Shown here one piece after another: positions 1-64,000 of a stretch of DNA of 64,000 nt. Below the pieces are notes generated by a model that searched no databases, was not told the DNA's origin, and worked only from the letters and a program-made list of their open reading frames with translations. Numbering within the stretch: position 1 is the stretch's first letter; each line of letters begins with the position of its first letter. This DNA comes from Kangiella geojedonensis (GTDB lineage Bacteria > Pseudomonadota > Gammaproteobacteria > Enterobacterales > Kangiellaceae). The translations under genes were made by a program, and so were the position numbers. The stretch covers positions 2,356,001-2,420,000 of the forward strand of contig NZ_CP010975.1 of NCBI RefSeq assembly GCF_000981765.1, given 5' to 3'.

Positions 1-665
1 ATTTAGGAACAGCCATTCGCCTTAAGCCACACCATATTTCGTGGTACCAATTAACACTTGAGCCTAATACGCTATTTCACCAACAACCACCACAACTGCC
101 TCATGACGAAGTCTTATGGGATATTCAAGAAGCCGGACAAGCGTTGTTAGCACAACACGGTTATGAGCAATATGAAACCTCTGCTTACGCTAAATCCCCA
201 CGGCTTCGAGCCAAACATAACCTGAATTACTGGCGCTTTGGCGACTATTTAGGCATTGGCGCTGGCGCTCATGGAAAAATCACTCGTCTCGATCTTGGGG
301 AAGTCCATCGCACGACTAAAAAGCGTCACCCAAAAGATTATCTAAACGGCTCCACCGCATCAATCAGCACGGACACTCCGATCCCTGCTCACGAGCTACC
401 ATTCGAGTTTATGCTTAATGCGCTGCGACTCATCGACGGTGTTCCAACCAATTTATTTAGCCAATATACGGGACTTCCCCTTTCTAGCATCCGTGCCACG
501 CTCGAACAGGCCGTTGACGATGGATTATTGGAAGACATCACAACCCAACTAAAGCCGAGTGACAAAGGCGCGCTGTTTCTTAATGAGTTATTAGAACGAT
601 TTATTCCAAGTGATAACTCAAAGCCAGAGAAAGGTTCAGCTAGCATACAGTTCAAGCAGTTATAA
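1..665 (+). CDS. hemW: HemW, radical-SAM heme chaperone (C-terminal part)
   Basis: The reading frame is open from the left edge (first full codon at base 3) to the TAA at 665, so only about 220 C-terminal residues are present; the radical-SAM CxxxCxxC cluster site lies outside the window. The visible part opens with the HemW/HemN-like stretch 'HISWYQLTLEPNTLF' and continues with 'NLNYWRFGDYLGIGAGAHG', both typical of HemW, followed by the HemN_C winged-helix region. HemW was long annotated as an oxygen-independent coproporphyrinogen III oxidase; characterised members bind heme and deliver it to acceptor proteins. In many gammaproteobacteria it sits near trmB and mutY-yggX, as here. Confidence 0.93.
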   Translation, partial: LGTAIRLKPHHISWYQLTLEPNTLFHQQPPQLPHDEVLWDIQEAGQALLAQHGYEQYETSAYAKSPRLRAKHNLNYWRFGDYLGIGAGAHGKITRLDLGEVHRTTKKRHPKDYLNGSTASISTDTPIPAHELPFEFMLNALRLIDGVPTNLFSQYTGLPLSSIRATLEQAVDDGLLEDITTQLKPSDKGALFLNELLERFIPSDNSKPEKGSASIQFKQL

Positions 666-768
666 TTTTCATCAATAATTAACCCTATTGGCTTCTCTAG
701 CCGTTAATATGGCAAGATATGCTAATAAGCGTTCAACCAATTCCTATTTCAAACTCTAGGATATGATT

Positions 769-1866
769 ATGAAATATACATTGACGTTAATGGTCGCAGC
801 CTTAGCGATGTTTGCTTTGGCTGGTTGCAAAAAAGAAGTCGCCAACAACAATCCTCCTCAAGTCCAATCATCGAACTTCACGGTTACTGCCGAGTTAATG
901 TACCGTGAAAAAATGCTCGCGCCTGTTGGCAGCACGCTAACCGCGACGGTTCAGGACGTGTCTGTCGCCGATAAAGCGGCTGAAGTGTTAAGCGAAGAAA
1001 TTATTGGCCTTGGCGATGGCGTCCAGCTTCCTCTTAGCGTGACATTGGAAGTACCGAAAAAGAAATTAAATCCACGACACATTTATTCGCTTCACGCTAG
1101 GCTGGAAGACGCTAACGGCCAACTTATGTGGATTTCCACCACACGCCATACTATCAATACCGAAGGCATGTCGCATGACATGGGTAACATCGTGCTAGAG
1201 CGTGTCCAATCAGGTACCGTAGGCCCTAAAGTCGATTCAAAATACCCGCTTCCTTTTACCGCTCGAGGTAATGAGCCTGGCTGGTTAGTAAAAGTAGAGC
1301 AAGACCGTATTGAGATCCAGACCAATTACGGTCAAAACAAAGTTTATACACCACGTCCAGTGCCTCAGCCTTACAAAGGCGGTTATAAATACCACGCTGA
1401 AACGGAGGCGCACATCGCTATCATCGATGTTCAACGTAAACTGTGCTACGACGATATGTCTGGCAGACCTTATCCAGCTCGCGTGACGCTCACTCTCGAC
1501 GGAGAAACCTACGAAGGGTGTGGTGGCGATCCATTGGATTTATTAACTGAGAAAGAATGGGTCGTGGAAGATATCGCCAAGGCAGGCATTATCGATAACT
1601 CCCGTGTCACTATAAACTTCGACACAGAAGGTCGCACCCATGGTATTTCTTCGTGTAATAGTTACAGCGCAGCCTATGAGCACACTGGGGAAACCTTAAC
1701 CTTTAAATCGCCAATGGGAACATTAAAAGCCTGCGCTCCAGCACTGATGAATCAAGAGCAAAAGTTTTTGAACCTGCTCGGAAAGGTCAATCGATATGAC
1801 ATCGACGGTTACGGTGCCTTAATCCTTACTACATCTGATGGGAAAACAATTACCGCAAGGTACTAA
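769..1866 (+). CDS. Three-domain lipoprotein: YbaY-like, COG3650-like, META/HslJ
   Basis: About 365 residues with a lipoprotein signal peptide ending in the lipobox LAGC (Cys20). Residues about 38-125 resemble the YbaY/YscW-type lipoprotein domain, about 155-250 resemble the COG3650 domain (starts 'FTARGNEPGW', carries 'YEGCGGDPLDLL'), and about 260-365 form a META/HslJ domain ('SSCNSYSAAYE' and a conserved 'KACAPALMNQEQKF'). Two ATGs are in frame at 763 and 769; AGGA at 758-761 is correctly spaced only for the second, so I chose 769. It probably acts in the periplasm or on the outer membrane. META domains are linked to heat-shock or antibiotic-stress phenotypes, but the function of this fusion is unknown. 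Confidence 0.85.
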   Translation: MKYTLTLMVAALAMFALAGCKKEVANNNPPQVQSSNFTVTAELMYREKMLAPVGSTLTATVQDVSVADKAAEVLSEEIIGLGDGVQLPLSVTLEVPKKKLNPRHIYSLHARLEDANGQLMWISTTRHTINTEGMSHDMGNIVLERVQSGTVGPKVDSKYPLPFTARGNEPGWLVKVEQDRIEIQTNYGQNKVYTPRPVPQPYKGGYKYHAETEAHIAIIDVQRKLCYDDMSGRPYPARVTLTLDGETYEGCGGDPLDLLTEKEWVVEDIAKAGIIDNSRVTINFDTEGRTHGISSCNSYSAAYEHTGETLTFKSPMGTLKACAPALMNQEQKFLNLLGKVNRYDIDGYGALILTTSDGKTITARY

Positions 1867-1941
1867 CTCGTTTAAGTACAATGGAAGCCGATTGAGACTT
1901 TCACTGTGCTGAGCTCTGGCTAGAAGACTATCACCAAACTC

Positions 1942-2433
1942 TTACTTTAATTTACTTCTTAACCAAACGTTTGCATCTTTAGCCAAGGCACTCGCTGTTT
2001 TATCCAAAACGCTACATGAGCTCCTCATCAAGGAGAACATTCCACCGTTTGAGTCTCTTGAGGCAGCGAACTTATCTACTAGCTTGCCATCTCTATATAA
2101 ATCCCCTTTTAGCATCATATTTTTATTATGGTACATCCCTCTACCGCTATAAACATTGCTAATCTGTAGATCAAATACCAAACCTTCTTTTAGGTTACTT
2201 AAATCATGGCTTCTAACTACATCGATATTAAAATCTTTCCCATGCAAAGAGATAAACTTTGATAAATTCATCTCTAGGTCAAAACATTCCGTTTTAACGT
2301 TTTCGGCAACTTCTTGCGGATTCTCGTATGGAATCTCATGAGAAATAGTGATTTTGATTGCTTCTAACTGTTTATACTTGTTTGTACACGCTGATAATAG
2401 GATTAATAAACCCAATAATAATACTCTTCTCAT
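1942..2433 (-). CDS. Small lipoprotein of unknown function
   Basis: About 163 residues with a clear lipoprotein signal (MRRVLLLGLLILLSAC, Cys16). The frame stays open into the upstream trmB gene, but GGAG lies 8 bases before the ATG at 2433, which sets the start there. The mature part has one recognisable stretch, 'ISNVYSGRGMYHNKNMMLKGDLYRDG', broken here as 'SGRGMYHNKNMMLKGDLYR' plus 'DGKLVDKFAASR', which reads like a beta-strand-rich domain seen in other uncharacterised envelope lipoproteins. I do not recognise a named family. It starts 29 bases after the trmB stop on the same strand, so it is probably co-transcribed. Confidence 0.75.
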   Translation of the reverse strand: MRRVLLLGLLILLSACTNKYKQLEAIKITISHEIPYENPQEVAENVKTECFDLEMNLSKFISLHGKDFNIDVVRSHDLSNLKEGLVFDLQISNVYSGRGMYHNKNMMLKGDLYRDGKLVDKFAASRDSNGGMFSLMRSSCSVLDKTASALAKDANVWLRSKLK

Positions 2434-2462
2434 TGTCATCACTCCATTGTCGTTTCTTTGTA

Positions 2463-3206
2463 TTATTTGGCTGAAAACATCAGATCCCACACCCCATGCC
2501 CCAAATTCTGTCCTCGAACTTCGAATTTAGTCAAAGGCCGTGATTCTGGGCGTGGTACGAAATCATTGGTTTCCGATAAGTTTTTAAACTCAGACATAGG
2601 ACTCAATACTTCGAGCATATGTTCTGCGTAGTTTTCCCAGTCAGTTGCCAGGTGAAGAACACCACCTGGTTTTAATTTCTTATGAAGCTTCTGGCAAAAC
2701 TCAGTTTGCACTATACGGCGCTTGTGATGACGCTTTTTATGCCACGGATCAGGGAAGAAGATTTGGATGCGCTCAAGACTGTGATCAGGAATACAGTGCT
2801 CTATCACTTCAACCGCATCGTGATTAATCACTCGAATATTCTCTAAGTTATACTCTTCCGCAAGCACCAAGCATGCACCGACTCCGGGGTTATGCACCTC
2901 GATTCCGATAAAGTCATGCTCACGTTGATCTCTGGCTTGCTCAGCGAGGGATTTACCCATACCAAAGCCAATTTCAAGTACCACTGGCGCCTGACGCCCG
3001 AAGATAGCCTTAAAGTCGTAGAGTTGCTGGTCATATTCAAGCCCTAAACGCGGGAAATGAAGGTCCATTGCGCGCTGCTGCCCCTTTGTTAAACGGCCTT
3101 TGCGCAGCACAAAGCTACGGATTTTACGTTTGTTTTTTTCTTCAGAATTCAAAGGGATAGCTCTCTTTTCAATTAACGCTATAATACTTGCGTGCGATTT
3201 TACCAT
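2463..3206 (-). CDS. trmB: tRNA (guanine-N7-)-methyltransferase TrmB
   Basis: A 247-residue class I SAM-dependent methyltransferase making m7G46 in the variable loop of tRNAs. The SAM-binding motif '[12 protein letters not shown]' is at about 76-87 and the TrmB signature '[15 protein letters not shown]' near 150; '[11 protein letters not shown]' and the C-terminal '[14 protein letters not shown]' are also family hallmarks. Length fits E. coli TrmB (239). The lysine/arginine-rich start is typical. It is followed on the same strand by a small lipoprotein gene. Confidence 0.97.
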
Positions 3207-3298
3207 ATTGTAAAAGTTTGAGGTAAATTATGTGCAGAGAACCACAAAGACGTTGCGAAAATATGGTCAAATCAGTAAGGTGGTTCATTCGGGTTTTA

Positions 3299-3320
3299 GA
3301 GTTTGTTTATAGGCAAACTC
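3299..3320 (+). promoter_or_regulatory. Hairpin in leader of SLC13 transporter gene
   Basis: GAGTTTG (3299-3305) and CAAACTC (3314-3320) form a perfect 7-bp inverted repeat with an 8-base loop, about 40 bases upstream of the chosen ATG at 3360. There is no T-run after it, so it is not a terminator. It could be an operator or a leader stem; no family is recognised. Confidence 0.35.
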
Positions 3321-3359
3321 AAGAAAAATAACGAAAAAAGATTAGGAGTTAGGAGAGGA

Positions 3360-5189
3360 ATGCCATTTCCGGATTTACCGAATGGGCATGCACTTTTTGT
3401 GCTGTTGCTGACGGTTTTTGCCTTGTATCTATTCCGACGCGATGACATACCGCTGGAGACATCCTGCGTAGTCGTACTGTTGGTCTTGACCATGGGCTTT
3501 ACCTTCGCACCGTTCCATAACTTCAACGGTCACCTTGAGCCAATGCAGTTCTTTAGTGGCTTTGGCCATGAGGCGCTGGTTGCCGTGTGCGCACTGATGG
3601 TTGCTGGCCAGGGCTTGGTTCGAACTGGCGCCTTAGAACCCATCGGTCGCTTCTTGGCGCGAATTTGGAAAACCGCCCCTCTTTTCTCACTGTTACTGAC
3701 CTTGCTCATTGCTGGTGTTTTAAGCGCATTTGTGAACAATACGCCGATTGTTGTACTCCTTTTACCGATTCTAATGAGTGTAGCCGTTCGCTCAAACCGT
3801 AGCCCATCAGGACTCTTATTACCCATGGGTTTCGCCACCATTGTCGGCGGCATGGCGACTACAATCGGTACTTCAACCAACTTATTGGTCGTTTCCGTGG
3901 CTGCTGATCTAGGACTCGAGCGTTTTGGTATGTTCGATTTTATGCTACCAGCCGCTATGGCCGGCGCAATTGCCATTATTTATTTATGGCTCGTCGCCCC
4001 CAAAATCACTCCTGAACGTCAAGCGTTAATGAAAAATACATCGCCTCGAATCTTTACCGCGCAACTGCATATCAACGAGGATTCTTTTGCTGACGGTAAA
4101 CCTCTCGCTGAAGTGATCGGCAAGACTGACGGCATGATGAAAGTCACTCGAATTCACCGAGGCTCCGATGCCACCATCATGCCGATGCCCGACGCGATCA
4201 TTCGTGCTGGCGATAAGCTTCGTGTTACCGACTCCCCCGAACGCTTAAAAGAATATGAGCAAGTCCTTGGCGCTCGATTGTATAAATCGGGCCAAGAAGT
4301 TAACGACGACCATCCGCTGACAGCCGAAAACCAACAACTGTCCGAGTTGGTAGTAACGCCAGGTTCTCCGCTCGCTGGCCGCTCGCTCAAAGACGTCAGT
4401 TTTATGAATCAATATGGTTTGGTCGCCATCGCCCTACACCGCGCCGATCGCGTGGTCGATATGCACAACAAAGGCTTGGGCAAAGTGACACTACACGTTG
4501 GCGACGTATTGCTGGTTCAGGGCGGGCAAAGTGAAATCGCCGAATTTAAAAAGCGTGGCGACATTCTAGTGCTCGACGCAACCACCGATTTACCACGCTC
4601 ACACCGTGCGCCCAGAGCCTTGTTCATTATGGGCTTGGTCATTTTACTTGCTGCAGTCGGCCTACTGCCTATTGCCGTTAGTGCCTTAGGCGGCGCTCTG
4701 CTAATGATCCTAACCCACTGCATTACTTGGCGTGATGCCATGAATGCCTTGAGCGCACCTGTTGTATTAATCGTCGCCGCGAGTTTAGCCTTAGGTATCG
4801 GCATGACCGAAACCGGCGCGGCAGAATACTTAGCGCAAGCCTTCGTCTCAGTGTTACATGGCGCGCCACCCGCAGTATTGCTCAGTGGTTTAATGTTGCT
4901 ACTGGCTATTCTAACCAACGTGGTCTCCAACAATGCCGCAGCGGTTATCGGCACGCCGATTGCTGTCAGCGTGGCCACCCAGTTGAACCTGCCGCCAGAG
5001 CCTTTCGTTATTGCGGTACTGTTCGGTGCTAACATGAGTTTTGCCACACCAATGGCTTACAAGACTAATTTGCTGGTGATGAATGCCGGTGGTTATAAAT
5101 TCTCCGACTTTGTTAAAGTTGGGGTGCCACTGGTGGTCTTGATGTGGATATCATTGTCGATTATCCTGCCGATTCTTTACGACTTCTAA
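3360..5189 (+). CDS. SLC13/DASS-family transporter with TrkA-C (RCK_C) domains
   Basis: About 609 residues. An N-terminal hydrophobic block (about 10-215) and a C-terminal one (about 420-605) carry paired DASS-type motifs: 'SAFVNNTPIVVLLLPI' with 'GTSTNLLVVS' in the first half and 'NVVSNNAAAVIGTPIA' with 'SFATPMAYKTNLLV' in the second. Between them, roughly 235-400, lie two RCK_C/TrkA-C ligand-binding modules. This is the layout of putative sodium/sulfate or di/tricarboxylate symporters of the inner membrane; the substrate cannot be told. An upstream ATG at 3303 is in frame, but AGGAG/GAGGA lies directly before the ATG at 3360, which I prefer. Confidence 0.88.
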   Translation: MPFPDLPNGHALFVLLLTVFALYLFRRDDIPLETSCVVVLLVLTMGFTFAPFHNFNGHLEPMQFFSGFGHEALVAVCALMVAGQGLVRTGALEPIGRFLARIWKTAPLFSLLLTLLIAGVLSAFVNNTPIVVLLLPILMSVAVRSNRSPSGLLLPMGFATIVGGMATTIGTSTNLLVVSVAADLGLERFGMFDFMLPAAMAGAIAIIYLWLVAPKITPERQALMKNTSPRIFTAQLHINEDSFADGKPLAEVIGKTDGMMKVTRIHRGSDATIMPMPDAIIRAGDKLRVTDSPERLKEYEQVLGARLYKSGQEVNDDHPLTAENQQLSELVVTPGSPLAGRSLKDVSFMNQYGLVAIALHRADRVVDMHNKGLGKVTLHVGDVLLVQGGQSEIAEFKKRGDILVLDATTDLPRSHRAPRALFIMGLVILLAAVGLLPIAVSALGGALLMILTHCITWRDAMNALSAPVVLIVAASLALGIGMTETGAAEYLAQAFVSVLHGAPPAVLLSGLMLLLAILTNVVSNNAAAVIGTPIAVSVATQLNLPPEPFVIAVLFGANMSFATPMAYKTNLLVMNAGGYKFSDFVKVGVPLVVLMWISLSIILPILYDF

Positions 5190-5201
5190 TCGTTAATATT
5201 C

Positions 5202-6254
5202 ATGTGGCTAGCAACAGACTTTCAACAAAAAGTCATTCATTACTACCGCCAACATGGCCGTAAACACTTGCCGTGGCAAGGCACCAAAGATCCCTATCGA
5301 ATTTGGCTGTCAGAAATCATGTTGCAGCAAACTCAAGTTACCACTGTCATACCTTATTACGAAAACTTTTTGCAGCGCTTCCCGACCATTATCGACCTCG
5401 CTGAAGCAACTAGTGATGAAGTGATGCACTTGTGGAGCGGATTAGGCTATTACAGCCGTGCCCGCAACTTACACCAAGCCGCTAAGATGGTTGTTGAGGA
5501 GTTTAACGGTCACTTCCCACAGAATCCAGCCGAAATAGAGACCCTGCCTGGCGTAGGCCGTTCAACCGCTGGCGCTATTGCCGCTTTTGCTTTCGACGAG
5601 CCTAGCGCAATTCTTGACGGCAATGTTAAGCGGGTGCTGGCTCGTTGTTATGGTATTGACGGCTGGGCAGGTAAGTCATCAGTGTTAAAGGCTTTATGGC
5701 TACGCGCTGAAGAGAATACGCCGAAAAAAGATACTGCTCAATATAACCAAGCCATGATGGATCTCGGAGCTGTCGTTTGTACGCGCACCAAGCCCAAGTG
5801 CAATCAGTGCCCACTGTCAGAGCAATGTTACGCCTTACAACATGATCAAGTTGCTCAACTTCCCGGCAAGAAGCCAAAAAAAACGCGCCCCAAACGTTCT
5901 GTGTATTGGCTGATATGCTTAGAAAATGCACAAGTCATACTGCACAAACGCCCACCATCCGGTATTTGGGGCGGCCTCTGGTGCTTCCCTGAAATGGAAC
6001 AGTCAGTTGAAGAACCTATACATGAACAAAAACTAGACAGTTTTATCCATAAATTCAGCCATTACGACCTAGAAGTGCAGCCATTACTAGTGAAAAAGCT
6101 GCCTAACACAGGTATCATGGAGCCCAACGAATTCAACCACTTTGCGCTCGACTTCTTACTAAAGAAAACGCAGCAAAAAACTGCAGAAATTGGACTACCG
6201 ACCCCAGTCAGTAAAGTCCTAGCCAGTCTTGATTCGCAAAGTCTAAAAACCTAA
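5202..6254 (+). CDS. mutY: Adenine DNA glycosylase MutY
   Basis: A 350-residue base-excision enzyme removing adenine opposite 8-oxoguanine or guanine. Catalytic Glu38 lies in 'LSEIMLQQTQV', the helix-hairpin-helix 'LPGVGRSTAGA' at about 115-125, catalytic Asp139 in 'AILDGNVKRV', and the [4Fe-4S] site C-x6-C-x2-C-x5-C at about 193-209. The last 120 residues are the Nudix-like 8-oxoG recognition domain ('HKRPPSGIWGGLWCFPE'). Everything needed for activity is present. It lies 12 bases after the transporter gene and 12 bases before yggX, forming the usual mutY-yggX pair. Confidence 0.97.
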   Translation: MWLATDFQQKVIHYYRQHGRKHLPWQGTKDPYRIWLSEIMLQQTQVTTVIPYYENFLQRFPTIIDLAEATSDEVMHLWSGLGYYSRARNLHQAAKMVVEEFNGHFPQNPAEIETLPGVGRSTAGAIAAFAFDEPSAILDGNVKRVLARCYGIDGWAGKSSVLKALWLRAEENTPKKDTAQYNQAMMDLGAVVCTRTKPKCNQCPLSEQCYALQHDQVAQLPGKKPKKTRPKRSVYWLICLENAQVILHKRPPSGIWGGLWCFPEMEQSVEEPIHEQKLDSFIHKFSHYDLEVQPLLVKKLPNTGIMEPNEFNHFALDFLLKKTQQKTAEIGLPTPVSKVLASLDSQSLKT

Positions 6255-6266
6255 GTGGAGCAATAC

Positions 6267-6539
6267 ATGTCACGTACCATCTTTTGTAAAAAACTACAAA
6301 AAGACGCCGAAGGAATTGGTTTTAAACCTTTCCCTGGTGAACTAGGCGAACGTATTTATGACAATATTTCACAAGAAGCATGGCAAATGTGGTTAGAACA
6401 TCAAACCATGCTGATTAACGAAAAACGCCTGAGCCTAATGGACGAAGATACCCAAAAATACCTAGCCGACCAAATGGATAAGTTCCTGTTCGGAGGCGAC
6501 TACGACAAAGCCGATGGTTACGTCCCAGAAGGCAAATAA
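6267..6539 (+). CDS. yggX: YggX, probable Fe(2+)-trafficking protein
   Basis: A 90-residue protein starting MSRTIFCKKL, with the family's conserved Cys7 and the segments 'GFKPFPGELGERIY' and 'WQMWLEHQTMLINEKRL'. YggX protects Fe-S enzymes from oxidative damage and has been proposed to handle labile iron, which fits co-transcription with the Fe-S enzyme MutY. A GTG at 6255 is in frame, but GGAG at 6257-6260 is spaced for the ATG at 6267, which also gives the family's usual N-terminus. Confidence 0.96.
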   Translation: MSRTIFCKKLQKDAEGIGFKPFPGELGERIYDNISQEAWQMWLEHQTMLINEKRLSLMDEDTQKYLADQMDKFLFGGDYDKADGYVPEGK

Positions 6540-6557
6540 TAAATTTCAAATTTGGAC

Positions 6558-6592
6558 TTGACTTAAATCCACAGAATCGGTTTAATACGCGT
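6558..6592 (+). promoter_or_regulatory. Sigma-70 promoter of tRNA-Phe
   Basis: TTGACT (6558-6563), a 17-base spacer and TTTAAT (6581-6586) precede the tRNA. The bases after the -10 are GC-rich (acgcgtcc), as expected of a stringently controlled stable-RNA promoter. The likely start is around 6593, four bases before the mature 5' end. Confidence 0.7.
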
Positions 6593-6596
6593 CCTC

Positions 6597-6672
6597 GGCC
6601 TGGTAGCTCAGTTGGTAGAGCGGAGGATTGAAAATCCTTGTGTCGGCAGTTCAATTCTGCCCCGGGCCACCA
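6597..6672 (+). tRNA. tRNA-Phe (GAA)
   Basis: A 76-base tRNA including an encoded CCA end. The acceptor stem GGCCTGG pairs with CCGGGCC (one G-T). The D-arm 'AGCTCAGTTGGTAGAGC', the anticodon stem-loop with GAA at 6630-6632 (tRNA positions 34-36), and the T-arm 'CAGTTCAATTCTG' are all canonical. It is a separate unit downstream of yggX with its own promoter and terminator. Confidence 0.98.
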
Positions 6673-6681
6673 TATTAAGAA

Positions 6682-6710
6682 AGCCTGACTAGAAATAGTC
6701 GGGCTTTTTT
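6682..6710 (+). terminator. Intrinsic terminator after tRNA-Phe
   Basis: AGCCTGACTA (6682-6691), loop GAAA, and TAGTCGGGCT (6696-6705) form a 10-bp stem with one G-T pair, followed by six T's. Confidence 0.92.
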
Positions 6711-6734
6711 GTGATTGTAGTAAAATCGGCACGA

Positions 6735-6751
6735 ATTGAACCACGTTCAAT
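6735..6751. promoter_or_regulatory. Palindrome upstream of nfeD-slipin
   Basis: ATTGAAC-cac-GTTCAAT is a perfect 7-3-7 inverted repeat about 118 bases before the nfeD start. It could be an operator; no family is recognised and no T-run follows. Confidence 0.35.
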
Positions 6752-6868
6752 ATGGCTAACGAGTCTTCCCTGCAATCTGCCTCTTTTTTGTAATCCTTCA
6801 GTATTCGCGCTACATTAGTATTGATGGCTTTGGCTAAGTTAGGGCCTAGCTGAGTAGAGGGATTTTCT

Positions 6869-8260
6869 ATGCAGCATATTGTCAGAACATTCTTTTATAT
6901 CGCGCTGTTGGTTTTTGCGTGGCCAGCTATCAGTGCTACTGAAAACGAAGAAATATCAACTCCACAAGCAAAACTCCTTAAGCTTGATGGTTCTGTTAAT
7001 CCCGGCACAGCACATTATCTAGTTTCAAATGTCCAATCTGCTTCTGAAGAGAACTATGATCTGATCATTATTCAGATGAATACACCGGGCGGTTTGGATT
7101 TAGCCATGCGCGATATTATTCGTGAAATTTTATCGTCTGACATTCCTGTCGCTACTTATGTTTATCCTCCCGGCTCTCGAGCAGCTAGCGCAGGGACTTA
7201 TATTTTATATGCCAGCCATGTTTCATCCATGGCACCCGCCACAAACCTTGGTGCCGCTACCCCTGTTTCAATTGGTGGCATGCCTGATCCGCCCTCCTCT
7301 GATAAAAAAGACGATAAGGCAAAAGGCGCTGATAACGAGCAATCTCAACCTACAAGCAGCAATAAAAATGCCATGCATAAAAAGATCATTAACGATGCAG
7401 AGGCATATTTACGTGGTCTAGCGGCCTACCACGGCCGTAATATCGATTGGGTCAAGAACGCTGTACGCGAAGGAGAAAGCTTAACCTCGAAAGAAGCGTT
7501 TGAGATTGGCGTGATTGATGTAATCGCCGACAGCCCTCGTCAACTATTACAGCAAATTGACCAACGCTCCGTGCGTCTACCTTCAGGCCAAGCTCAACTT
7601 GATACCAGTGATATGAGTATTGTCAGCGTTGAACCTACGTGGCAGATGCAACTTTTGAGTATTATCACTGACCCGAACATTGCTTATATTCTTCTCTTAA
7701 TTGGAGTGTATGGCCTTATTTTCGAAGGCTATAATCCAGGTACATTTGTGCCCGGCGTGATTGGTGCTATCTGTTTGTTACTGGCTTTTTACGCGTTACA
7801 AATTCTACCGATTAACTATGTTGCTGCTGGCTTGCTCGTTCTAGGTATTGCGTTACTGGTGGTTGAGGCTTTTGCTCCGAGCTTCGGAATTTTAGGTGTC
7901 GGCGGGATTATTGCGTTTCTGTTCGGGTCATTCATGTTGTTTAACGAACCTGATACGGGCATTGCCGTCGCTACCCCTATACTGCTTAGCGTCACCGTAA
8001 TTACGGTCATCTTGTTAAGTTTTGTGCTCAGTCTCGCAATTCGCTCGAAACAGCAAGCGGTAGTCAGCGGGCGAGAAGAGTTACTGAGTGAGGTGGGTGT
8101 CGTCAAACAAGACTTTAACGGCGAAGGTTGGGTTCATATCTGTGGCGAAAGCTGGAAAGCGCATTGTGAACAACCGTTAACAGCTGGTCAGCAGGTTAAA
8201 GTTATTGCCGTCAACGATCTTGAGTTGACGGTTGTGCCACTGACAGACGACAGCGCCTAA
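6869..8260 (+). CDS. NfeD-type membrane-bound serine protease (ClpP-class, COG1030)
   Basis: A 463-residue long-form NfeD protein. A signal peptide (1-23) precedes a ClpP/SDH-like protease domain with the nucleophile at Ser107 ('[12 protein letters not shown]'); '[17 protein letters not shown]' and '[12 protein letters not shown]' are conserved around the active site. Residues about 260-390 hold four to five membrane helices and the C-terminus (about 400-455) is the OB-fold NfeD domain. Family members cleave the hydrophobic C-terminal region of partner stomatins, and the partner slipin gene follows 35 bases downstream. The insert at about 140-165 is rich in charged and polar residues. Likely role: membrane microdomain quality control. 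Confidence 0.93.
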
Positions 8261-8295
8261 TACGATTTTATTTACTAATTATAGAAGGATTTATT

Positions 8296-9036
8296 ATGAA
8301 CATTTTCTACCCAATCATCCTAGCCGTAGTCGTTTTACTACTGGCTAGCATGTTTAAGATTCTTCGCGAATATGAGCGCGGTGTTATTTTTATGCTCGGC
8401 CGCTTTTGGAAAGTCAAAGGCCCTGGCCTCATCATCCTGATCCCTTTCGTACAACAAATTGTACGCGTTGATCTCAGAACCGTGGTCATGGATGTGCCCA
8501 CACAGGACGTTATTTCGTTGGATAATGTCTCTGTCGAAGTCAATGCCGTTGTCTACTTTAGGGTTATCGATCCGCAAAAAGCGATTATTAATGTTGAGCA
8601 TTATTATGATGCCACCAGTCAGCTCGCCCAAACCACTCTGCGCTCCGTGCTCGGCCAGCATGAGTTGGACGAAATGCTCGCTTCTCGTGAGCAGCTGAAT
8701 ACCGATATCCAATCTATTTTGGACAGCCAAACTGACGCATGGGGTATCAAGGTTGCCAACGTAGAAATCAAGCATGTGGATTTAAACGAAAGTATGATTC
8801 GGGCCATTGCGCAACAAGCCGAAGCAGAGCGGGCTCGTCGGGCCAAAGTTATTCATGCTCGTGGTGAAATGGAGGCTTCTCAGAAGCTACTCGAGGCAGC
8901 AAAAGTATTATCTCAACAAGAAGAAGCTATTCAGTTGCGATACTTACAAACCTTATCGAGTTTAGCAGGCGAAAATAGCAACACCATCGTTTTCCCATTA
9001 CCGATAGATTTCATGAAGAATTTTATGAAGAAGTAA
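8296..9036 (+). CDS. Slipin (stomatin/SPFH family)
   Basis: A 246-residue SPFH protein: one N-terminal membrane segment (3-20), then '[22 protein letters not shown]', given here as '[14 protein letters not shown]', which is the slipin signature, the SPFH/band-7 domain to about 160, and a coiled coil of about 165-215 rich in Ala and Glu. A short hydrophobic C-terminus follows, which in archaeal homologues is the NfeD cleavage region. It has a good Shine-Dalgarno (AGAAGGA) and forms an operon with nfeD. It probably forms ring- or cage-like oligomers in the inner membrane. Confidence 0.95.
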
Positions 9037-9043
9037 CTCAGCG

Positions 9044-9065
9044 AGGTCTGGTTTGTGCCAGACCT
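9044..9065. terminator. Terminator between slipin and pirin genes
   Basis: AGGTCTGG-tttgtg-CCAGACCT is a perfect 8-bp hairpin between two convergent genes. The tail (TATT) is short, so efficiency is uncertain. Confidence 0.7.
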
Positions 9066-9067
9066 TA

Positions 9068-9937
9068 TTAACTCTCGTTTAAACTTTCGCCAAATCTACC
9101 ACGCTTAAAGTCATCAAAGGCTTGCATGATTTCTTCCTCACTATTCATGACAAATGGCCCCGCACCCACCACCGGCTCATTCAGTGGCTCCCCGCTTAAA
9201 ACCAATAATGTGCTGGGTGCGTCCGCCTCAATGATTAGATCAGAATTGTCGGCATCGAAAATCACTGTGTCGTTGAGCTGAAGCCCTTGTTGGTTGATGC
9301 TGACAACGCCCTTCAAAACCACCACAATCGCATTCCAGCCAGCTGGAATAGACAGTGCTTGTTGACTATTAGGTCGCATGGTTAAGTCCCAAACGTTTAA
9401 TGGTGAATAGGTTTTGGCAGGACCTTTTACTCCATTATATTCACCCGCAATCAGTCGCAGCTCGCCAGCTTCCAGTCCAAAAGTTGGGATTTCATCAGCC
9501 TTAATGGCTTGATAACCGGGTTCAACCATCTTGTGTTCTTTTGGTAAATTCACCCACAACTGCGCCATTTCCATCACCCCACCGCGTTCGGTAAAGTCTT
9601 GTGAATGGAATTCGTCATGCAAAATACCGCCTCCAGCGGTCATCCATTGCACATCACCGGGGAAGATAGTGCCGCCTTTGCCGGTTGAGTCACGGTGTGA
9701 CACCTCTCCTTGGTACACAATCGTCACCGTTTCAAAACCCCGATGTGGGTGTTCACCAACACCTCGTGGCGTACTGCTCGGCTCAAAATTCGCTGGCCCT
9801 GCATGATCCAACAATAAGAATGGGCTGATTTGTTGACCTTTCGAATGATAAGAAAATAGTGAGCGCACCGGGAATCCATCACCGACCCAATGGCCTTGAG
9901 GTGCTTTATAAATACCTTGTATCTTTTTCTGCGTCAT
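9068..9937 (-). CDS. Pirin family protein (bicupin)
   Basis: A 289-residue bicupin. The N-terminal cupin has the metal ligands: 'GEHPHRGFETVT' and 'GILHDEFHSQDF' give the three His and one Glu that bind Fe(II) in pirins; 'TAGGGILHDEF' is diagnostic. The C-terminal cupin lacks an obvious metal site. Bacterial pirins can be quercetinases or regulators of metabolic enzymes; the role here cannot be set. A GTG at 9961 is in frame, but GAGGA sits eight bases before the ATG at 9937, which is chosen. Confidence 0.93.
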   Translation of the reverse strand: MTQKKIQGIYKAPQGHWVGDGFPVRSLFSYHSKGQQISPFLLLDHAGPANFEPSSTPRGVGEHPHRGFETVTIVYQGEVSHRDSTGKGGTIFPGDVQWMTAGGGILHDEFHSQDFTERGGVMEMAQLWVNLPKEHKMVEPGYQAIKADEIPTFGLEAGELRLIAGEYNGVKGPAKTYSPLNVWDLTMRPNSQQALSIPAGWNAIVVVLKGVVSINQQGLQLNDTVIFDADNSDLIIEADAPSTLLVLSGEPLNEPVVGAGPFVMNSEEEIMQAFDDFKRGRFGESLNES

Positions 9938-10042
9938 AGCATCTATCCTCGAGCATTTCACTCAGTGATTGGACTCTTTTATAGGGGCGTCATAAAGCTA
10001 AATATTGATGCGGGTCTCACTTTTTTCAACTTTTCGCCAATC

Positions 10043-10086
10043 TTTAATGAGAATCGTTTGCATTTGAGAAATATTATCGGTATGAT
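10043..10086 (+). promoter_or_regulatory. Fur-box-overlapped sigma-70 promoter of orphan transcript
   Basis: TTTAATGAGAATCGTTTGC (10043-10061) matches 13 of 19 positions of the classical Fur box; the core AATGAGAATCGTTTGCATT is close to sites seen in other gammaproteobacteria. It overlaps a -35 TTGCAT (10058-10063), with an exact 17-base spacer to the -10 TATGAT (10081-10086). Fur-Fe would be expected to block polymerase here, giving transcription only when iron is short. The start would be near 10093. No protein gene follows on this strand before the terminator at 10265. Confidence 0.65.
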
Positions 10087-10092
10087 TCACTT

Positions 10093-10289
10093 CAAGGTCA
10101 GGGCACAAAGTCTCCAGCATTTTGCCCTGCAACGTAATTCGCTGTGATAGCTTAAGTAGTGTTTGTCGGATAGCCCCGCACCTCTACATACTACAAAAGG
10201 GCTGACACAGCGAAACCAGATTCCAACAATAATAAAACTGCTATCATAGGTCTCTTCACGCTATACCGCTCTTTTGGGCGGTTTTTTTT
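10093..10289 (+). ncRNA. Candidate iron-responsive small RNA
   Basis: A roughly 200-base unit lies between the promoter at 10058-10086 and a strong terminator ending at 10289, with no credible ORF in it and both flanking genes on the opposite strand. It can fold: AGGGCA with TGCCCT near the 5' end (about 10099-10127), then a long stem-loop with CGCTGTG (10140-10146) pairing with CACAGCG (10206-10212) and inside it AGCCC (10172-10176) with GGGCT (10199-10203). The apical loop exposes the C-rich, single-stranded CGCACCTCTACA, which could pair with purine-rich ribosome-binding sites. The layout matches RyhB/PrrF-like sRNAs functionally, though I see no sequence match to either. Confidence 0.55.
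10265..10289 (+). terminator. Intrinsic terminator of the orphan transcript
   Basis: ACCGCTC-tttt-GGGCGGT (7-bp stem, one T-G) is followed by eight T's. The reverse strand has no T-run after the hairpin, so it acts on plus-strand transcripts, where no protein gene lies upstream. Confidence 0.9.
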
Positions 10290-10355
10290 GCCCGTTATTT
10301 ATTGTCTATATGCGTGGCCATGTATTAGGTGTTTAGAATTTTTTAACACGTATGT

Positions 10356-11237
10356 TTAACCAATATGAAAAGTCTTCTTTTGCGACATGGCAAAAGCTTT
10401 TTTCTCGTCGTAGTAAGCGGCTTCATTAATAAAACTCATATAACAATCTTCGCCCTCGTAAAGTACTTCTTCGCCGTTAAAAAGACTAAATATTGGCTGA
10501 CCTGACCGTAATTTTGTGAAATCTTGATCTTGGATACTGTGGTGAATCATTCCAGAAATATCACCGTTAATATCAGTAGGCAAAAACATAACGTCGAAAT
10601 ACTGATAAACATCTATCGACTCAGATGGTTGAGGCAATTGATGCTGGTTATATTCGTTTAGAAACTTAAAGATAAGTTGCGTAGTTTCTTCCGTTTTATC
10701 AAACACATCCTGTCGTAACTGGCCTTGCGCCGTAGCACCAATTTCGACCAGCACATGCTGTGGAGCCACAGACATCAAAAAATGATGATCCAGCATTTTC
10801 TCTAACGTAATCGAGACGTTATCCATTCGTTGCTGTACATAATCAGCCAACATCAAATGGAAGCTATCGGTTTTAGTAAGCACCAGATTAACGCCCATAG
10901 GCGCAGTCGACGTATGGAGATCGATAATCATGTCTGTTCGGCTGCTTCCCTTAGGCCCAAGCTTTTGATTAATCTGCTTGGCCAGTTCATTCTCATGCCC
11001 AAACAAAGAGTTATCGTCCAGATCGGCCTGCTTAAAGCTGCGGTTTAAATCTCGATCGATGTATCGTCTATTAGCTCGCTGGGCTTCAGGATTAGCGGTG
11101 AATAATTCCACCTCAAAACTATGCTTTCCCAAAAGTTTTGGAAACTGACGATACTTATTGAGCAAGTAAATACCTGTCAATTCATTACCATGGGTACCGC
11201 CGACTAAAGCCACTTGCTTAATCGATTCATTCGACAT
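10356..11237 (-). CDS. Aspartoacylase family zinc hydrolase
   Basis: A 293-residue zinc-dependent amidohydrolase of the AspA/AstE family. Zinc ligands His16 and Glu19 are in 'GGTHGNE' and the third His in 'IIDLHTST' (about 109); 'DRDLNRSF' supplies the substrate-binding Arg-Asn pair, and 'VLVEIGATAQG' contains the probable catalytic Glu. Length and motifs fit aspartoacylase (N-acetyl-L-aspartate to aspartate plus acetate) better than succinylglutamate desuccinylase, and there is no arginine-catabolism gene nearby. The substrate is inferred only. Confidence 0.88.
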   Translation of the reverse strand: MSNESIKQVALVGGTHGNELTGIYLLNKYRQFPKLLGKHSFEVELFTANPEAQRANRRYIDRDLNRSFKQADLDDNSLFGHENELAKQINQKLGPKGSSRTDMIIDLHTSTAPMGVNLVLTKTDSFHLMLADYVQQRMDNVSITLEKMLDHHFLMSVAPQHVLVEIGATAQGQLRQDVFDKTEETTQLIFKFLNEYNQHQLPQPSESIDVYQYFDVMFLPTDINGDISGMIHHSIQDQDFTKLRSGQPIFSLFNGEEVLYEGEDCYMSFINEAAYYDEKKAFAMSQKKTFHIG

Positions 11238-11264
11238 GCTGATACTCCAACTCTATTCCTAACA

Positions 11265-11759
11265 TCATTTCCTAGGGTGAGATTGACGCCACTCCCAAGG
11301 GTTCTGTCGCTGCGCTTCCGGCAAAGCCCATAAGCCAATAGCAGACTCTTTGGCCTCTTGCTGTAGCGCTCTCATGCGCTTACTCTTGCTATATTTCCAG
11401 ACCCAAGCCGCGCCCGACTCAACCATCTTATCATTAATACTTTCGCCATTGACTTCTATAACCGCTAGACGACGACCATAACGGTCTCTTTTCGAGCCGC
11501 GCAGAGCCAATGACTCTCCCTTTAAAAACCGTTCCAGTCTTGCCTTAGAGTCTTCGGCATAAGGCTGATGTTTTTCAGGGGCATCAATATCAAGTAGTCT
11601 GACCGTAAATTGTTTACCTTTATCACAACACAAAACGGCGCTATCGCCATCTTGAACGTACACTAGTTGGTAGCCCGCCTCTCCAGCTTGACTGCATGAA
11701 GTTGTCGCAATAAGCAAACAAAAGACCAGTACCAAACGCCACATGGAGTTATTCATCAT
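11265..11759 (-). CDS. Thermonuclease (SNase-like) family protein, exported
   Basis: A 164-residue staphylococcal-nuclease-fold protein with an N-terminal signal and a possible lipobox ('ATTSC', Cys22). Active-site elements are visible: 'VRLLDIDAPE' (Arg and Asp), 'DRYGRRLA' (second Arg), and 'VESGAAWVW'. It should hydrolyse DNA and RNA in the periplasm or outside the cell. It overlaps the upstream ThrE-like gene by 11 bases and is probably translated by coupling. Confidence 0.9.
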   Translation of the reverse strand: MMNNSMWRLVLVFCLLIATTSCSQAGEAGYQLVYVQDGDSAVLCCDKGKQFTVRLLDIDAPEKHQPYAEDSKARLERFLKGESLALRGSKRDRYGRRLAVIEVNGESINDKMVESGAAWVWKYSKSKRMRALQQEAKESAIGLWALPEAQRQNPWEWRQSHPRK

Positions 11760-13086
11760 CTTTCTCTATGATTTTTGTGGCTGTCGCCTCGACTTCCAAG
11801 GGCTCTGTTTTAATTTTTGGTTTTGGCAACGTAGCAATGGACGATATCAACAGACCTGTAATCAAAGAAATTCCCACAATAATCATGTTAAAGGCTGACT
11901 CCAGACCACCGATGATATTATGGTCTAGAATCTCGGTCAGACTTCTAAAGCCAACGCTTCCAGGAACCAGGATAATAAATCCGGGCATCATCACTGCAGC
12001 AGTGGGTACCTGTTTTATACGGTAGGCTAGGTTTGCAAACACACCAACGGTTAACGCCCCAAAGAAAGCACCGGTCGCAGCGCCTAACTCGGCTCCAGCC
12101 CAACGCGACACAAAGAATGATGAGGCTGTAGTAATAACAATCCACGGAAGGTGTCTGCTACGAACTTGGAATAACATCATCAATGACCATGAGCTGACTA
12201 AGATCGCAATCCAGACAGTCCATCGTGGCAGCTGGTGGTCAATCATGGTTGTGATTGAAGCCTCTCCAAAAAACAAAGCTGCTAATTGTGCACCAATCGC
12301 CACACCAAAAATCATCTGAATAAAAATTACCACCGACCCTAACAGCCGTGCGGTACCCGATACCAAATTCTGGGTTGCTAACTCGGCCATAGCGATGGTT
12401 AGCATCATGCCTGGAACCAGCACTATAATTCCTGACACTACAGGAATATAGGTCGAACTCAGTCCGATCCAATAGTTGAAGGCGAAAGATATGAGTGTTG
12501 CTAAAAATGCAGACAAAGCTGGCATCAAGTTCGACACTGTTTCCGAGCGTAGGCCACCCACATTAACAAACACGCCAACCACTAACCCGGTAACTGACGC
12601 TGTAATAATCTCAGGGATGCCACCACCGAAAATTCGGCAAATGGCTGTCGATACCAGCATAAAGCAAAGAATCATCCAAGACTTACTATGTAGTGGCGCT
12701 GAATTGGTAATTTCCGTTAGCTCTTTTGCGCCTTGCTCGGTTGTGATTTCATCATTAATCACCGCATAAGCCACATCAATCGTGCGACTTAGCTTGTCCA
12801 CATTCACTTCACCCGAATTCGAACGAATGACATAAGTTCGGGGTTTGTCTTCATCTTGGATGAAGGTCATGGTAATACTGGTGGGAACCACTGTAGCCTG
12901 TAAACCATAACCCAGCTGGTCTGCCACATTAGTCATCAAACGCTCCAGTTCATAACTAGGCACTCCATACGTATGCAGCGCTTTGATCAAACGCAACATA
13001 AATCCCACCGGTTCGTGGCGGTCAGGATAGTTCGGCACATTGTCCAATCGACGCTCGGCTATCGAAATCGGCAAATCGTCGGCCAT
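11749..13086 (-). CDS. ThrE-family threonine/serine exporter-like protein
   Basis: A 445-residue protein combining an N-terminal ThrE domain (PF06738/DUF1212: 'LHTYGVPSYELERLM', then 'FIQDEDKPRTYV') with about ten membrane helices, the second half matching the ThrE_2 (PF12821) domain, e.g. 'GFIILVPGSVGFRSL'. The single-chain form is like Corynebacterium ThrE, while many bacteria split it in two (YjjP/YjjB). The charged C-terminal tail is cytoplasmic. Likely an inner-membrane exporter of small amino or dicarboxylic acids; substrate not determinable. Confidence 0.88.
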   Translation of the reverse strand: MADDLPISIAERRLDNVPNYPDRHEPVGFMLRLIKALHTYGVPSYELERLMTNVADQLGYGLQATVVPTSITMTFIQDEDKPRTYVIRSNSGEVNVDKLSRTIDVAYAVINDEITTEQGAKELTEITNSAPLHSKSWMILCFMLVSTAICRIFGGGIPEIITASVTGLVVGVFVNVGGLRSETVSNLMPALSAFLATLISFAFNYWIGLSSTYIPVVSGIIVLVPGMMLTIAMAELATQNLVSGTARLLGSVVIFIQMIFGVAIGAQLAALFFGEASITTMIDHQLPRWTVWIAILVSSWSLMMLFQVRSRHLPWIVITTASSFFVSRWAGAELGAATGAFFGALTVGVFANLAYRIKQVPTAAVMMPGFIILVPGSVGFRSLTEILDHNIIGGLESAFNMIIVGISLITGLLISSIATLPKPKIKTEPLEVEATATKIIEKDDE

Positions 13087-13211
13087 AGCAACTTTTTCCT
13101 TATGAATTAATCATTTATAGTTATTTTCAATAATACGAGAGAAACTCTGTTACAAATATCTACAGCGTATAGATTGCATCTTACTTTTTAATAGAATAGC
13201 ATTGCAAACTT

Positions 13212-13242
13212 GAAGTATTTTGCCTGTTTGGGCAATGACTTC
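13212..13242. promoter_or_regulatory. Imperfect palindrome upstream of metal cassette
   Basis: GAAGT (13212-13216) pairs with ACTTC (13238-13242) and TTGCC (13220-13224) with GGCAA (13231-13235), giving a two-part stem with a small internal loop. No T-run follows. It may be an operator for the downstream DUF2946-receptor pair or the divergent ThrE-like gene. Confidence 0.3.
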
Positions 13243-13271
13243 TTAAACATCCATTATGGACTTTGCATTAA

Positions 13272-13286
13272 CTCTTTAATAAAGAG
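13272..13286. promoter_or_regulatory. Perfect 7-1-7 palindrome just before the DUF2946-like gene
   Basis: CTCTTTA-a-TAAAGAG lies 15 bases before the start at 13302, where a repressor would block the promoter or leader. It does not match the Zur consensus I know (TGTTATA...TATAACA). Confidence 0.4.
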
Positions 13287-13301
13287 CTGCGTGAATACAC
13301 T

Positions 13302-13586
13302 ATGAATAAAATGTTACGCCACATAATTATGGTAGCTGCCTTGCTAAGCATGGCTTTGCTTAGCGTGTCGCATGCATTTTCACCGATTCACCAGGATGCA
13401 ACCGATCTTCCCGAGTGTACCTTCTGTTTACATCATGCTGGCAATCAACTGCATACAGCTCCTAATCAGATAACGGTTCCACAACCACTCGAGATTAGCG
13501 CAGAAATGATCACCCTCAATAGCAGCACGGTCTTTGTGCGCAGCATCCGTCCTTTCTATGGACGCGCCCCGCCTCAAATAGCATAA
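13302..13586 (+). CDS. DUF2946-like exported small protein
   Basis: A 94-residue protein with a signal peptide (cleavage near residue 25, after 'SVSHA'). The mature part has the cysteine-histidine cluster 'ECTFCLHH' and ends in 'RAPP', both seen in DUF2946 proteins, which often sit next to TonB-dependent receptors for copper or zinc. It is 122 bases upstream of a His-rich receptor gene, so a periplasmic metal-binding role is plausible. The family call rests on the motif pair and context only. Confidence 0.72.
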   Translation: MNKMLRHIIMVAALLSMALLSVSHAFSPIHQDATDLPECTFCLHHAGNQLHTAPNQITVPQPLEISAEMITLNSSTVFVRSIRPFYGRAPPQIA

Positions 13587-13626
13587 CGATTCATTCACTT
13601 TAAAAACTTACTTTTACGTTATTGGT

Positions 13627-13671
13627 CCCTCGCTGAACCGAGAGAAGTTGTCTCTACGGTAAGTTCGTGGG
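13627..13671 (+). promoter_or_regulatory. Structured leader before TonB receptor gene
   Basis: A 45-base segment can form a long interrupted hairpin: CCC (13627-29) with GGG (13669-71), GAAC (13635-38) with GTTC (13663-66), and CGAGAGA (13639-45) with TCTCTaCG (13651-58). It sits between the DUF2946-like gene and the receptor with no T-run. It could be an RNA processing or stability element, or a translational control structure. Confidence 0.45.
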
Positions 13672-13708
13672 CTCAAGCTTATGCTAGAAATTTTGAGGAA
13701 ATACCACA

Positions 13709-16111
13709 ATGAAACTTAGAACACTAAGTCTATTAATTACGGGAATCTTGGCTTCCCAGAGCGCATTAGCGGCTGAAAAGAACCTTTCAGGCGTCATTAC
13801 TGGTGACGACAACCAACCACTTGAAGGTGTCGAAGTACACCTTCGCGCACAGAATTTATCTACGACTACGGATGCTAGCGGTAATTTTACTTTCGAAAAC
13901 CTTGAAGAAGGACGCTATGTTCTCGACATCAAAGGCGGTACCGAAGGCCACATCAACCGTTCCGTACGTCATGATGGCACCAAAAAGTCGATTAACCTAA
14001 CCCCGGAAAACGCAGAAGTTTTAGTGATCACGGGTAATCCTCTTGAACATTCCAGTTTAGAAATGGCCTCACCTGCCGTCATTATCAGTGGTGATGATTT
14101 GGTTAAAAATCGTGGCGCCAATATTGGTGAAACACTGGCCCAAACTCCCGGTATCAACCTTTCCAGTTTTGGTGCTGGCGCTGGCCGTCCTGTGATACGT
14201 GGTCAGCAAGGCAATCGCGTTACGGTGCTCAGCAATAACAGCTCCACTCAAGATGCATCAAACTCCAGTCCTGATCACTGGATTGCCGCCGAGCCGCTTT
14301 TGGCTGAACGTGTTGAAGTCTTAAAAGGCCCTGCAACATTACTTTACGGTGGCGGCGCAGTTGGCGGTGCGGTCAATGTGGTCGATAACCGCATACCTCA
14401 GCACTTAACCGATGGTATTGAAGGTGGTTTTGAAGCTAGAGTTGCTGACTCAACAACGGGCGAACGCAGTACTGTTGGTACCGTTACCGCTTCAGCAGGT
14501 AATTTCGCCTTCAATATTGATGGCTTTAAGTCTGAAACCGATGACTATGAAATCCCTGCTTACGCTGAATCTTCTTTCTTACGAGCACAAGAAGAACATG
14601 AGCACGAAGGTGAGACCGAGGAAGAACATGCTGAGCATGAGGAAGAGTACGGTGGCATCTTAAATAACACCCGCACCGATACTAAGGGTGGTAGTTTCGG
14701 CGTTTCTTACATTGGCGACCGTGGCTTTATTGGCATGTCTTATACCGAGTTCGAGCGTGCTTACGGCTTACCAGGGCATGCTCACGGGCACGAAGAAGAA
14801 CATGATCATGAGGAGCACGAAGAACATGAGGAACATGAAGAGCACGATGAAAATGTTTTCCTCGATCTAGAGCAAAAGCGCTACAACCTTAAAGGTCAGT
14901 TAAGCGAGCCGTTTGCAGGCTTTCAAAACCTGAAGTTTAACTATTCAAAAACTGACTACGAGCACCAAGAAATCGAAGGTGATGAGGTCAGCACACGCTT
15001 CACCAACGATGCACAAGAGCTTCGCATTGAAGCGGTCCATAATTCATGGAACGGTTGGCAAGGCGCGTTCGGCCTGCAGCTCAGCGATAGCGACTTTTCG
15101 GCAGTAGGCGCTGAGACCTTTATTCCTGCTTCTAACACTAAAAACTACGGTATTTTCTGGTTAGAAGAAATGGACCAAGGTGACTGGCACACAGAGCTTG
15201 GGTTACGTCTTGATCAACAAAAGATTGATGTATCCAGCACCGCTAATTTCACAGGCGCTCAACGAGACGACAAAGCTTATAGCTTTGCCGCTGGTACTGT
15301 GTGGCACATGAATGATAAATGGTCATTACCGATCAACTTAGCATTCGCTCAACGCTTACCCTCGGTTGAAGAACTTTATTCCAATGCTGGTCGTGTAGAA
15401 GACCCTGACAGCGAAAACAGCTATGTCCCTCATTTAGCGACCCTTAGTATTGAAGTGGGCGACGAGAATCTGGACAAAGAAACCGCTAAAAACATCGATA
15501 TCGGTTTACGCTATCACACAGACGAAGTACACGCGTCCGTATCGCTATTCCACAACCAAGTATCAGACTACATCTATCTCGCTCACCATGAGCACGAAGA
15601 AGAGCATGATGCTGGCGGCGGTCATGATGAACATGAAGAACATGACGAGTTTCCAATCTTTGAATTCACTCAAGGTGACGCAACCTTCACTGGCTTGGAA
15701 GCGGAGATCGACTGGACCTTTGGTTATGAAGGCGACTCTTATTGGAAAGCAGGATTGTTTAGTGACTATACCCGAGCGACTTTGGACAGCGGTGGCTACT
15801 TACCTCGAACACCTGCCAAGCGACTTGGCGGTAATATCGGCTTTGTCCAAGGTGACTTAAGTGCTGACTTTTCGGTGATTAAAGCCTACGACCAAAACCA
15901 AGTCGCTGACGAAGAACTTCCTACAGAAGGTTACACCCTAGTGAATATGAGTGTTGGCTATAACGTTTATCTTGATAATGCAGACCTTTTGTTATTCGTA
16001 AAAGGTGACAACATGGGCAACGAAGAAATCCGTGACCATGCTTCCTTCTTAAAGGATCGCACGACACGTGCGGGGAGAACTTTTTCTGCAGGATTCCGTT
16101 TAACGTTCTAA
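13709..16111 (+). CDS. TonB-dependent receptor with His-rich loops (ZnuD-like)
   Basis: An 800-residue outer-membrane receptor. Signal peptide 1-21; a carboxypeptidase-regulatory-like domain at about 25-98; a plug domain at about 105-225 ('PGINLSSFGAGAGRPVIRG', 'EVLKGPATLLYGGGAVGG'); then a 22-strand barrel ending in a terminal Phe ('RTFSAGFRLTF'). Three long His/Glu/Asp-rich loops at about 294-314, 356-380 and 626-648 (e.g. 'HAHGHEEEHDHEEHEEHEE') are typical of metal capture. Overall layout resembles ZnuD, the neisserial zinc receptor; copper or nickel cannot be excluded. A typical Shine-Dalgarno (GAGGAA) precedes the ATG. Confidence 0.9.
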   Translation: MKLRTLSLLITGILASQSALAAEKNLSGVITGDDNQPLEGVEVHLRAQNLSTTTDASGNFTFENLEEGRYVLDIKGGTEGHINRSVRHDGTKKSINLTPENAEVLVITGNPLEHSSLEMASPAVIISGDDLVKNRGANIGETLAQTPGINLSSFGAGAGRPVIRGQQGNRVTVLSNNSSTQDASNSSPDHWIAAEPLLAERVEVLKGPATLLYGGGAVGGAVNVVDNRIPQHLTDGIEGGFEARVADSTTGERSTVGTVTASAGNFAFNIDGFKSETDDYEIPAYAESSFLRAQEEHEHEGETEEEHAEHEEEYGGILNNTRTDTKGGSFGVSYIGDRGFIGMSYTEFERAYGLPGHAHGHEEEHDHEEHEEHEEHEEHDENVFLDLEQKRYNLKGQLSEPFAGFQNLKFNYSKTDYEHQEIEGDEVSTRFTNDAQELRIEAVHNSWNGWQGAFGLQLSDSDFSAVGAETFIPASNTKNYGIFWLEEMDQGDWHTELGLRLDQQKIDVSSTANFTGAQRDDKAYSFAAGTVWHMNDKWSLPINLAFAQRLPSVEELYSNAGRVEDPDSENSYVPHLATLSIEVGDENLDKETAKNIDIGLRYHTDEVHASVSLFHNQVSDYIYLAHHEHEEEHDAGGGHDEHEEHDEFPIFEFTQGDATFTGLEAEIDWTFGYEGDSYWKAGLFSDYTRATLDSGGYLPRTPAKRLGGNIGFVQGDLSADFSVIKAYDQNQVADEELPTEGYTLVNMSVGYNVYLDNADLLLFVKGDNMGNEEIRDHASFLKDRTTRAGRTFSAGFRLTF

Positions 16112-16149
16112 CCTAAAGTTAGTTGTAAATTTTCTTACTGTTACCCCTA

Positions 16150-16198
16150 GGTTGGCTTAGTTGTTCCTTCTCGCTAGGCCGACCTCCTTGGGAGTTTT
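16150..16198 (+). terminator. Hairpin downstream of the receptor gene (probable terminator)
   Basis: GGTTGGCTTAG (16150-16160) and CTAGGCCGACC (16174-16184) form an 11-bp stem with two G-T pairs, about 40 bases after the receptor stop. The T-tail (TTTT at 16195-16198) comes 10 bases after the stem, so termination may be weak or factor-assisted. Confidence 0.55.
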
Positions 16199-16333
16199 CT
16201 AAAGTAACCCCTTGAAATTATAAGCAATACCCCCATATCTACAGCGTCCAATTCAGTTTCCTTTATTTTGTCATACACCAGTTCCGTGTCCGCTGAATGA
16301 TCATAAAGTGCCACTCAGGTTAAGGAGATTACC

Positions 16334-16966
16334 ATCGAAAAGTTTATTAAAGACGCGCTCATTCTTTGGGCTACCATCGATCCGATTGGTACTTTAGCCA
16401 TTTTCGCGTCACTTACCGCGACTTTAACCCCTAAACAGCGCTTTAAGACTGCAGTTAAGGCGATTATTTATTCGGCGATCATATTGATTGGCGCGGTAGT
16501 CATTGGACAGATTCTGCTTTCCGCCATGGGCATTAGCCTAGTTTCTTTGCAGGTTGCTGGCGGCATGATTCTTTTTATATTTTCTCTTCAAATGATCTTT
16601 GGTGATGCACTAGCTTTTAGTTCGAGTGGCGAAAAGGAGCAAGGACACGATATTGCAGTTTTCCCCTTGGCCGTGCCGTCAATTGCAACCCCCGGCGCTA
16701 TCATGGCAGCAATTCTGCTCACCGATAATCATGTGTACGATATCCAAACCCAAGTCGGAACCAGTTTGATCATGTTAGGCGTGTTAGCCGTTGCTTTTCT
16801 CTTTATGCTAGCAGCAAGCCCCATTCTAAAAGTCATTGGACAAAATGGTGCGGCTATCCTTATTCGAGTCATGGGACTCATTCTCGCAGCCATGTCACTA
16901 GAATTTATTTTAGAAGCTTTCCATATCTTTGAGTGGCTTGAAACTGTTGAGTCATCCACGCGCTAG
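16334..16966 (+). CDS. MarC-family integral membrane protein, apparent ATC start
   Basis: A 211-residue, six-helix MarC/YhgN-family inner-membrane protein of unknown function. The diagnostic N-terminal helix with 'TIDPIGTLAIFAS' lies upstream of every ATG, GTG or TTG in this frame; the first usual start is TTG at 16484, which would delete helix 1. Homologues begin at the position of the ATC at 16334, and TAAGGAG (16321-16327) lies exactly six bases before it, so ATC appears to be the initiator. In-frame stop TAA at 16304 bounds the frame. Alternatives are a recent start-codon mutation or a base-call error. Confidence 0.85.
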   Translation: MEKFIKDALILWATIDPIGTLAIFASLTATLTPKQRFKTAVKAIIYSAIILIGAVVIGQILLSAMGISLVSLQVAGGMILFIFSLQMIFGDALAFSSSGEKEQGHDIAVFPLAVPSIATPGAIMAAILLTDNHVYDIQTQVGTSLIMLGVLAVAFLFMLAASPILKVIGQNGAAILIRVMGLILAAMSLEFILEAFHIFEWLETVESSTR

Positions 16967-17101
16967 CTTTAAGCAGTGAAAGAGGCCAATCGAACCCTGC
17001 TCTACTTCTACTCGGTTCGCCTCAATAACTTCAGCACCTCTTCTCCCGACTTTCTGCTATATTAGCAGTGGATGTTTTTTATACAAACAATGGAGGGGAT
17101 T

Positions 17102-17587
17102 ATGGGGATCCGTTATTTAAAAATTATATTAGTGTTGTTTCTATCACTGCTTTGCCTTATTTATGGGCTACAAAACCTTGCCAACTTAGAAGCATGCTTC
17201 CAGTCAGTATCGTACGTTTTAGGCATGTCAGAGCATACTTATTATGCCAACTCTTGGTTTCCAGCTATTACCAATAGTGGCTTAGTTTGGGTCTGTGTAT
17301 TCATCATTATTGCACTTGAGCTAACCGCAGGAGTCTTACTATTCCTAGGTACGCTAGCACTATTTAAGGCACGTCGTTCAGACTCAGCATCGTTTAACCA
17401 AGCAAAATCGCTGTCCTTACTGGGTGCAGGAATTGGCATCATTGTCTGGTTCGGATTTTTTGGTGTGCTTGGCGGCGCTTGGTTTCAGTTGTGGCAAACG
17501 TCTGTAGGCGCTCAGTCGTTAGGCGGCGCATTCCAGTATTTTGCAAGCTGCGTTTTTATATGGGTCATCGTTAGAGCTGATGATTAA
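17102..17587 (+). CDS. DUF2165-family small integral membrane protein
   Basis: About 161 residues with four membrane helices. The motif order ('LYGLQNLANL' near the start, 'YYANSWFPAITN', 'FGFFGVLGGAWFQLWQT') matches predicted small integral membrane proteins of DUF2165/COG5472. An in-frame start at 17072 exists, but GGAGGGG (17092-17098) is spaced for the ATG at 17102, giving a normal N-terminal helix. Function unknown. Confidence 0.85.
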   Translation: MGIRYLKIILVLFLSLLCLIYGLQNLANLEACFQSVSYVLGMSEHTYYANSWFPAITNSGLVWVCVFIIIALELTAGVLLFLGTLALFKARRSDSASFNQAKSLSLLGAGIGIIVWFGFFGVLGGAWFQLWQTSVGAQSLGGAFQYFASCVFIWVIVRADD

Positions 17588-17596
17588 CCCCTGACT

Positions 17597-17632
17597 ACTA
17601 ACCATGGCATGAGCTTCCACGCCATGGTTAGT
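17597..17632. terminator. Bidirectional hairpin between convergent genes
   Basis: ACTAACCATGGC (17597-17608) and GCCATGGTTAGT (17621-17632) form a perfect 12-bp stem with a 12-base loop. There is no real T-run on either side, but its position between two convergent stops fits a shared terminator. Confidence 0.65.
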
Positions 17633-17637
17633 TCATA

Positions 17638-18591
17638 TTAATTGGATACGATACGGCGTCTATTCGAATTCTTTATCACGCCAATGGTATAAACCACCAA
17701 ACCTGCCCAAATAAAGCCGAAGGTCATCAATAAATCGAGATTAAAGGGCTCTTTAAACACAAAAACGGCCAAAATAAAGGTCAGACTTGGCGCGAGGTAT
17801 TGTAAAAACCCAATGGTATTTAAAGGCAAAATTCGCGCGCCAGCAGAGAACAACGCCAATGGCACTGTTGTGATAATACCGCCCGCTACCAGCAACCAAT
17901 CTATGGTTGGTGATAAGTTTAAGAAACTACCAGTCCCCGTATGCCATAAGTAGTAGATATAGCCTACCGTAATCGGGAGCACCATCAAGGTTTCAACCAA
18001 TAAGCCTTGTAACGGCCCAATGTTAACCTGCTTTCTAAGCAATCCATAGAAGCCGAAAGAAAACGCTAAGAATAGAGAGACCCACGGTAAACCTCCGAGC
18101 ACAACCACGCGATAGGCCACGCCAGCAATCGCCAAGCCTAGCGCCCACTTACTCCAAATCGAAAGCTTCTCCTTGAGGAAGAAAATTCCCAGCGCTACAC
18201 TAATTAGCGGATTAATAAAGTAACCCAAGCTGGTTTCAAGTACCCGATCATGTGTCACCGCCCATGTAAAGACCAGCCAGTTACCCGAAATCAACACCGC
18301 CGTTATCGCCAGTATCCCCATGGTTTTCTTATCTTTAAGCACACCCTTAGGAAATGGGCGCCTGATGATAAACATGATTAGCAATACCACCGGCACAGAC
18401 CAAGCCACTCGGTGCGCTAGGATCTCAAGAGCCGATACCTGTTGCACCGCTTTGAAATATATCGGTGCCAAGCCCCAAATCACAAAAGCACCGAGACCAC
18501 ATAAATAACCGGCTTTGTTATTTTTCTGCTCTTGATCGCTATTTTGTGACAAATGAGCTGATTGCTGATTTGTTGTGTTTTCAGCTGTCAT
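17638..18591 (-). CDS. rarD: RarD, EamA/DMT-family transporter
   Basis: A 317-residue ten-helix drug/metabolite transporter. After a polar 26-residue N-terminus comes 'GYLCGLGAFVIWGLAPIYFK', which is the RarD hallmark, followed by 'EILAHRVAWSVP' and later 'LLVETLMVLPI' and 'FLQYLAPSLTFILAVFVFKE'. RarD is linked by name to chloramphenicol resistance, but its physiological substrate is unknown. Stand-alone gene, 37 bases downstream of the thioesterase gene on the same strand. Confidence 0.93.
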   Translation of the reverse strand: MTAENTTNQQSAHLSQNSDQEQKNNKAGYLCGLGAFVIWGLAPIYFKAVQQVSALEILAHRVAWSVPVVLLIMFIIRRPFPKGVLKDKKTMGILAITAVLISGNWLVFTWAVTHDRVLETSLGYFINPLISVALGIFFLKEKLSIWSKWALGLAIAGVAYRVVVLGGLPWVSLFLAFSFGFYGLLRKQVNIGPLQGLLVETLMVLPITVGYIYYLWHTGTGSFLNLSPTIDWLLVAGGIITTVPLALFSAGARILPLNTIGFLQYLAPSLTFILAVFVFKEPFNLDLLMTFGFIWAGLVVYTIGVIKNSNRRRIVSN

Positions 18592-18628
18592 GACGATAAC
18601 CTATTGAAAAATATAGAGTGTGAACGAG

Positions 18629-19090
18629 CTAACCAACCATAAACGTACCCGTTGCCACAGCAATCTGGGTTTTGTTCTCGTTAATTAGTTCGGTACGCAC
18701 CACCGCGACTTTTTTGCCTGCCCGAAGTAACTCGGCTTTCGCATAAAACGTCTTTCCCCGCCCAGGGCGGAGGAAATCCACGCGTAAGTCGATAGTGCTT
18801 AATTTTGCAATTTTCTTTTTTAATTCATCCAGATGTGTGGCTGGATTAGTGTGCAAAATCCCCACAGCAGCCATGGTTCCGCCGACCATATCCATCGCTG
18901 AGGAAATAACGCCACCGTGTAAAATACCTTGAATATAATTACCCACAAGCTCGGGCTTCATGTCAAAAGTGATCACGCACTCTTCTTCGCTAACCGTTTG
19001 ATATTTAAGGCCAATATGTCGATTGAAAGGAATGTTGTTTACGAGTGCTTCGCCGAGCATATGCAAAGCATCTTGCTGTAGAGAACCCAT
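18629..19090 (-). CDS. Hotdog-fold thioesterase (PaaI/YigI-like)
   Basis: A 153-residue hotdog protein. The core 'GILHGGVISSAMDMVGGTMA' carries the catalytic-type Gly-Gly and Asp of PaaI-like thioesterases, and 'STIDLRVDFLRPGRGKTFYA' with 'VVRTELINENKTQIAVATGTF' are conserved beta segments. The insertion 'LDELKKKIAKL' resembles YigI-type members. It presumably hydrolyses medium- or long-chain acyl-CoA; substrate not determinable. Confidence 0.88.
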   Translation of the reverse strand: MGSLQQDALHMLGEALVNNIPFNRHIGLKYQTVSEEECVITFDMKPELVGNYIQGILHGGVISSAMDMVGGTMAAVGILHTNPATHLDELKKKIAKLSTIDLRVDFLRPGRGKTFYAKAELLRAGKKVAVVRTELINENKTQIAVATGTFMVG

Positions 19091-19223
19091 GCTACGTCTC
19101 CGAGTTGACCAAAGAGATGGTCCATCACCTAGAACTTAGAGCCATTGTGCCTGATTTGCCTAAAAAAAAGTATGCCTTAAAGTGAATATTCGGAATAACT
19201 TTGGGTTATTTTGCATCGCCTAT

Positions 19224-19251
19224 TTGATCACGCCTAGATTACGGTTATAAT
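19224..19251 (+). promoter_or_regulatory. Sigma-70 promoter of cytochrome c5 gene
   Basis: TTGATC (19224-19229), a 16-base spacer and a perfect TATAAT (19246-19251), about 94 bases before the ATG at 19345. The leader contains a GCCC...GGGC pair that may form a short stem. Confidence 0.7.
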
Positions 19252-19344
19252 TTGCGCACTGAATTTTCGCCCTCGGGTGTTTGGGCAAGTTTACTCTGAT
19301 GGTGTAAGCTTAGAGCCGATGATCTGTATTGATAGAGAGAGACC

Positions 19345-19779
19345 ATGATTAAAGTTAAATCCTTGTTCGTATTAGCTGTGAGCTTCACAGCAGCAGTATT
19401 TGCCGGCGCAGCGGCAGCGACACACTTGAGTGACTCAAACGTTAAAGATCGTTTAGAGCCAGTTCATAAAGTTTATGTTGAGGGCGATGAGGTACCACAA
19501 GTATCCAATACAGTTCCAACAACAGCATCTTCAGGTCCTCGTGAACCAGCAGATATCTACAACACCTACTGTACAGCATGTCACGCTTCTGGCGTTGCTG
19601 GCGCTCCAATTATGGGCGACGTAGCGGTTTGGGACGAGCGCATGTCTAAAGGCATCGAAACAGTTTATAACAATGCGATCAACGGTATCAACGCAATGCC
19701 TGCAAAAGGTACTTGTGCCGACTGTTCAGACGACGAAATCAAAGCTGTTGTTGACTACATGCTAGAAGAAAGCAAGTAA
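19345..19779 (+). CDS. Cytochrome c5-type periplasmic electron carrier
   Basis: A 144-residue class I c-type cytochrome with a Sec signal peptide (1-25), a 30-residue linker and one heme domain with CTACH at about 76-80. The axial Met is in 'GINAMPAKG', and the extra pair in 'GTCADCSDDEI' forms the disulfide typical of cytochrome c5. Expected to shuttle electrons in the periplasm. It has its own promoter and terminator, so it is monocistronic. Confidence 0.93.
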   Translation: MIKVKSLFVLAVSFTAAVFAGAAAATHLSDSNVKDRLEPVHKVYVEGDEVPQVSNTVPTTASSGPREPADIYNTYCTACHASGVAGAPIMGDVAVWDERMSKGIETVYNNAINGINAMPAKGTCADCSDDEIKAVVDYMLEESK

Positions 19780-19789
19780 TCATTATTAA

Positions 19790-19815
19790 AGGCCGATCGA
19801 TTGATCGGCTTTTTT
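19790..19815 (+). terminator. Intrinsic terminator after cytochrome c5 gene
   Basis: GCCGATC-gatt-GATCGGC (19792-19809) followed by six T's. Confidence 0.93.
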
Positions 19816-19835
19816 GTGCCTGAAATTTACGATTT

Positions 19836-20306
19836 ATGCAGTGCATTAAGCCGGAACAGCCGCACTTACTCGAAGTCATGGAGTGGGTTCGAAATCCTAA
19901 AGTATTCGATATTTGGGCTGGGCCGGGCGTACGCTTTCCTTTTACTGCCGAAACCTTTATTCACGACTTAAAACTCGATGAACTGCACAGCCGAGTATTG
20001 ATCGACAATGGACAAGTCGTCGCTTTTGGCCAAACCTACCAACGACTTGGTTACACACACCTTGGAAGGCTAGTGGTTAAGCCCGACCTCCAAGGCAAAG
20101 GCGTCGGCACTGAACTTATCAGACAACTCATGGCAATTGGCGATCAAGAGTTCAACAGTAAAGGCTATTCACTGTTTGTGTTAAAGGCCAATACCCGCGC
20201 CAAAAAGCTTTACCTTAAACTTGGTTTTAAGGTTCAAGAGTACCCAGAAATCATGCCTTTGGCTGATTGCCTCTATATGGTAAACGATCATGAGCCCGCA
20301 GCTTAA
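19836..20306 (+). CDS. GNAT-family N-acetyltransferase
   Basis: A 156-residue GNAT protein. The acetyl-CoA motif A is 'HLGRLVVKPDLQGKGVGTELI' (given as 'VVKPDLQGKGVGTELI'), with the Q/RxxGxG/A signature QGKGVG, and motif B is 'NTRAKKLYLKLGF'. It is close to RimI-like enzymes in size, but the substrate is unknown. It overlaps the next gene by 17 bases, suggesting coupled translation with a heme protein. Confidence 0.9.
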   Translation: MQCIKPEQPHLLEVMEWVRNPKVFDIWAGPGVRFPFTAETFIHDLKLDELHSRVLIDNGQVVAFGQTYQRLGYTHLGRLVVKPDLQGKGVGTELIRQLMAIGDQEFNSKGYSLFVLKANTRAKKLYLKLGFKVQEYPEIMPLADCLYMVNDHEPAA

Positions 20307-20610
20307 AATCTCTCTAATAATAGTTTTGATATCCATCCTCGTGGGCTGTAGCCAAGAGCCGCCTAAGAATGATGGTGAAAGTATTTACTACCGCTCCTGT
20401 TTTAGTTGCCATGAACGTGGCCATGGTGGCGCACCACTGCGTGGAAATTTGGAACAGTGGCAAGCGCGCATTGATAAAGGCGAAGATGCTTTGATGAAAA
20501 GCATGTTAGAAGGTTATAAAACCATGCCACCGAAAGGCGGCTGTTTCGACTGCACCGAAGCAGAACTTCAAAAAGCGTTGGATTTTATGTTGCAGCCGAG
20601 GAGCCAGTAA
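20290..20610 (+). CDS. Cytochrome c5-like lipoprotein
   Basis: A 106-residue protein with a lipoprotein signal (lipobox 'LVGC', Cys20) and one heme-binding motif CFSCH at about 37-41. Met ligand candidate in 'YKTMPPKGG', and the c5-type cysteine pair is in 'GGCFDCTEAEL'. It is a membrane-anchored paralogue of the protein encoded at 19345. It overlaps the acetyltransferase gene at its 5' end and the convergent doxX-like gene by 26 bases at its 3' end. Confidence 0.92.
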   Translation: MSPQLKISLIIVLISILVGCSQEPPKNDGESIYYRSCFSCHERGHGGAPLRGNLEQWQARIDKGEDALMKSMLEGYKTMPPKGGCFDCTEAELQKALDFMLQPRSQ

Positions 20611-20959
20611 TAGCTCGGATAAGCGCTCTAATATCTTGTCGACCAACATACGCACGCCAAACTGCTGTCAGCAAAATTACGCTGGCAATCACTAACATCA
20701 TCCACTCACTGTGCATGACGTGTGTCGCCACAGCGCCGACCATCACACCGCTTAAACCCAAGCCCGCGACCGAAACCAAACGCGGAACCAATAAAGCAAC
20801 AGCACCCGCAACTTCAACAGCACCCGTAAAATACATAAACCACACCGGATAGCCCCAACGCTCAAACGCATCAACCTCAAACTCTAGGCCCAATAATTTT
20901 GCGCTGCCTGACAATAAGAAGATAAGCGCCAATAACCCTGTAACAATCTTGATTTTCAT
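20585..20959 (-). CDS. DoxX-family membrane protein
   Basis: A 124-residue four-helix protein of the DoxX/DoxD-like group; 'LSGSAKLLGLEF' and 'FERWGYPVWFMYFTGAVEVAGA' (start 'FERWGYPVW') are characteristic. Function in bacteria is not settled; members have been tied to thiosulfate oxidation and to redox stress complexes. Two perfect palindromes lie upstream (21028-21065). Confidence 0.88.
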   Translation of the reverse strand: MKIKIVTGLLALIFLLSGSAKLLGLEFEVDAFERWGYPVWFMYFTGAVEVAGAVALLVPRLVSVAGLGLSGVMVGAVATHVMHSEWMMLVIASVILLTAVWRAYVGRQDIRALIRAITGSSAAT

Positions 20960-21027
20960 TCTACTTCTCCATTAACCACTTGGATTATAGACTATGTATT
21001 ATTGAAAACATTACACGCCGTCTCTTA

Positions 21028-21065
21028 ATCAAGCTATCTTGATGCTATTATGCTTTCAAGCATAA
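21028..21065. promoter_or_regulatory. Two tandem perfect palindromes upstream of doxX-like gene
   Basis: ATCAAG-ctat-CTTGAT (21028-21043) is followed four bases later by TTATGCTT-tc-AAGCATAA (21048-21065). They lie 69-106 bases before the doxX-like start and before the terminator of the PKD gene, so they most likely control doxX. The second is reminiscent of compact dimeric-repressor sites such as those of Rrf2 proteins, but I cannot assign a regulator. Confidence 0.45.
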
Positions 21066-21126
21066 GGAAAGGATGCTGCGATTGTCATAAAAAATATCAT
21101 CCCGAACCAGACATAGAAATAACCAT

Positions 21127-21149
21127 AAAAAAACCGGGGCGAACCCCGG
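21127..21149 (-). terminator. Intrinsic terminator of the PKD lipoprotein gene
   Basis: On the minus strand CCGGGG-ttcg-CCCCGG is followed by seven T's, 26 bases after the gene's stop. The UUCG tetraloop makes it very stable. Confidence 0.95.
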
Positions 21150-21174
21150 CTTTAGTTTACGCATCACTATTTAT

Positions 21175-23361
21175 TTAGTTACTCGTAAAAGTATAGTTTG
21201 CTTCAAAAGTTTGCCCTGTTTCAGCAATTTCAAAACTAAAGGTTAAGTTCGTTTCTACTCCTGCTGTAAGCGGTGACATTAATGCAAACTCTACGGCCTG
21301 GCCTTCTAGCAAAACGAAGCCATCAGAGATTACTGTGAAGTAAGGTGATACATTACCTGAATCATCCGTTACTTGAATATTTGTAATCGTATAATTCTGA
21401 CCTTCCGCCACAATACTAAAGGTATCTAACGTAAAGTCAGTAGAGCCGCTTGCCGAAGCGTCAACTGTCGCGCTTGACGAATAAGGCATAGCGACCTGAT
21501 TAAAGGTTGCGTTTGCGTCTGCGCCAAACTGCTTACTCAGGGTTACTTGTGGTTGAATCACTTCAACATACACAAGATCTTCGATACTTGCTTCCGTACC
21601 GTCATCCACCACCAACGCAATCACATAACTGCCTTCGACATCAGCAGTGAAGACTGGAGTGGCTACCGTAGCATCAACAAATGTAGCTGAGCTAGCGCTT
21701 GGTTTTGATACAAATGTCCATTGATACGTTAATACATCAGCATCCGCATCAAAGCTACCTGTACCATCCAGCGTGACAGATGTTCCTGCCGTAACTCGTG
21801 CGTCTAAACCAGCATTTGCAATCGGTTTAGCGTTTGCTGTCGCGGCAACTACAGTCACAGTGTCGGCTTCTGATTTGATTGATCCATCGTTCACGATTAA
21901 CTGAATCGTATAAGATCCTTCCACATCAGCAGTAAAGCTCGGATCAACTGTTGTCGAGCTGTTCAATGATGCTGCGCTACTCGCTGGAGCAGAAATAATT
22001 GCCCACTCATAGGCGATAGCATCACCATCGGCATCAACACTCGCCGAGCCATCTAAGGTAACAGTTGCACCCGTCTTAACGCTTTGCTCTAAGCCCGCAT
22101 GCGCAATCGGTGCTGTGTTTGCTTCTAAAGCAACAACCGTTACAGCATCAGCACTACTATTTACTGAACCATCGTCAACAATTAACTCAGCTTCATAAGT
22201 ACCTTCGACATCGGCAACAAATGTTGGCGTGGCTAAACTGACATTATTTAATGCAGCCATACTACCCGCCGGAGTAGATGTTAACGCCCACTGGTAATTT
22301 ACTAAATCACCATCAGCATCCGAACTCGCTGTACCATCTAATGTCACCACTGTGCCTGCTTTAACGTGCAGATCATCACCTGCATCTGCCACAGGCTCAG
22401 AGTTTGCTGAAGCAGCGACTACTGTTACAGCATCGGCGCTACCGCTAACCGTACCATCGCTGACCACAAGTTCAGCCGTATAAGTACCGTCAACATCCGC
22501 GTCAAATGTCGGACGTGTTGCAGTGCTATCACTCAATACAGCCACACTCGCAGAAGGCTTAGCAGTTAAAGTCCATTGATACGTGATTTCATCACCATCA
22601 ATATCCGTACTTGCAGAACCATCCAACATCACTGTGGAATTGGTTTTAACACTCTGATCTTTACCTGCATTCGATACCGGCGCTGTATTCACCGTTGCTG
22701 CGATAATGGTTACAGAATCAACATCACTGTCCACCGTGCCGTCATTCACTACTAAATCAGCGGTGTAAGTACCATCAACATCTGCAATAAACGTTGGACT
22801 TTCTACATCGGCATCGCTTAGAACAGCGGCGCTACCCGAAGGTTTAGACGTGATTTCCCACTGATAAGTTAATGTATCGCCATCAGCATCAACGCTCGCT
22901 GAACCATCGAGCATGACTGTTGCGCCCGTATTCACATCCTGATCTGAGCCAGCGTTTGCTTCCGGCGCTTGATTCGCACTTGCGGCCACGACCGTTACAC
23001 TATCGACATCACTCGATAGAACACCGTCACTAACGACCAATTCCGCAGTATAAGAACCTTCTACGTCTGCTGTGAAGGTTGGCTCTGCGCTGGTTGCAGC
23101 GGCTAACACTGCCGTACTACCCGCAGGCGCTGAAGAGAGAGTCCATTGATAGGTCAATGTATCACCATCAGGATCTGAACTTGCCGCACCATTTAATGTA
23201 ACTTCGGCGCCGACCGCTACATCCTGATCATCGCCAGCTTCCGCTACTGGCTTTTGGTTTTCGGAATCTGAATTATCGTCATTCGAGTCAGAATCACTAC
23301 AAGCTGACATGACGAACACTAAAGAGCTTATCGCTAATAGTCGTTTCATGAGATTAAACAT
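21175..23361 (-). CDS. Lipoprotein with six PKD-like repeats
   Basis: A 728-residue surface or periplasmic lipoprotein (lipobox 'VMSAC', Cys21) with an acidic Ser/Asp linker. Residues about 36-605 hold six tandem PKD-type repeats of about 95 residues, each opening with P-x-A-x-A-G-x-D/E and carrying 'DGDxxxYQW' and 'FTADVEGSYxxxLVVxDG'. A distinct beta-sandwich-like domain of about 120 residues ends the protein. Such arrays act as stalks for adhesion or polysaccharide binding. GAGGAG lies seven bases before the ATG at 23361. The repeats are similar at DNA level too, so copy number may vary. Confidence 0.9.
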   Translation of the reverse strand: MFNLMKRLLAISSLVFVMSACSDSDSNDDNSDSENQKPVAEAGDDQDVAVGAEVTLNGAASSDPDGDTLTYQWTLSSAPAGSTAVLAAATSAEPTFTADVEGSYTAELVVSDGVLSSDVDSVTVVAASANQAPEANAGSDQDVNTGATVMLDGSASVDADGDTLTYQWEITSKPSGSAAVLSDADVESPTFIADVDGTYTADLVVNDGTVDSDVDSVTIIAATVNTAPVSNAGKDQSVKTNSTVMLDGSASTDIDGDEITYQWTLTAKPSASVAVLSDSTATRPTFDADVDGTYTAELVVSDGTVSGSADAVTVVAASANSEPVADAGDDLHVKAGTVVTLDGTASSDADGDLVNYQWALTSTPAGSMAALNNVSLATPTFVADVEGTYEAELIVDDGSVNSSADAVTVVALEANTAPIAHAGLEQSVKTGATVTLDGSASVDADGDAIAYEWAIISAPASSAASLNSSTTVDPSFTADVEGSYTIQLIVNDGSIKSEADTVTVVAATANAKPIANAGLDARVTAGTSVTLDGTGSFDADADVLTYQWTFVSKPSASSATFVDATVATPVFTADVEGSYVIALVVDDGTEASIEDLVYVEVIQPQVTLSKQFGADANATFNQVAMPYSSSATVDASASGSTDFTLDTFSIVAEGQNYTITNIQVTDDSGNVSPYFTVISDGFVLLEGQAVEFALMSPLTAGVETNLTFSFEIAETGQTFEANYTFTSN

Positions 23362-23829
23362 AAGTTACTCCTCGTTCTCGTTCCACCAGAAAACAGCATC
23401 GTTCGCTGGTTTACAGGGTTCCGCATAAGTTCTACGTGAGTCCCCGTAATGGAAAGATTTCGTCGTAACCAAAGCGATTGTCTATCCTGACAATAAAGGC
23501 CTTGATTGAAACCTCAGTTCAAAGCTTTTAATTGTTTTGAGACTTAAACATTTTACTAGATGAGATTAAGATGTGTTTAAAGAACTGTAAAATCAATAAG
23601 TTATAAGTCCCCCTCCGCTATATCCACTCGCATGCGTAGGCTATAGCTGGTTAGACCTCCATAGTGTTTTTTTGATTTAGAACGACACCAATGCGCCCTT
23701 GCATTGCTGCTCAGACCCGTTGCTCCGCAGTTTGCGAAATGCATCACACTTGTTTATATTACGTACAGATAGCTGAAAGAAACAACACTAATAAAGAAAC
23801 GATAAAACTAGAAATAAAAAGGATTCAGG
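23362..23829. other. 468-base region without a convincing gene
   Basis: The right part is AT-rich. The promoter of the PKD gene should be here. A hairpin on the minus strand (AAACCAGC / GCTGTTTT, 23390-23412) lies just before its ribosome-binding site. CTATA...TATAG is seen around 23618-23645. I looked for c-di-GMP, fluoride and other common riboswitch cores on both strands and found none. Confidence 0.5.
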
Positions 23830-23910
23830 ATGAAAAAATTAGGACTATTGTTACTACTAACCTTACCTTTTGCACAAAACAGTTACACTTGTGGTTCAGA
23901 GAATACATAA
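23830..23910 (+). CDS. 26-residue ORF, signal-peptide-like (truncated gene or micropeptide)
   Basis: ATG at 23830 is preceded by AAAAAGGA at an ideal spacing of about six bases. It encodes MKKLGLLLLLTLPFAQNSYT plus six more residues including a single Cys, then TAA. This reads as a Sec signal peptide with almost no mature protein, so it is probably the 5' remnant of a secreted-protein gene cut by the adjacent repeat-like element. A genuine short membrane peptide is the alternative. Confidence 0.45.
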   Translation: MKKLGLLLLLTLPFAQNSYTCGSENT

Positions 23911-23929
23911 ATGCACTCTGACCCCATTT
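23904..23929. repeat. REP-transposase-associated type inverted repeat (solitary)
   Basis: ATAAATG (23906-23912) and CATTTAT (23924-23930 region) enclose CACTCTGACCCC. The reverse complement, ATGGGGTCAGAGTGCAT, resembles the 'GGGGTCAGAGT' ends I associate with REP-associated tyrosine transposase elements in gammaproteobacteria. No transposase gene is present, so it would be a leftover or non-autonomous copy. It directly follows the truncated 26-residue ORF. Confidence 0.45.
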
Positions 23930-23977
23930 ATTTAACCAATGAAATCCTCCCAAATCTTTAGAACTCTTAGAGGCATA

Positions 23978-24469
23978 ATGAGACGCTTAACTATATTACT
24001 CTCGGCAATATTATTATCTGGTTGTATTACAACAAAACAAAAATACATCCAAATGGTTTCAGATCCAAAGTTTGCTATTCTCCTAGTTAAGGGGGATAAC
24101 CAAAAGGCTGCTCTCTCCGCTACAGTCGAGATTAAAAATATAAAAACTGGGCAAAAAACCCACCTCAACGATATGATTCGCCACGGAAATAGAGGAAAGC
24201 CTGTCGTATTCAAACTAGAACCCGGCGTATATAAACTATCGAGGTACCTTCTCTACAACAATGTAAAGCCAAGCTTAGACCATCTTAATTACTTCTTTTC
24301 TGTTGAAGCAGGTAAAGTTAATTATGTGGGAGACTGGAGCTTTAAAGAACAATGGGGGAGTGGAGCACTAGATGTAGATTTTTCCGTTAAATACAACCCC
24401 GAAACGATCAATACTGCCAAGCAGACCTTTGACATCTTATTGACTAAGTGGAAATTGAAAAGTTATTAA
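23978..24469 (+). CDS. Lipoprotein of unknown function
   Basis: About 163 residues with a lipoprotein signal ('RRLTILLSAILLSGC', Cys16). The mature domain is beta-rich: 'KFAILLVKGDNQ', 'LEPGVYKLSRY', 'YFFSVEAGKVNYVGDW', a pattern like DUF2846-type or transthyretin-like lipoproteins in which 'PGxYxl' and 'aGxxxYvG' recur. I do not assign a family. The frame runs back to 23939, but AGAGG is spaced for the ATG at 23978. Base composition is more AT-rich than the flanking core genes. Confidence 0.7.
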   Translation: MRRLTILLSAILLSGCITTKQKYIQMVSDPKFAILLVKGDNQKAALSATVEIKNIKTGQKTHLNDMIRHGNRGKPVVFKLEPGVYKLSRYLLYNNVKPSLDHLNYFFSVEAGKVNYVGDWSFKEQWGSGALDVDFSVKYNPETINTAKQTFDILLTKWKLKSY

Positions 24470-24508
24470 TTTCAGCTAAATAAATTCGGTCATAGTACAT
24501 TTATTTTA

Positions 24509-24814
24509 ATGAAAACATTCTTCTTTAGGTTCGGTAGAACCATTATTTATTTATCTTTATGCGTATGCCTTACTGCACTTATTCTCCTTGAGTACACAAC
24601 TGCCTTTAGTGATAGAAAGAATATTCAAGGTACTGTAGAAGAAGTCATTATACGTAGCAATTATTACTACAATATTATGAATGTAAAATTACAGGATGGT
24701 AGGAATGTTTACGTCCCCACACGCTATGACAAAGTTGGTGACACAATTACTCTGAATTGTTTTGAAGGAGGGCTAACAGGAAAGCTTTCTTGTGATTACG
24801 TTTTCACTAAGTGA
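24509..24814 (+). CDS. Small membrane-anchored protein of unknown function
   Basis: A 101-residue protein with one N-terminal membrane helix (about 10-32) and a beta-strand domain ('GTVEEVIIRSNYYYNIMNV', 'DGRNVYVPTRYDKVGDTITL') that looks like a small SH3/OB-type barrel outside the membrane. No family recognised. No Shine-Dalgarno is visible before the ATG. It lies 39 bases after the lipoprotein gene in the same AT-rich patch, so the pair may be an accessory unit. Confidence 0.6.
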   Translation: MKTFFFRFGRTIIYLSLCVCLTALILLEYTTAFSDRKNIQGTVEEVIIRSNYYYNIMNVKLQDGRNVYVPTRYDKVGDTITLNCFEGGLTGKLSCDYVFTK

Positions 24815-24820
24815 GCAAGC

Positions 24821-24889
24821 GTAGCCTCGAAGGAATGGAGTGAATTCGAGGTATTACTCCTCGAACACGCTGACGCTGCTCGAGGCTAC
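24821..24889. repeat. Palindromic intergenic repeat with GTAGCC ends
   Basis: GTAGCCTCGA (24821-24830) and TCGAGGCTAC (24880-24889) are perfect 10-bp inverted ends, and TTCGAGG-tattact-CCTCGAA (24845-24865) is a perfect inner hairpin. The plan (GTAGCC end, purine-rich middle, mirrored end) is that of dispersed 'GTAGCCCGGAT...'-type intergenic repeats of gammaproteobacteria. It abuts the stop codon of the helicase gene and could also help terminate transcription. Confidence 0.65.
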
Positions 24890-24890
24890 A

Positions 24891-26273
24891 TTAACTCTTT
24901 TTATCCCAGATCTTATTCGCACTCTTGCTAGTCGGTTTCTTTTTACTCAGCTTTTTCTTAGCCGTTTTCCCTTTATTCGCTGACCTGCCTTTATAGCCGT
25001 TCTTGCCTCTTTTCGGTTGGCTTCCTTTATCTTGAGAGCCACCTGATTTCTTGCCAGATTGTTTTAACTTGGCTTTGGCAAGCTTCTTTTTGTGAGGCTT
25101 CTTTTTCTTTTCGCCTTTTAATTCGGTTTCTGGGACAACATGATGTGGTTCAAAGTCGTCAATAATGATCCGTTCGAGTTGCTTGCGAATTAAGTCTTGA
25201 ATCGCCCGCAGGTCATCCACTTCATCGGCGCTGACTAAGGAGATAGCACTACCCTTTTCTCCTGCACGGCCAGTCCGACCGATACGGTGAACATAATCTT
25301 CAGCGACGTTTGGTAAGTCATAATTTACCACCACAGGCATCTGATCGATATCCAGCCCTCGTGCTGCGACATCAGTGGCGACCAAGGCTTGTACCTTGCC
25401 TGACTTAAACTCTGCTAGCGCACGATTACGTGCGTTTTGGCTTTTTCCGCCATGAATCGAGCTTGCTTTTATGCCACGCTTTTCTAGCGCAAGGCTTAAG
25501 CGATTCGCGCCACGGCGTGTTCTCACGAACACCAACAACTGGTGCCAACGATTCTCTTCGATGAGGTAACTCAGCAAAGCCGCTTTCTGCTTTTTATCAA
25601 CGGGATGAATCCACTGTTTAACCGTTGTCGCGGTGGCATTGGTTCTTTCCGTTTCTATTAATACTGGATTATTTAAAAACTGCTGACTGAGCTTTTTAAT
25701 CGACTCAGAAAAGGTAGCCGAAAACAAAAGAGTCTGACGCTTTTTCGGGAGCTTGGCTAAAATCCGTTTAATACTCGGTAGGAAGCCCATATCCAACATA
25801 CGATCGGCTTCATCCAGAACCAAAAACTCTAGGTCTTTGAAGTTAACTGCGTTCTTTTCCATCAGGTCCAATAAACGCCCTGGCGTCGCTACAAGCACGT
25901 CAGCGCCTTTACGCAGTTTCAGCATTTGAGGATTGATTTTGACGCCGCCATATACCACTTGCGACTTTAGTGATAAATCGGATGCGTATTTTTGTACGCT
26001 TTGATGCACCTGCTCCGCCAACTCTCGCGTCGGCGCCAAAATTAAACAACGCGCCGAATTTGGCGATGGTTTTTTGCCTTCTGACAATTTTTGCAGGATG
26101 GGTAGTGAAAACCCTGCGGTTTTGCCCGTCCCCGTCTGCGCTGCCGCCATCACATCTGAGCCACTCAGAATCAAAGGTATAGCTTTTTGTTGGATCGGCG
26201 AAGGCGTTTTGTAGCCACTTTTGTTAAGCGAATCGAGAAGGGGTTGGATCAAATTTAGTTCGGAAAAGGTCAT
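24891..26273 (-). CDS. DEAD-box RNA helicase, RhlE-like
   Basis: A 460-residue DEAD-box helicase. Q motif 'PSPIQQKAIP', motif I 'AAQTGTGKT', Ia 'PTRELAEQ', II 'DEADRMLDMGF', III 'SAT', VI 'HRIGRTGRAG' are all intact. 'LVLDEADRMLDMGFLPSIKRIL' style and the 'VARGLDID' box point to the RhlE subgroup. The last 95 residues are a Lys/Ser-rich, low-complexity RNA-binding tail. A TTG is in frame one codon before the ATG at 26273, which I chose. Likely roles are ribosome assembly and RNA turnover, often important in the cold. Confidence 0.93.
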   Translation of the reverse strand: MTFSELNLIQPLLDSLNKSGYKTPSPIQQKAIPLILSGSDVMAAAQTGTGKTAGFSLPILQKLSEGKKPSPNSARCLILAPTRELAEQVHQSVQKYASDLSLKSQVVYGGVKINPQMLKLRKGADVLVATPGRLLDLMEKNAVNFKDLEFLVLDEADRMLDMGFLPSIKRILAKLPKKRQTLLFSATFSESIKKLSQQFLNNPVLIETERTNATATTVKQWIHPVDKKQKAALLSYLIEENRWHQLLVFVRTRRGANRLSLALEKRGIKASSIHGGKSQNARNRALAEFKSGKVQALVATDVAARGLDIDQMPVVVNYDLPNVAEDYVHRIGRTGRAGEKGSAISLVSADEVDDLRAIQDLIRKQLERIIIDDFEPHHVVPETELKGEKKKKPHKKKLAKAKLKQSGKKSGGSQDKGSQPKRGKNGYKGRSANKGKTAKKKLSKKKPTSKSANKIWDKKS

Positions 26274-26475
26274 CAAAGGCTTTATCAGTGCAATAGACGA
26301 CTAGTGTAACCGTAATCCACTCAAACTACGAGCAAATAGCCACATCATTACTGCTCTGACACCACCGTTCAAATTTTCTTACAATTTTCGTAACACTTAC
26401 CTCTTCCACCCTTTGCCCTTTTGGCGTCAAGTCTTTATATTGCTAGGTTCGGACCATTTTAATAAGAATGTGACA

Positions 26476-29400
26476 ATGTATAAATATTCCATGATAAGCG
26501 GCCTTTTGGCGGTTTCTTTGGGCTTCGCAGCACAGGCTGAGGAGAAGAAAGAAGACGCCAAGTGGGACGTTAACAACCCTCCCGGTGAAGCGATATTCGC
26601 CGAGTTGAATGTGACTGAAGGTACTTGGATGAACCTTGATGTTAGCCCGGATGGCAAAATGATTGCTTTTGACTTATTAGGCGATATCTACACTATGCCG
26701 ATGTCTGGCGGTAAGGCGACTAACATTACCAACAGCATGGCGTGGGATATGCAGCCTGATTTTTCTCCAGATGGCTCACAAATTGCGTTCACCACTGATC
26801 AGGGTGGCGGCGATAACATCTGGGTGATGGATGTTGATGGTAGCGATCAATACCAAGTCACCAAAGAAAACTTCCGCCTGCTAAACAACCCGAAGTGGAG
26901 CCCAGACGGCGATTACATTGCGGCGCGCAAACACTTTACTGGCACGCGCTCTCTTGGTGCGGGCGAAATTTGGTTGTATCACAAATCAGGCGGTAGCGGC
27001 GTTCAATTAAATAAACGCCCTAACGAGCAGAAAGATTTAGGCGAACCAGCCTTTACACCAGACGGTCAATACGTTTTGTATTCCCGCGACTCTACCCCTG
27101 GCGGCTATTTCGAGTACAGCAAAGATTCAACTAAGCAGATCTATAAAGTGTTCGCGATTAATCGCGACACTGGTAAAACCGAAACTTGGATCGATGGCCC
27201 GGGTGGCGCAGTACGTCCAGAGCCTTCGCCAGACGGTAAGTACATCGCTTTCGTGCGTCGCATCAGCGGCAAGTCAGCCTTGCTCTTGCAAGATCGTGAA
27301 ACGGGCGCTGAGTTCCCAATTTACGAAGACTTAGAGCGTGATATGCAAGAAACATGGGCGATTCATGGGGTTTACCCGAACTTCTCATGGACTCCAAACA
27401 GCGAAGAAATCGTGTTTTGGGCTAAAGGAAAGCTGCATAAAATCGATATCGAGTCGAAAGAAGTCGCGCAGATTCCTTTTGAAGTCAATGATAAGCGCGA
27501 AATGCGTGCCGCAGTGACACAAAAAAATCCTGTGGGCGAAGATCGCTTTAACGCTAAGATGCTACGTTGGTTACAGGTCTCTCCAGAAGGTGATCAAGCG
27601 GTATTCCAAAGCTTAGGCAAGATTTACACGGTCGATTTACCGAACGGTAAACCGGAGCGCTTAACCCGCCAAAATGACCATTTCGAACTTTACCCAAGCT
27701 ACTCTGCTGATGGCGATGACATTATCTACACCACTTGGGACGATAAGAAGCTGGGCACGGTACGTATCGTATCGTCGAGCGGTGGTCGCGGTGAGGTGAT
27801 TTCTGATAAGCCAGGTCATTACGTTAATCCAAGCTTGAGTCCTGATGGCGAGTTCGCAACTTATCAAGCGATTAGTGGTGGCTATATTACCAGCCCGCTC
27901 TATTCGAATGATACGGGGATATTCAGCGTTAACCTTGATGAAGAAGAAGTGACTAAAGTCAGCAACTCTGGTTCAAATCCTTTCTTCGCAGGCGCCAACG
28001 ATCGTGTTTTCTTCTCAACCACTAAAGCCAACGGCGAAACCTACGAGAGTAAGCTAGTAAGCACTGACTTAAGTGGTAACAATAAGCAGGAGCACTACGC
28101 AGGCAACTGGATTTCAGATTTTGCTGTTTCGCCGGATCAAAAATGGTTAGCCTTTACGCAACGCTACCAGGTTTACGTCACACCATTCGTTAAGAGTGGT
28201 GGCGCGATTAATACAGGCCCTTCAGCACGCAACTTGCCAGTGAAGCAATTCTCAACGTTCGCCGGCTCTAACCTTGCATGGTCAGAAGATGGTTCTGAGC
28301 TGTCGTGGTCACTTGGCCCTACGCTGTACCAACAAGAACTAGCGGAAAAATTCGATTTCTTAGCCGAAGGCGGTAAAGCCAGCGAAGGGACTGCTCGCGA
28401 AACGAAAATCGAGCTCCCAGTCAAAGCGGATAAACCTGAAGGTGTTACAGCGTTAGTTGGTGCTAAAGTTATCACAATGGAAGGTGAGCAGGTCATCGAA
28501 GATGGTGTGGTTGTGGTTGAAAATAACCGTATCAAAGCTGTCGGTAGCCGTGACGAAGTTGGCATTCCTTCTGGCGCGAACACGATTGATGTTTCAGGCA
28601 AAACCATTATCCCAGGCATCGTGGATTATCATTGGCACGGTTCTTATGCTAACGATCAAATTCAACCAGAAACCAACTGGAACGCGTTAGCTTCGTTAGC
28701 TTTTGGTGTCACCACCACGCACAACCCTTCCGCTGATACTGAAGCCGTATTCTCGGCTAGCGAAATGCAAAAAGCAGGCTTAATCACAGCGCCACGTATC
28801 TTCTCTACGGGTACGATTTTGTATGGGGCAAACCACTACATTACCGCCGAAGTCGATAGTTTGGATGATGCCAATGGTCATTTAGAACGCATGAAAGCGG
28901 CTGGTGCTTTTTCGGTAAAAAGCTATAACCAACCACGCCGTGATCAACGTCAGCAGGTTCTAGAAGCTGCCCGCAATACTGGCATGTTAGTGGTTCCTGA
29001 GGGCGGTTCTTTATTCATGCACAACATGAGCATGATCATCGACGGCCACACCACAATTGAGCACTCGATTCCTGTTGCTAATATCTATGATGATGTGAAG
29101 CAGTTATGGAGTCAGGCTGAAACCGCTTATGTGCCGACGCTTGGCGTGGCTTATGGTGGTATTTGGGGCGAGCGTTTCTGGTACGACAAGACAGACGTTT
29201 GGAAACACCCGCTTTTGAGCAAGTTTGTACCACGCCAAATTCTTGAACCAGCCTCTCGTCGTCGCATGAAAGCGCCGCACGAAGACTACAACCACGTTAA
29301 TAACGCGACGGTTGCCAAAGAACTACAAGACTTGGGCGTTAAAGTTCTCGTCGGTGCTCATGGTCAACGCGAAGGCTTAGCAGCGCATTGGGAAATGTGG

Positions 29401-29670
29401 ATGTTTGAACAAGGCGGCATGACACCATTAGAAGCGCTACGTGCTGGTACCATAGATGGCGCTATTATGTTGGGTATGGACGATGAACTAGGCTCACTTA
29501 AAGCCGGTAAACTTGCGGATTTAGTGGTGCTAGATGCTGATCCTATGGAGAACCTGCGAAACTCAGAGAAAGTGAACATGGTGATGCTAAACGGTAAGCT
29601 GTACGAGGCTGAAACCATGAACCAAGTCGCACCTACAGAAAAAGAACGTCCAGCCTTCTTTTTCGAATAA
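26476..29670 (+). CDS. Exported beta-propeller (TolB/PD40) plus amidohydrolase protein
   Basis: About 1,064 residues: a signal peptide (to about residue 21, 'GFAAQAEE'), PD40/TolB-type propeller repeats over about 50-620 ('SPDGKMIAF', 'SPDGSQIAF', 'SPDGDYIAA', 'TPDGQYVLY'), then an amidohydrolase domain over about 655-1040. Its metal-site motifs are 'IVDYHWHGS', 'HTTIEHSIP' and 'GAHGQREGLAAHW', ending in 'LGSLKAGKLADLVVLDADP'. It belongs with large periplasmic imidazolonepropionase- or prolidase-like enzymes. The propeller may gate peptide-type substrates. The frame is open from 26413, but the signal peptide starts at the ATG at 26476. Confidence 0.9.
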   Translation: MYKYSMISGLLAVSLGFAAQAEEKKEDAKWDVNNPPGEAIFAELNVTEGTWMNLDVSPDGKMIAFDLLGDIYTMPMSGGKATNITNSMAWDMQPDFSPDGSQIAFTTDQGGGDNIWVMDVDGSDQYQVTKENFRLLNNPKWSPDGDYIAARKHFTGTRSLGAGEIWLYHKSGGSGVQLNKRPNEQKDLGEPAFTPDGQYVLYSRDSTPGGYFEYSKDSTKQIYKVFAINRDTGKTETWIDGPGGAVRPEPSPDGKYIAFVRRISGKSALLLQDRETGAEFPIYEDLERDMQETWAIHGVYPNFSWTPNSEEIVFWAKGKLHKIDIESKEVAQIPFEVNDKREMRAAVTQKNPVGEDRFNAKMLRWLQVSPEGDQAVFQSLGKIYTVDLPNGKPERLTRQNDHFELYPSYSADGDDIIYTTWDDKKLGTVRIVSSSGGRGEVISDKPGHYVNPSLSPDGEFATYQAISGGYITSPLYSNDTGIFSVNLDEEEVTKVSNSGSNPFFAGANDRVFFSTTKANGETYESKLVSTDLSGNNKQEHYAGNWISDFAVSPDQKWLAFTQRYQVYVTPFVKSGGAINTGPSARNLPVKQFSTFAGSNLAWSEDGSELSWSLGPTLYQQELAEKFDFLAEGGKASEGTARETKIELPVKADKPEGVTALVGAKVITMEGEQVIEDGVVVVENNRIKAVGSRDEVGIPSGANTIDVSGKTIIPGIVDYHWHGSYANDQIQPETNWNALASLAFGVTTTHNPSADTEAVFSASEMQKAGLITAPRIFSTGTILYGANHYITAEVDSLDDANGHLERMKAAGAFSVKSYNQPRRDQRQQVLEAARNTGMLVVPEGGSLFMHNMSMIIDGHTTIEHSIPVANIYDDVKQLWSQAETAYVPTLGVAYGGIWGERFWYDKTDVWKHPLLSKFVPRQILEPASRRRMKAPHEDYNHVNNATVAKELQDLGVKVLVGAHGQREGLAAHWEMWMFEQGGMTPLEALRAGTIDGAIMLGMDDELGSLKAGKLADLVVLDADPMENLRNSEKVNMVMLNGKLYEAETMNQVAPTEKERPAFFFE

Positions 29671-29725
29671 CACTCGTAGGTTCTGATTGTATCAGTAAGT
29701 ACAAATCTGAGTTTGTTCAACTTTT

Positions 29726-29770
29726 AACCAGACAATGCACTCCCGCATTGTCTGGTTGTTCATTTTTCAC
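29726..29770 (+). terminator. Terminator after amidohydrolase gene
   Basis: AACCAGACAATGC (29726-29738) and GCATTGTCTGGTT (29745-29757) form a perfect 13-bp stem with a 6-base loop; the tail is gttcattttt. Confidence 0.88.
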
Positions 29771-29823
29771 AGGGATTGGTGTAAAGTGCGGTCTATAACT
29801 ATCAATCTAATAAAAGGGAACAC

Positions 29824-31770
29824 GTGTACATCTATAGGAAATGCATACAGTTTGTATTTTTATGTTTGCTTAGTTGTAATGCGTTCGCTTTTATAATTCC
29901 TGACAAAGCAGCATCACCTAGTTTCTCTGCTCATCCCTCTTCAAATATTAATTCCAGCGCTTTACAGAAACAGCTGTACGGCATGGCTAATTTGTCCGTT
30001 CCAGAACGTCAGCAGGAAGCATTTTATTTAAAAATCACTAACCTTCTTAATAAACCCGATCTGGATAACCACTCCGAAGCTTTAGCCAATATCTTGATGG
30101 CGAATTACCACATCTTAAATGGCGATGCTTTGCGTGCAAGAGAGTTTCTTTCGATAGCACAACCGCTTGTTCAAGATGTTGACGAGTTATCACTTAACCG
30201 ACAATACCAATACGTCAATATATTCGTTTTGCGCTCTGAAGGGGATATCGAAAAAGCGCTATCTGAGTCAGAGAATTTATATGAAGATGTCAAAGATACC
30301 TGGGGACTGAATAAACTTGGTGATTTGATTTTAGAGCGAGCCTACATCACCTCTCTACTTTCCCGTTATAAAGAAGCCATTAAGTTACTCGACCTTGCGC
30401 TAGATTATGCTTTGGAGTCTAACGACCCTTATCTTATCTCTGAGACCTATAACGTTTTTGGTATTTTGTATAATTTCCTCAACGATACTCAATCCGCCAT
30501 CATGTACTTTGAAAAAGCGGTTGAGGTTATGGAAAAACACCCGGCATTAGTCAGCAATATCTATTTTTACGCTAACCTTGGCGACTCCTATCGCATTAAT
30601 AAACAATACGATAAAGCTCTCGAATTTGCGCATAAGGCCCGTCGTTTATCGATTCAGGAAAATGACATTCCTCTACAAGCATTCACTCACCAAGTTGAAG
30701 CTCGAATTAACACCGATACAGAAAACTATGCCGCCGCTATAGAGCAATTACAGAAAGCAAAGCAGTTACAGGAACAAGTTGGTGAAAAGCTTTTTGGCTA
30801 CGAGTTACAAACTGATTTTGCTTATGCTTACCTTAAACTAGGCGAACTGGACCGAGCAGAGCAGCATATTGAGTACGCTATAGAGGAAGCTGAAAAAGTA
30901 GCGGCACTAGATGACTTCTATCTTAAAAAACTTCGTGCGGATATCAGCGCTCAACGCGGTCAGTACGAACAAGCTTTTACCTTACTGGACGACTCTTTTA
31001 AAACCTATCGAGATGCTTTTAACGACAACCTGACTTATGTTTCTAACTTGTCTCGTGAGCAGCTTGATCAGGAACGTTTATCTTTTGAAAACAAGCTACT
31101 CGAAAAAGAAAATCAAATCAGCAGTAAGTTTGTAGAACAATATAAAGAATACAGTGTTTGGCTCATTACACTGGTTATTTTAATGTTGCTACTGTTGTTG
31201 ATTTGTTGCTGGCTAATCTTCAAATACCGCCGAGTTGCTCGACAAAATGAAGAGATGGCTTTAACGGATAATCTAACTCACTTACCCAACAGGCGCCAAG
31301 TGTTCCGTAAATTAGATAATGAGCACCAACGCACGGCCCTCGATAAAACCGTTTATAGCTTAATTATTTTCGACATCGATCATTTCAAAACCATTAATGA
31401 TCGTTTCGGCCACCGTATTGGCGACAAGGTGATCAATCGCCTCGCCAGTATCACGCGCCACACCTTGCGCGATAACGATACAATCGGTCGCATCAGTGGT
31501 GAAGAATTCTTGATCATTTTGCCCGATACCAACATTTCTGACGCGATTCAAATCGCTAACCGTCTCAATGAGCAGTTTGCCAATGCTGACTTTGAGAGTC
31601 TTGCTGAGGGTATTCACTTAACGGCAAGCTTTGGTGTCACAGAATATACACCCGATGATGAAAACTTAGATATGGTGATTAATCGCGCTGACAGGTTGCT
31701 TTATAAAGCCAAAAAAGAAGGCCGAAACCGCGTGGTTTCGACCTCTATTAATGGCACTAGCGAAGATTAA
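29824..31770 (+). CDS. TPR-containing membrane diguanylate cyclase
   Basis: A 648-residue protein starting with GTG after AAGGGAA. Signal peptide 1-23; a periplasmic TPR array over about 90-400 ('YNVFGILYNFLNDTQSAIMYF', 'YANLGDSYRINKQYDKALE' units); a coiled coil about 412-440; one membrane helix about 444-467; then a cytoplasmic GGDEF domain about 478-640. The active-site motif reads SGEEF (Ser558) instead of GGEEF, a variant known to be active in some cyclases. The I-site RxxD is present as RDND five residues upstream. It should make c-di-GMP in response to a periplasmic cue. Confidence 0.92.
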   Translation: MYIYRKCIQFVFLCLLSCNAFAFIIPDKAASPSFSAHPSSNINSSALQKQLYGMANLSVPERQQEAFYLKITNLLNKPDLDNHSEALANILMANYHILNGDALRAREFLSIAQPLVQDVDELSLNRQYQYVNIFVLRSEGDIEKALSESENLYEDVKDTWGLNKLGDLILERAYITSLLSRYKEAIKLLDLALDYALESNDPYLISETYNVFGILYNFLNDTQSAIMYFEKAVEVMEKHPALVSNIYFYANLGDSYRINKQYDKALEFAHKARRLSIQENDIPLQAFTHQVEARINTDTENYAAAIEQLQKAKQLQEQVGEKLFGYELQTDFAYAYLKLGELDRAEQHIEYAIEEAEKVAALDDFYLKKLRADISAQRGQYEQAFTLLDDSFKTYRDAFNDNLTYVSNLSREQLDQERLSFENKLLEKENQISSKFVEQYKEYSVWLITLVILMLLLLLICCWLIFKYRRVARQNEEMALTDNLTHLPNRRQVFRKLDNEHQRTALDKTVYSLIIFDIDHFKTINDRFGHRIGDKVINRLASITRHTLRDNDTIGRISGEEFLIILPDTNISDAIQIANRLNEQFANADFESLAEGIHLTASFGVTEYTPDDENLDMVINRADRLLYKAKKEGRNRVVSTSINGTSED

Positions 31771-31794
31771 GTATCGCTAGCCTAGCTCTAGGCT

Positions 31795-32271
31795 CTATGT
31801 TTGTAAGTGCGAGCGAAGCATCCAAGCAGTTTTCTCATGAACCACCAAACGATCACCGACTAGACTCGCTGACGACTCATCATCCGCTTTTTGCGCAATT
31901 TCTAAAACCTGACGCGCAGTTCTTACTACGGTTTCATGACTATCCACTAAACGCTCAATCATCTCTTCAGCAGGGATATCGCCTTTCACTTCCTTAATGC
32001 TCGAAAGATCGGCAAATTCTTGGTACGTCCCTGGAGACAAAATACCCAGCGCACGAATACGCTCAGCAATCTCATCTACCGCTTCAGCTAACTCGACGTA
32101 ATGCTCTTCGAATAATACGTGTAATTGCTGGAAAAAAGGTCCCGTAACATTCCAGTGGAAATTGTGTGTTTGTAAATACAGGGTATAAGTGTCTGCCAAT
32201 AGGCGGGAAAGCCCCTGACCAATCTCTTCACGTGCCTGTTCTTCGATGCCGATATTAATCGCTTTATTCAT
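31795..32271 (-). CDS. dps: Dps, DNA-binding ferritin-like protein
   Basis: A 158-residue Dps with the ferroxidase signature '[23 protein letters not shown]' (shown in part: '[12 protein letters not shown]', 'LFEEHY'), and '[11 protein letters not shown]'. It forms a 12-mer that oxidises and stores iron and shields DNA. Residues needed at the dimer-interface iron site (His, Asp, Glu) are present. A promoter in the AT-rich segment 32280-32365 is likely; no clear OxyR site was found by eye. Confidence 0.95.
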
Positions 32272-32457
32272 TCAATCGATCTCCTTTGCTTAACTTATGC
32301 TACTATCTTAACGAACCATCAATAATATATAAAATTAATCTTTTAAAAGAATGTAATATATTATTCCTATGATTAGCCAATTCGCTTTAGAAAAAAGCTG
32401 AAAAAGACTAAAATTCGCACAATTTTTCCAATCATATACCATATACATTGAGCCATC

Positions 32458-32709
32458 ATGACAGATTTCAACTTCGACAACTTTGATCGTAAACTCGACG
32501 CTCTTGGCCTACGTTGTCCAGAGCCTGTGATGATGGTACGGTTAAATGTACGCAAGATGGAGCAAGGCGAAACACTCTTAGTCATCGCCGACGATCCATC
32601 CACTACGCGAGATATTCCTAAGTTTTGTACCTTTATGGATCACCAGCTTCTCGCCAGCAGTACTGACGAGATGCCCTATAAATACTTAATCCGCAAAGGC
32701 TTGCCTTAG
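32458..32709 (+). CDS. tusA: TusA, sulfur carrier / sulfurtransferase
   Basis: An 83-residue protein with the TusA signature '[17 protein letters not shown]' and active Cys20 in CPEP. TusA accepts persulfide sulfur from IscS and passes it to TusBCD for 2-thiouridine in tRNA, and to other pathways. The C-terminal 'YKYLIRKG' is also typical. Next gene DUF1285 follows after 38 bases. Confidence 0.95.
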
Positions 32710-32747
32710 GCCGCATAACCATAGCTAGTTACATTAGGTATGTCACA

Positions 32748-33326
32748 TTGAGTAACGACAACGATCACAGTTCTGACTTTAATTCGATTTTAAGCGAAAT
32801 ATCCAAAGCTCAAGATAATAATAAACTGCCGCCTGTCGATAAGTGGGATCCCGACTTCTGTGGTGATATGGCGCTGGTCATTAAGCGCGATGGTACTTGG
32901 CATTACGAAAACTCGCCCATTGGCCGTCAGCGTCTGGTCAAACTGTTCTCTACCGTACTTAAAAAAGAAGACGACGATTATTTTTTAGTCACACCGGTCG
33001 AAAAACTGGGGATTAAAGTCGAAGATGCGCCTTTCTTAGTGATTAAAATGGCGGTTGAAGAAACCGACAAAGGCCCCGTTATCGTCTTCACAGATAATTG
33101 CGATAACACCATACTTCTGACTGACGATAATCCATTATGGGTGGAACAAGACCCAAAAACGGGTGAGCCTTCGCCATACGTTGTGGTTCGCAAAAACTTA
33201 CATGCTTTAATTCATCGCAACGTCTTTTACCAACTAGTCGAGTTAGCTGAAGAACGCCTCATCGACGATCAAAAACACTTAGGCGTTGTCTCTGCTGGTC
33301 AGTTTTACAGCCTCGGCACTATCTAA
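32748..33326 (+). CDS. DUF1285-family protein
   Basis: A 192-residue protein matching DUF1285: 'PPVDKWDPDFCGDMALVIKRDGTWHYENSPIGRQRLVKLFS' begins the domain (key parts 'GTWHYENSPI', 'RLVKLFSTVL'), with 'YFLVTPVEKLGIKVEDAPF' in the middle. The crystal structure of a relative shows a two-domain beta fold with no known activity. The start is TTG; an ATG at 32740 is out of frame. It lies downstream of tusA and may share its transcript. Confidence 0.9.
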   Translation: MSNDNDHSSDFNSILSEISKAQDNNKLPPVDKWDPDFCGDMALVIKRDGTWHYENSPIGRQRLVKLFSTVLKKEDDDYFLVTPVEKLGIKVEDAPFLVIKMAVEETDKGPVIVFTDNCDNTILLTDDNPLWVEQDPKTGEPSPYVVVRKNLHALIHRNVFYQLVELAEERLIDDQKHLGVVSAGQFYSLGTI

Positions 33327-33351
33327 ACCAATAAACATAACAGAATACCTC

Positions 33352-33570
33352 ATGCCTAAATTCCGACCTTTATCCAAATTTACCCTTAGTTGCTATCTCA
33401 TCGCGGTCATTATCATTGGCTTTATCTTAGCCAATGACTATTGGAACTGGTTTGAATTCCCCGTAAAGCTTCGCGTGGGTCTTCTTGTAGCGGCTGTCAT
33501 TATTGGCCTTTCGGGCTCATTATTCAGTATCGTTAAACAACTTAAAGGGATGTTTCAAAGCAAGCGATAA
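33352..33570 (+). CDS. Small two-helix membrane protein
   Basis: A 72-residue protein starting MPKFRPLSKFT with two membrane helices (about 10-30 and 42-62) and a basic C-terminus. No recognised family. The frame extends back into the DUF1285 gene, but the ATG at 33352 gives a normal small membrane protein; the Shine-Dalgarno is weak. It lies 25 bases after DUF1285, so it is probably co-transcribed. Confidence 0.65.
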   Translation: MPKFRPLSKFTLSCYLIAVIIIGFILANDYWNWFEFPVKLRVGLLVAAVIIGLSGSLFSIVKQLKGMFQSKR

Positions 33571-33639
33571 CTATCAATGGTTGAAAAACACATTCGCGAC
33601 GCCATCTTTGTAGGTAACACACATCAATTTTGGTGATTC

Positions 33640-34317
33640 ATGAAAGTTCTAATGATATTAACTTCGCACGATCAACTAGGCGACACTGGCAACAAAACCG
33701 GCTTTTGGCTTGAAGAGTTCACCTCGCCTTACTATGTCTTCAAAGATGCAGGAGCTGAAATAACCTTAGCTTCGCCTAAAGGTGGTCAACCACCGCTCGA
33801 TCCAAACAGCGACGGTGATGATGCTCAAACTGACACCACCCATCGTTTTAAAGATGACAAGGCAGCCCAAGAACACTTGGCTAGCACAAAAGTATTGTCG
33901 GATATTAACCCTGATGACTATGATGCAGTGTTTTATCCAGGCGGCCACGGTCCATTATGGGACCTCGCTGAAAGTGCTGACTCGAAAGCTATTATTGAGA
34001 GAATGTACCAAGACAACAAACCTGTTGGCGCAGTATGTCACGCTCCCGCGGTCTTTAGACATACTAAAAATCAGCAAGGCGATCCCATTGTTTCGGGCAA
34101 AAAAGTCACTGCATTTAGTAATTCCGAAGAGGCAGCCGTTGAGTTAACTGATGTCGTACCTTTCCTTGTTGAAGACATGCTTCAAGAAAATGGTGGAAAG
34201 TACTATAAAGGCAATGACTGGGAGTCTTTTGTCCAAATCGATGGCAACTTGATTACGGGCCAAAACCCAGCCTCATCGGCAGAAACAGCTAAAGCCGTTC
34301 TGGCGCAGTTAGGATAA
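33640..34317 (+). CDS. DJ-1/PfpI-family (Hsp31-like) protein
   Basis: A 225-residue class I glutamine-amidotransferase-like protein. The nucleophile elbow is 'GAVCHAPAVF' (Cys near 131), with 'GFWLEEFTSPYYVFKDAGAE' (Glu) near the start and 'YDAVFYPGGHGPLWDLA' supplying the oxyanion region. These features fit the YDR533C/Hsp31-type glyoxalase III or deglycase-like group. The likely role is methylglyoxal detoxification or protein protection; activity is inferred. Confidence 0.9.
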   Translation: MKVLMILTSHDQLGDTGNKTGFWLEEFTSPYYVFKDAGAEITLASPKGGQPPLDPNSDGDDAQTDTTHRFKDDKAAQEHLASTKVLSDINPDDYDAVFYPGGHGPLWDLAESADSKAIIERMYQDNKPVGAVCHAPAVFRHTKNQQGDPIVSGKKVTAFSNSEEAAVELTDVVPFLVEDMLQENGGKYYKGNDWESFVQIDGNLITGQNPASSAETAKAVLAQLG

Positions 34318-34342
34318 CTCCTAGTAGCCTATCACTATAATG

Positions 34343-34376
34343 AAAAGCCACTGATTTCAATTCAGTGGCTTTTTTT
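34343..34376. terminator. Bidirectional terminator
   Basis: AAAAGCCACTGA (34343-34354) and TCAGTGGC (34362-34369) followed by T's, with A's on the other side, between convergent genes. Confidence 0.93.
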
Positions 34377-34378
34377 AC

Positions 34379-34936
34379 CTATCTGCTCTCAACGAAACAC
34401 TCTTCAACATGATCATCAACCATGCCCGTGGCTTGCATAAAGGCGTAGCAGATGGTGCTGCCAACAAATTTAAAGCCATCTTTTTTCAGTTGTTTCGCCA
34501 TCGCATCTGACTCGGGCGTAGTGGCAGGAACATCTTTTAGGGTTTTTCGATGATTATTAACAGGTTCACCACCCACAAACTGCCACACATAGTCTTTGAA
34601 GCTTTGCTCTCTGGTTATCTCTAAATAGCGCTGGGCGTTGACGATAAAGGCATTCACTTTGAGTTTATTTCTTATAATTCCAGCGTCATTTAACAGCTGT
34701 TCGCGCTTTTTATCATCATATTCTGCAATCTTAACCGGATCAAAATTATCAAACACTTTACGGTAATGTTCGCGTTTCTTGAGTACGGTAATCCAACTCA
34801 AACCTGCCTGAGCACCCTCTAGGCATAGCATCTCGAACAGCTTTTGATCATCGTACTCAGGACGTCCCCACTCGTTGTCGTGGTAGTCTATGTAGAGGGG
34901 ATCGTCACTCACCCAGCCACAGCGTTTTTTTGTCAT
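34379..34936 (-). CDS. tag: DNA-3-methyladenine glycosylase I (Tag)
   Basis: A 185-residue Tag enzyme excising 3-methyladenine. The zinc snap is complete: Cys6 and His19 in 'CGWVSDDPLYIDYHDNEWG', and the His and Cys of 'DDHVEECF' at the end. 'LEGAQAGLSWITVLKKREHYR' (here 'EGAQAGLSWITVL') and 'GFKFVGSTICYAFMQATG' are strongly conserved. Length matches E. coli Tag (187). Confidence 0.96.
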   Translation of the reverse strand: MTKKRCGWVSDDPLYIDYHDNEWGRPEYDDQKLFEMLCLEGAQAGLSWITVLKKREHYRKVFDNFDPVKIAEYDDKKREQLLNDAGIIRNKLKVNAFIVNAQRYLEITREQSFKDYVWQFVGGEPVNNHRKTLKDVPATTPESDAMAKQLKKDGFKFVGSTICYAFMQATGMVDDHVEECFVESR

Positions 34937-34962
34937 TAGGATTCCTTAAGGTTTTTATATCG

Positions 34963-35754
34963 CTAGTCTTTGCTCTTAGCCGAATAACTGGCATTCCACT
35001 TGGTGCCGAAGTAACCAGCCACCACCAACATAATCAAAGCAAAAAACGCCGACACATAAACCAGTAAGTTAGGGTTTCCGGCACCGTTTTTAACCATAAT
35101 GGCGATATAAGCCCACACTCCAACCATCGGATATACAAAGATCGCTGGCTCTAAGCCTTTCTTTACCTGCTTAAAGCTCAGTACCAACGCAAACAACACG
35201 AGGCTCAACGCGCTCTGCATCACGCTAAAACTTGGATCGCTCAGCCAACCTTGGCCATTGTCATTAACCCACCCAATATTCACTAACCACGCTGACTCAT
35301 TCGCCACCAGCGCCACACTGATCCATCCAAAATACAACGCTAAAGTAATGTTGGCACTCACAGGACGAGGTCTTTTATCCAACACGGCCAACAGCAGACT
35401 GATAAAAATTCCCACCATAACCACTAAAGACCAACCAATCAGCAAATACGACCAGACTATAGTCCAAGCCACGGTAAGGGTTAGCGCTAGAGTTAACCAG
35501 CAGTTATAGCTGTAGTCGCCCTCTTCTTTGCGGGAAAATGCCAAACGAACATCTTTTATCGCAACCACCACCAACATGACGAAAATAATACCCCAAATAG
35601 AGAAGGCATAGGGCGCTGGTGTAAATGCTGTTGAAAGCCCTCGGCTAACGGTCGCTTGCGTCTCACCATTAATCCCAACGATACTGCTGTAATAGCTAAT
35701 AAAAATCACCGCAGCGACTAATATCAGGTTGCTAATTGCTTTAATCTTCAACAT
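34963..35754 (-). CDS. TspO/MBR-like multi-helix membrane protein
   Basis: A 263-residue protein with about eight membrane helices. The N-terminal stretch 'FTPAPYAFSIWGIIFVML' is the hallmark of long tryptophan-rich TspO-like proteins; many Trp residues follow. Classical TspO has about 160 residues, so this belongs to a larger related group, function unknown. It sits 26 bases upstream of tag on the same strand and is divergent from glyQ. Confidence 0.7.
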   Translation of the reverse strand: MLKIKAISNLILVAAVIFISYYSSIVGINGETQATVSRGLSTAFTPAPYAFSIWGIIFVMLVVVAIKDVRLAFSRKEEGDYSYNCWLTLALTLTVAWTIVWSYLLIGWSLVVMVGIFISLLLAVLDKRPRPVSANITLALYFGWISVALVANESAWLVNIGWVNDNGQGWLSDPSFSVMQSALSLVLFALVLSFKQVKKGLEPAIFVYPMVGVWAYIAIMVKNGAGNPNLLVYVSAFFALIMLVVAGYFGTKWNASYSAKSKD

Positions 35755-35788
35755 TTGTGCATTCTCCTGAATTTGTTGGCTTTCTAGG

Positions 35789-35817
35789 TTAGAAAATAAC
35801 CCAAATTGCCGTATAAT
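35789..35817 (+). promoter_or_regulatory. Promoter of glyQS
   Basis: A perfect -10 TATAAT (35812-35817) lies 17 bases after a weak -35 TTAGAA (35789-35794). The expected start is near 35824. Confidence 0.65.
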
Positions 35818-35829
35818 CCGACCTTTAAT

Positions 35830-35844
35830 TAGGATCTGATCCTA
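35830..35844. promoter_or_regulatory. Perfect palindrome in the glyQ leader
   Basis: TAGGATC-t-GATCCTA is a 7-1-7 palindrome starting about six bases after the predicted transcription start, a position where a bound repressor would block elongation or promoter clearance. Confidence 0.4.
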
Positions 35845-35879
35845 GTATTCTTATTCATCACCTTAGCGAAGGCATACTT

Positions 35880-36818
35880 GTGACTCAAGCTAACGAAAGT
35901 ACAAAAACATTTCAGGGACTAATTTTAACCCTGCAAAACTACTGGGCCGAACAAGGCTGCGTCATTCAACAACCGCTTGATCTTGAGGTTGGCGCGGGCA
36001 CCTTCCACCCGGCGACATTCCTCCGCGCTATTGGCCCTGAGCCTTGGAGCGCGGCATACGTTCAACCTTGTCGTCGACCGACCGATGGCCGTTATGGTGA
36101 AAACCCAAACCGACTACAACATTATTATCAATATCAAGTTGTTATCAAGCCTTCACCGCTTGATATCCAAGAAATGTACTTGGGCTCACTCAAAGCTATT
36201 GGTATTGATCCGCTAGAACACGACATCCGTTTCGTCGAAGATAACTGGGAATCTCCAACGCTTGGCGCTTGGGGTCTCGGCTGGGAAGTATGGCTCAATG
36301 GCATGGAAGTGACGCAATTTACATACTTCCAACAAGCTGGTGGTATCGAGTGTAAACCAGTGATGGGCGAAATTACTTACGGCTTAGAACGTATCGCCAT
36401 GTACTTGCAAGAAGTCGACAGCATTTACGATCTCGTGTGGACAGATGGTCCTCTGGGTAAAGTTTATTACCGTGACGTGTTTCATCAGAACGAAGTCGAG
36501 CAGTCAAAGTACAACTTTGAACACGCTAATGTTGATAAACTGTTCGAGCTGTTCGATTACTATGAATCAGAGTCTAAGAACCTGATCGATAATAATCTAC
36601 CGCTACCCGCCTATGAGATGGTGCTGAAAGCCTCTCATACCTTTAACTTATTGGATGCTCGTGGCGCTATTTCCGTGACTGAGCGTCAACGTTTCATTTT
36701 GCGCGTCCGTACTATCGCTCGCGCCGTTGCTGAAACCTATTATGCGGCTCGTGAAGAATTAGGCTTCCCGATGCTTAATGGCGAATCGCCACAAGGCGCA
36801 CAAAAGGAGGAACAATAA
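35880..36818 (+). CDS. glyQ: Glycyl-tRNA synthetase alpha subunit
   Basis: A 312-residue alpha subunit of the heterotetrameric GlyRS, holding the catalytic class II core that makes glycyl-adenylate. '[20 protein letters not shown]', '[19 protein letters not shown]' and '[21 protein letters not shown]' (shown in part) are characteristic. The start is GTG, with GAAGG upstream. Its TAA overlaps the ATG of glyS (TAATG), so the subunits are translationally coupled. Confidence 0.98.
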
Positions 36819-38893
36819 TGACATCCTCTAATCAACATTTTTCCGATCTTTTATTCGAGCTGGGAACTGAAGAACTTCCACCAGTCAGTTTAAAAACACT
36901 GCGTGATGCTTTAAAAGCGAATGTTGCTGAAGCTTTAACAGCTCAAGACTTTAGCTTCGAGTCGATTGAAAGTTATGCCACACCACGACGCTTAGCCTTG
37001 ATCGTGCGTCAGTTAAGCGATGCCCAGCCTGATAAAGAAGTAGAGCGTCTTGGACCAGCAGTAGTTGCGGCTTTTGACGATGACGGCAACCCTAAGCCTG
37101 CGGCAGTGGGTTTTGCAAAATCTTGTGGCGTCGAAGTGGACCAACTTGAAAGAATAGAGACCGACAAAGGCGAACGCCTTGGTTATACCCTTTCGCAAAA
37201 AGGTCAGCCTCTAAGCGAGTTGATAGAACAGAGCCTTAATAGTGCGCTAAAGAAGCTACCGATTCCTAAGCCAATGCGCTGGGGTGATAGCTCCGCACAA
37301 TTTATACGTCCGGTGCACTGGACCGTGCTGTTGCATGGCTCTTCGGTACTAGAAGCAACGATTCTGGATACTAAGACTGGCAATGTTAGCCGTGGTCACC
37401 GCTTTATGGCACAAGGCGATGTTACCTTGCATGATGCCGATGATTACGTGAACAAGCTTAAAGCCCAACACGTTATCGTCAGTTTTGAGCAGCGCCAGAA
37501 ACTGATTGAAGATCAGGTCAAAGCTGCCGCCGAAAAACTGGGGGGCGTGGCACAAATCGAACAGGACTTGCTGGATGAAGTCACTGGGTTGGTTGAATGG
37601 CCTGTCGCACTAACTGGCGAATTTGATACCGAATTCTTAAAAGTTCCAGCTGAGTGTCTAGTGTCATCGATGGCTGAGCACCAAAAGTATTTCCACGTTT
37701 TAGATAAAGACGGCAACTTAATGCCCAACTTTATCACCATCAGTAATATCGAAAGCTCAAACCCTCGTGTGGTGATTGAGGGTAATGAAAAAGTTATTCG
37801 CCCTCGCCTTGCGGATGCCATGTTCTTCTATGAAAAAGATCAGCAAAGCACTCTAGAAAGCCATCAGGAGCGCTTGAAAAAAGTGGTTTTCCAGAATCAG
37901 CTTGGTTCGGTACAAGAAAAAGCTGAACGAGTGGCAGAGCTGGCCAAAACGATCGCGCCGCAAGTGGGTGCTGATCCTGAGCTTGCCCACCGCGCAGGTT
38001 TATTGTCGAAGTGTGACTTGACCACTCAAATGGTTGGTGAGTTCGATAAGCTTCAGGGCATTATGGGCACTTACTACGCCCGCCACGACGGTGAAGACGA
38101 CAGCGTTGCCATCGCCATGACCGAGCAATACCTGCCTAAGTATTCTGGTGATGCGTTAGCGCAAAACCCTGTCGGCCAATGTATCGCTATTGCTGATCGA
38201 GTGGATACACTGGCTGGTATTTTCGGCATTGGCCAGGCACCAAAAGGCGCCAAAGACCCATTTGCACTGCGCCGCGCTTCTATCGGCTTATTAAGAACCA
38301 TTGTAGAAAACCAATTAAGCCTCGATCTGGAGCAATTGGTGGAACAGTCGCTTACCCAGTTTGATGGCAAGCTTACCGATGAATTAGCCGCTGAAAAATT
38401 ACTAAACTTCATTTTTGATCGTTTCCGCGCCTGGTATCTTGATCAAAATGTTAGCGCCAATACAGTTAGCGCGGTAATGGCACTTCGTCCAACCCAACCT
38501 TTGGATTTTGATCAACGCATCAAAGCGGTGCAACATTTCCAAACGTTACCTGAGTCGGAAAGCTTATCAGCAGCCAACAAACGCGTGAAAAACATTCTCG
38601 CTAAAGCTGATATTGAGGTGCCTGACACAATTGATCCAAGTTTATTACAGGACACTGCAGAAAAAGCGCTAGCTGACACCATCGGCACCGTCGAGGCAGA
38701 GCTTGCCACCATTGATAACTATCAAGAACGCTTAACGCGCTTGGCTGCGCTGCGCGATGATGTCGACGCTTTCTTTGACAATGTGATGGTGAATGCCGAT
38801 GACGACGCGGTCAAAGCAAACCGTCTTGCATTGCTCAAGAAATTGGAAGGAATGTTTGGTTCTGTAGCCGATATTTCTTTGCTACAAAACTAA
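36818..38893 (+). CDS. glyS: Glycyl-tRNA synthetase beta subunit
   Basis: A 691-residue beta subunit that binds tRNA-Gly. Hallmarks are 'LLFELGTEELPP' at the start, 'ATPRRLALIV', 'RPVHWTVLLHG', 'LVSSMAEHQKYF', the HD-like region with 'TYYARHDGEDDSVA', and 'KDPFALRRASIGLLR'. The C-terminal 110 residues are the anticodon-binding DALR domain. Length fits E. coli GlyS (689). A strong Shine-Dalgarno (AGGAGG) lies within the end of glyQ. Confidence 0.98.
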   Translation: MTSSNQHFSDLLFELGTEELPPVSLKTLRDALKANVAEALTAQDFSFESIESYATPRRLALIVRQLSDAQPDKEVERLGPAVVAAFDDDGNPKPAAVGFAKSCGVEVDQLERIETDKGERLGYTLSQKGQPLSELIEQSLNSALKKLPIPKPMRWGDSSAQFIRPVHWTVLLHGSSVLEATILDTKTGNVSRGHRFMAQGDVTLHDADDYVNKLKAQHVIVSFEQRQKLIEDQVKAAAEKLGGVAQIEQDLLDEVTGLVEWPVALTGEFDTEFLKVPAECLVSSMAEHQKYFHVLDKDGNLMPNFITISNIESSNPRVVIEGNEKVIRPRLADAMFFYEKDQQSTLESHQERLKKVVFQNQLGSVQEKAERVAELAKTIAPQVGADPELAHRAGLLSKCDLTTQMVGEFDKLQGIMGTYYARHDGEDDSVAIAMTEQYLPKYSGDALAQNPVGQCIAIADRVDTLAGIFGIGQAPKGAKDPFALRRASIGLLRTIVENQLSLDLEQLVEQSLTQFDGKLTDELAAEKLLNFIFDRFRAWYLDQNVSANTVSAVMALRPTQPLDFDQRIKAVQHFQTLPESESLSAANKRVKNILAKADIEVPDTIDPSLLQDTAEKALADTIGTVEAELATIDNYQERLTRLAALRDDVDAFFDNVMVNADDDAVKANRLALLKKLEGMFGSVADISLLQN

Positions 38894-38896
38894 CGC

Positions 38897-39451
38897 ATGA
38901 TCGACTGGTCAACGAAGAAAGTCATTATTCTGGATCGTGATGGTGTCATCAATCACGATTCAGATGCTTATATTAAGTCAGCCGACGAGTGGGTACCTAT
39001 CGCTGGCAGCTTGTCTGCCATAGCGACACTGAATCAAAAGTTTAAAGTCGCGATAGCCACCAACCAGTCTGGGATTGGACGCGGTTTTTATGATGAAACT
39101 GTGCTTTCAAACATGCACCATAAGATGGCTCAGCTTCTTCAAGAGCAAGGCGGCCATATCGATCATATCGAATTTTGCCCTCACCACCCTGATGATGGCT
39201 GCGACTGCCGCAAACCAAAGCCAACCATGCTGGAGCGGATTGCTGAAATCTTTAACGCAACACCTGATCAAGTGGTCTTTATCGGCGACTCCAAATCAGA
39301 CTATGACTGCGCGCAGAACTTTGGCTGCGATTTCGTGTTAGTGCTGACTGGCAAAGGGCTTAAAACTTTAGACAAGTTGGCTGGCAAAGATATTACTATT
39401 GAAAAGAGCTTAGCGAAGCTCACGGAAGGTATAAATCATGGGCTATTATAA
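38897..39451 (+). CDS. gmhB: D-glycero-beta-D-manno-heptose 1,7-bisphosphate 7-phosphatase
   Basis: A 184-residue HAD-family phosphatase of ADP-heptose (LPS core) synthesis. HAD motif I 'ILDRDGVIN' holds the nucleophile and acid Asp, motif II 'ATNQSGIGRG', and motif IV 'FIGDSKSDYDCA'. The zinc loop 'CPHHPDDGCDCRKP' has the Cys-His-Cys-Cys ligands. It starts three bases after glyS, as in many gammaproteobacteria. Confidence 0.96.
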   Translation: MIDWSTKKVIILDRDGVINHDSDAYIKSADEWVPIAGSLSAIATLNQKFKVAIATNQSGIGRGFYDETVLSNMHHKMAQLLQEQGGHIDHIEFCPHHPDDGCDCRKPKPTMLERIAEIFNATPDQVVFIGDSKSDYDCAQNFGCDFVLVLTGKGLKTLDKLAGKDITIEKSLAKLTEGINHGLL

Positions 39452-39827
39452 AAATTCTTTTAAAGCTTCAGCCTCTTCAGAAAGTACCGAGCTTAGCAAT
39501 TTTCGTGGTTGGATCATAATAGCTGGCTTAGCATTCGCAGTACTCTCGTTATTCACACTTGGGAATGAAAATGTTAAAGAAGGCCTATCTGGCTTTTTAA
39601 CCGCAGGAGTAATGATTTTCATTGGAACTGCTATTAGTTTTCTATGCGATAAGCACGTGTTAGGAAGAGTCTTTTTCCTCCTTACAGTCTTATGTGCAAT
39701 GTCAGGTTTAATCTTTTATTCAGTACACCAAGCTACATTTGAACACTTTATTTTTATGGTCCTTGGGCTCACCTATCTTTTAGGTGCTCTTTGGTTTCTT
39801 AGTAAATATCACCTTTCCTTAGATTAA
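39438..39827 (+). CDS. Four-helix membrane protein of unknown function
   Basis: A 129-residue protein with a polar 20-residue N-terminus and four membrane helices (about 25-45, 52-72, 77-95, 103-122). No recognised family. It overlaps gmhB by 14 bases, with AAGG eight bases before the ATG, and is followed two bases later by the next gene, so it is part of the glyQS-gmhB operon. Its codon use looks slightly more AT-rich than the neighbouring genes. Confidence 0.75.
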   Translation: MGYYKNSFKASASSESTELSNFRGWIIIAGLAFAVLSLFTLGNENVKEGLSGFLTAGVMIFIGTAISFLCDKHVLGRVFFLLTVLCAMSGLIFYSVHQATFEHFIFMVLGLTYLLGALWFLSKYHLSLD

Positions 39828-39829
39828 TT

Positions 39830-40600
39830 ATGAATACACTTATCGTCGGCACTGGCAAACTTGGTCAGCGTTTTTATAACTACTTGGTCAGCAAGGGCGA
39901 GCAGCCTTACACTTTATCGCGTTCGGAAAAGGCATGGGCAGATAAGCATATTCAGTGTGATTTACTCAAAGTCAGCGATACTTTGCCTGAATTACCAAAA
40001 CTGGATAATGTGTATATCATGCTGGCGCCTGATGAGCGCACTGAGCCTGCCTATCGTCAAACTTATATCCATGCCGTATCGCGCTTGATTCAAGAGCTTC
40101 ATAAGCAACAAACTGAATTTCACTGCACCTTCTTATCCTCTACTTCGGTCTACGAAGGCAATATCGAACCACTGATTGATGAATCCGTGAAGCCGAAGCC
40201 AGCTAACTTCAAAGGTAAGTCGCTACTGGATGCTGAGAAAAGTTTAAAGAACTTGCACCCAATCACCTCTATTGTCCGAGCTTCTGGTCTTTACTCAGCG
40301 GAACGAACTAAGTTGATAGAGAGCTTGTTTGATAAAGATAAATACCTCGACCCTAAATGGCTTAACCTCATCCATGAAGACGATTTGTGTTATTGGTTAC
40401 ACATGGTTGGCAAACGTGAAGTTAGCTTATCCATAGCCTCCGATGGCACGGCTTTTACTCGCCAGCAACTTCAGGATTATAAAGCTGGTGGGGAACGTCC
40501 TTCGGAACAAGCGGCTAAACAATATCACTCAGTTCTACTGAAACGAATTAGCCTCCAGTTCCCTAATATTTTTGAATGGATAGATCAGACTAAAAAGTGA
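39830..40600 (+). CDS. NAD(P)-binding Rossmann protein (YeeZ-like extended SDR)
   Basis: A 256-residue atypical short-chain dehydrogenase. The nucleotide-binding loop is 'LIVGTGKLGQRFYNYL', with 'TFLSSTSVYEG' in the active-site strand and 'SIVRASGLYSAERTKL' (YxxxR-like region) and 'LIHEDDLCYWL' as in YeeZ/SDR-a5 epimerase-like proteins. The enzymatic reaction is unknown. Last gene of the glyQ operon. Confidence 0.86.
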   Translation: MNTLIVGTGKLGQRFYNYLVSKGEQPYTLSRSEKAWADKHIQCDLLKVSDTLPELPKLDNVYIMLAPDERTEPAYRQTYIHAVSRLIQELHKQQTEFHCTFLSSTSVYEGNIEPLIDESVKPKPANFKGKSLLDAEKSLKNLHPITSIVRASGLYSAERTKLIESLFDKDKYLDPKWLNLIHEDDLCYWLHMVGKREVSLSIASDGTAFTRQQLQDYKAGGERPSEQAAKQYHSVLLKRISLQFPNIFEWIDQTKK

Positions 40601-40705
40601 AAAATTGGTCATTCTTGACATTTTAGGGAGTGATCCGCTGGTTCGATCTGTTACAATTTGTGCCGCTAACCCCCCAAAAGATATAGACTTGCGAGATTTT
40701 TGATT

Positions 40706-41437
40706 ATGACAATGAAAAAGAATTTAATTGCTTTAGCACTTTGTGCTGCTGCTCCTGCAGCATTTGCTGACGGCCTGCTTTCTGATGCGCCAGAAGAAGG
40801 TCATCAAGGTAATATTGATCTTGGTTATATCAGCACATCAGGTAACACTGATACAGAAAGCCTTAATGGTGCATTCGATTGGGTCGCACGCGCTTCTGAG
40901 AACTGGGCAACAGGCATTCAAATTACGGGCGTCAGTAACTCAAGCGAAGAAGAGCGAGATGCTGAGCAATATACGTTTGCTTGGAACAACCGTTATGACA
41001 TCAGCGAGAAAAGCTTTTTCTACGGCATACTAGATTATAAAAACGATTATTTCGGTGCTTATGATTATCAAGCGGGCGCATACTTAGGCTATGGTCACCA
41101 GTTCTATAAAAGCGATGATGGTCACTTCTCGCTAGGTATTGGTCTTGGTTACCGTATTAATGCCGTCTTCATCGGTGAAGACGAGAAAGAAAGCGTGATT
41201 CGTGGCGATTTAGATTTTGCTCACCAGTTGACGGACAACGCTCGCTTTACTCAGACGGTAAGCGCCGTGTGGGGGCAGGAAGTTGATACTTATGTTTCTC
41301 GTTCTGCGATTTCGACTAAAATCTCTGAGAACCTAGCCATGAAGTTATCTTACCTAGTAAACTATAACTCAGTGGTTCCAGCGGGCGCTGAAAAGACTGA
41401 CCGCACCACAACGGTTGGTATTAGTTATAGTTTCTAA
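40706..41437 (+). CDS. DUF481 outer-membrane beta-barrel protein (YdiY-like)
   Basis: About 243 residues with a signal peptide (to about residue 22, 'PAAFADG') and the DUF481 pattern 'GNIDLGYISTSGNTDTESLNG', followed by alternating amphipathic strands and a C-terminal 'VGISYSF' ending in Phe, the outer-membrane insertion signal. Function unknown; E. coli YdiY is acid-inducible. Three in-frame starts exist (TTG 40700, ATG 40706, ATG 40712); 40706 is chosen with low certainty. Confidence 0.9.
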   Translation: MTMKKNLIALALCAAAPAAFADGLLSDAPEEGHQGNIDLGYISTSGNTDTESLNGAFDWVARASENWATGIQITGVSNSSEEERDAEQYTFAWNNRYDISEKSFFYGILDYKNDYFGAYDYQAGAYLGYGHQFYKSDDGHFSLGIGLGYRINAVFIGEDEKESVIRGDLDFAHQLTDNARFTQTVSAVWGQEVDTYVSRSAISTKISENLAMKLSYLVNYNSVVPAGAEKTDRTTTVGISYSF

Positions 41438-41453
41438 CTTCAGCTATCATGCT

Positions 41454-41482
41454 AAAAAAACCGGCTAAAAGCCGGTTTTTTT
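41454..41482. terminator. Bidirectional terminator
   Basis: Seven A's, ACCGGC-taaaa-GCCGGT, seven T's, between the convergent DUF481 and carbonic anhydrase genes. Confidence 0.95.
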
Positions 41483-41518
41483 ATACCAATTATTTGTTGA
41501 GCCAGCTTAAACTTCGCT

Positions 41519-42049
41519 CTAACCTTCTAAATGCTCGTTCTTAAGACGCACATAATTATCGGCAGAATATTTGAAGAATTTAATCTCTTCATCCGTTAAC
41601 TTGCGGATTTTCCTTGCTGGAGAGCCTACCCACAAAAAGCCACCGGTTAGTTCTCTTCCAGGAGGAACTAGGCTATTTGCGCCGATAATCGCATTCTCAC
41701 GAACAACGGCGCCATCCATTACCACAGCTCCCATTCCAATCAAGCAGTTATCTTCAATAGTGCAGCCATGTAGTATAGCCTTATGACCAACAGTCACATT
41801 ATCGCCGATAATTAAATCATGCCCTTCTGGGTCATAGGGCCCTGCATGGGTAACATGACAAACGGTACCATCTTGAATGCTGGTGCGTTTACCAACACGA
41901 ATAGCGTGAACATCCCCACGGAGTACAGCCATTGGCCAGATGGAGCTATCTTCACCTATTTCAACGTCGCCCAGTACCAGTGCGGTATCATCAACAAACG
42001 TTTTATCGGCAATTTTTGGTGTTTTTTTCTGAAAAGTACGAATAGTCAT
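41519..42049 (-). CDS. yrdA: Gamma-carbonic anhydrase family protein (YrdA-like)
   Basis: A 176-residue left-handed beta-helix protein with hexapeptide repeats. 'WPMAVLRGDVHAIRVGKRTSIQDGTVCHVTH' region (parts 'VLRGDV', 'TSIQDGTVCHVTH') and 'VTVGHKAILHGCTI' supply the three zinc His ligands. Members form trimers. Carbonic anhydrase activity is proven for only some relatives, so the function is tentative. Confidence 0.93.
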   Translation of the reverse strand: MTIRTFQKKTPKIADKTFVDDTALVLGDVEIGEDSSIWPMAVLRGDVHAIRVGKRTSIQDGTVCHVTHAGPYDPEGHDLIIGDNVTVGHKAILHGCTIEDNCLIGMGAVVMDGAVVRENAIIGANSLVPPGRELTGGFLWVGSPARKIRKLTDEEIKFFKYSADNYVRLKNEHLEG

Positions 42050-42124
42050 AGACTGTGTTTTCGATAAGCTTGCCCCATTTTAGCGGTAAACTCGATAATC
42101 GCAAAATAAAACTCCTGCTATCAT

Positions 42125-42152
42125 TTGACAAACCCTACCTAGGGGCTATTCT
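42125..42152 (+). promoter_or_regulatory. Sigma-70 promoter of the PAS-GGDEF-EAL gene
   Basis: A perfect -35 TTGACA (42125-42130), 16-base spacer, -10 TATTCT (42147-42152), 35 bases before the ATG at 42187. Confidence 0.72.
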
Positions 42153-42186
42153 AAAGAAGGACAAAATTTAGCAAAGAATAATTATT

Positions 42187-44646
42187 ATGGGGTTAAGGGT
42201 AGCTTTGGAGCAAAGGATTAAGCCACTGGATAAACAACTTATCAACAGCATACTGGATGATGACTATGCTGCTCTTTTGCTTTGCAATAAGCGTTATGTC
42301 ATTAAAGCAGTATCGATAGATTCTGATATTACTCCCAATCTCCTCTTAGGCGAAGAAGTTGCCAACATATTGCCAAATTCAATTATCGATGGGACCGAGA
42401 AGCGAGCCATAGTCAAGTTGCCTAAGCTCGGTGTTGATCGAGAGTTTTTATTATCCGCGCATAAATTAAAACAGGGCGAGTCTTTTGTCGATCAGGTATT
42501 AACCCTACAGGTGTTGCCCAAACGCAATGTGGACGCCTCGATACCAAAAGACAGCGTAAGGGACTACAAAGAGACCATTCTGAAAAACGCCCCTATATTC
42601 ATTTATGTCCTTGATTACCAAGAAAAAATATTTACTGACGGTCTGGCTAACTACGCCAAACTTCTGGGCTATACCGAAGAAGAAGTTCTGGACATGCCTG
42701 ATGGTGTATACAGCTTTATTCACCCTGAAGATATCGCTGTCGTTGAAGAGCAAGAGCAAGCTTTACGCCATAGTGATGACCGAACGGTTGTTCCAGTCGA
42801 GTTCCGTTTACAACATAAAAACGGTGACTGGTTCTGGATTCAGGTGCACAGCACGATTTATTCCCGCACGGCCGACGGCGAACCGCTTATAGAAATCGGT
42901 TCTATTCACAAGATGGATAAAGATCACGAAGCTGAGCTTGCCCTACAGCAAAAAGATAAATACTACCGCACATTGGTTGAAAATAGTTACGACTGCATTC
43001 TCATGTACGACAAGAATGGCCTAGTCACTTATATTTCCCCGTCCGTCACTCGGGCAACCGGCTATAGCGAAGAGGATCTTTTAGGCAAAACCTTAGAAGG
43101 CTTTATTTATGAGGATGATCGTGAAGATGCCAGCGTTAATCTACGCTACGTTGCCGAGAACCCGGGCTCATCGTCAGTCGTTGAACGACGTATTCGTCAT
43201 AAAAACGGTGATATTCTCTGGATCGAAAGTCGCTTAGCGAATCACCTTGATGATCCTGATATTCAAGGTGTCACCATCAATTTTCACGTCATTACCGGAC
43301 GCAAAGAAGCTGAAAATGAGATCCACCGTCTCGCTAACTTTGATACTTTGACCGGACTCGCCAATCGCCACCTATTGCAAAGCTGCTTGTTGCGAGACCT
43401 CGAGAGCTGCGAAGCGAAAAATGTCAGCTTGGCTTTTGTCTACATCGATCTTGATAGGTTTAAACAAATAAACGATACATTAGGCCACTCAACGGGTGAT
43501 CAGCTTCTTATTGCGGTGACCGAATTCATGAAAAAATGCATTCGAAATGGCGACACTCTAGCTCGCATGGGCGGCGATGAATTTGCTATCGTCTTGCCCA
43601 ACGTTGATGCAGAAGAAGCCCTCGCCGTTGCCGAACGATTATTGCGTTATCTTAAAAGTCCGATAAAAGTTGGTTCGCACCGTGTGCAGTCTGGAGCCAG
43701 TATCGGTATCAGCATGTACCCCGATCACAGCGATAATGCTGAAGACTTGTTCCGCTATGCGGATATGGCGATGTACTCTGCTAAATCTGAACGAAATCAG
43801 GTCCAATTTTATAAACGCAAATTCAGTCAACAAGAAAACAAACGTCGTTCGATAGAGAAAAAGCTTAAAGTGGCTATCGCAGAGCGACATCTACACCTCT
43901 TTTACCAACCAAGAGTCGATATTAATACCGGTAAAATTAGTAGCGTTGAAGCTTTATGTCGTTGGGATGATGCCGAGAGTGGCAGCATTCCACCTAACAT
44001 CTTCATCCCCATTGCAGAAGAAACGGGTTTAATACACGAACTCAGCCAACTGGTAATGGAAATGGTTTGTCAGCAGTTAGTCGATTGGCACAACACAGGT
44101 GTAGATATAACTATTGCCTTTAACTTGTCGGCAAAAGACCTTAAATACTTCGATTTAGTGCACAACCTGCGAGATACCATTAATCGCTATGGAATTTCAG
44201 GAAAAATGCTAGAAGTGGAAATCACGGAAAGCGCCGCCATGACGGACGTGATCAATACGGTGAAAGTCCTTAAACAGCTAAAAGAATTTGGCGTCAAAAT
44301 TTCAATTGATGACTTCGGAAAAGGTTATTCTTCATTGGCTTACCTCAGTCAGTTACCTGTGGATAATCTTAAGATCGATAAGTACTTTATCTCTCGCCTG
44401 AGCCCTAACTTTAAAGATCATATGGTTAACCTTAATATTATCCGCACGATCATTTCTTTAGCCCAGAGCCTCAATCTCAGTACAGTTGCCGAGGGGATCG
44501 AAACGCCTAATCAATACAACACCTTGAAGTCATTAGGCTGTCATATGGGGCAAGGTATTTTCTTCTACCACCCAATGCCAGCTAATCAGCTCTCAAAACT
44601 GCTCCAAAGAGAAGCTCGCTTAGCCCGAAACACCATTAACCAATAG
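42187..44646 (+). CDS. PAS-PAS-GGDEF-EAL c-di-GMP signalling protein
   Basis: An 819-residue cytoplasmic protein without membrane segments: an unassigned N-terminal region (1-115), PAS domains at about 125-240 and 255-375 with their PAC ends, a GGDEF domain (GGDEF at 462-466, I-site RNGD just upstream) and an EAL domain (EALCRW from Glu588; 'NLSAKD', 'ITESAAMTD', 'DDFGKGYSSL', 'LKIDKYFI', 'AEGIET' all present). Both catalytic sites look intact, so it may both make and break c-di-GMP, with PAS input choosing between them. Confidence 0.95.
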   Translation: MGLRVALEQRIKPLDKQLINSILDDDYAALLLCNKRYVIKAVSIDSDITPNLLLGEEVANILPNSIIDGTEKRAIVKLPKLGVDREFLLSAHKLKQGESFVDQVLTLQVLPKRNVDASIPKDSVRDYKETILKNAPIFIYVLDYQEKIFTDGLANYAKLLGYTEEEVLDMPDGVYSFIHPEDIAVVEEQEQALRHSDDRTVVPVEFRLQHKNGDWFWIQVHSTIYSRTADGEPLIEIGSIHKMDKDHEAELALQQKDKYYRTLVENSYDCILMYDKNGLVTYISPSVTRATGYSEEDLLGKTLEGFIYEDDREDASVNLRYVAENPGSSSVVERRIRHKNGDILWIESRLANHLDDPDIQGVTINFHVITGRKEAENEIHRLANFDTLTGLANRHLLQSCLLRDLESCEAKNVSLAFVYIDLDRFKQINDTLGHSTGDQLLIAVTEFMKKCIRNGDTLARMGGDEFAIVLPNVDAEEALAVAERLLRYLKSPIKVGSHRVQSGASIGISMYPDHSDNAEDLFRYADMAMYSAKSERNQVQFYKRKFSQQENKRRSIEKKLKVAIAERHLHLFYQPRVDINTGKISSVEALCRWDDAESGSIPPNIFIPIAEETGLIHELSQLVMEMVCQQLVDWHNTGVDITIAFNLSAKDLKYFDLVHNLRDTINRYGISGKMLEVEITESAAMTDVINTVKVLKQLKEFGVKISIDDFGKGYSSLAYLSQLPVDNLKIDKYFISRLSPNFKDHMVNLNIIRTIISLAQSLNLSTVAEGIETPNQYNTLKSLGCHMGQGIFFYHPMPANQLSKLLQREARLARNTINQ

Positions 44647-44752
44647 ACTACCTAATCGCTCTGTGGATTTGATTAAAGACTTTTATTTTTGGCTATAGTA
44701 AGCTAACTGCTTCCTTACGCTAAGTATCTAAATTTAAAGGTTTTATAGCATC

Positions 44753-45637
44753 ATGAACATTGCTATTGCGAGTTGCTTCGACCTCCCTGATTGGGAACAA
44801 GATGACGTTCCTTTCTTTAAAGAGCTAGCCGACGTTGGCATTGAGTATCAAGTTATTCCTTGGGACAGCGAAGTTGACTGGAGTCAATTTGACGCCTGCT
44901 TGCTTCGCACAACATGGGATTATCAAGAACGAATTGCTGAATTCATGGATTGGATAAACCTTGTCAGCACTCAAACCCAGCTCATTAATTCAAAAGACAT
45001 TATTGTGTGGAATAGCCACAAACGATACCTTCGTGAGCTGCAACGAGCAGGAATTGATATAGCCCCATCCGAATGGTTGATGCAGGGCCAGCAATACGAT
45101 ATTAGCAAGCTGATGCAGCAACACGGTTGGGAAAAGGGGTTTATTAAACCTTTGATCGGTGCCAATGCCCGCGAGTGCCTACCTTTTACTAACGACGCCA
45201 CGGGAATCGCACGAGCACAACAACACGTAGACCGATTAACACCCTCGGAAGATCTCGTATTGCAACCTTATTTATCCAACGTCGAATCGTTCGGCGAAAC
45301 CTCCGGCATCTTTTTTGCGGGTCAATACAGCCATGGAACCCGAAAAGTTCCAGTCCAGGGCGACTTTAGAGTGCAAGATGATTATGGCGCTAGTGATTAT
45401 GTTTATCATCTTTCAGAGGAAGAGCTAGCGTTGGCGCAGAAAGCTATCGCCTATGTAACAGAGACCATGAGTTTGCCACTATATGCCAGAGTCGACTTCC
45501 TCCACCATAAAGACGGTGCGGTTTATGTCAATGAAGTTGAGCTTATAGAGCCCTCTTTATTCTTCAGGCATGGTGGTAAAGAGAGTTGTCAGTTATTTGC
45601 TCAAAACCTTGCAAAATTCATAAAGAGCACCCATTAA
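44753..45637 (+). CDS. ATP-grasp family enzyme
   Basis: A 294-residue ATP-grasp protein resembling the RimK/glutathione synthetase group and DcsG-like ligases. 'CLLRTTWDYQERIAEFMDWI' near the start, 'KPLIGANARE' (ATP-binding Lys), 'LQPYLSNVESFGETSGIFF' and 'LYARVDFL...VNEVELIEPSLFF' (Mg-binding Glu and Asn/Glu set) are the family's core. Substrate unknown; it probably ligates an amine and a carboxylate or makes a small peptide-like metabolite. Confidence 0.88.
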   Translation: MNIAIASCFDLPDWEQDDVPFFKELADVGIEYQVIPWDSEVDWSQFDACLLRTTWDYQERIAEFMDWINLVSTQTQLINSKDIIVWNSHKRYLRELQRAGIDIAPSEWLMQGQQYDISKLMQQHGWEKGFIKPLIGANARECLPFTNDATGIARAQQHVDRLTPSEDLVLQPYLSNVESFGETSGIFFAGQYSHGTRKVPVQGDFRVQDDYGASDYVYHLSEEELALAQKAIAYVTETMSLPLYARVDFLHHKDGAVYVNEVELIEPSLFFRHGGKESCQLFAQNLAKFIKSTH

Positions 45638-45679
45638 TACCCTATTACAATAGTTACAATGAAGCCCACGGAGTTAATC

Positions 45680-46675
45680 ATGAATAAATTATTAGGGATC
45701 CTATTTGCAGGCATCTTAGCGATGCAGGGCTGCAATGACGAACCAGTAAAACCACAAGCCGACCTCAAGCCTAGCAAAGAAACGAAAGTTTCTGACCCGT
45801 TACCAAAAGCTGAAGAGGACACACCGTCGCAAGCTGACGACCAAGCGAGTCGTGAAGATTACACCCCAGCCCTTTGGAAGATTGAACACAACGGCAAAAC
45901 ATCTTACCTTTTCGGCTCTATCCACATGGGCGACAAAAGTATGTACCCTCTACCGCAAGCCGTCACCACAGCCTTTGAAGCCAGTGACTCATTAGCGGTA
46001 GAAATTGACTTAGGCAACGTTGATCAAATGGCAATTGCACAAAAAGTACAAACCATGGCGATTGATCCTGAAAACCCTCTACCAACAGTATTGAAGGAAG
46101 AAACCCTAGCCGAGTACAACGAGTACTGCGCTGAAACTAAAAGCCCTTGCGCTATGTTCAGCTCTTTCGAACCATGGTTTGCTGCTATGACCCTTGAAGC
46201 ATTGAATATGCAACAGTCCGGTTACAGTGAGCAGTACGGTATTGATATGTACTTTTTGGATCAAGCCCGTAAAGACAAAGACATTATTGAATTAGAAACT
46301 ATCGACTTCCAACTTAATACACTGGATAGCATGCCATTAGCGTTGCAAGATGCTTTCTTATACTCGGTAGTGACTAAAGGGGCCGATGAGAACGACAAGC
46401 TGGTTAAGGCATGGAAGTCTGGTAATGTTGAGGCTTATGTCGAAAGTAGTTTTGAAGAAGCTAAAGAAAGCGGCATTAATGAAGAAGACTATCAATACTT
46501 CATGGATACACTGCTATATAACCGAAATAAAGGCATGGCCGACGGTATCGCTAAACACATAGAACAAGGCAAATCGATTTTTGCAGTTGTTGGCGCAGCC
46601 CATTATGGAGGCGACAAAAGTGTAAACCACTATCTAGAAGAGAAGGGTTTTAAGGTAGAAAGAGTGAATTACTAA
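45680..46675 (+). CDS. TraB/GumN-family lipoprotein
   Basis: About 331 residues with a lipoprotein signal ('AGILAMQGC'), an acidic linker (about 20-60) and a TraB/GumN domain: 'PALWKIEHNGKTSYLFGSIHMGD', shown in part as 'SYLFGSIHMG', plus the C-terminal 'IFAVVGAAHYGGDKSV'. The paired GxxH motifs suggest a metal-dependent hydrolase (Tiki-like protease fold). GGAG precedes the ATG at 45680; an earlier ATG at 45659 is less likely. Function unknown. Confidence 0.9.
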   Translation: MNKLLGILFAGILAMQGCNDEPVKPQADLKPSKETKVSDPLPKAEEDTPSQADDQASREDYTPALWKIEHNGKTSYLFGSIHMGDKSMYPLPQAVTTAFEASDSLAVEIDLGNVDQMAIAQKVQTMAIDPENPLPTVLKEETLAEYNEYCAETKSPCAMFSSFEPWFAAMTLEALNMQQSGYSEQYGIDMYFLDQARKDKDIIELETIDFQLNTLDSMPLALQDAFLYSVVTKGADENDKLVKAWKSGNVEAYVESSFEEAKESGINEEDYQYFMDTLLYNRNKGMADGIAKHIEQGKSIFAVVGAAHYGGDKSVNHYLEEKGFKVERVNY

Positions 46676-46691
46676 TTTATAACCTTCGATC

Positions 46692-46720
46692 AAAAAAGCC
46701 CAGTTTAACTGGGCTTTTTT
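46692..46720. terminator. Bidirectional terminator
   Basis: AAAAAAGCCCAGTttaACTGGGCTTTTTT, a near-perfect symmetrical hairpin between the TraB/GumN gene and gor. Confidence 0.95.
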
Positions 46721-46749
46721 ATCACTGTGAATGACTCTCTACTTCCACC

Positions 46750-48129
46750 TTATCGCATAGTGACGAACTCTTCCGCCGATGTTGGGTGAATGGCAACAGT
46801 ATCGTCTAAGTCAGCTTTGGTTGCGCCCATCTTAAGTGCAACTGCGAACCCTTGCAGAATCTCGTCAACACCGTACCCAATACCATGAATACCAACCACT
46901 CGCTCTTCAGGCCCCGCACAAACCAACTTCATTTTTGTGGGTTCACGGTGCTGCGTTAACGCCGAGTACATAGCAGTAAATGAGGAAGTGTAAACCTTAA
47001 CATTCTGTTCACCATAGATGTCTCTTGCCTGAGGCTCGCTCATTCCCACAGTACCAATCGGTGGATGACTAAAGACGACCGTGGGGACATTGGTATAATC
47101 TAAAAATTCGTTCTCTTTATTATTAAACAAACGCTCACACAAACGACGTCCCGCCTGAATAGCTACAGGCGTTAACGCCAAACGTCCCGTATTGTCACCA
47201 ATGGCATAAATTCCTTTTGCCGTTGTGTTCTGATACTTATCCGTTTTGATATTGCCTTTCTCATCTTTCGTCACGCCAGTATTCTCAAGACCCAAGTCCT
47301 TCGTCGCAGAAGCACGTCCTATGGCCCAAACCAGTGTGTCCACCGGCCCAATCGAGTCACCGCTTTCGAGATGCAGCATCAATTCACCTGAGTCTAACTT
47401 CTCCACTGAGCGTGGAACGCTGTGGGTATGAAGTTGAGGACCAGATTTCCGCATCACATCAACTAAAGTATCAGACAGCAAGTCATCAAATTCACGCAGT
47501 GGTTTGTGCTTTCTCACCACCAGATGAGTCTCAGTGCCCAAGGCATGAAAAACGCCAGCAATTTCGACGGCAATATACCCGGCACCGACCACTGCAGCTC
47601 TTTTTGGCTGCTCTTTAAGCTCAAAGAAGCCATCAGAGTCAATTCCATGCTCCGCACCTGGGATGTCAGGAATAACGGGGTAACCACCCGTAGCAATAAC
47701 GATATGCTCCGCGGTATAACGCTCACCATTCACTTCAATCGTATTTTTACCAACAAATTTCGCATAACCCTCGATCACATCGACCTTATTATTACCCAGA
47801 TTACGCTCATAGCTTTGATGAATCCTTGAAATATAAGCCTCACGACTTTCTACCAACTTTGACCAGTTAAATTCCACGCTGCCTGCATCAAAGCCATAAT
47901 CAGGAGCATATTTAAAAGCTTCCGCAATTTGCGCGCCATACCACATGGCTTTCTTGGGAACACAACCAACGTTTACGCAGGTACCACCCAATGCTTTAGC
48001 TTCGACTATTGCTGCTTTCGCACCATGCATAGCAGCTCGATTGGCTGAAGCAATACCGCCACTACCGCCACCAATAGCGATAAAGTCATAATGATGCTTA
48101 TCTTGGTTTTCGGATTGTCTATCAGTCAT
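46750..48129 (-). CDS. gor: Glutathione-disulfide reductase
   Basis: A 459-residue FAD enzyme reducing GSSG with NADPH. FAD-binding '[17 protein letters not shown]', redox pair '[13 protein letters not shown]', NADPH-binding '[16 protein letters not shown]', FAD '[16 protein letters not shown]', and the C-terminal catalytic '[13 protein letters not shown]' are all present. It is monocistronic, with a perfect 10-6-10 palindrome over its promoter region (48149-48174). Confidence 0.97.
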
Positions 48130-48148
48130 GGTTATTTTGTTCCAATTC

Positions 48149-48174
48149 TGTTTATAATGTGCTGATTATAAACA
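48149..48174. promoter_or_regulatory. Perfect 10-6-10 palindrome in the gor upstream region
   Basis: TGTTTATAAT-gtgctg-ATTATAAACA is centred about 32 bases upstream of the gor start and contains TATAAT on each strand, so it can act as the -10 for gor, as an operator, or as a symmetric divergent promoter also serving the 48314 operon. No regulator is assigned. Confidence 0.55.
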
Positions 48175-48240
48175 CATTAAGTTAATATTTAGAAGCTACT
48201 CAAATCACAGGGATGACCATAAAAGCCAAGCGGCTGACTA

Positions 48241-48257
48241 TGAACTGGAACAGTTCA
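48241..48257. promoter_or_regulatory. Perfect palindrome upstream of the CDP-polyol operon
   Basis: TGAACTG-gaa-CAGTTCA is a 7-3-7 inverted repeat 57-73 bases before the GTG at 48314. It is a possible operator or upstream activator site. It does not fit the E. coli LexA box (CTG-N10-CAG). Confidence 0.4.
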
Positions 48258-48313
48258 CATATTTACGCCATGAGCTAGTTTCATCGTTATCTTTTACTCA
48301 ATAAGTTGTCGCT

Positions 48314-49384
48314 GTGAAAATATACTTTGATGTTGCCTATTTATACTATTTGCCCCACTTTGAGCCTGTCATCGACGCTCTGCTTGAGCAAACCGGTACG
48401 AAACTCGAACTTGGTGTTGTTTTCACATCACCACCTCCAAAGCCCATTATAGAGTCTCTTCAGAGTAAAAATGTTACAAGCAACGTTATTGAGTCTGATG
48501 AAAGGCTGAATTTTTACCAGCAACAAAAACCTGATTGGGTCATATTTGGACACGCTGCAGAGATCGCTGAAGCCTTGAACTCACAGTGTAACACAGCCCT
48601 AATTCTTCATGGCTTAGGCCCTAAGTCGACCTATTACAATGCATCAAGCGCTCCAATCCAGTATCGCTTTGTAGAGTCCGACGTCCGAAAAGAGCGATTA
48701 CAGGCGCTGCATCCTGATAAAACATTTATCAGCACTGGTTATACGAAACTTGACCCTATCGTCAACAATAACGCCATTAAACTTGACCTAGAATCTCTAG
48801 GTCTCGATCCCAATAAGCCAACCTTGCTCTATTCTCCAACATTCTACCCAAGTACCATTGAGAACTTCCCCAAAGATTGGCCACAAGATTTCAGTGACTA
48901 CAATATACTTGTAAAGCCTCACTATTTGTCGCTTATTAAATCCGCTTATAAAAAGCAAAGACAACTGCTTACCCATTGGGCGAGTTTCGATAATGTGTAT
49001 TTGGCCGATGTCAGTGAACAAAGCTTAGTGCCTTTTATGGCGACAGCAGACCTCATGATCAGCGAAACCTCGTCTGCTTTATTTGAATTTATCGCACTCG
49101 ACAAACCAGTCATTATTTGTCACTTCCTCAAGCTTCGCTGGGGTTATCGCGGCATTCTAAAGTTCCGACTCAATAAGCGCTTATCCGATGACTACCAGCT
49201 TTTTCAGTCAATGGGATCGAACATTGGTCGTTACTCAGAGTTAAAAGACACGGTCAAACAGAATCTCAATGGTTCATCCAATTATGCCGAAGCGAGACAC
49301 TCTATTACGAAACAAGTAGTGGGCAATGTTGATGGCCAAAGCTCTCAGCGAGTGGCCGACTTTTTATTAAGCAATCCAGCATAA
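48314..49384 (+). CDS. CDP-glycerol glycerophosphotransferase-like protein
   Basis: A 356-residue GT-B-like protein starting with GTG. The C-terminal half has the TagB/TagF-type features: 'NILVKPHYLSL' (His) and 'ADLMISETSSALFEFIALDKPVI', shown here as 'ISETSSALFEF' and 'LDKPVI'. It lacks the positively charged membrane-binding N-terminus of Gram-positive TagF. With the next gene, a TagD-type cytidylyltransferase, it probably transfers a polyol phosphate to a cell-surface glycan. Confidence 0.8.
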   Translation: MKIYFDVAYLYYLPHFEPVIDALLEQTGTKLELGVVFTSPPPKPIIESLQSKNVTSNVIESDERLNFYQQQKPDWVIFGHAAEIAEALNSQCNTALILHGLGPKSTYYNASSAPIQYRFVESDVRKERLQALHPDKTFISTGYTKLDPIVNNNAIKLDLESLGLDPNKPTLLYSPTFYPSTIENFPKDWPQDFSDYNILVKPHYLSLIKSAYKKQRQLLTHWASFDNVYLADVSEQSLVPFMATADLMISETSSALFEFIALDKPVIICHFLKLRWGYRGILKFRLNKRLSDDYQLFQSMGSNIGRYSELKDTVKQNLNGSSNYAEARHSITKQVVGNVDGQSSQRVADFLLSNPA

Positions 49385-49398
49385 ACCAAGGTTACACT

Positions 49399-49800
49399 AT
49401 GCGCGTTATCACATTTGGTACTTTTGATGTCTTTCACGTCGGTCACGTCAACATTCTGGAACGTGCGCGCTCGTTCGGAACAGAGTTATATGTCGGCGTC
49501 TCGTCAGATCAACTCAACTATTCCAAAAAGGGGCGTTATCCCGTATATTCTGAAGAAGATCGTATGCGTATCATCAGCGCTTTGGCTTGTGTTGATTTTG
49601 TATTCAGCGAAGAGTCTTTAGAACTAAAAGCCGAGTACATCAAGCATTACAACGCAGATATTTTAGTGATGGGCGATGATTGGCAAGGAAAGTTTGATGA
49701 ATTCAAAGATATTTGTGATGTTAAGTATTTGCCGAGAACGCCGTCTATCTCAACCACAGAAATTATTGAAGTGGTTCGCCACAAAAACCCGACAAAATAA
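49399..49800 (+). CDS. Glycerol-3-phosphate cytidylyltransferase-like (TagD type)
   Basis: A 133-residue nucleotidyltransferase. 'TFGTFDVFHVGHVNILERA' has the HxGH motif, and 'RTPSISTTEII' is the RTxxISTT box of glycerol-3-phosphate cytidylyltransferases; length matches TagD (129). Expected reaction: CTP plus sn-glycerol 3-phosphate (or a related polyol phosphate) to CDP-glycerol plus pyrophosphate. It lies 14 bases after the transferase gene. Confidence 0.88.
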   Translation: MRVITFGTFDVFHVGHVNILERARSFGTELYVGVSSDQLNYSKKGRYPVYSEEDRMRIISALACVDFVFSEESLELKAEYIKHYNADILVMGDDWQGKFDEFKDICDVKYLPRTPSISTTEIIEVVRHKNPTK

Positions 49801-49820
49801 CAACCACAGTAACTCAGTTT

Positions 49821-50579
49821 ATGGATAAGATCCCTATTAGCGTTTTCATCATCGCTCAAGATGAAGAGCAACATATCGCTCGCGTTCTTGACAGCTGCCA
49901 GCAATTCTCGGAAATCATCCTAGTTGATAGTGGCAGCTCCGACAACACAAAATCTATCGCCGAGTCGAAAGGCGCTAAAGTATTGCATCATGATTGGGCT
50001 GGATACGCCAAACAAAAGCAATACGCCATGAGCCTATGTAAAAATGACTGGGTTCTGAACCTTGATGCCGATGAAGAGCTAACGCCTGATCTTATTGAAG
50101 CCTTTAAACACTTTATAAGCTCCGAGCATGACTTTGTTGCGCTAAAATGTCGCCGTAATGATCTCTTCATTGGTCGCTTTTTTTCAAAACTTACTCGATT
50201 ACCAACAAACACTCGGTTATTTAAAAAAGAACATGTTCAGTACTATATTAACAACTTAGTTCATGAAGGGCCTGAAATTAAAGGAAAGCTAAAACATACC
50301 AACAAATTTTTTAATCATTATGGCTACTCCAACATCGATCAACTCACTGAAAAATATAACAAATACTCGACACTCAAGGCACAAGAAAAATTTAATAAAG
50401 GTAAAAAGCCTTCTCTGCTTAAGCTCATTTTGATTTACCCATTAGAATTTATCAGGAACTACTTTATTTACCGCTATTGTTTTTCCGGTTTCAGAGGCTT
50501 TATTTTTGCAAATTTATCCGCATATTATGCGTTATCGAAAGAAGTAAAGTTGTATGAATTAAGCAAAACATCCAAGTAG
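49821..50579 (+). CDS. Family 2 glycosyltransferase (WaaE/KdtX-like)
   Basis: A 252-residue GT2 enzyme: 'SVFIIAQDEEQHIARVLDSC', 'VDSGSSDNTKSIAESKGAKV', the DxD-type 'LNLDADEELTP', and 'NNLVHEGPEIKGKLKH' follow the pattern of WaaE, which adds glucose to the inner heptose of LPS core. The C-terminal hydrophobic, basic segment (about 195-235) is likely membrane-associated. Acceptor is inferred to be LPS core. Confidence 0.9.
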   Translation: MDKIPISVFIIAQDEEQHIARVLDSCQQFSEIILVDSGSSDNTKSIAESKGAKVLHHDWAGYAKQKQYAMSLCKNDWVLNLDADEELTPDLIEAFKHFISSEHDFVALKCRRNDLFIGRFFSKLTRLPTNTRLFKKEHVQYYINNLVHEGPEIKGKLKHTNKFFNHYGYSNIDQLTEKYNKYSTLKAQEKFNKGKKPSLLKLILIYPLEFIRNYFIYRYCFSGFRGFIFANLSAYYALSKEVKLYELSKTSK

Positions 50580-50585
50580 GTAATT

Positions 50586-52631
50586 ATGTCTAACCCATTA
50601 TTGAATCTAACATCACTTCCACCTTTCAAGAAAATAGAACCATCACACATGGTAGAAGCGATTGAAGCTATTATTAAGGATAGCAAAGCAGCCATAAATG
50701 AGCTGACCGACACGCTTAAGCCAGACAGCATTACTTGGGATAACTTCGTTAAACCACTTGAAGATATTAATGACCGTCTGGATAGAGCGTGGAGCCCAAT
50801 CAGCCATTTAAATTCAGTCGCCAACTCCGATGAGATTCGTGAAGCTTACAACGCCTGTTTGCCTTTGCTTTCTGATTACGGCACAGAAATGGGACAGCAT
50901 CTAGGATTATACAACGCGGTCAAAGCACTGAATGGAAAAGCTGAAGCATTGAATCTTGACAGTGTTCAAAAGAAAATTCTTCAGGATGACCTTAGAGATT
51001 TTAAACTCTCAGGAGTGTCTTTGAGTGATGACAAGAAAAAACGATACGGCGAGATTCAAAAGCGGTTATCAGAGTTAACGTCTAAATTTGAACAGAATTT
51101 ACTTGATGCGACCATGGCTTGGCATAAAGACTTTGACTCTGAAGATGCCCTTGATGGCTTGCCAGAATCTGCTATCGCAGCGGCCAAACAAACTGCTGAA
51201 AACGCAGGTGTCGATGGTTATCGTATTACATTAGACTTCCCATCCTATTTACCAGTGATGATGCATGCGAATAACCGCGAGTTGAGAAAGGAAGCCTATA
51301 CAGCATTCTCGACTAGAGCATCCGACCAAGGGCCGAACGCAGGAACGTTTGATAATAGTGACTTGATGCCAGAAATTCTAAATCTTAGACATGAATTGGC
51401 ACAACTTTTAGATTTTGAACACTATGGTGAACTATCACTAGCAACAAAAATGGCCCAATCAACTGACGAAGTTATAAACTTCTTAACCGAGTTATCGTTA
51501 AAGTCCAAACCTCAAGCTGAACAAGATTTAAAAGAGCTCACTGACTATGCACGCAAACAGCATGGCATTGAGGAACTTCATGCATGGGACTTAGCTTATT
51601 ACAGCGAGAAACTGAAGAGTGAGCGTTACAGCATCTCACAGGAAGAGTTACGCCCCTGGTTTCCCGAAAACCAAGTAATCAAAGGCATGTTCGAAATTAC
51701 TGGTACACTCTTCAATATACAATTTCAAGAACGCGAAGATGTCGATACATGGCATGAGGATGTACGTTTCTTTGATATTTATGATCTCAACGAAAAGTAC
51801 ATTGCTAGCTTTTATTTAGATTTATATGCACGCCGTAATAAGCGTGGTGGCGCCTGGATGGCTGACTGTATTGGTCGCCGAGGAACGGCTGATGGTATAC
51901 AAAAACCTGTCGCTTTCTTGACCTGTAACTTTAACGGGCCTGTAGGTGATACCCCAGCACTCTTCACTCATGATGAAGTCACTACCCTGTTTCATGAGTT
52001 TGGTCACGGCTTACACCATATGTTAACTCAAATTGATCATGCTTCAGTGGCTGGTATTTCCGGTGTACCTTGGGATGCCGTGGAGCTACCCAGCCAATTC
52101 TTAGAAAACTTTTGTTGGGAAAAAGAAGGCTTAGCTAAGATAGCTCGTCACTATGAAACCGGCGAGACTCTCCCTGCTGAAAAACTCGATCGTTTGCTTG
52201 CTGCTAAGAACTTCCAATCAGCAATGCAAATGGTTCGACAACTAGAATTTTCGCTCTTTGATTTCAAAATCCATAGCGAGTTTGATCCTGCCAACCCTGA
52301 TCGCATCCAAGAACAATTAGATCAGGTTCGCCAACAAGTGTCGGTTATCAAGCCACCAAGCTTTAACCGTTTTCAGCATAGTTTCGGACATATCTTTGCT
52401 GGAGGTTATGCTGCCGGTTACTACAGCTACAAATGGGCCGAAGTGTTGTCCGCTGACGCATTCTCACGATTCGAAGAAGAAGGTATATTCAACCCGAAGA
52501 CTGGCCATGATTTTCTAACCAACATATTACATAAAGGCGGCTCCCAAGAGCCTGCTGAACTGTTTAAAGCATTCCGAGGCCGCGAGCCTTCGCCTGATGC
52601 ACTACTGCGCCATTCTGGTATAGGCCAGTAG
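50586..52631 (+). CDS. prlC: Oligopeptidase A
   Basis: A 681-residue M3-family zinc metallopeptidase that degrades oligopeptides and cleaved signal peptides in the cytoplasm. The zinc site is 'TLFHEFGHGLHHML' with the third ligand Glu in 'VELPSQFLENFCWE'. 'FSLFDFKIHSEFD' and 'RFQHSFGHIFAGGYAAGYYSYKWAEV' (part: 'FGHIFAGGYAAGYYSYKWAE') are conserved. Its place between an LPS glycosyltransferase and a kinase, with 6- and 0-base gaps, suggests one operon. Confidence 0.97.
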   Translation: MSNPLLNLTSLPPFKKIEPSHMVEAIEAIIKDSKAAINELTDTLKPDSITWDNFVKPLEDINDRLDRAWSPISHLNSVANSDEIREAYNACLPLLSDYGTEMGQHLGLYNAVKALNGKAEALNLDSVQKKILQDDLRDFKLSGVSLSDDKKKRYGEIQKRLSELTSKFEQNLLDATMAWHKDFDSEDALDGLPESAIAAAKQTAENAGVDGYRITLDFPSYLPVMMHANNRELRKEAYTAFSTRASDQGPNAGTFDNSDLMPEILNLRHELAQLLDFEHYGELSLATKMAQSTDEVINFLTELSLKSKPQAEQDLKELTDYARKQHGIEELHAWDLAYYSEKLKSERYSISQEELRPWFPENQVIKGMFEITGTLFNIQFQEREDVDTWHEDVRFFDIYDLNEKYIASFYLDLYARRNKRGGAWMADCIGRRGTADGIQKPVAFLTCNFNGPVGDTPALFTHDEVTTLFHEFGHGLHHMLTQIDHASVAGISGVPWDAVELPSQFLENFCWEKEGLAKIARHYETGETLPAEKLDRLLAAKNFQSAMQMVRQLEFSLFDFKIHSEFDPANPDRIQEQLDQVRQQVSVIKPPSFNRFQHSFGHIFAGGYAAGYYSYKWAEVLSADAFSRFEEEGIFNPKTGHDFLTNILHKGGSQEPAELFKAFRGREPSPDALLRHSGIGQ

Positions 52632-54176
52632 TTGAGCAGCAAAACCTTACTCTCGATTGATAATGGCACGCAAAGTCTACGTGCCATTATCTTTGATGTT
52701 CATGGCAATATTCTGGCCAAAAGCCAAATCCCTTTTAATGACTACCAATCTCCCCATCCAGGTTGGTATGAACTTAAGCCTGATATCTTCTGGGATACAC
52801 TTTGTTTAACCTGCCAAAGGCTGAAGTCTACTGCTAAAGAACACTTCGACAATATTCAAGCTATTAGCGTCACCACATTACGCAACACAGTTGTCAACCT
52901 AGATGCAGAAGGGCGCCCTCTTCGTCCCGCCATTATATGGACTGATCAACGTCAATTTGAACACTCTCAGCCACTAACTGGTTATTGGAAATACCTTTTT
53001 AAGCTGGCCGGACTGAACGCCACTTTAGACAACTTCCAATCCAGCTGTCAGGCCGCTTGGATTGCTCATCACCAACCTGAAGTTTGGAAAAACACTCATA
53101 AGTATTTGCTTTTGTCTGGTTACCTAAACTATCAACTTACTGGAAATTATAGAGACTCCATAGCATCCCAAGTCAGCTACATCCCCTTTGATTATAAACA
53201 TCATCGCTGGGCCAAACCCTCTGACTGGAAGTGGCAAATCGCACCAATTAGCCCCAACCAACTTCCTGAACTGGTCAAGCCCGGCGACATCATAGGGCAG
53301 ATTAAATCCGATGCCGCTCAAAGCACCGGACTGCCAGAAGGGTTACCGGTCATAGCAGCTGGCGCTGACAAAGCATCTGAAGTATTAGGCTCCGGTTGCT
53401 TGCAGCCAAACCAAGCCTGTTTAAGCTATGGCACTACAGCCACCATTAATGTTACCAGTGACAAGTACATAGAGCCAATACGCTTTATCCCACCCTACCC
53501 TTCGTCAATCGCTGACTCCTATACCTTAGAATTTCAAATCCACCGCGGATACTGGATGGTCAGCTGGTTTAAAGAAGAGTTCGCACATGCTGAAAAGCTA
53601 TTGTCACAAGAACGCGGTGTTGCTACTGAACAAATATTAGAAGAGTCCGTTGCCGATATTCCCCCTGGCTCAGATGGCCTCATGTTACAGCCTTACTGGT
53701 CTCCAGGTGTTAAAGTTCCAGGGCCAGAAGCACGCGGTGCTATTATTGGGTTTAAAGACTCCCACACAAAAGCCCATGTTTACCATGCAATCTTGGAAGG
53801 TATTGCTTACGGCTTACGGGATGGGTTAGAAAGCATAGAACGCAAAACGCACCAGAAGATTGAACAGCTATTCGTTTCAGGCGGCGGCTCACAAAGCGCA
53901 ACCAGTATGCAACTAACAGCCGATATTTTTAACCTGCCAGCGATAAGACCGCACACCTATGAAACTTCAGCACTAGGTGCAGCCATCAACGCTGCTGTCG
54001 GTATTGGTATTTACGAAAGCTACGCAGATGCTTCTAGCGCAATGTGCAGACAAGGGAAGACATACGAACCGAAACCTGAAAACGTTAAAATCTATCAGGA
54101 ACTTTATCAAAAAACTTACAAGCGTCTCTATAAACAGCTAAAACCACTTTATAAGAATCTGCACGATTTCAATTAA
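52632..54176 (+). CDS. FGGY-family carbohydrate kinase
   Basis: A 514-residue kinase beginning with TTG immediately after the prlC stop. 'LLSIDNGTQSLRAIIFD' is the phosphate-1 motif, 'RPAIIWTDQR' the FGGY_N substrate region, and 'QLFVSGGGSQSATSMQLTADI' carries the FGGY_C signature. It has features of both glycerol and pentulose kinases; 'GQxxSPGWxEhdP'-type sequence is replaced by 'PHPGWYELKPDIFWD'. Substrate unknown. Given the operon, a role in supplying the polyol phosphate used by the TagD-like enzyme is possible. Confidence 0.9.
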   Translation: MSSKTLLSIDNGTQSLRAIIFDVHGNILAKSQIPFNDYQSPHPGWYELKPDIFWDTLCLTCQRLKSTAKEHFDNIQAISVTTLRNTVVNLDAEGRPLRPAIIWTDQRQFEHSQPLTGYWKYLFKLAGLNATLDNFQSSCQAAWIAHHQPEVWKNTHKYLLLSGYLNYQLTGNYRDSIASQVSYIPFDYKHHRWAKPSDWKWQIAPISPNQLPELVKPGDIIGQIKSDAAQSTGLPEGLPVIAAGADKASEVLGSGCLQPNQACLSYGTTATINVTSDKYIEPIRFIPPYPSSIADSYTLEFQIHRGYWMVSWFKEEFAHAEKLLSQERGVATEQILEESVADIPPGSDGLMLQPYWSPGVKVPGPEARGAIIGFKDSHTKAHVYHAILEGIAYGLRDGLESIERKTHQKIEQLFVSGGGSQSATSMQLTADIFNLPAIRPHTYETSALGAAINAAVGIGIYESYADASSAMCRQGKTYEPKPENVKIYQELYQKTYKRLYKQLKPLYKNLHDFN

Positions 54177-54181
54177 CTATT

Positions 54182-54811
54182 TTATGCCTTTTCTACTCTA
54201 AGGCTTTCCAAGTAGTCTTGCAGGCATTCCCCGGCATCGTAAAAGGCAGCATCGCTCATATAACATTTACATTGCCCAATAATGCCTTCCATGGTTGCGA
54301 TTAAGAATCGTGCTACATTTTCTGGTTTTAATGAAGACTTGACCTGTTCAAGTCGTTGTCCGCGCTCTAGCACTTCCGCTAGGGCTTGGTGCCATTCATC
54401 CCAGATTGCGACAATTCGCGTTCTGAAGGACTCATCAAGTGGCGACATTTCTTGGGTTAGGTTGTTGAGTGGACACCCCGTATGTAATTCACAGGCCGTC
54501 ATTTCATCGCGGGCTTCTTTCAGCAGTTCGATTAAGCCATCAATTGAGTGATCGATATTTTGTAATGGCGTAATCCAACGCTCATAAATCCACGGTCTCA
54601 ATACCTCCTCAATAACTGCATGTCCTAACTCTTTCTTACTCCCAAAGTGATGATAAAACGCGCCTTTGGTCAGCGCGGTTTTCTTTAAAACACCATCCAC
54701 ACGGAGACCTTGGTAGCCTTTAAGAAGGATCTCCTCAAAGGCTACATCAAGAATCTTTTGTCTGGTTGCGTCAGCGTTTCTGACGGCTGTTTTTTCAACA
54801 GTAGCGTTCAT
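54182..54811 (-). CDS. TetR-family transcriptional regulator
   Basis: A 209-residue regulator: N-terminal HTH 'ATRQKILDVAFEEILLKGY...LTKGAFYHHFGSKKEL' (DNA-recognition helix around 45-60) and a ligand domain with 'ELHTGCPLNNLTQEMS', seen in NemR/YxaF-like members with a conserved Cys. Last gene of the operon with the LolA-like and MMPL genes; its ATG overlaps the previous gene's stop by one base. A likely operator is at 58314-58327, giving autoregulation. Confidence 0.93.
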   Translation of the reverse strand: MNATVEKTAVRNADATRQKILDVAFEEILLKGYQGLRVDGVLKKTALTKGAFYHHFGSKKELGHAVIEEVLRPWIYERWITPLQNIDHSIDGLIELLKEARDEMTACELHTGCPLNNLTQEMSPLDESFRTRIVAIWDEWHQALAEVLERGQRLEQVKSSLKPENVARFLIATMEGIIGQCKCYMSDAAFYDAGECLQDYLESLRVEKA

Positions 54812-55620
54812 TAACGAGCTCTTTTTAAACTGCTCTTGTTAAAATCATTCTCATCAAGACCAGTGTTAAATTCGTAGTCACTCCATTTTACCACAGTGCT
54901 TTTCCCTGTTTGATGGTTTGTCATGACCTGCTTATGACCGCGCCAGAATTTATCGAGATATTGTTTAAACTCTGACACATCCATTGTTTTCAATGCATCA
55001 CCTTTTTCATCAAAAAATTCAATGCGGTGAACACGGAAGTGCGCTTGGTCAACCCAAGTGACTGTCTTGCTGTAACCAGAGTTGTCATAGGTTGGATATG
55101 ACTCCACCACGTAGACCTTTTCGCCTTCGATCTCATCTTCGCGCAGAAACTTATAATCATACTTTTCCACTTCAAACGACGATAGGTCTTCATAAGCAAA
55201 TTCACTGCCCATCCAAGGGCCTGATTTGTTCGATGAAGAAATTCGCTTCACACGTTTTAACGCGGGCAAATATAACCACTGGTCATCATTACCTTCGATA
55301 TGCGAATAGGTTAAAAAAGCAGTACCTTCTACATCGCGAGGCTCATCAAAAATACTTAAGCCTTTATCGCCATCACCCTCGACCTCAAGGCTCTTAACGC
55401 GTACTTTGCGATCAGTTTCATTACCGCCCTTGTCGCGCAAAATCATGGTCATCTTCGCTTCACTATCGCCCCACCCTGTATTGCGGGCCTTCATTTCTTT
55501 AGCGACCGCTAGACCTTTAGCTTTGGCATCTGTTATCTCAGCGATTCGTTTATTTGCGTCATCGCCTTGCGCTACAACACTGGCTAACAACAAGCTGGCC
55601 AATAGCATTAATTTTTTCAT
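54811..55620 (-). CDS. LolA-like outer-membrane lipoprotein-sorting family protein
   Basis: A 269-residue exported protein (signal peptide 1-20) of the LolA_like PF17131 group: 'KARNTGWGDSEAKMTMIL', 'LTYSHIEGNDDQWLYLPALKRVKRISSSNKSGPWMGSEF' (parts 'DQWLYLPALKRVKRI', 'SGPWMGSEFAYED'). Such proteins are coded with MMPL/RND exporters and are thought to carry a lipid-like substrate across the periplasm. AGGAG is spaced for the ATG at 55620, although TTG at 55623 is in frame. Confidence 0.92.
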   Translation of the reverse strand: MKKLMLLASLLLASVVAQGDDANKRIAEITDAKAKGLAVAKEMKARNTGWGDSEAKMTMILRDKGGNETDRKVRVKSLEVEGDGDKGLSIFDEPRDVEGTAFLTYSHIEGNDDQWLYLPALKRVKRISSSNKSGPWMGSEFAYEDLSSFEVEKYDYKFLREDEIEGEKVYVVESYPTYDNSGYSKTVTWVDQAHFRVHRIEFFDEKGDALKTMDVSEFKQYLDKFWRGHKQVMTNHQTGKSTVVKWSDYEFNTGLDENDFNKSSLKRAR

Positions 55621-55650
55621 CAATTACTCCTAATCGATTGTTTTAATGAA

Positions 55651-58218
55651 TTAATTCGTTTGTTTCTTCTTTTTTGGTTCAAGCAACATCAGCAACGGAG
55701 GCAACAATAAGAAGTCTATGATTAGCGCCGCTGCTAAGGTAATCGCCGTTAAAATTCCCATGTGACTATTCATCACATAGTGTGACATTCCTAACACTAA
55801 GAAACCTAATACTAAGACAATGGTGGTTACCGTAAGTGCCATACCCACTGTTTGGAAGGCATACTTCACGGCCTCATGCGAATCCAAACCTTTTTCGCGT
55901 CTGGCCCGCAAATACTTGCTCAGGAAATGCACCGTATCATCGACCACAATACCCAGCGTCATGCCGGTTACGACCGATAACCCCATGCCAACTTGGCCTT
56001 GGAAGATGGCCCAAATACCAAACGCGACTGCCATAGGGATAATATTAGGAATTAAACTCAATAAACCCAGTTTTAGTGAACGTAAAGCGAATATTAGTAG
56101 CAAGGAGATTAATACCAATGCCCATGCCGTACCCTCTAACATCGAGTAAATATTATTCTGCCCGACGTGAGCAAACATCACTGCTGGGCTTGAGCCTTGA
56201 ACCTGATACTCAGGTGCATTTTGTTCGAACCACTTAGCGAAAGTTTCTTCTAACGCCAATACTTCGACGCTTGATAGGTTATGTAACGCGATTTGTATTC
56301 TCGTACCACCCTTGTCACTGCTGACCTGGTTATTTAAATCCATGCCTTTTGGTAAAGACATTTCATACATCAGTGTAAACTGTGCGGTTAGCTCCCTAAT
56401 TCGCGTATTCAGATCCGTGCCCTCTTCCGGCTCTTTTAAAACTTCATTACAGTTTTCTTCTAAGCTTGTTTCCGGCAAGGCATAACACTCTTCTCGATCA
56501 GCGTTCATACTTTTATTCAAACGCTTCATGACGTCGGTATAACTTTGTACGTGGATGACTTCCGGCTGGGCTTCTGCGAATTCTACAAAGTCCTGTAAGG
56601 TCGACATGAATTGTGGCTCATGAATACCGTTTTCTTTACCGCTTTGCACGGCGTAAAACATGGTATAAAGCCCTGTCAGATTTTCAGCGGTGTAATCCGA
56701 GTCCACGCGGAAGTCGATAGTTTCGTCGAAGTATTTGACGAACTCATCGTTCAATTCATTTTTCGGCAAGAAGGCAATCACACCCACGCAAATCACCACC
56801 ATCACTGGTAACAACATTTTGCGTTTAGCCACCACAAAGTCAGCAAACTGATCTATTTTTTCATGTTTCGCCGAACGCGCACTCGGCACTTTCGTGGGTA
56901 ACAGCGTAATAAAGGCTGGTAAAAACGTTATCGAGAAAATGAAGGCAAATGTAACGCCCATCGCCACTACATTACCCAAGTCTCTTAATGGCGGTACGTC
57001 ACTAAAGTTCATGGTTAAGAAGCCAATCACCGTGGTGATACTGGTCAAAAAGATCGGCATCATATTAATACGAATACTTTCTACCATGGCGTCTTTTTTG
57101 TCCAAACCGTTGCGCAGATTCTGCATATAGGTCACTAGCAGATGCACCGAATCCGCCACCGCCATGGTCGCCACTACCGTTGGTACTGAGAATACTGGCG
57201 CGGTTAAGAATATGCCTAACCACCCTTCCATGCCCATCGCACCAGCAATCGAGAAGATAATGATCAATACACTACCAATCGTACCGCTGATACTGCGTAC
57301 CATGAAAAACAAAGCTAGCGGAATAACCAGCAACAGCATGATGGGGGTTAGCGTCATCATATCGCCAAGACCAGTCTCCGCGAACGCGGTATTCATCATG
57401 ACAACACCAGTCAGGCGCACTTCAAGGTTCGGATTACGTTGCTCGACTTGAGCTTGTAAGTCACGCACATAGTCCGCAACAATTTGTCCTGCGGTTAGAA
57501 TCTCCGCCTTTTTCTCAGCCAGCTCCTCGCCTTCTAAACCTTCCAAGTCCTTATCGTCCGGCATCTGAACTGTAATATTAACGGCAGTAACAGTTCCTTC
57601 CGGATTAATCATGCGGTTAACGACTTGTGGCTCATTTTTTACGATAGCTTCTAACCGATCCAGATCTTGCTGAGATAGGCTATCTATCATCTCAGGAGTG
57701 GCGGACTCATGTTCACAAGTACTATCAAAGTCAGCAGACTTCGCTGGCACACACAGTAAAGCGCCCACCAACATATAATCTTCATCTTCAGGCGTGACCC
57801 AAGTGTGCTGATAGTTGGTCACTGAGTCGACACGCGTCGAATAAGGCACATGCCAAGCTTCTTCGGTTAACCATTGGATGGTCTTAAGCGTATCCTTCCT
57901 GAAGACCTCCCCCTCTTTCGGGGTTAATACCATCATGACATTGTCCGCTTTGTCATAGGTATCTTGAATGTGGTCAAAAGCTATCAATTGTGGGTTATCT
58001 TCTGCGAAAAACACCCTATAATCTGGCTTTATGACTAGAAACTTCGCCCCAAACATGGCTGCAAAAAGCAAAGCAAGTGATGCTAGCAACACAATCCAAG
58101 GGTGATTAACAACAAAGCGACCAAATTTAACGGTTCTGGTATTTTGGTTTTGGGTAACGTGTTTTTTAGTGTTGACGTTTGAAGTCTTGTTAGTTGAGCC
58201 AGTGTTATCTGTCGACAT
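55651..58218 (-). CDS. MMPL/RND-family lipid exporter
   Basis: About 855 residues, with twelve membrane helices in two halves, each preceded by a large periplasmic domain: helix 1 at about 40-60, helices 2-6 around 290-450, and 8-12 around 715-850. 'PDYRVFFAEDNPQ' after helix 1, 'ATMAVADSVHLLVTYMQ' and 'GIVVDDTVHFLSKYLRA' carry the Asp/His pairs used for proton relay. This matches HpnN/MMPL-like exporters of lipids or hopanoids. AGGAGAGGG precedes the ATG at 58218; an earlier in-frame ATG at 58287 is unlikely. Confidence 0.93.
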   Translation of the reverse strand: MSTDNTGSTNKTSNVNTKKHVTQNQNTRTVKFGRFVVNHPWIVLLASLALLFAAMFGAKFLVIKPDYRVFFAEDNPQLIAFDHIQDTYDKADNVMMVLTPKEGEVFRKDTLKTIQWLTEEAWHVPYSTRVDSVTNYQHTWVTPEDEDYMLVGALLCVPAKSADFDSTCEHESATPEMIDSLSQQDLDRLEAIVKNEPQVVNRMINPEGTVTAVNITVQMPDDKDLEGLEGEELAEKKAEILTAGQIVADYVRDLQAQVEQRNPNLEVRLTGVVMMNTAFAETGLGDMMTLTPIMLLLVIPLALFFMVRSISGTIGSVLIIIFSIAGAMGMEGWLGIFLTAPVFSVPTVVATMAVADSVHLLVTYMQNLRNGLDKKDAMVESIRINMMPIFLTSITTVIGFLTMNFSDVPPLRDLGNVVAMGVTFAFIFSITFLPAFITLLPTKVPSARSAKHEKIDQFADFVVAKRKMLLPVMVVICVGVIAFLPKNELNDEFVKYFDETIDFRVDSDYTAENLTGLYTMFYAVQSGKENGIHEPQFMSTLQDFVEFAEAQPEVIHVQSYTDVMKRLNKSMNADREECYALPETSLEENCNEVLKEPEEGTDLNTRIRELTAQFTLMYEMSLPKGMDLNNQVSSDKGGTRIQIALHNLSSVEVLALEETFAKWFEQNAPEYQVQGSSPAVMFAHVGQNNIYSMLEGTAWALVLISLLLIFALRSLKLGLLSLIPNIIPMAVAFGIWAIFQGQVGMGLSVVTGMTLGIVVDDTVHFLSKYLRARREKGLDSHEAVKYAFQTVGMALTVTTIVLVLGFLVLGMSHYVMNSHMGILTAITLAAALIIDFLLLPPLLMLLEPKKKKQTN

Positions 58219-58313
58219 GATATTCCCTCTCCTCTGTAAACGGTGGCTTTCTTTTAACCACAGCTCCGACAAAGGCAGATCAGACATTAAAATATGTTGC
58301 CATTTAATAACAA

Positions 58314-58327
58314 ACCAACTAGTCTGT
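58314..58327. promoter_or_regulatory. Candidate TetR operator between divergent genes
   Basis: ACCAACTAGTCTGT is an imperfect palindrome (ACnnACTAGTnnGT) resembling NemR-type sites. On the minus strand it overlaps a -35 (TTGGTT) of the MMPL operon; on the plus strand it overlaps a weak -10 (TAGTCT, 17 bases after TTGCCA) of the DUF3703 gene, so one repressor could control both. Confidence 0.5.
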
Positions 58328-58371
58328 CAAACAACTGGGCCACAGAACAACCCTTCTCTGCGAGGTATCTT

Positions 58372-58710
58372 ATGTCATCCAATACACTGAAAGAAAAATT
58401 TGAGAAAGAACTCTCGATTGGCATACAACTATTTGATAATAAAGCATTTAATTCCGCATTTCATCACTTTGAACGGGCTCATATATTGGGTCAACCCCAT
58501 TATTGGCGCCATGTAAAAAGTCACTACTGGATGCTAAGAGTTGGTTTAAAAATAAGAAGTTTTCGTGAAATAACTGGGCAAATCGTCAGAATTATCGGGT
58601 CAGCAGGCTCATTAGTTGGAAAGTACCCTACCGGCAACACCGGCGGCGCTAATGTGTCCCCTTTCAAAACCATGCCTATACCAGACGACTTAAAGCCTTA
58701 TTTAGAGTAA
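58372..58710 (+). CDS. DUF3703-family protein
   Basis: A 112-residue soluble protein with the DUF3703 core: 'AFHHFERAHILGQPHYWRHVKSHYWML' (parts 'FERAHILGQ', 'HVKSHYWML') and 'GQIVRIIGSAGSLVGKYPTGNTGGANVS'. It looks like a short TPR-like helical pair. GAGG lies seven bases before the ATG at 58372; the frame is open further upstream. Divergent from the MMPL operon and possibly under the same TetR regulator. Function unknown. Confidence 0.88.
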   Translation: MSSNTLKEKFEKELSIGIQLFDNKAFNSAFHHFERAHILGQPHYWRHVKSHYWMLRVGLKIRSFREITGQIVRIIGSAGSLVGKYPTGNTGGANVSPFKTMPIPDDLKPYLE

Positions 58711-58800
58711 TTCCACGGCACTTAAAGCATCGTGCTTTATTCTAAGCGGGCTCTTAGCGAATCTGCTACAATCGGCTCAATTCAACGAAATAAGACTCTA

Positions 58801-59361
58801 ATGGTCGATCTTCCAACTGACAATATCATTGCTAGTGTCCGTTATTGGCTATCACAAACGGTTATTGGCTATAACTTCTGCCCATTCGCACGTCGTGAAT
58901 TTGTTAAAAATACCATTAACTATACGGTATCGTCGTCGAATAGCATCGAGCCTGTGCTTTATGAGCTCGTTGATGAGTTAACTTTTCTTGAGCAAAATCC
59001 TAGTGTCGAAACCACTTTAATCATTCTTCCTCAAGGCTTCCAATCCTTTGATGATTACCTTGATTTGGTGGATTACAGCAATCAGCTGCTTGAGCGGCTG
59101 GAATACAGCGGAGTTTATCAAATCGCCAGTTTTCACCCTGACTATTGCTTTGACGGGTTGGATAAAGATGATCCCGCTAACTATACCAATCGCTCACCTT
59201 ACCCGATCCTGCATATTCTTCGTGAAGCAAGTCTCGACCGAGCCCTGGAGAATTATGATGATCCAGAATCAATTCCCGACAACAACGTCAAACTGGCTCG
59301 TGAAAAGGGTGTGGCAACATTCACCCATATCTTAAAAAAATCTTTTAAAACAGAGCCTTAA
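58801..59361 (+). CDS. DUF1415-family protein
   Basis: A 186-residue protein of DUF1415: 'VRYWLSQTVIGYNFCPFARRE', 'TLIILPQGFQSFDDYLDLVD', 'YQIASFHPDYCFDGLDKDDPANYTNRSPYPILHILRE' (parts 'IASFHPDYCF', 'NRSPYPILHILRE') are the family signatures. Function unknown. The frame begins at 58732, but the ATG at 58801 gives the normal N-terminus. It overlaps the convergent glycosylase gene by 17 bases. Confidence 0.92.
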   Translation: MVDLPTDNIIASVRYWLSQTVIGYNFCPFARREFVKNTINYTVSSSNSIEPVLYELVDELTFLEQNPSVETTLIILPQGFQSFDDYLDLVDYSNQLLERLEYSGVYQIASFHPDYCFDGLDKDDPANYTNRSPYPILHILREASLDRALENYDDPESIPDNNVKLAREKGVATFTHILKKSFKTEP

Positions 59362-60001
59362 ATACTGATTCTTGCAACTCAGACAACAAAGTTTCTCTAA
59401 ACCACGGATTCTTTTTTAGCCAAATATTATTACGTGGGCTAGGGTGGGGCAGGGGAAAGTAAGTTACGGCTTTTTTGATGCCATTATCAACACCTTCGCT
59501 ACTTTTAACGTCTATTTCCTGATATTTTGCCCAATCTTTAACAATGGGGGTTATCGCTTGTGACTTTTTGATGCCGAGGTGCCACTGTAAGGCATATTGG
59601 CCGATAACCACTACCAACTCCAACTCTTTCAAGTGTCCTAAAAGTTTATGCTGCCAAGTTTGAGCACAAATTGGGCGAGGAGGGAGGTCACCTGATTTCC
59701 CTTTACCGGGATAACAAAAACCCATGGGTAAAATAGCGAACTGCTTTTCATCATAAAAGGTTGTTTCTTCCACACCGAGCCATTCACGGAGCCTAACGCC
59801 ACTCGCGTCATCAAAAGGGCGTCCACGCTCATGGGTAATTTTCCCTGGTGCTTGGCCCGCTATTAGAATCTTTGCGTCGGGGCTAAACTGAAGTATCGGC
59901 TTCGGCCCAAGCGGCAAATCATCACACAGCTGACATTTCCGTGCTTGCTCAACGACTGGCTCAGTTAAAGGCAATCTGTTGCTCATACCATTTCTCATCA
60001 T
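59345..60001 (-). CDS. Uracil-DNA glycosylase family protein
   Basis: A 218-residue protein of the UDG superfamily (COG1573-like). 'CQLCDDLPLGPKPIL' near the start, motif A 'LIAGQAPGKITHERGRPFDDASG', and 'VTYFPLPHPSPRNNIWLKKNPWF' as motif B (HPSPRN) are present. The GQAPG rather than GxxPG and Cys pair are typical of family members in marine gammaproteobacteria; only two of the four Fe-S cysteines of UDG family 4 are visible. Start codon is ambiguous between 60001, 59998 and 59986. Confidence 0.85.
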   Translation of the reverse strand: MMRNGMSNRLPLTEPVVEQARKCQLCDDLPLGPKPILQFSPDAKILIAGQAPGKITHERGRPFDDASGVRLREWLGVEETTFYDEKQFAILPMGFCYPGKGKSGDLPPRPICAQTWQHKLLGHLKELELVVVIGQYALQWHLGIKKSQAITPIVKDWAKYQEIDVKSSEGVDNGIKKAVTYFPLPHPSPRNNIWLKKNPWFRETLLSELQESVFKALF

Positions 60002-60069
60002 GTTATTAACTGCTCCATAGTATCAAGCCTTATAAGACCATCCAACCCATACTGAGCCACTTAGAAAAC

Positions 60070-60107
60070 ATGATAAACAGACATTATTTTATGATAAACA
60101 TAAAATA
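60070..60107. promoter_or_regulatory. Operator-like repeats upstream of the XRE gene
   Basis: TATTTTATG-ataaa-CATAAAATA (60085-60107) is a perfect 9-5-9 palindrome. ATGATAAACA occurs at 60070-60079 and again at 60091-60100, 21 bases apart, i.e. two helical turns on one DNA face. Both lie just upstream of the -35 at 60112, a position for activation or repression by the adjacent XRE regulator. Confidence 0.6.
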
Positions 60108-60111
60108 TATA

Positions 60112-60140
60112 TTGACTTACAATAAACACGATCGTATTCT
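60112..60140 (+). promoter_or_regulatory. Promoter giving a leaderless XRE transcript
   Basis: TTGACT (60112-60117), an exact 17-base spacer, and TATTCT (60135-60140). Only six bases separate the -10 from the ATG at 60147, so transcription should start at its A, or a base or two away. Confidence 0.65.
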
Positions 60141-60146
60141 TTCAGC

Positions 60147-60368
60147 ATGAAAATACAAATCAATTTAGATATTGAGATGGCAAAAAATAAAATGTCACTC
60201 AAAGAACTTTCGCAGAAAATCGGCATATCGATGACCAACCTTTCTTTGTTAAAAAATGGCAAAGTTAAGGCTATCCGATTTTCTACTTTAGAGGCGGTTT
60301 GCAAAGAACTGAATTGTCAGCCTGGCGATATTCTCGCGTATGTTGACGATAAACCGGAAACGGAATAA
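60147..60368 (+). CDS. Small XRE/Cro-type HTH regulator
   Basis: A 73-residue single-domain HTH_3/HTH_26 protein: 'MSLKELSQKIGISMTNLSLLKNGKVKAIRFSTLEAVCKEL' (parts 'LKELSQKIGISMTNLS', 'FSTLEAVCKELNCQPGDIL') is the YozG-like signature. There is no Shine-Dalgarno and the promoter puts +1 at the start codon, so the mRNA is probably leaderless. It is followed 18 bases later by a membrane protein gene, like known HTH/DUF2975 pairs. It probably regulates its own operon. Confidence 0.92.
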   Translation: MKIQINLDIEMAKNKMSLKELSQKIGISMTNLSLLKNGKVKAIRFSTLEAVCKELNCQPGDILAYVDDKPETE

Positions 60369-60386
60369 ATAATAATGGAGACATTC

Positions 60387-60983
60387 ATGAAGAAAGACTA
60401 TTTACTACCGGGGATCATAGCCCTATTTCTGGCAATTATATTCCCCGTTTATTGGGTGCTTATGTTTAATTCCCGACTAGAGGAAGTTGCTAACTGGGCA
60501 GGGCTTATTCAACCTAAGTTAGACATTTATAGCTGGGTTTTCCTTTTTATTGGTGCTATTTCTATCTATTTATATGCGTATCTTAAGAAGATACTCCATG
60601 ATCAGCTTAATTTTAAAAAGGTTGATGTATTACTAACCTTAATTATCATTAACTCAGCCATTTTCTATAGTGGGATCTTTATATCGGATGTCCTTGCTAA
60701 CTTGGGTTATGCCCTAGCCTGGACAACCACAGGTGTTCATATCTTTGGTGTCATTTGTATCGTTATCTTCGGTATTCTAGATATTGTGATTGGCATCCTT
60801 TTACTCGCCAATCACCGCGACTTACCGTCATATTTAGTGATTTTAGCCGTTATTTCGCTACTTTTAGGATTGTTTGAAGTTAGTGTTATTTTTAGCATAG
60901 CGTCGATAGTTATTTACCCTCTATACCTCATATTTTTGGCCGTGTTCTTCTTGCGCAAGCCTGAAACCGTAGAGGTCGTTTAG
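60387..60983 (+). CDS. Six-helix membrane protein paired with XRE regulator
   Basis: About 198 residues with six predicted membrane helices (about 5-27, 45-65, 78-100, 112-137, 145-168, 172-192) and few charged loops. No known motif is seen. Small XRE regulators of this type are commonly followed by DUF2975-like membrane proteins, and this may be a diverged relative. GGAG is six bases before the ATG at 60387; an ATG at 60375 is less likely. Function unknown. Confidence 0.8.
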   Translation: MKKDYLLPGIIALFLAIIFPVYWVLMFNSRLEEVANWAGLIQPKLDIYSWVFLFIGAISIYLYAYLKKILHDQLNFKKVDVLLTLIIINSAIFYSGIFISDVLANLGYALAWTTTGVHIFGVICIVIFGILDIVIGILLLANHRDLPSYLVILAVISLLLGLFEVSVIFSIASIVIYPLYLIFLAVFFLRKPETVEVV

Positions 60984-61009
60984 CCCAATATCGAGAGTAC
61001 TCTTATCTT

Positions 61010-61037
61010 AGCCACTATAGTTGATAGTGGCTTTTTT
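61010..61037 (+). terminator. Intrinsic terminator of the XRE-membrane operon
   Basis: GCCACTAT (61011-61018) and ATAGTGGC (61024-61031) followed by six T's. The hairpin includes the stop codon of the convergent pseudouridine synthase gene. Confidence 0.9.
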
Positions 61038-61842
61038 CTTTTGAAATAGGGCACACGAAGCTCAGTTGGTACGCTTGAAGCTGTAAATCCATATCGTCAT
61101 CACCACCATTTCCATGTAGCCGATCACCCACAATAGGGCAGCCCAAGCTGGCTAAGTGACGCCGGATTTGATGCTTGCGCCCCGTTTCGATCCTCACTTC
61201 AACGTGACTATTATCGCCATCAAAGCTGATTTCTTTAGCATGACTTTTAGCCGGCTTCCCATCAATGGCTTGATTAATTGTGACCTGCGGCTCTGGCAAC
61301 CGCCCATTCACCTGCGCACGGTAGATCTTTTCCACTTCTCGCTTTGCAAAGAGCTGGGATAAGGCTGCGGCAACTTTTTTATTGTGCGCTAGTACCATCA
61401 ATCCCGATGCTGCCCGGTCCAGCCGGTGCACAACATAAGTTTGGCGATTATAATCAAAGTATTGCTCTACTAATCGACCTATAGAACAATGGTCGCCCCA
61501 TTTTGAACCTTGCGCCCAAACCCCGTAGGGTTTATTCCACACCGAATAATCACCCTCATCTGCGACCAACTCGGGCATCTCAACCGTTTCACCTAAGACC
61601 TTTTCGTTATAGTATAAAAACAGCTGATCACCCTCTTTTATTTTGCTGTTCTTACGACGAATAGGTCTCGCAGTACCCGTTTTCTTGTTATTTTTTGACA
61701 GCCAAACCGCACCTTTTGCCATCGCATCTTTGACTTTCTGCTTTGACAAACCGCTCGCAGAAGCTAATAATTCAAGCGGGTTTTGCTCTGAGGATGCGAC
61801 TGAAACCTGTATTTCTATATTCAATGCGTCTGTTTCTATCAT
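61015..61842 (-). CDS. RluA-family RNA pseudouridine synthase
   Basis: A 275-residue synthase with an N-terminal S4-like region (about 22-85) and the RluA catalytic domain; catalytic Asp is in 'VVHRLDRAASGLMVLAH', with 'YRAQVNGRLPEP' and 'ETGRKHQIRRHLASLGCPIVGDRLHG' (part 'GRKHQIRRHLASLG'). The substrate RNA position cannot be told; it is closer to the RluA/TruC-like short form than to RluC/RluD. Confidence 0.92.
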   Translation of the reverse strand: MIETDALNIEIQVSVASSEQNPLELLASASGLSKQKVKDAMAKGAVWLSKNNKKTGTARPIRRKNSKIKEGDQLFLYYNEKVLGETVEMPELVADEGDYSVWNKPYGVWAQGSKWGDHCSIGRLVEQYFDYNRQTYVVHRLDRAASGLMVLAHNKKVAAALSQLFAKREVEKIYRAQVNGRLPEPQVTINQAIDGKPAKSHAKEISFDGDNSHVEVRIETGRKHQIRRHLASLGCPIVGDRLHGNGGDDDMDLQLQAYQLSFVCPISKEKSHYQL

Positions 61843-61885
61843 AATAATTTAATTTGCTTTTTTAGCTTCTACTGTAGGATTTTCT

Positions 61886-62668
61886 GTGTCAATGAACTTT
61901 GCTTTTTTAGCCAAGCCCAATACTCCACAAGCTCCTAGTTTACTGAGGGACTTGCCAACTGTCACTGACCAATCTCAAGTCAGCCAGTATGAGGGGTACT
62001 TCTACTATAACCTCGAGAATCCACAGCCTTTTTTGTCTTTCGCTGCGCCACTGGATAATAAAGAAGCCAGCTTTACGCTCGATTTAACATCGGGTGCTAT
62101 CGCCTATCGACGTCAACATGGAGGAGGGCGTAAGCAACATATCGCCAAGGCGTGCGGACTCAAGCATAACTGGAACCCCAATATTTTAGACGCAACCGCC
62201 GGTTTGGGTAGGGATGCTGCAGAGCTTCGCAGCCTCGGCTGCTCTTTGCGCATGATCGAACGCTCACCTTTTGTTGCCAGTTTGCTTGATGATGCGATCC
62301 AACGTGCTCAGCAATCCAATGTTGAATTATTTCACTCGGACTTTTCCCTATATCAAGGCCAGTCCGTGCAGTTGATAGAGCACTTAAGTCAGCAACAACA
62401 GCCTGATATTATATACTTGGATCCGATGTTCCCACCGAAGTCCAAGAGCGCTGCGGTAAAAAAAGAAATGCGCTTAGTGAAGTTGTTGGTTGGCGACGAC
62501 CCCGATGCAGACGAACTATTGCCCGTCGCACTTAACCACGCCAAATACCGCGTGGTGGTCAAAAGACCCAGCTACGCGCCTTTCCTCAACAACCAAAAAC
62601 CCTCGATGAGCATCGAAAGCAAAGGCAATCGCTTTGATGTATATGTGCTATCATCTCCTTCATTCTAG
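61886..62668 (+). CDS. rsmJ: 16S rRNA (guanine1516-N2)-methyltransferase RsmJ
   Basis: A 260-residue SAM methyltransferase of the RsmJ family: 'RRQHGGGRKQHIAKACG', the SAM motif 'ILDATAGLGRDAAELRSLG', 'IERSPFVASLLDDAI', and the catalytic 'IIYLDPMFPPKSKSA' (DPMFP). Two starts are possible; AGGA is six bases before the GTG at 61886, which I prefer over the ATG at 61892. Confidence 0.96.
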   Translation: MSMNFAFLAKPNTPQAPSLLRDLPTVTDQSQVSQYEGYFYYNLENPQPFLSFAAPLDNKEASFTLDLTSGAIAYRRQHGGGRKQHIAKACGLKHNWNPNILDATAGLGRDAAELRSLGCSLRMIERSPFVASLLDDAIQRAQQSNVELFHSDFSLYQGQSVQLIEHLSQQQQPDIIYLDPMFPPKSKSAAVKKEMRLVKLLVGDDPDADELLPVALNHAKYRVVVKRPSYAPFLNNQKPSMSIESKGNRFDVYVLSSPSF

Positions 62669-62689
62669 AAACATCAAAGACAACACCTT

Positions 62690-62977
62690 ATGAACAATAA
62701 AGCCGCAGCATTACACATCTTGGTTAAAACCGAAGCAGAAGCTCAAGCGCTTAAGACTAAAATAGAGAAGGGCGCTGATTTTTCGACACTCGCCAAAAAA
62801 CATTCCATGTGTCCCTCAAAAAAGCAGGGCGGCGATCTTGGAGAGTTTAAAAAGGGCGCAATGGTAAAGCCTTTTGATCAAGCTGTTTTCGCTAAAGACA
62901 GTGACGAAAAAAACGTCATTGGTCCGGTTAAAACACGTTTCGGTTACCACCTCATTCGGGTGCTATACACCAGCTAA
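62690..62977 (+). CDS. ppiC: Parvulin-type peptidyl-prolyl isomerase PpiC
   Basis: A 95-residue single-domain parvulin: 'AAALHILVKTEAEA', 'DFSTLAKKHSMCPSKKQGGDLGEF' (part 'HSMCPSKKQGGDLG'), 'FGYHLIRV'. The catalytic-pocket His and Cys/Met residues are conserved. It has no signal peptide, so it is cytoplasmic like E. coli PpiC. Overlaps the convergent rsmD by four bases. Confidence 0.95.
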   Translation: MNNKAAALHILVKTEAEAQALKTKIEKGADFSTLAKKHSMCPSKKQGGDLGEFKKGAMVKPFDQAVFAKDSDEKNVIGPVKTRFGYHLIRVLYTS

Positions 62978-63579
62978 CTTACTCGATACAACCGATACTG
63001 CAGCTGGCCCGCTTTTTTGTCCTTTAGTAGCTGCCAATTTTCGGGCAGTTCGACTTCAAGCTTCTGTTCTATTTCTAAATAAATCAGAGCCTCTTCTTTC
63101 AGCAAGTTAGTTTGCGCTAACTTACTTACAACTTCTTGTGCTAAGCCCTGATGGAAGGGGGGATCTAAAAAAACGATATCGTAGGGCTGGTGTTCTTGCA
63201 GTAGAAATTGCTTGGCGTCTTGGTGCATCAAACTACCCATTTCAGCTCCAAGCAAACCTAAGTTAGACTCCAGTTGTCGCGCAGCTTTTTTATTCAGCTC
63301 AACAAAATCAACACTAGCCGCTCCACGTGATAATGCTTCTATCCCAACGGCTCCAGAGCCAGCAAATAGATCCAAGCAACGAGCCCCATGAATGTCACTT
63401 TGCAACCAGTTAAATAACGTCTCGCGCACACGATCCAGACTTGGCCTGAGTCCCTCCACTTCAAAAAACTTTAACTTTCGACCTTTCCATTGGCCGCCAA
63501 TAACTCGAAACTGCCCGCTTTTGTTGGGCTTCTTTGTCGTGCGACGAGCGCTATCGACATATTTTTCGCGGTTGGCCAT
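62974..63579 (-). CDS. rsmD: 16S rRNA (guanine966-N2)-methyltransferase RsmD
   Basis: A 201-residue methyltransferase: 'RVIGGQWKGRKLKF', 'GLRPSLDRVRETLFNWL', SAM motif 'CLDLFAGSGAVGIEALSRGA', and the catalytic 'IVFLDPPFHQG' (DPPF). It modifies G966 of 16S rRNA during 30S assembly. It is divergent from ftsY, the standard gammaproteobacterial pairing. Confidence 0.97.
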   Translation of the reverse strand: MANREKYVDSARRTTKKPNKSGQFRVIGGQWKGRKLKFFEVEGLRPSLDRVRETLFNWLQSDIHGARCLDLFAGSGAVGIEALSRGAASVDFVELNKKAARQLESNLGLLGAEMGSLMHQDAKQFLLQEHQPYDIVFLDPPFHQGLAQEVVSKLAQTNLLKEEALIYLEIEQKLEVELPENWQLLKDKKAGQLQYRLYRVS

Positions 63580-63680
63580 TGTGCTCCTAAGCCTCGGTAA
63601 AAAGCTGACGCTTGCTTGTCTAAAGTGGTAGGATAGCGCTTTTATTGTGTTGAATAAATAGAGAAGGTTCTAATCGGCTC

Positions 63681-64000
63681 ATGAGCGATGACAAATCTAA
63701 AAAACGTGGCCTTTTTGGCTGGTTTGGTAAGAAAGACGAAACTCCAACCAACGAATCTGACAGTAACTCCACGCCTGAAGAATTAGAGGAAAAGCTTGAG
63801 CAAGCTGAGGAAGCGCTGGAGCAGGCGATTGAAGAAGATTTGGAGCAGCAGCTTGATGCTGACACCCTTGAGACTTCTGAAGAAGCAGCACCAGAACCGA
63901 CGAAAGCCGACGACAGTACCCCTCCTAACCTTGCTGATCGGGCAAATCAATCAAATGAGCCAGTTGATTTAGCGGAAGAAACCGAAGAGGTTGTCTCAGA
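63681..64000 (+). CDS. ftsY: FtsY, signal recognition particle receptor (N-terminal part)
   Basis: The first 106 codons are visible and the frame runs off the right edge. The protein starts 'MSDDKSKKRGLFGWFGKKDE', with the basic amphipathic membrane-targeting start typical of FtsY, followed by the acidic, Glu-rich A domain. The NG GTPase domain lies beyond the window. Assignment rests on this start plus the rsmD neighbour. Confidence 0.9.
   Translation, partial: MSDDKSKKRGLFGWFGKKDETPTNESDSNSTPEELEEKLEQAEEALEQAIEEDLEQQLDADTLETSEEAAPEPTKADDSTPPNLADRANQSNEPVDLAEETEEVVS

Follow-up and report, generated by a model that had tools for sequence, protein, structure and literature searches.

RyhB of E. 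coli and PrrF of Pseudomonas are Rfam families of Fur-repressed RNAs that spare iron. BrrF of Burkholderia, for which sdhC, fumA, acnM (2-methylisocitrate dehydratase) and iscS are reported or predicted targets, lacks a Fur box of its own, and its co-expression with the Fur-controlled hemP is presumed; pairing is mostly by the 5' end, for the most part away from the Shine-Dalgarno sequence, and the RNA shows no similarity to known Fur-regulated small RNAs (PMC7377471). HrrF of Haemophilus is a lineage-restricted Fur RNA dissimilar to the others, whose reported targets are genes of molybdate uptake and asparagine synthesis and nrdB, and not mainly Fe-S enzymes (PMC4144887). Iron-sparing small RNAs seem, from these four, to arise repeatedly with unrelated sequences, and the locus described here adds a case from a marine lineage, Kangiella, for which a literature search of limited extent found no small-RNA study. 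Computation on a 64-kb window (the whole stretch of Kangiella geojedonensis DNA that was analysed) and on related genomes recovers a conserved transcription unit with a Fur-type box, an invariant core, and complementary sites that are enriched among iron-protein genes and placed at their translation starts. We hold with good confidence that this unit (10043-10289) encodes, as a standalone gene, a Fur-repressed, trans-acting small RNA, whose 3' core would pair with the mRNAs of iron enzymes and thereby spare iron.

The locus shares with RyhB and PrrF a Fur-type box over the promoter, an orphan intergenic gene, a single-stranded pairing region and predicted Fe-S or haem enzyme targets (sdh, fumA, the aconitase family and isc), but differs from them in that the Kangiella seed lies just before the terminator, that it is limited to part of Kangiella and that it matches no Rfam sequence or structure. 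Rfam covariance models gave no gathering-level match in the window except a tRNA, and no match to an iron-sRNA family in the interval 9900-10400 at E-values up to 10; this agrees with the preliminary description, which had taken the RNA to be unlike RyhB and PrrF in sequence and possibly a lineage-specific analogue of them. With BrrF it shares predicted targets, and two of the copies at another locus discussed below (G004 and G012) follow a haem receptor gene that has a Fur box, much as BrrF is associated with hemP, whereas pairing here would involve the 3' core at start sites and BrrF uses mostly its 5' end. HrrF is set apart by targets that are not mainly Fe-S enzymes, those predicted here being Fe-S or haem genes. 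Likened by function and not by sequence, the RNA resembles BrrF most closely among RyhB, PrrF and BrrF. Two features of the functional class of Fur-repressed, iron-sparing, trans-acting small RNAs are seen here: a Fur-type box that overlaps the promoter of the intergenic gene, and, by prediction, a conserved unpaired seed complementary to the ribosome-binding sites of iron-protein mRNAs. Given this predicted role and the lack of an Rfam family match, the Kangiella RNA is of the RyhB/PrrF/BrrF-like kind by function and of no named family by descent.

The features of the locus are collected in the table. Its outline had been drawn in the preliminary description as an orphan unit between two minus-strand genes, with a Fur-box-like sequence overlapping a TTGCAT-17-TATGAT promoter, a 7-bp hairpin and T-run at its end and no ORF inside, and all these elements are found: TTTAATGAGAATCGTTTGC (10043-10061) agrees with the E. 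coli Fur consensus GATAATGATAATCATTATC at 13 of 19 positions, the -35 (10058-10063) and -10 (10081-10086) elements are 17 nt apart, and direct reading of 10093-10289 reveals no ATG-initiated ORF. The start of the RNA is placed 7 nt past the -10 element, i.e. at 10093-10095.

Features of the small RNA locus in the 64-kb window (positions are those of the window)
Feature	Position	Strand	Remarks
Pirin-family gene	9068..9937	-	Pfam PF02678/PF05726; transcription directed away from the Fur box
Fur-type box TTTAATGAGAATCGTTTGCATTT	10043..10065	+	Overlaps the -35 element; 13/19 against the E. coli consensus; 18/20 against the genus-style box
Sigma-70-type promoter TTGCAT-17-TATGAT	10058..10086	+	Direct reading; GTATGAT invariant in 7/7 carriers
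Predicted small RNA, ~195 nt	10093..10289	+	Promoter to terminator; ATG-free; kept as a unit
5' hairpin CAGGGCA...TGCCCTG	10099..10130	+	Some carriers only
Main body stem-loop with C-rich loop	10138..10214	+	Outer stem TTCGCTG/CAGCGAA in 5/7 carriers
Unpaired A-rich stretch CCAACAATAATAAAACT, ARN-repeat pattern	10218..10237	+	In 7/7 carriers
Invariant seed block TGCTATCATAGGTCTCTTCACGCTATACCG; predicted main seed GGUCUCUUCAC at 10249-10259	10238..10267	+	Identical in 7/7 carriers
Intrinsic terminator ACCGCTCTTTTGGGCGGT and T-run, 7-bp hairpin	10265..10289	+	
AstE/AspA-family deacylase gene	10356..11237	-	Pfam PF24827/PF04952; convergent with the RNA

Taken by themselves the individual signals of the unit are weak, and it is conservation that raises them above chance: promoter-like pairs occur in the window at background level (5 found, 3.0 expected), and sites matching the Fur consensus at 13/19 or better number 16, where first-order Markov sequence would give about 8. 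The preliminary claim of a Fur box hence stands on other grounds than those first given, the 13/19 match being not significant alone and the genus-level evidence identifying a real Fur-type site. A genus-style box matches the unit at 18/20, the sole match above 15/20 in the window. With few changes the same 20-mer (AATGA[GT]AAT..TTTGCATTT) also precedes iscR, both in this genome and in others of Kangiella, and it recurs within the genus ahead of TonB receptor genes for haem or siderophores. Since the box is common to the unit, iscR and the receptor genes and is the only one at 18/20 in the window, and since the genome encodes, at ~188 kb, a Fur protein that scores above the cutoff of an equivalog profile, direct control of the unit by Fur is likely. 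A Fur-type box also precedes the isc operon of this genome (G000:C1:1063787) and of four other loci (L053, L054, L055 and L065), so iscS would be under both direct Fur control and that of the small RNA.

The whole unit occurs at the same pirin/astE locus in seven Kangiella genomes, namely that of the window and six others, four of which match records of Kangiella taiwanensis, K. shandongensis, K. spongicola (G008) and an uncultured Kangiella. In an alignment of the seven sequences hardly any change is seen in the Fur box, the -35 and -10 elements, the 30-nt 3' core or the terminator, whereas the remainder is divergent: the RNA body between promoter and 3' block is highly variable, rich in indels or missing between carriers. 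This pattern makes it scarcely credible that the transcript is the mRNA of a small protein: short GTG- or TTG-initiated frames are all that could be adduced for it, and against them stand the absence of any ATG, a middle part riddled with indels or lacking in some carriers, and an invariant block without a start codon. Another explanation is that the RNA or the box serves the neighbours, with Fur controlling the divergent pirin gene and the transcript arising as a by-product or antisense leader. A divergent pirin gene does adjoin the box in most carriers (it was found in 6/7 retrieved loci and not detected at that of G008), and astE adjoins the RNA in all seven; yet the RNA has a conserved terminator of its own ahead of astE, and its invariant core is unrelated to either neighbour and recurs at a locus without them, leaving this account very improbable. 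Some 105 nt (9938-10042) separate the Fur box from the start of the divergent pirin gene, which might be under the same control. In Kangiella without the RNA at this place, astE adjoins a tRNA-Phe-like gene and not pirin (L029, L030 and L032-L035).

A search of 84,980 species, each represented by one genome, found the exact 20-nt core in no genus but Kangiella, and it was not present in viral contigs either. Allowing one mismatch in a 14-nt core returned matches in other genera of the family, which resemble coding sequence, have no good Fur box and were set aside. The small RNA, as judged from its core, is thus lineage-specific, having been found so far only in part of Kangiella.

As to structure, the 5' hairpin has two pairs with a compensatory change and other pairs that are broken in some sequences. 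The central stem-loop, which had been proposed at 10140-10212, is indeed predicted in this genome (MFE z = -2.4), but it is not kept in two of the seven carriers, K. spongicola and G009, and its C-rich loop (CGCACCTCTACA) varies or is absent among carriers. RNAalifold on the seven sequences found almost no net covariation (0.12 kcal/mol), so that the body structure is without covariation support and the comparison of the stems across related genomes suggested in the preliminary description did not bear them out. With promoter and 3' block invariant, the body variable and the stem-loop lost in two carriers, selection appears to keep the former two and not the C-rich-loop hairpin. The A-rich stretch is present throughout, and its C/T changes in the seven carriers preserve an AAY rhythm; it is a possible contact for Hfq. 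The RNA thus combines a U-tract terminator with an ARN-like stretch; a tblastn search for hfq over about half of the genome gave no match, and neither hfq nor sodB was found in that part. The 3' seed block is unpaired in the centroid fold of 10214-10288.

Potential targets were ranked by comparing 0.8 Mb of this genome with the syntenic 0.8 Mb from one of the more divergent carriers of the same RNA, G009. This gave 611 ortholog pairs with start regions; pairing counted only where it fell at the same site in the two genomes, and was scored by the duplex energy of the invariant core. In all ~1.14 Mb of the 2.5-Mb genome was read, of which the ortholog ranking spanned ~0.8 Mb. The choice of start codons relied on agreement between orthologs and on the strength of the Shine-Dalgarno sequence. 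The iron-protein set comprised 32 genes (5% of the 611) for Fe-S, haem or other iron proteins or their assembly; it was assigned from the N-terminal protein sequences once the ranking had been looked at, and the top genes were afterwards profile-checked and target gene names verified with NCBIfam and Pfam. The top five by duplex energy include nqrD, etfQO, fumA and leuC, followed by iscS in sixth place, nqrA in 11th, thiC in 26th and sdhC in 39th; iron genes make up four of the top five and five of the top ten, which none of 30 shuffled cores matched. An independent, simpler helix score placed six iron genes in the top ten, equalled by 0/300 shuffles and by 4/300 when shuffling left the anti-Shine-Dalgarno octamer untouched. 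Elsewhere in the RNA, six segments including the C-rich loop gave at most two iron genes in the top ten, and the same holds for the reversed core and for the reverse complement of the core. Thus the core does rank Fe-S and haem genes first among the 611 start regions, as the early suggestion of iron-containing proteins as targets had foreseen.

Inspection of the sites showed that: 1) the fumA site, GAGAGACC, lies at the ribosome-binding site; 2) that of leuC, GUGAARAGACCAAAUGAGGCA, runs across the ribosome-binding site; 3) AAGAGACC occurs upstream of acnD and also at codons 4-6 of sdhC; 4) the nqrA site, GACCUAUGAU, covers the start codon; and 5) AGAGACC is found in the start regions of both genomes in only 4 of the 611 genes, three of which are acnD, fumA and sdhC. 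When the core was scored as 10238-10264, four of the five top genes were iron genes, as against none of five for the C-rich loop (p = 0.25). The preliminary description had assigned pairing to that loop, and a Fur-regulated RNA acting mainly through it could appeal to the predicted stem-loop and to the outer stem kept in five carriers; with the loop variable, the stem-loop missing in G008 and G009 and iron genes not enriched when the loop is taken as seed, we consider this quite improbable. The seed is likely to be the 3' core (10238-10267), which includes GGUCUCUUCAC.

One might also regard the core as a general anti-Shine-Dalgarno element in a Fur-regulated RNA, with the enrichment of iron genes arising from the conserved start regions of central metabolism. 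The core includes UCUCUU, and its UCUCU part matches any Shine-Dalgarno sequence; shuffled cores slightly favour iron genes, placing them in the top ten above chance (mean 1.3-1.9); and rlmE, aroK and a pilN-like gene, none of them iron genes, also score well. This is nevertheless an unlikely explanation, because shuffling so rarely gives six iron genes in the top ten, even with the anti-Shine-Dalgarno part fixed, and because the leuC, acnD and sdhC sites lie off the canonical Shine-Dalgarno position and are exact or near-exact matches. The cytochromes and Fe-S enzymes of the window itself, earlier named as candidate targets, did not hold up: the best pairing with a gene of the window (-17.3 kcal/mol) is weak and unconvincing and the functions are scattered, the good candidates being elsewhere in the chromosome. 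Only about half of the genome's letters having been read, the true regulon is probably larger than the genes listed here.

We therefore return to the iron-sparing RNA with a 3' seed, for which the following course of events is proposed. When iron is sufficient, Fur would occupy the box overlapping the -35 element and keep the RNA gene off; as iron falls, Fur would leave the box and an RNA of ~195 nt would be made. Its 5' part would fold into fast-evolving hairpins, and the unpaired 3' block before the terminator would pair with ribosome-binding sites and first codons of the mRNAs for class I fumarase, the isopropylmalate dehydratase LeuC, the methylisocitrate dehydratase AcnD and the succinate dehydrogenase subunit SdhC, and further for IscS, Na+-NQR and ETF-QO. 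Pairing at such positions is expected to repress rather than activate translation of these iron-using enzymes, so that iron would be spared.

A comparison of target sites with the presence of the RNA across the genus is consistent with this proposal for leuC, where the strength of the site follows the presence of the RNA: it scores between -20.5 and -28.8 kcal/mol in each of the seven carriers and likewise in G002 (an assembly 55% complete and without astE), and -12 to -16 kcal/mol in 12 of the 12 other genomes, all of which lack the RNA at astE. At iscS the carriers have a strong site, which matches in part (GUGAAGAGA) in the group of G004, G010, G012, G015, G016 and G017 and is weak in that of G003, G006, G011, G013 and G019. 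The remaining two sites are not diagnostic, since that of nqrA is kept nearly everywhere, to an equal degree even where the RNA was not found, and that of fumA is equally strong in five genomes without the RNA.

We searched the genomes lacking the astE-linked copy for the seed followed by a T-run, and recovered the core in three further Kangiella. In G004 (L290) and G012 (L289) it comprises 19 and 13 identical nt respectively, directly before a terminator, in the 3'UTR of a haem-receptor-like TonB gene that is preceded by a Fur-type box. In G016 a Fur box with TTGCAT-17-TATACT, the same promoter layout as in the window, is followed after ~80 nt by 16 identical nt of the core, again ahead of a terminator; these would belong to a standalone RNA of ~120 nt (L044 1500-1655; G016:C1 about 402,640-402,800). 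CTCTTCAC with a terminator in G003 (L288, ~1500), which follows a protein-coding frame and where no Fur box was seen, and a like arrangement in G011 (G011:C129:38707-38749) were judged unrelated. The core is absent from the 3' ends of distant haem-receptor paralogues in other Kangiella, and no such RNA accompanies the Fur-like boxes of G015 and G017. A DUF446 (YqcC-type) gene adjoins the copies in G016, G004 and G012, this site having been inspected in genomes other than G010, G015 and G017. The simplest reading is of one DUF446-side locus, at which a standalone gene turned into the 3'UTR of a Fur-controlled receptor gene inserted there, or the change ran the other way; the astE-linked copy of the window's lineage would be a separate one. 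The shared seed suggests common descent of the two loci, although their bodies do not align. Whether the seed is a portable module, the body around it having been replaced while the seed and its iron control stayed unchanged across settings, we put at about an even chance; if so, the interchange between promoter-driven and 3'UTR-derived iron-sparing RNAs would be directly observable within one genus. One seed in three genomic settings, with bodies rapidly exchanged, forms a rare natural series, by which the origin, movement and regulon retention of such regulators become testable through comparison within the genus.
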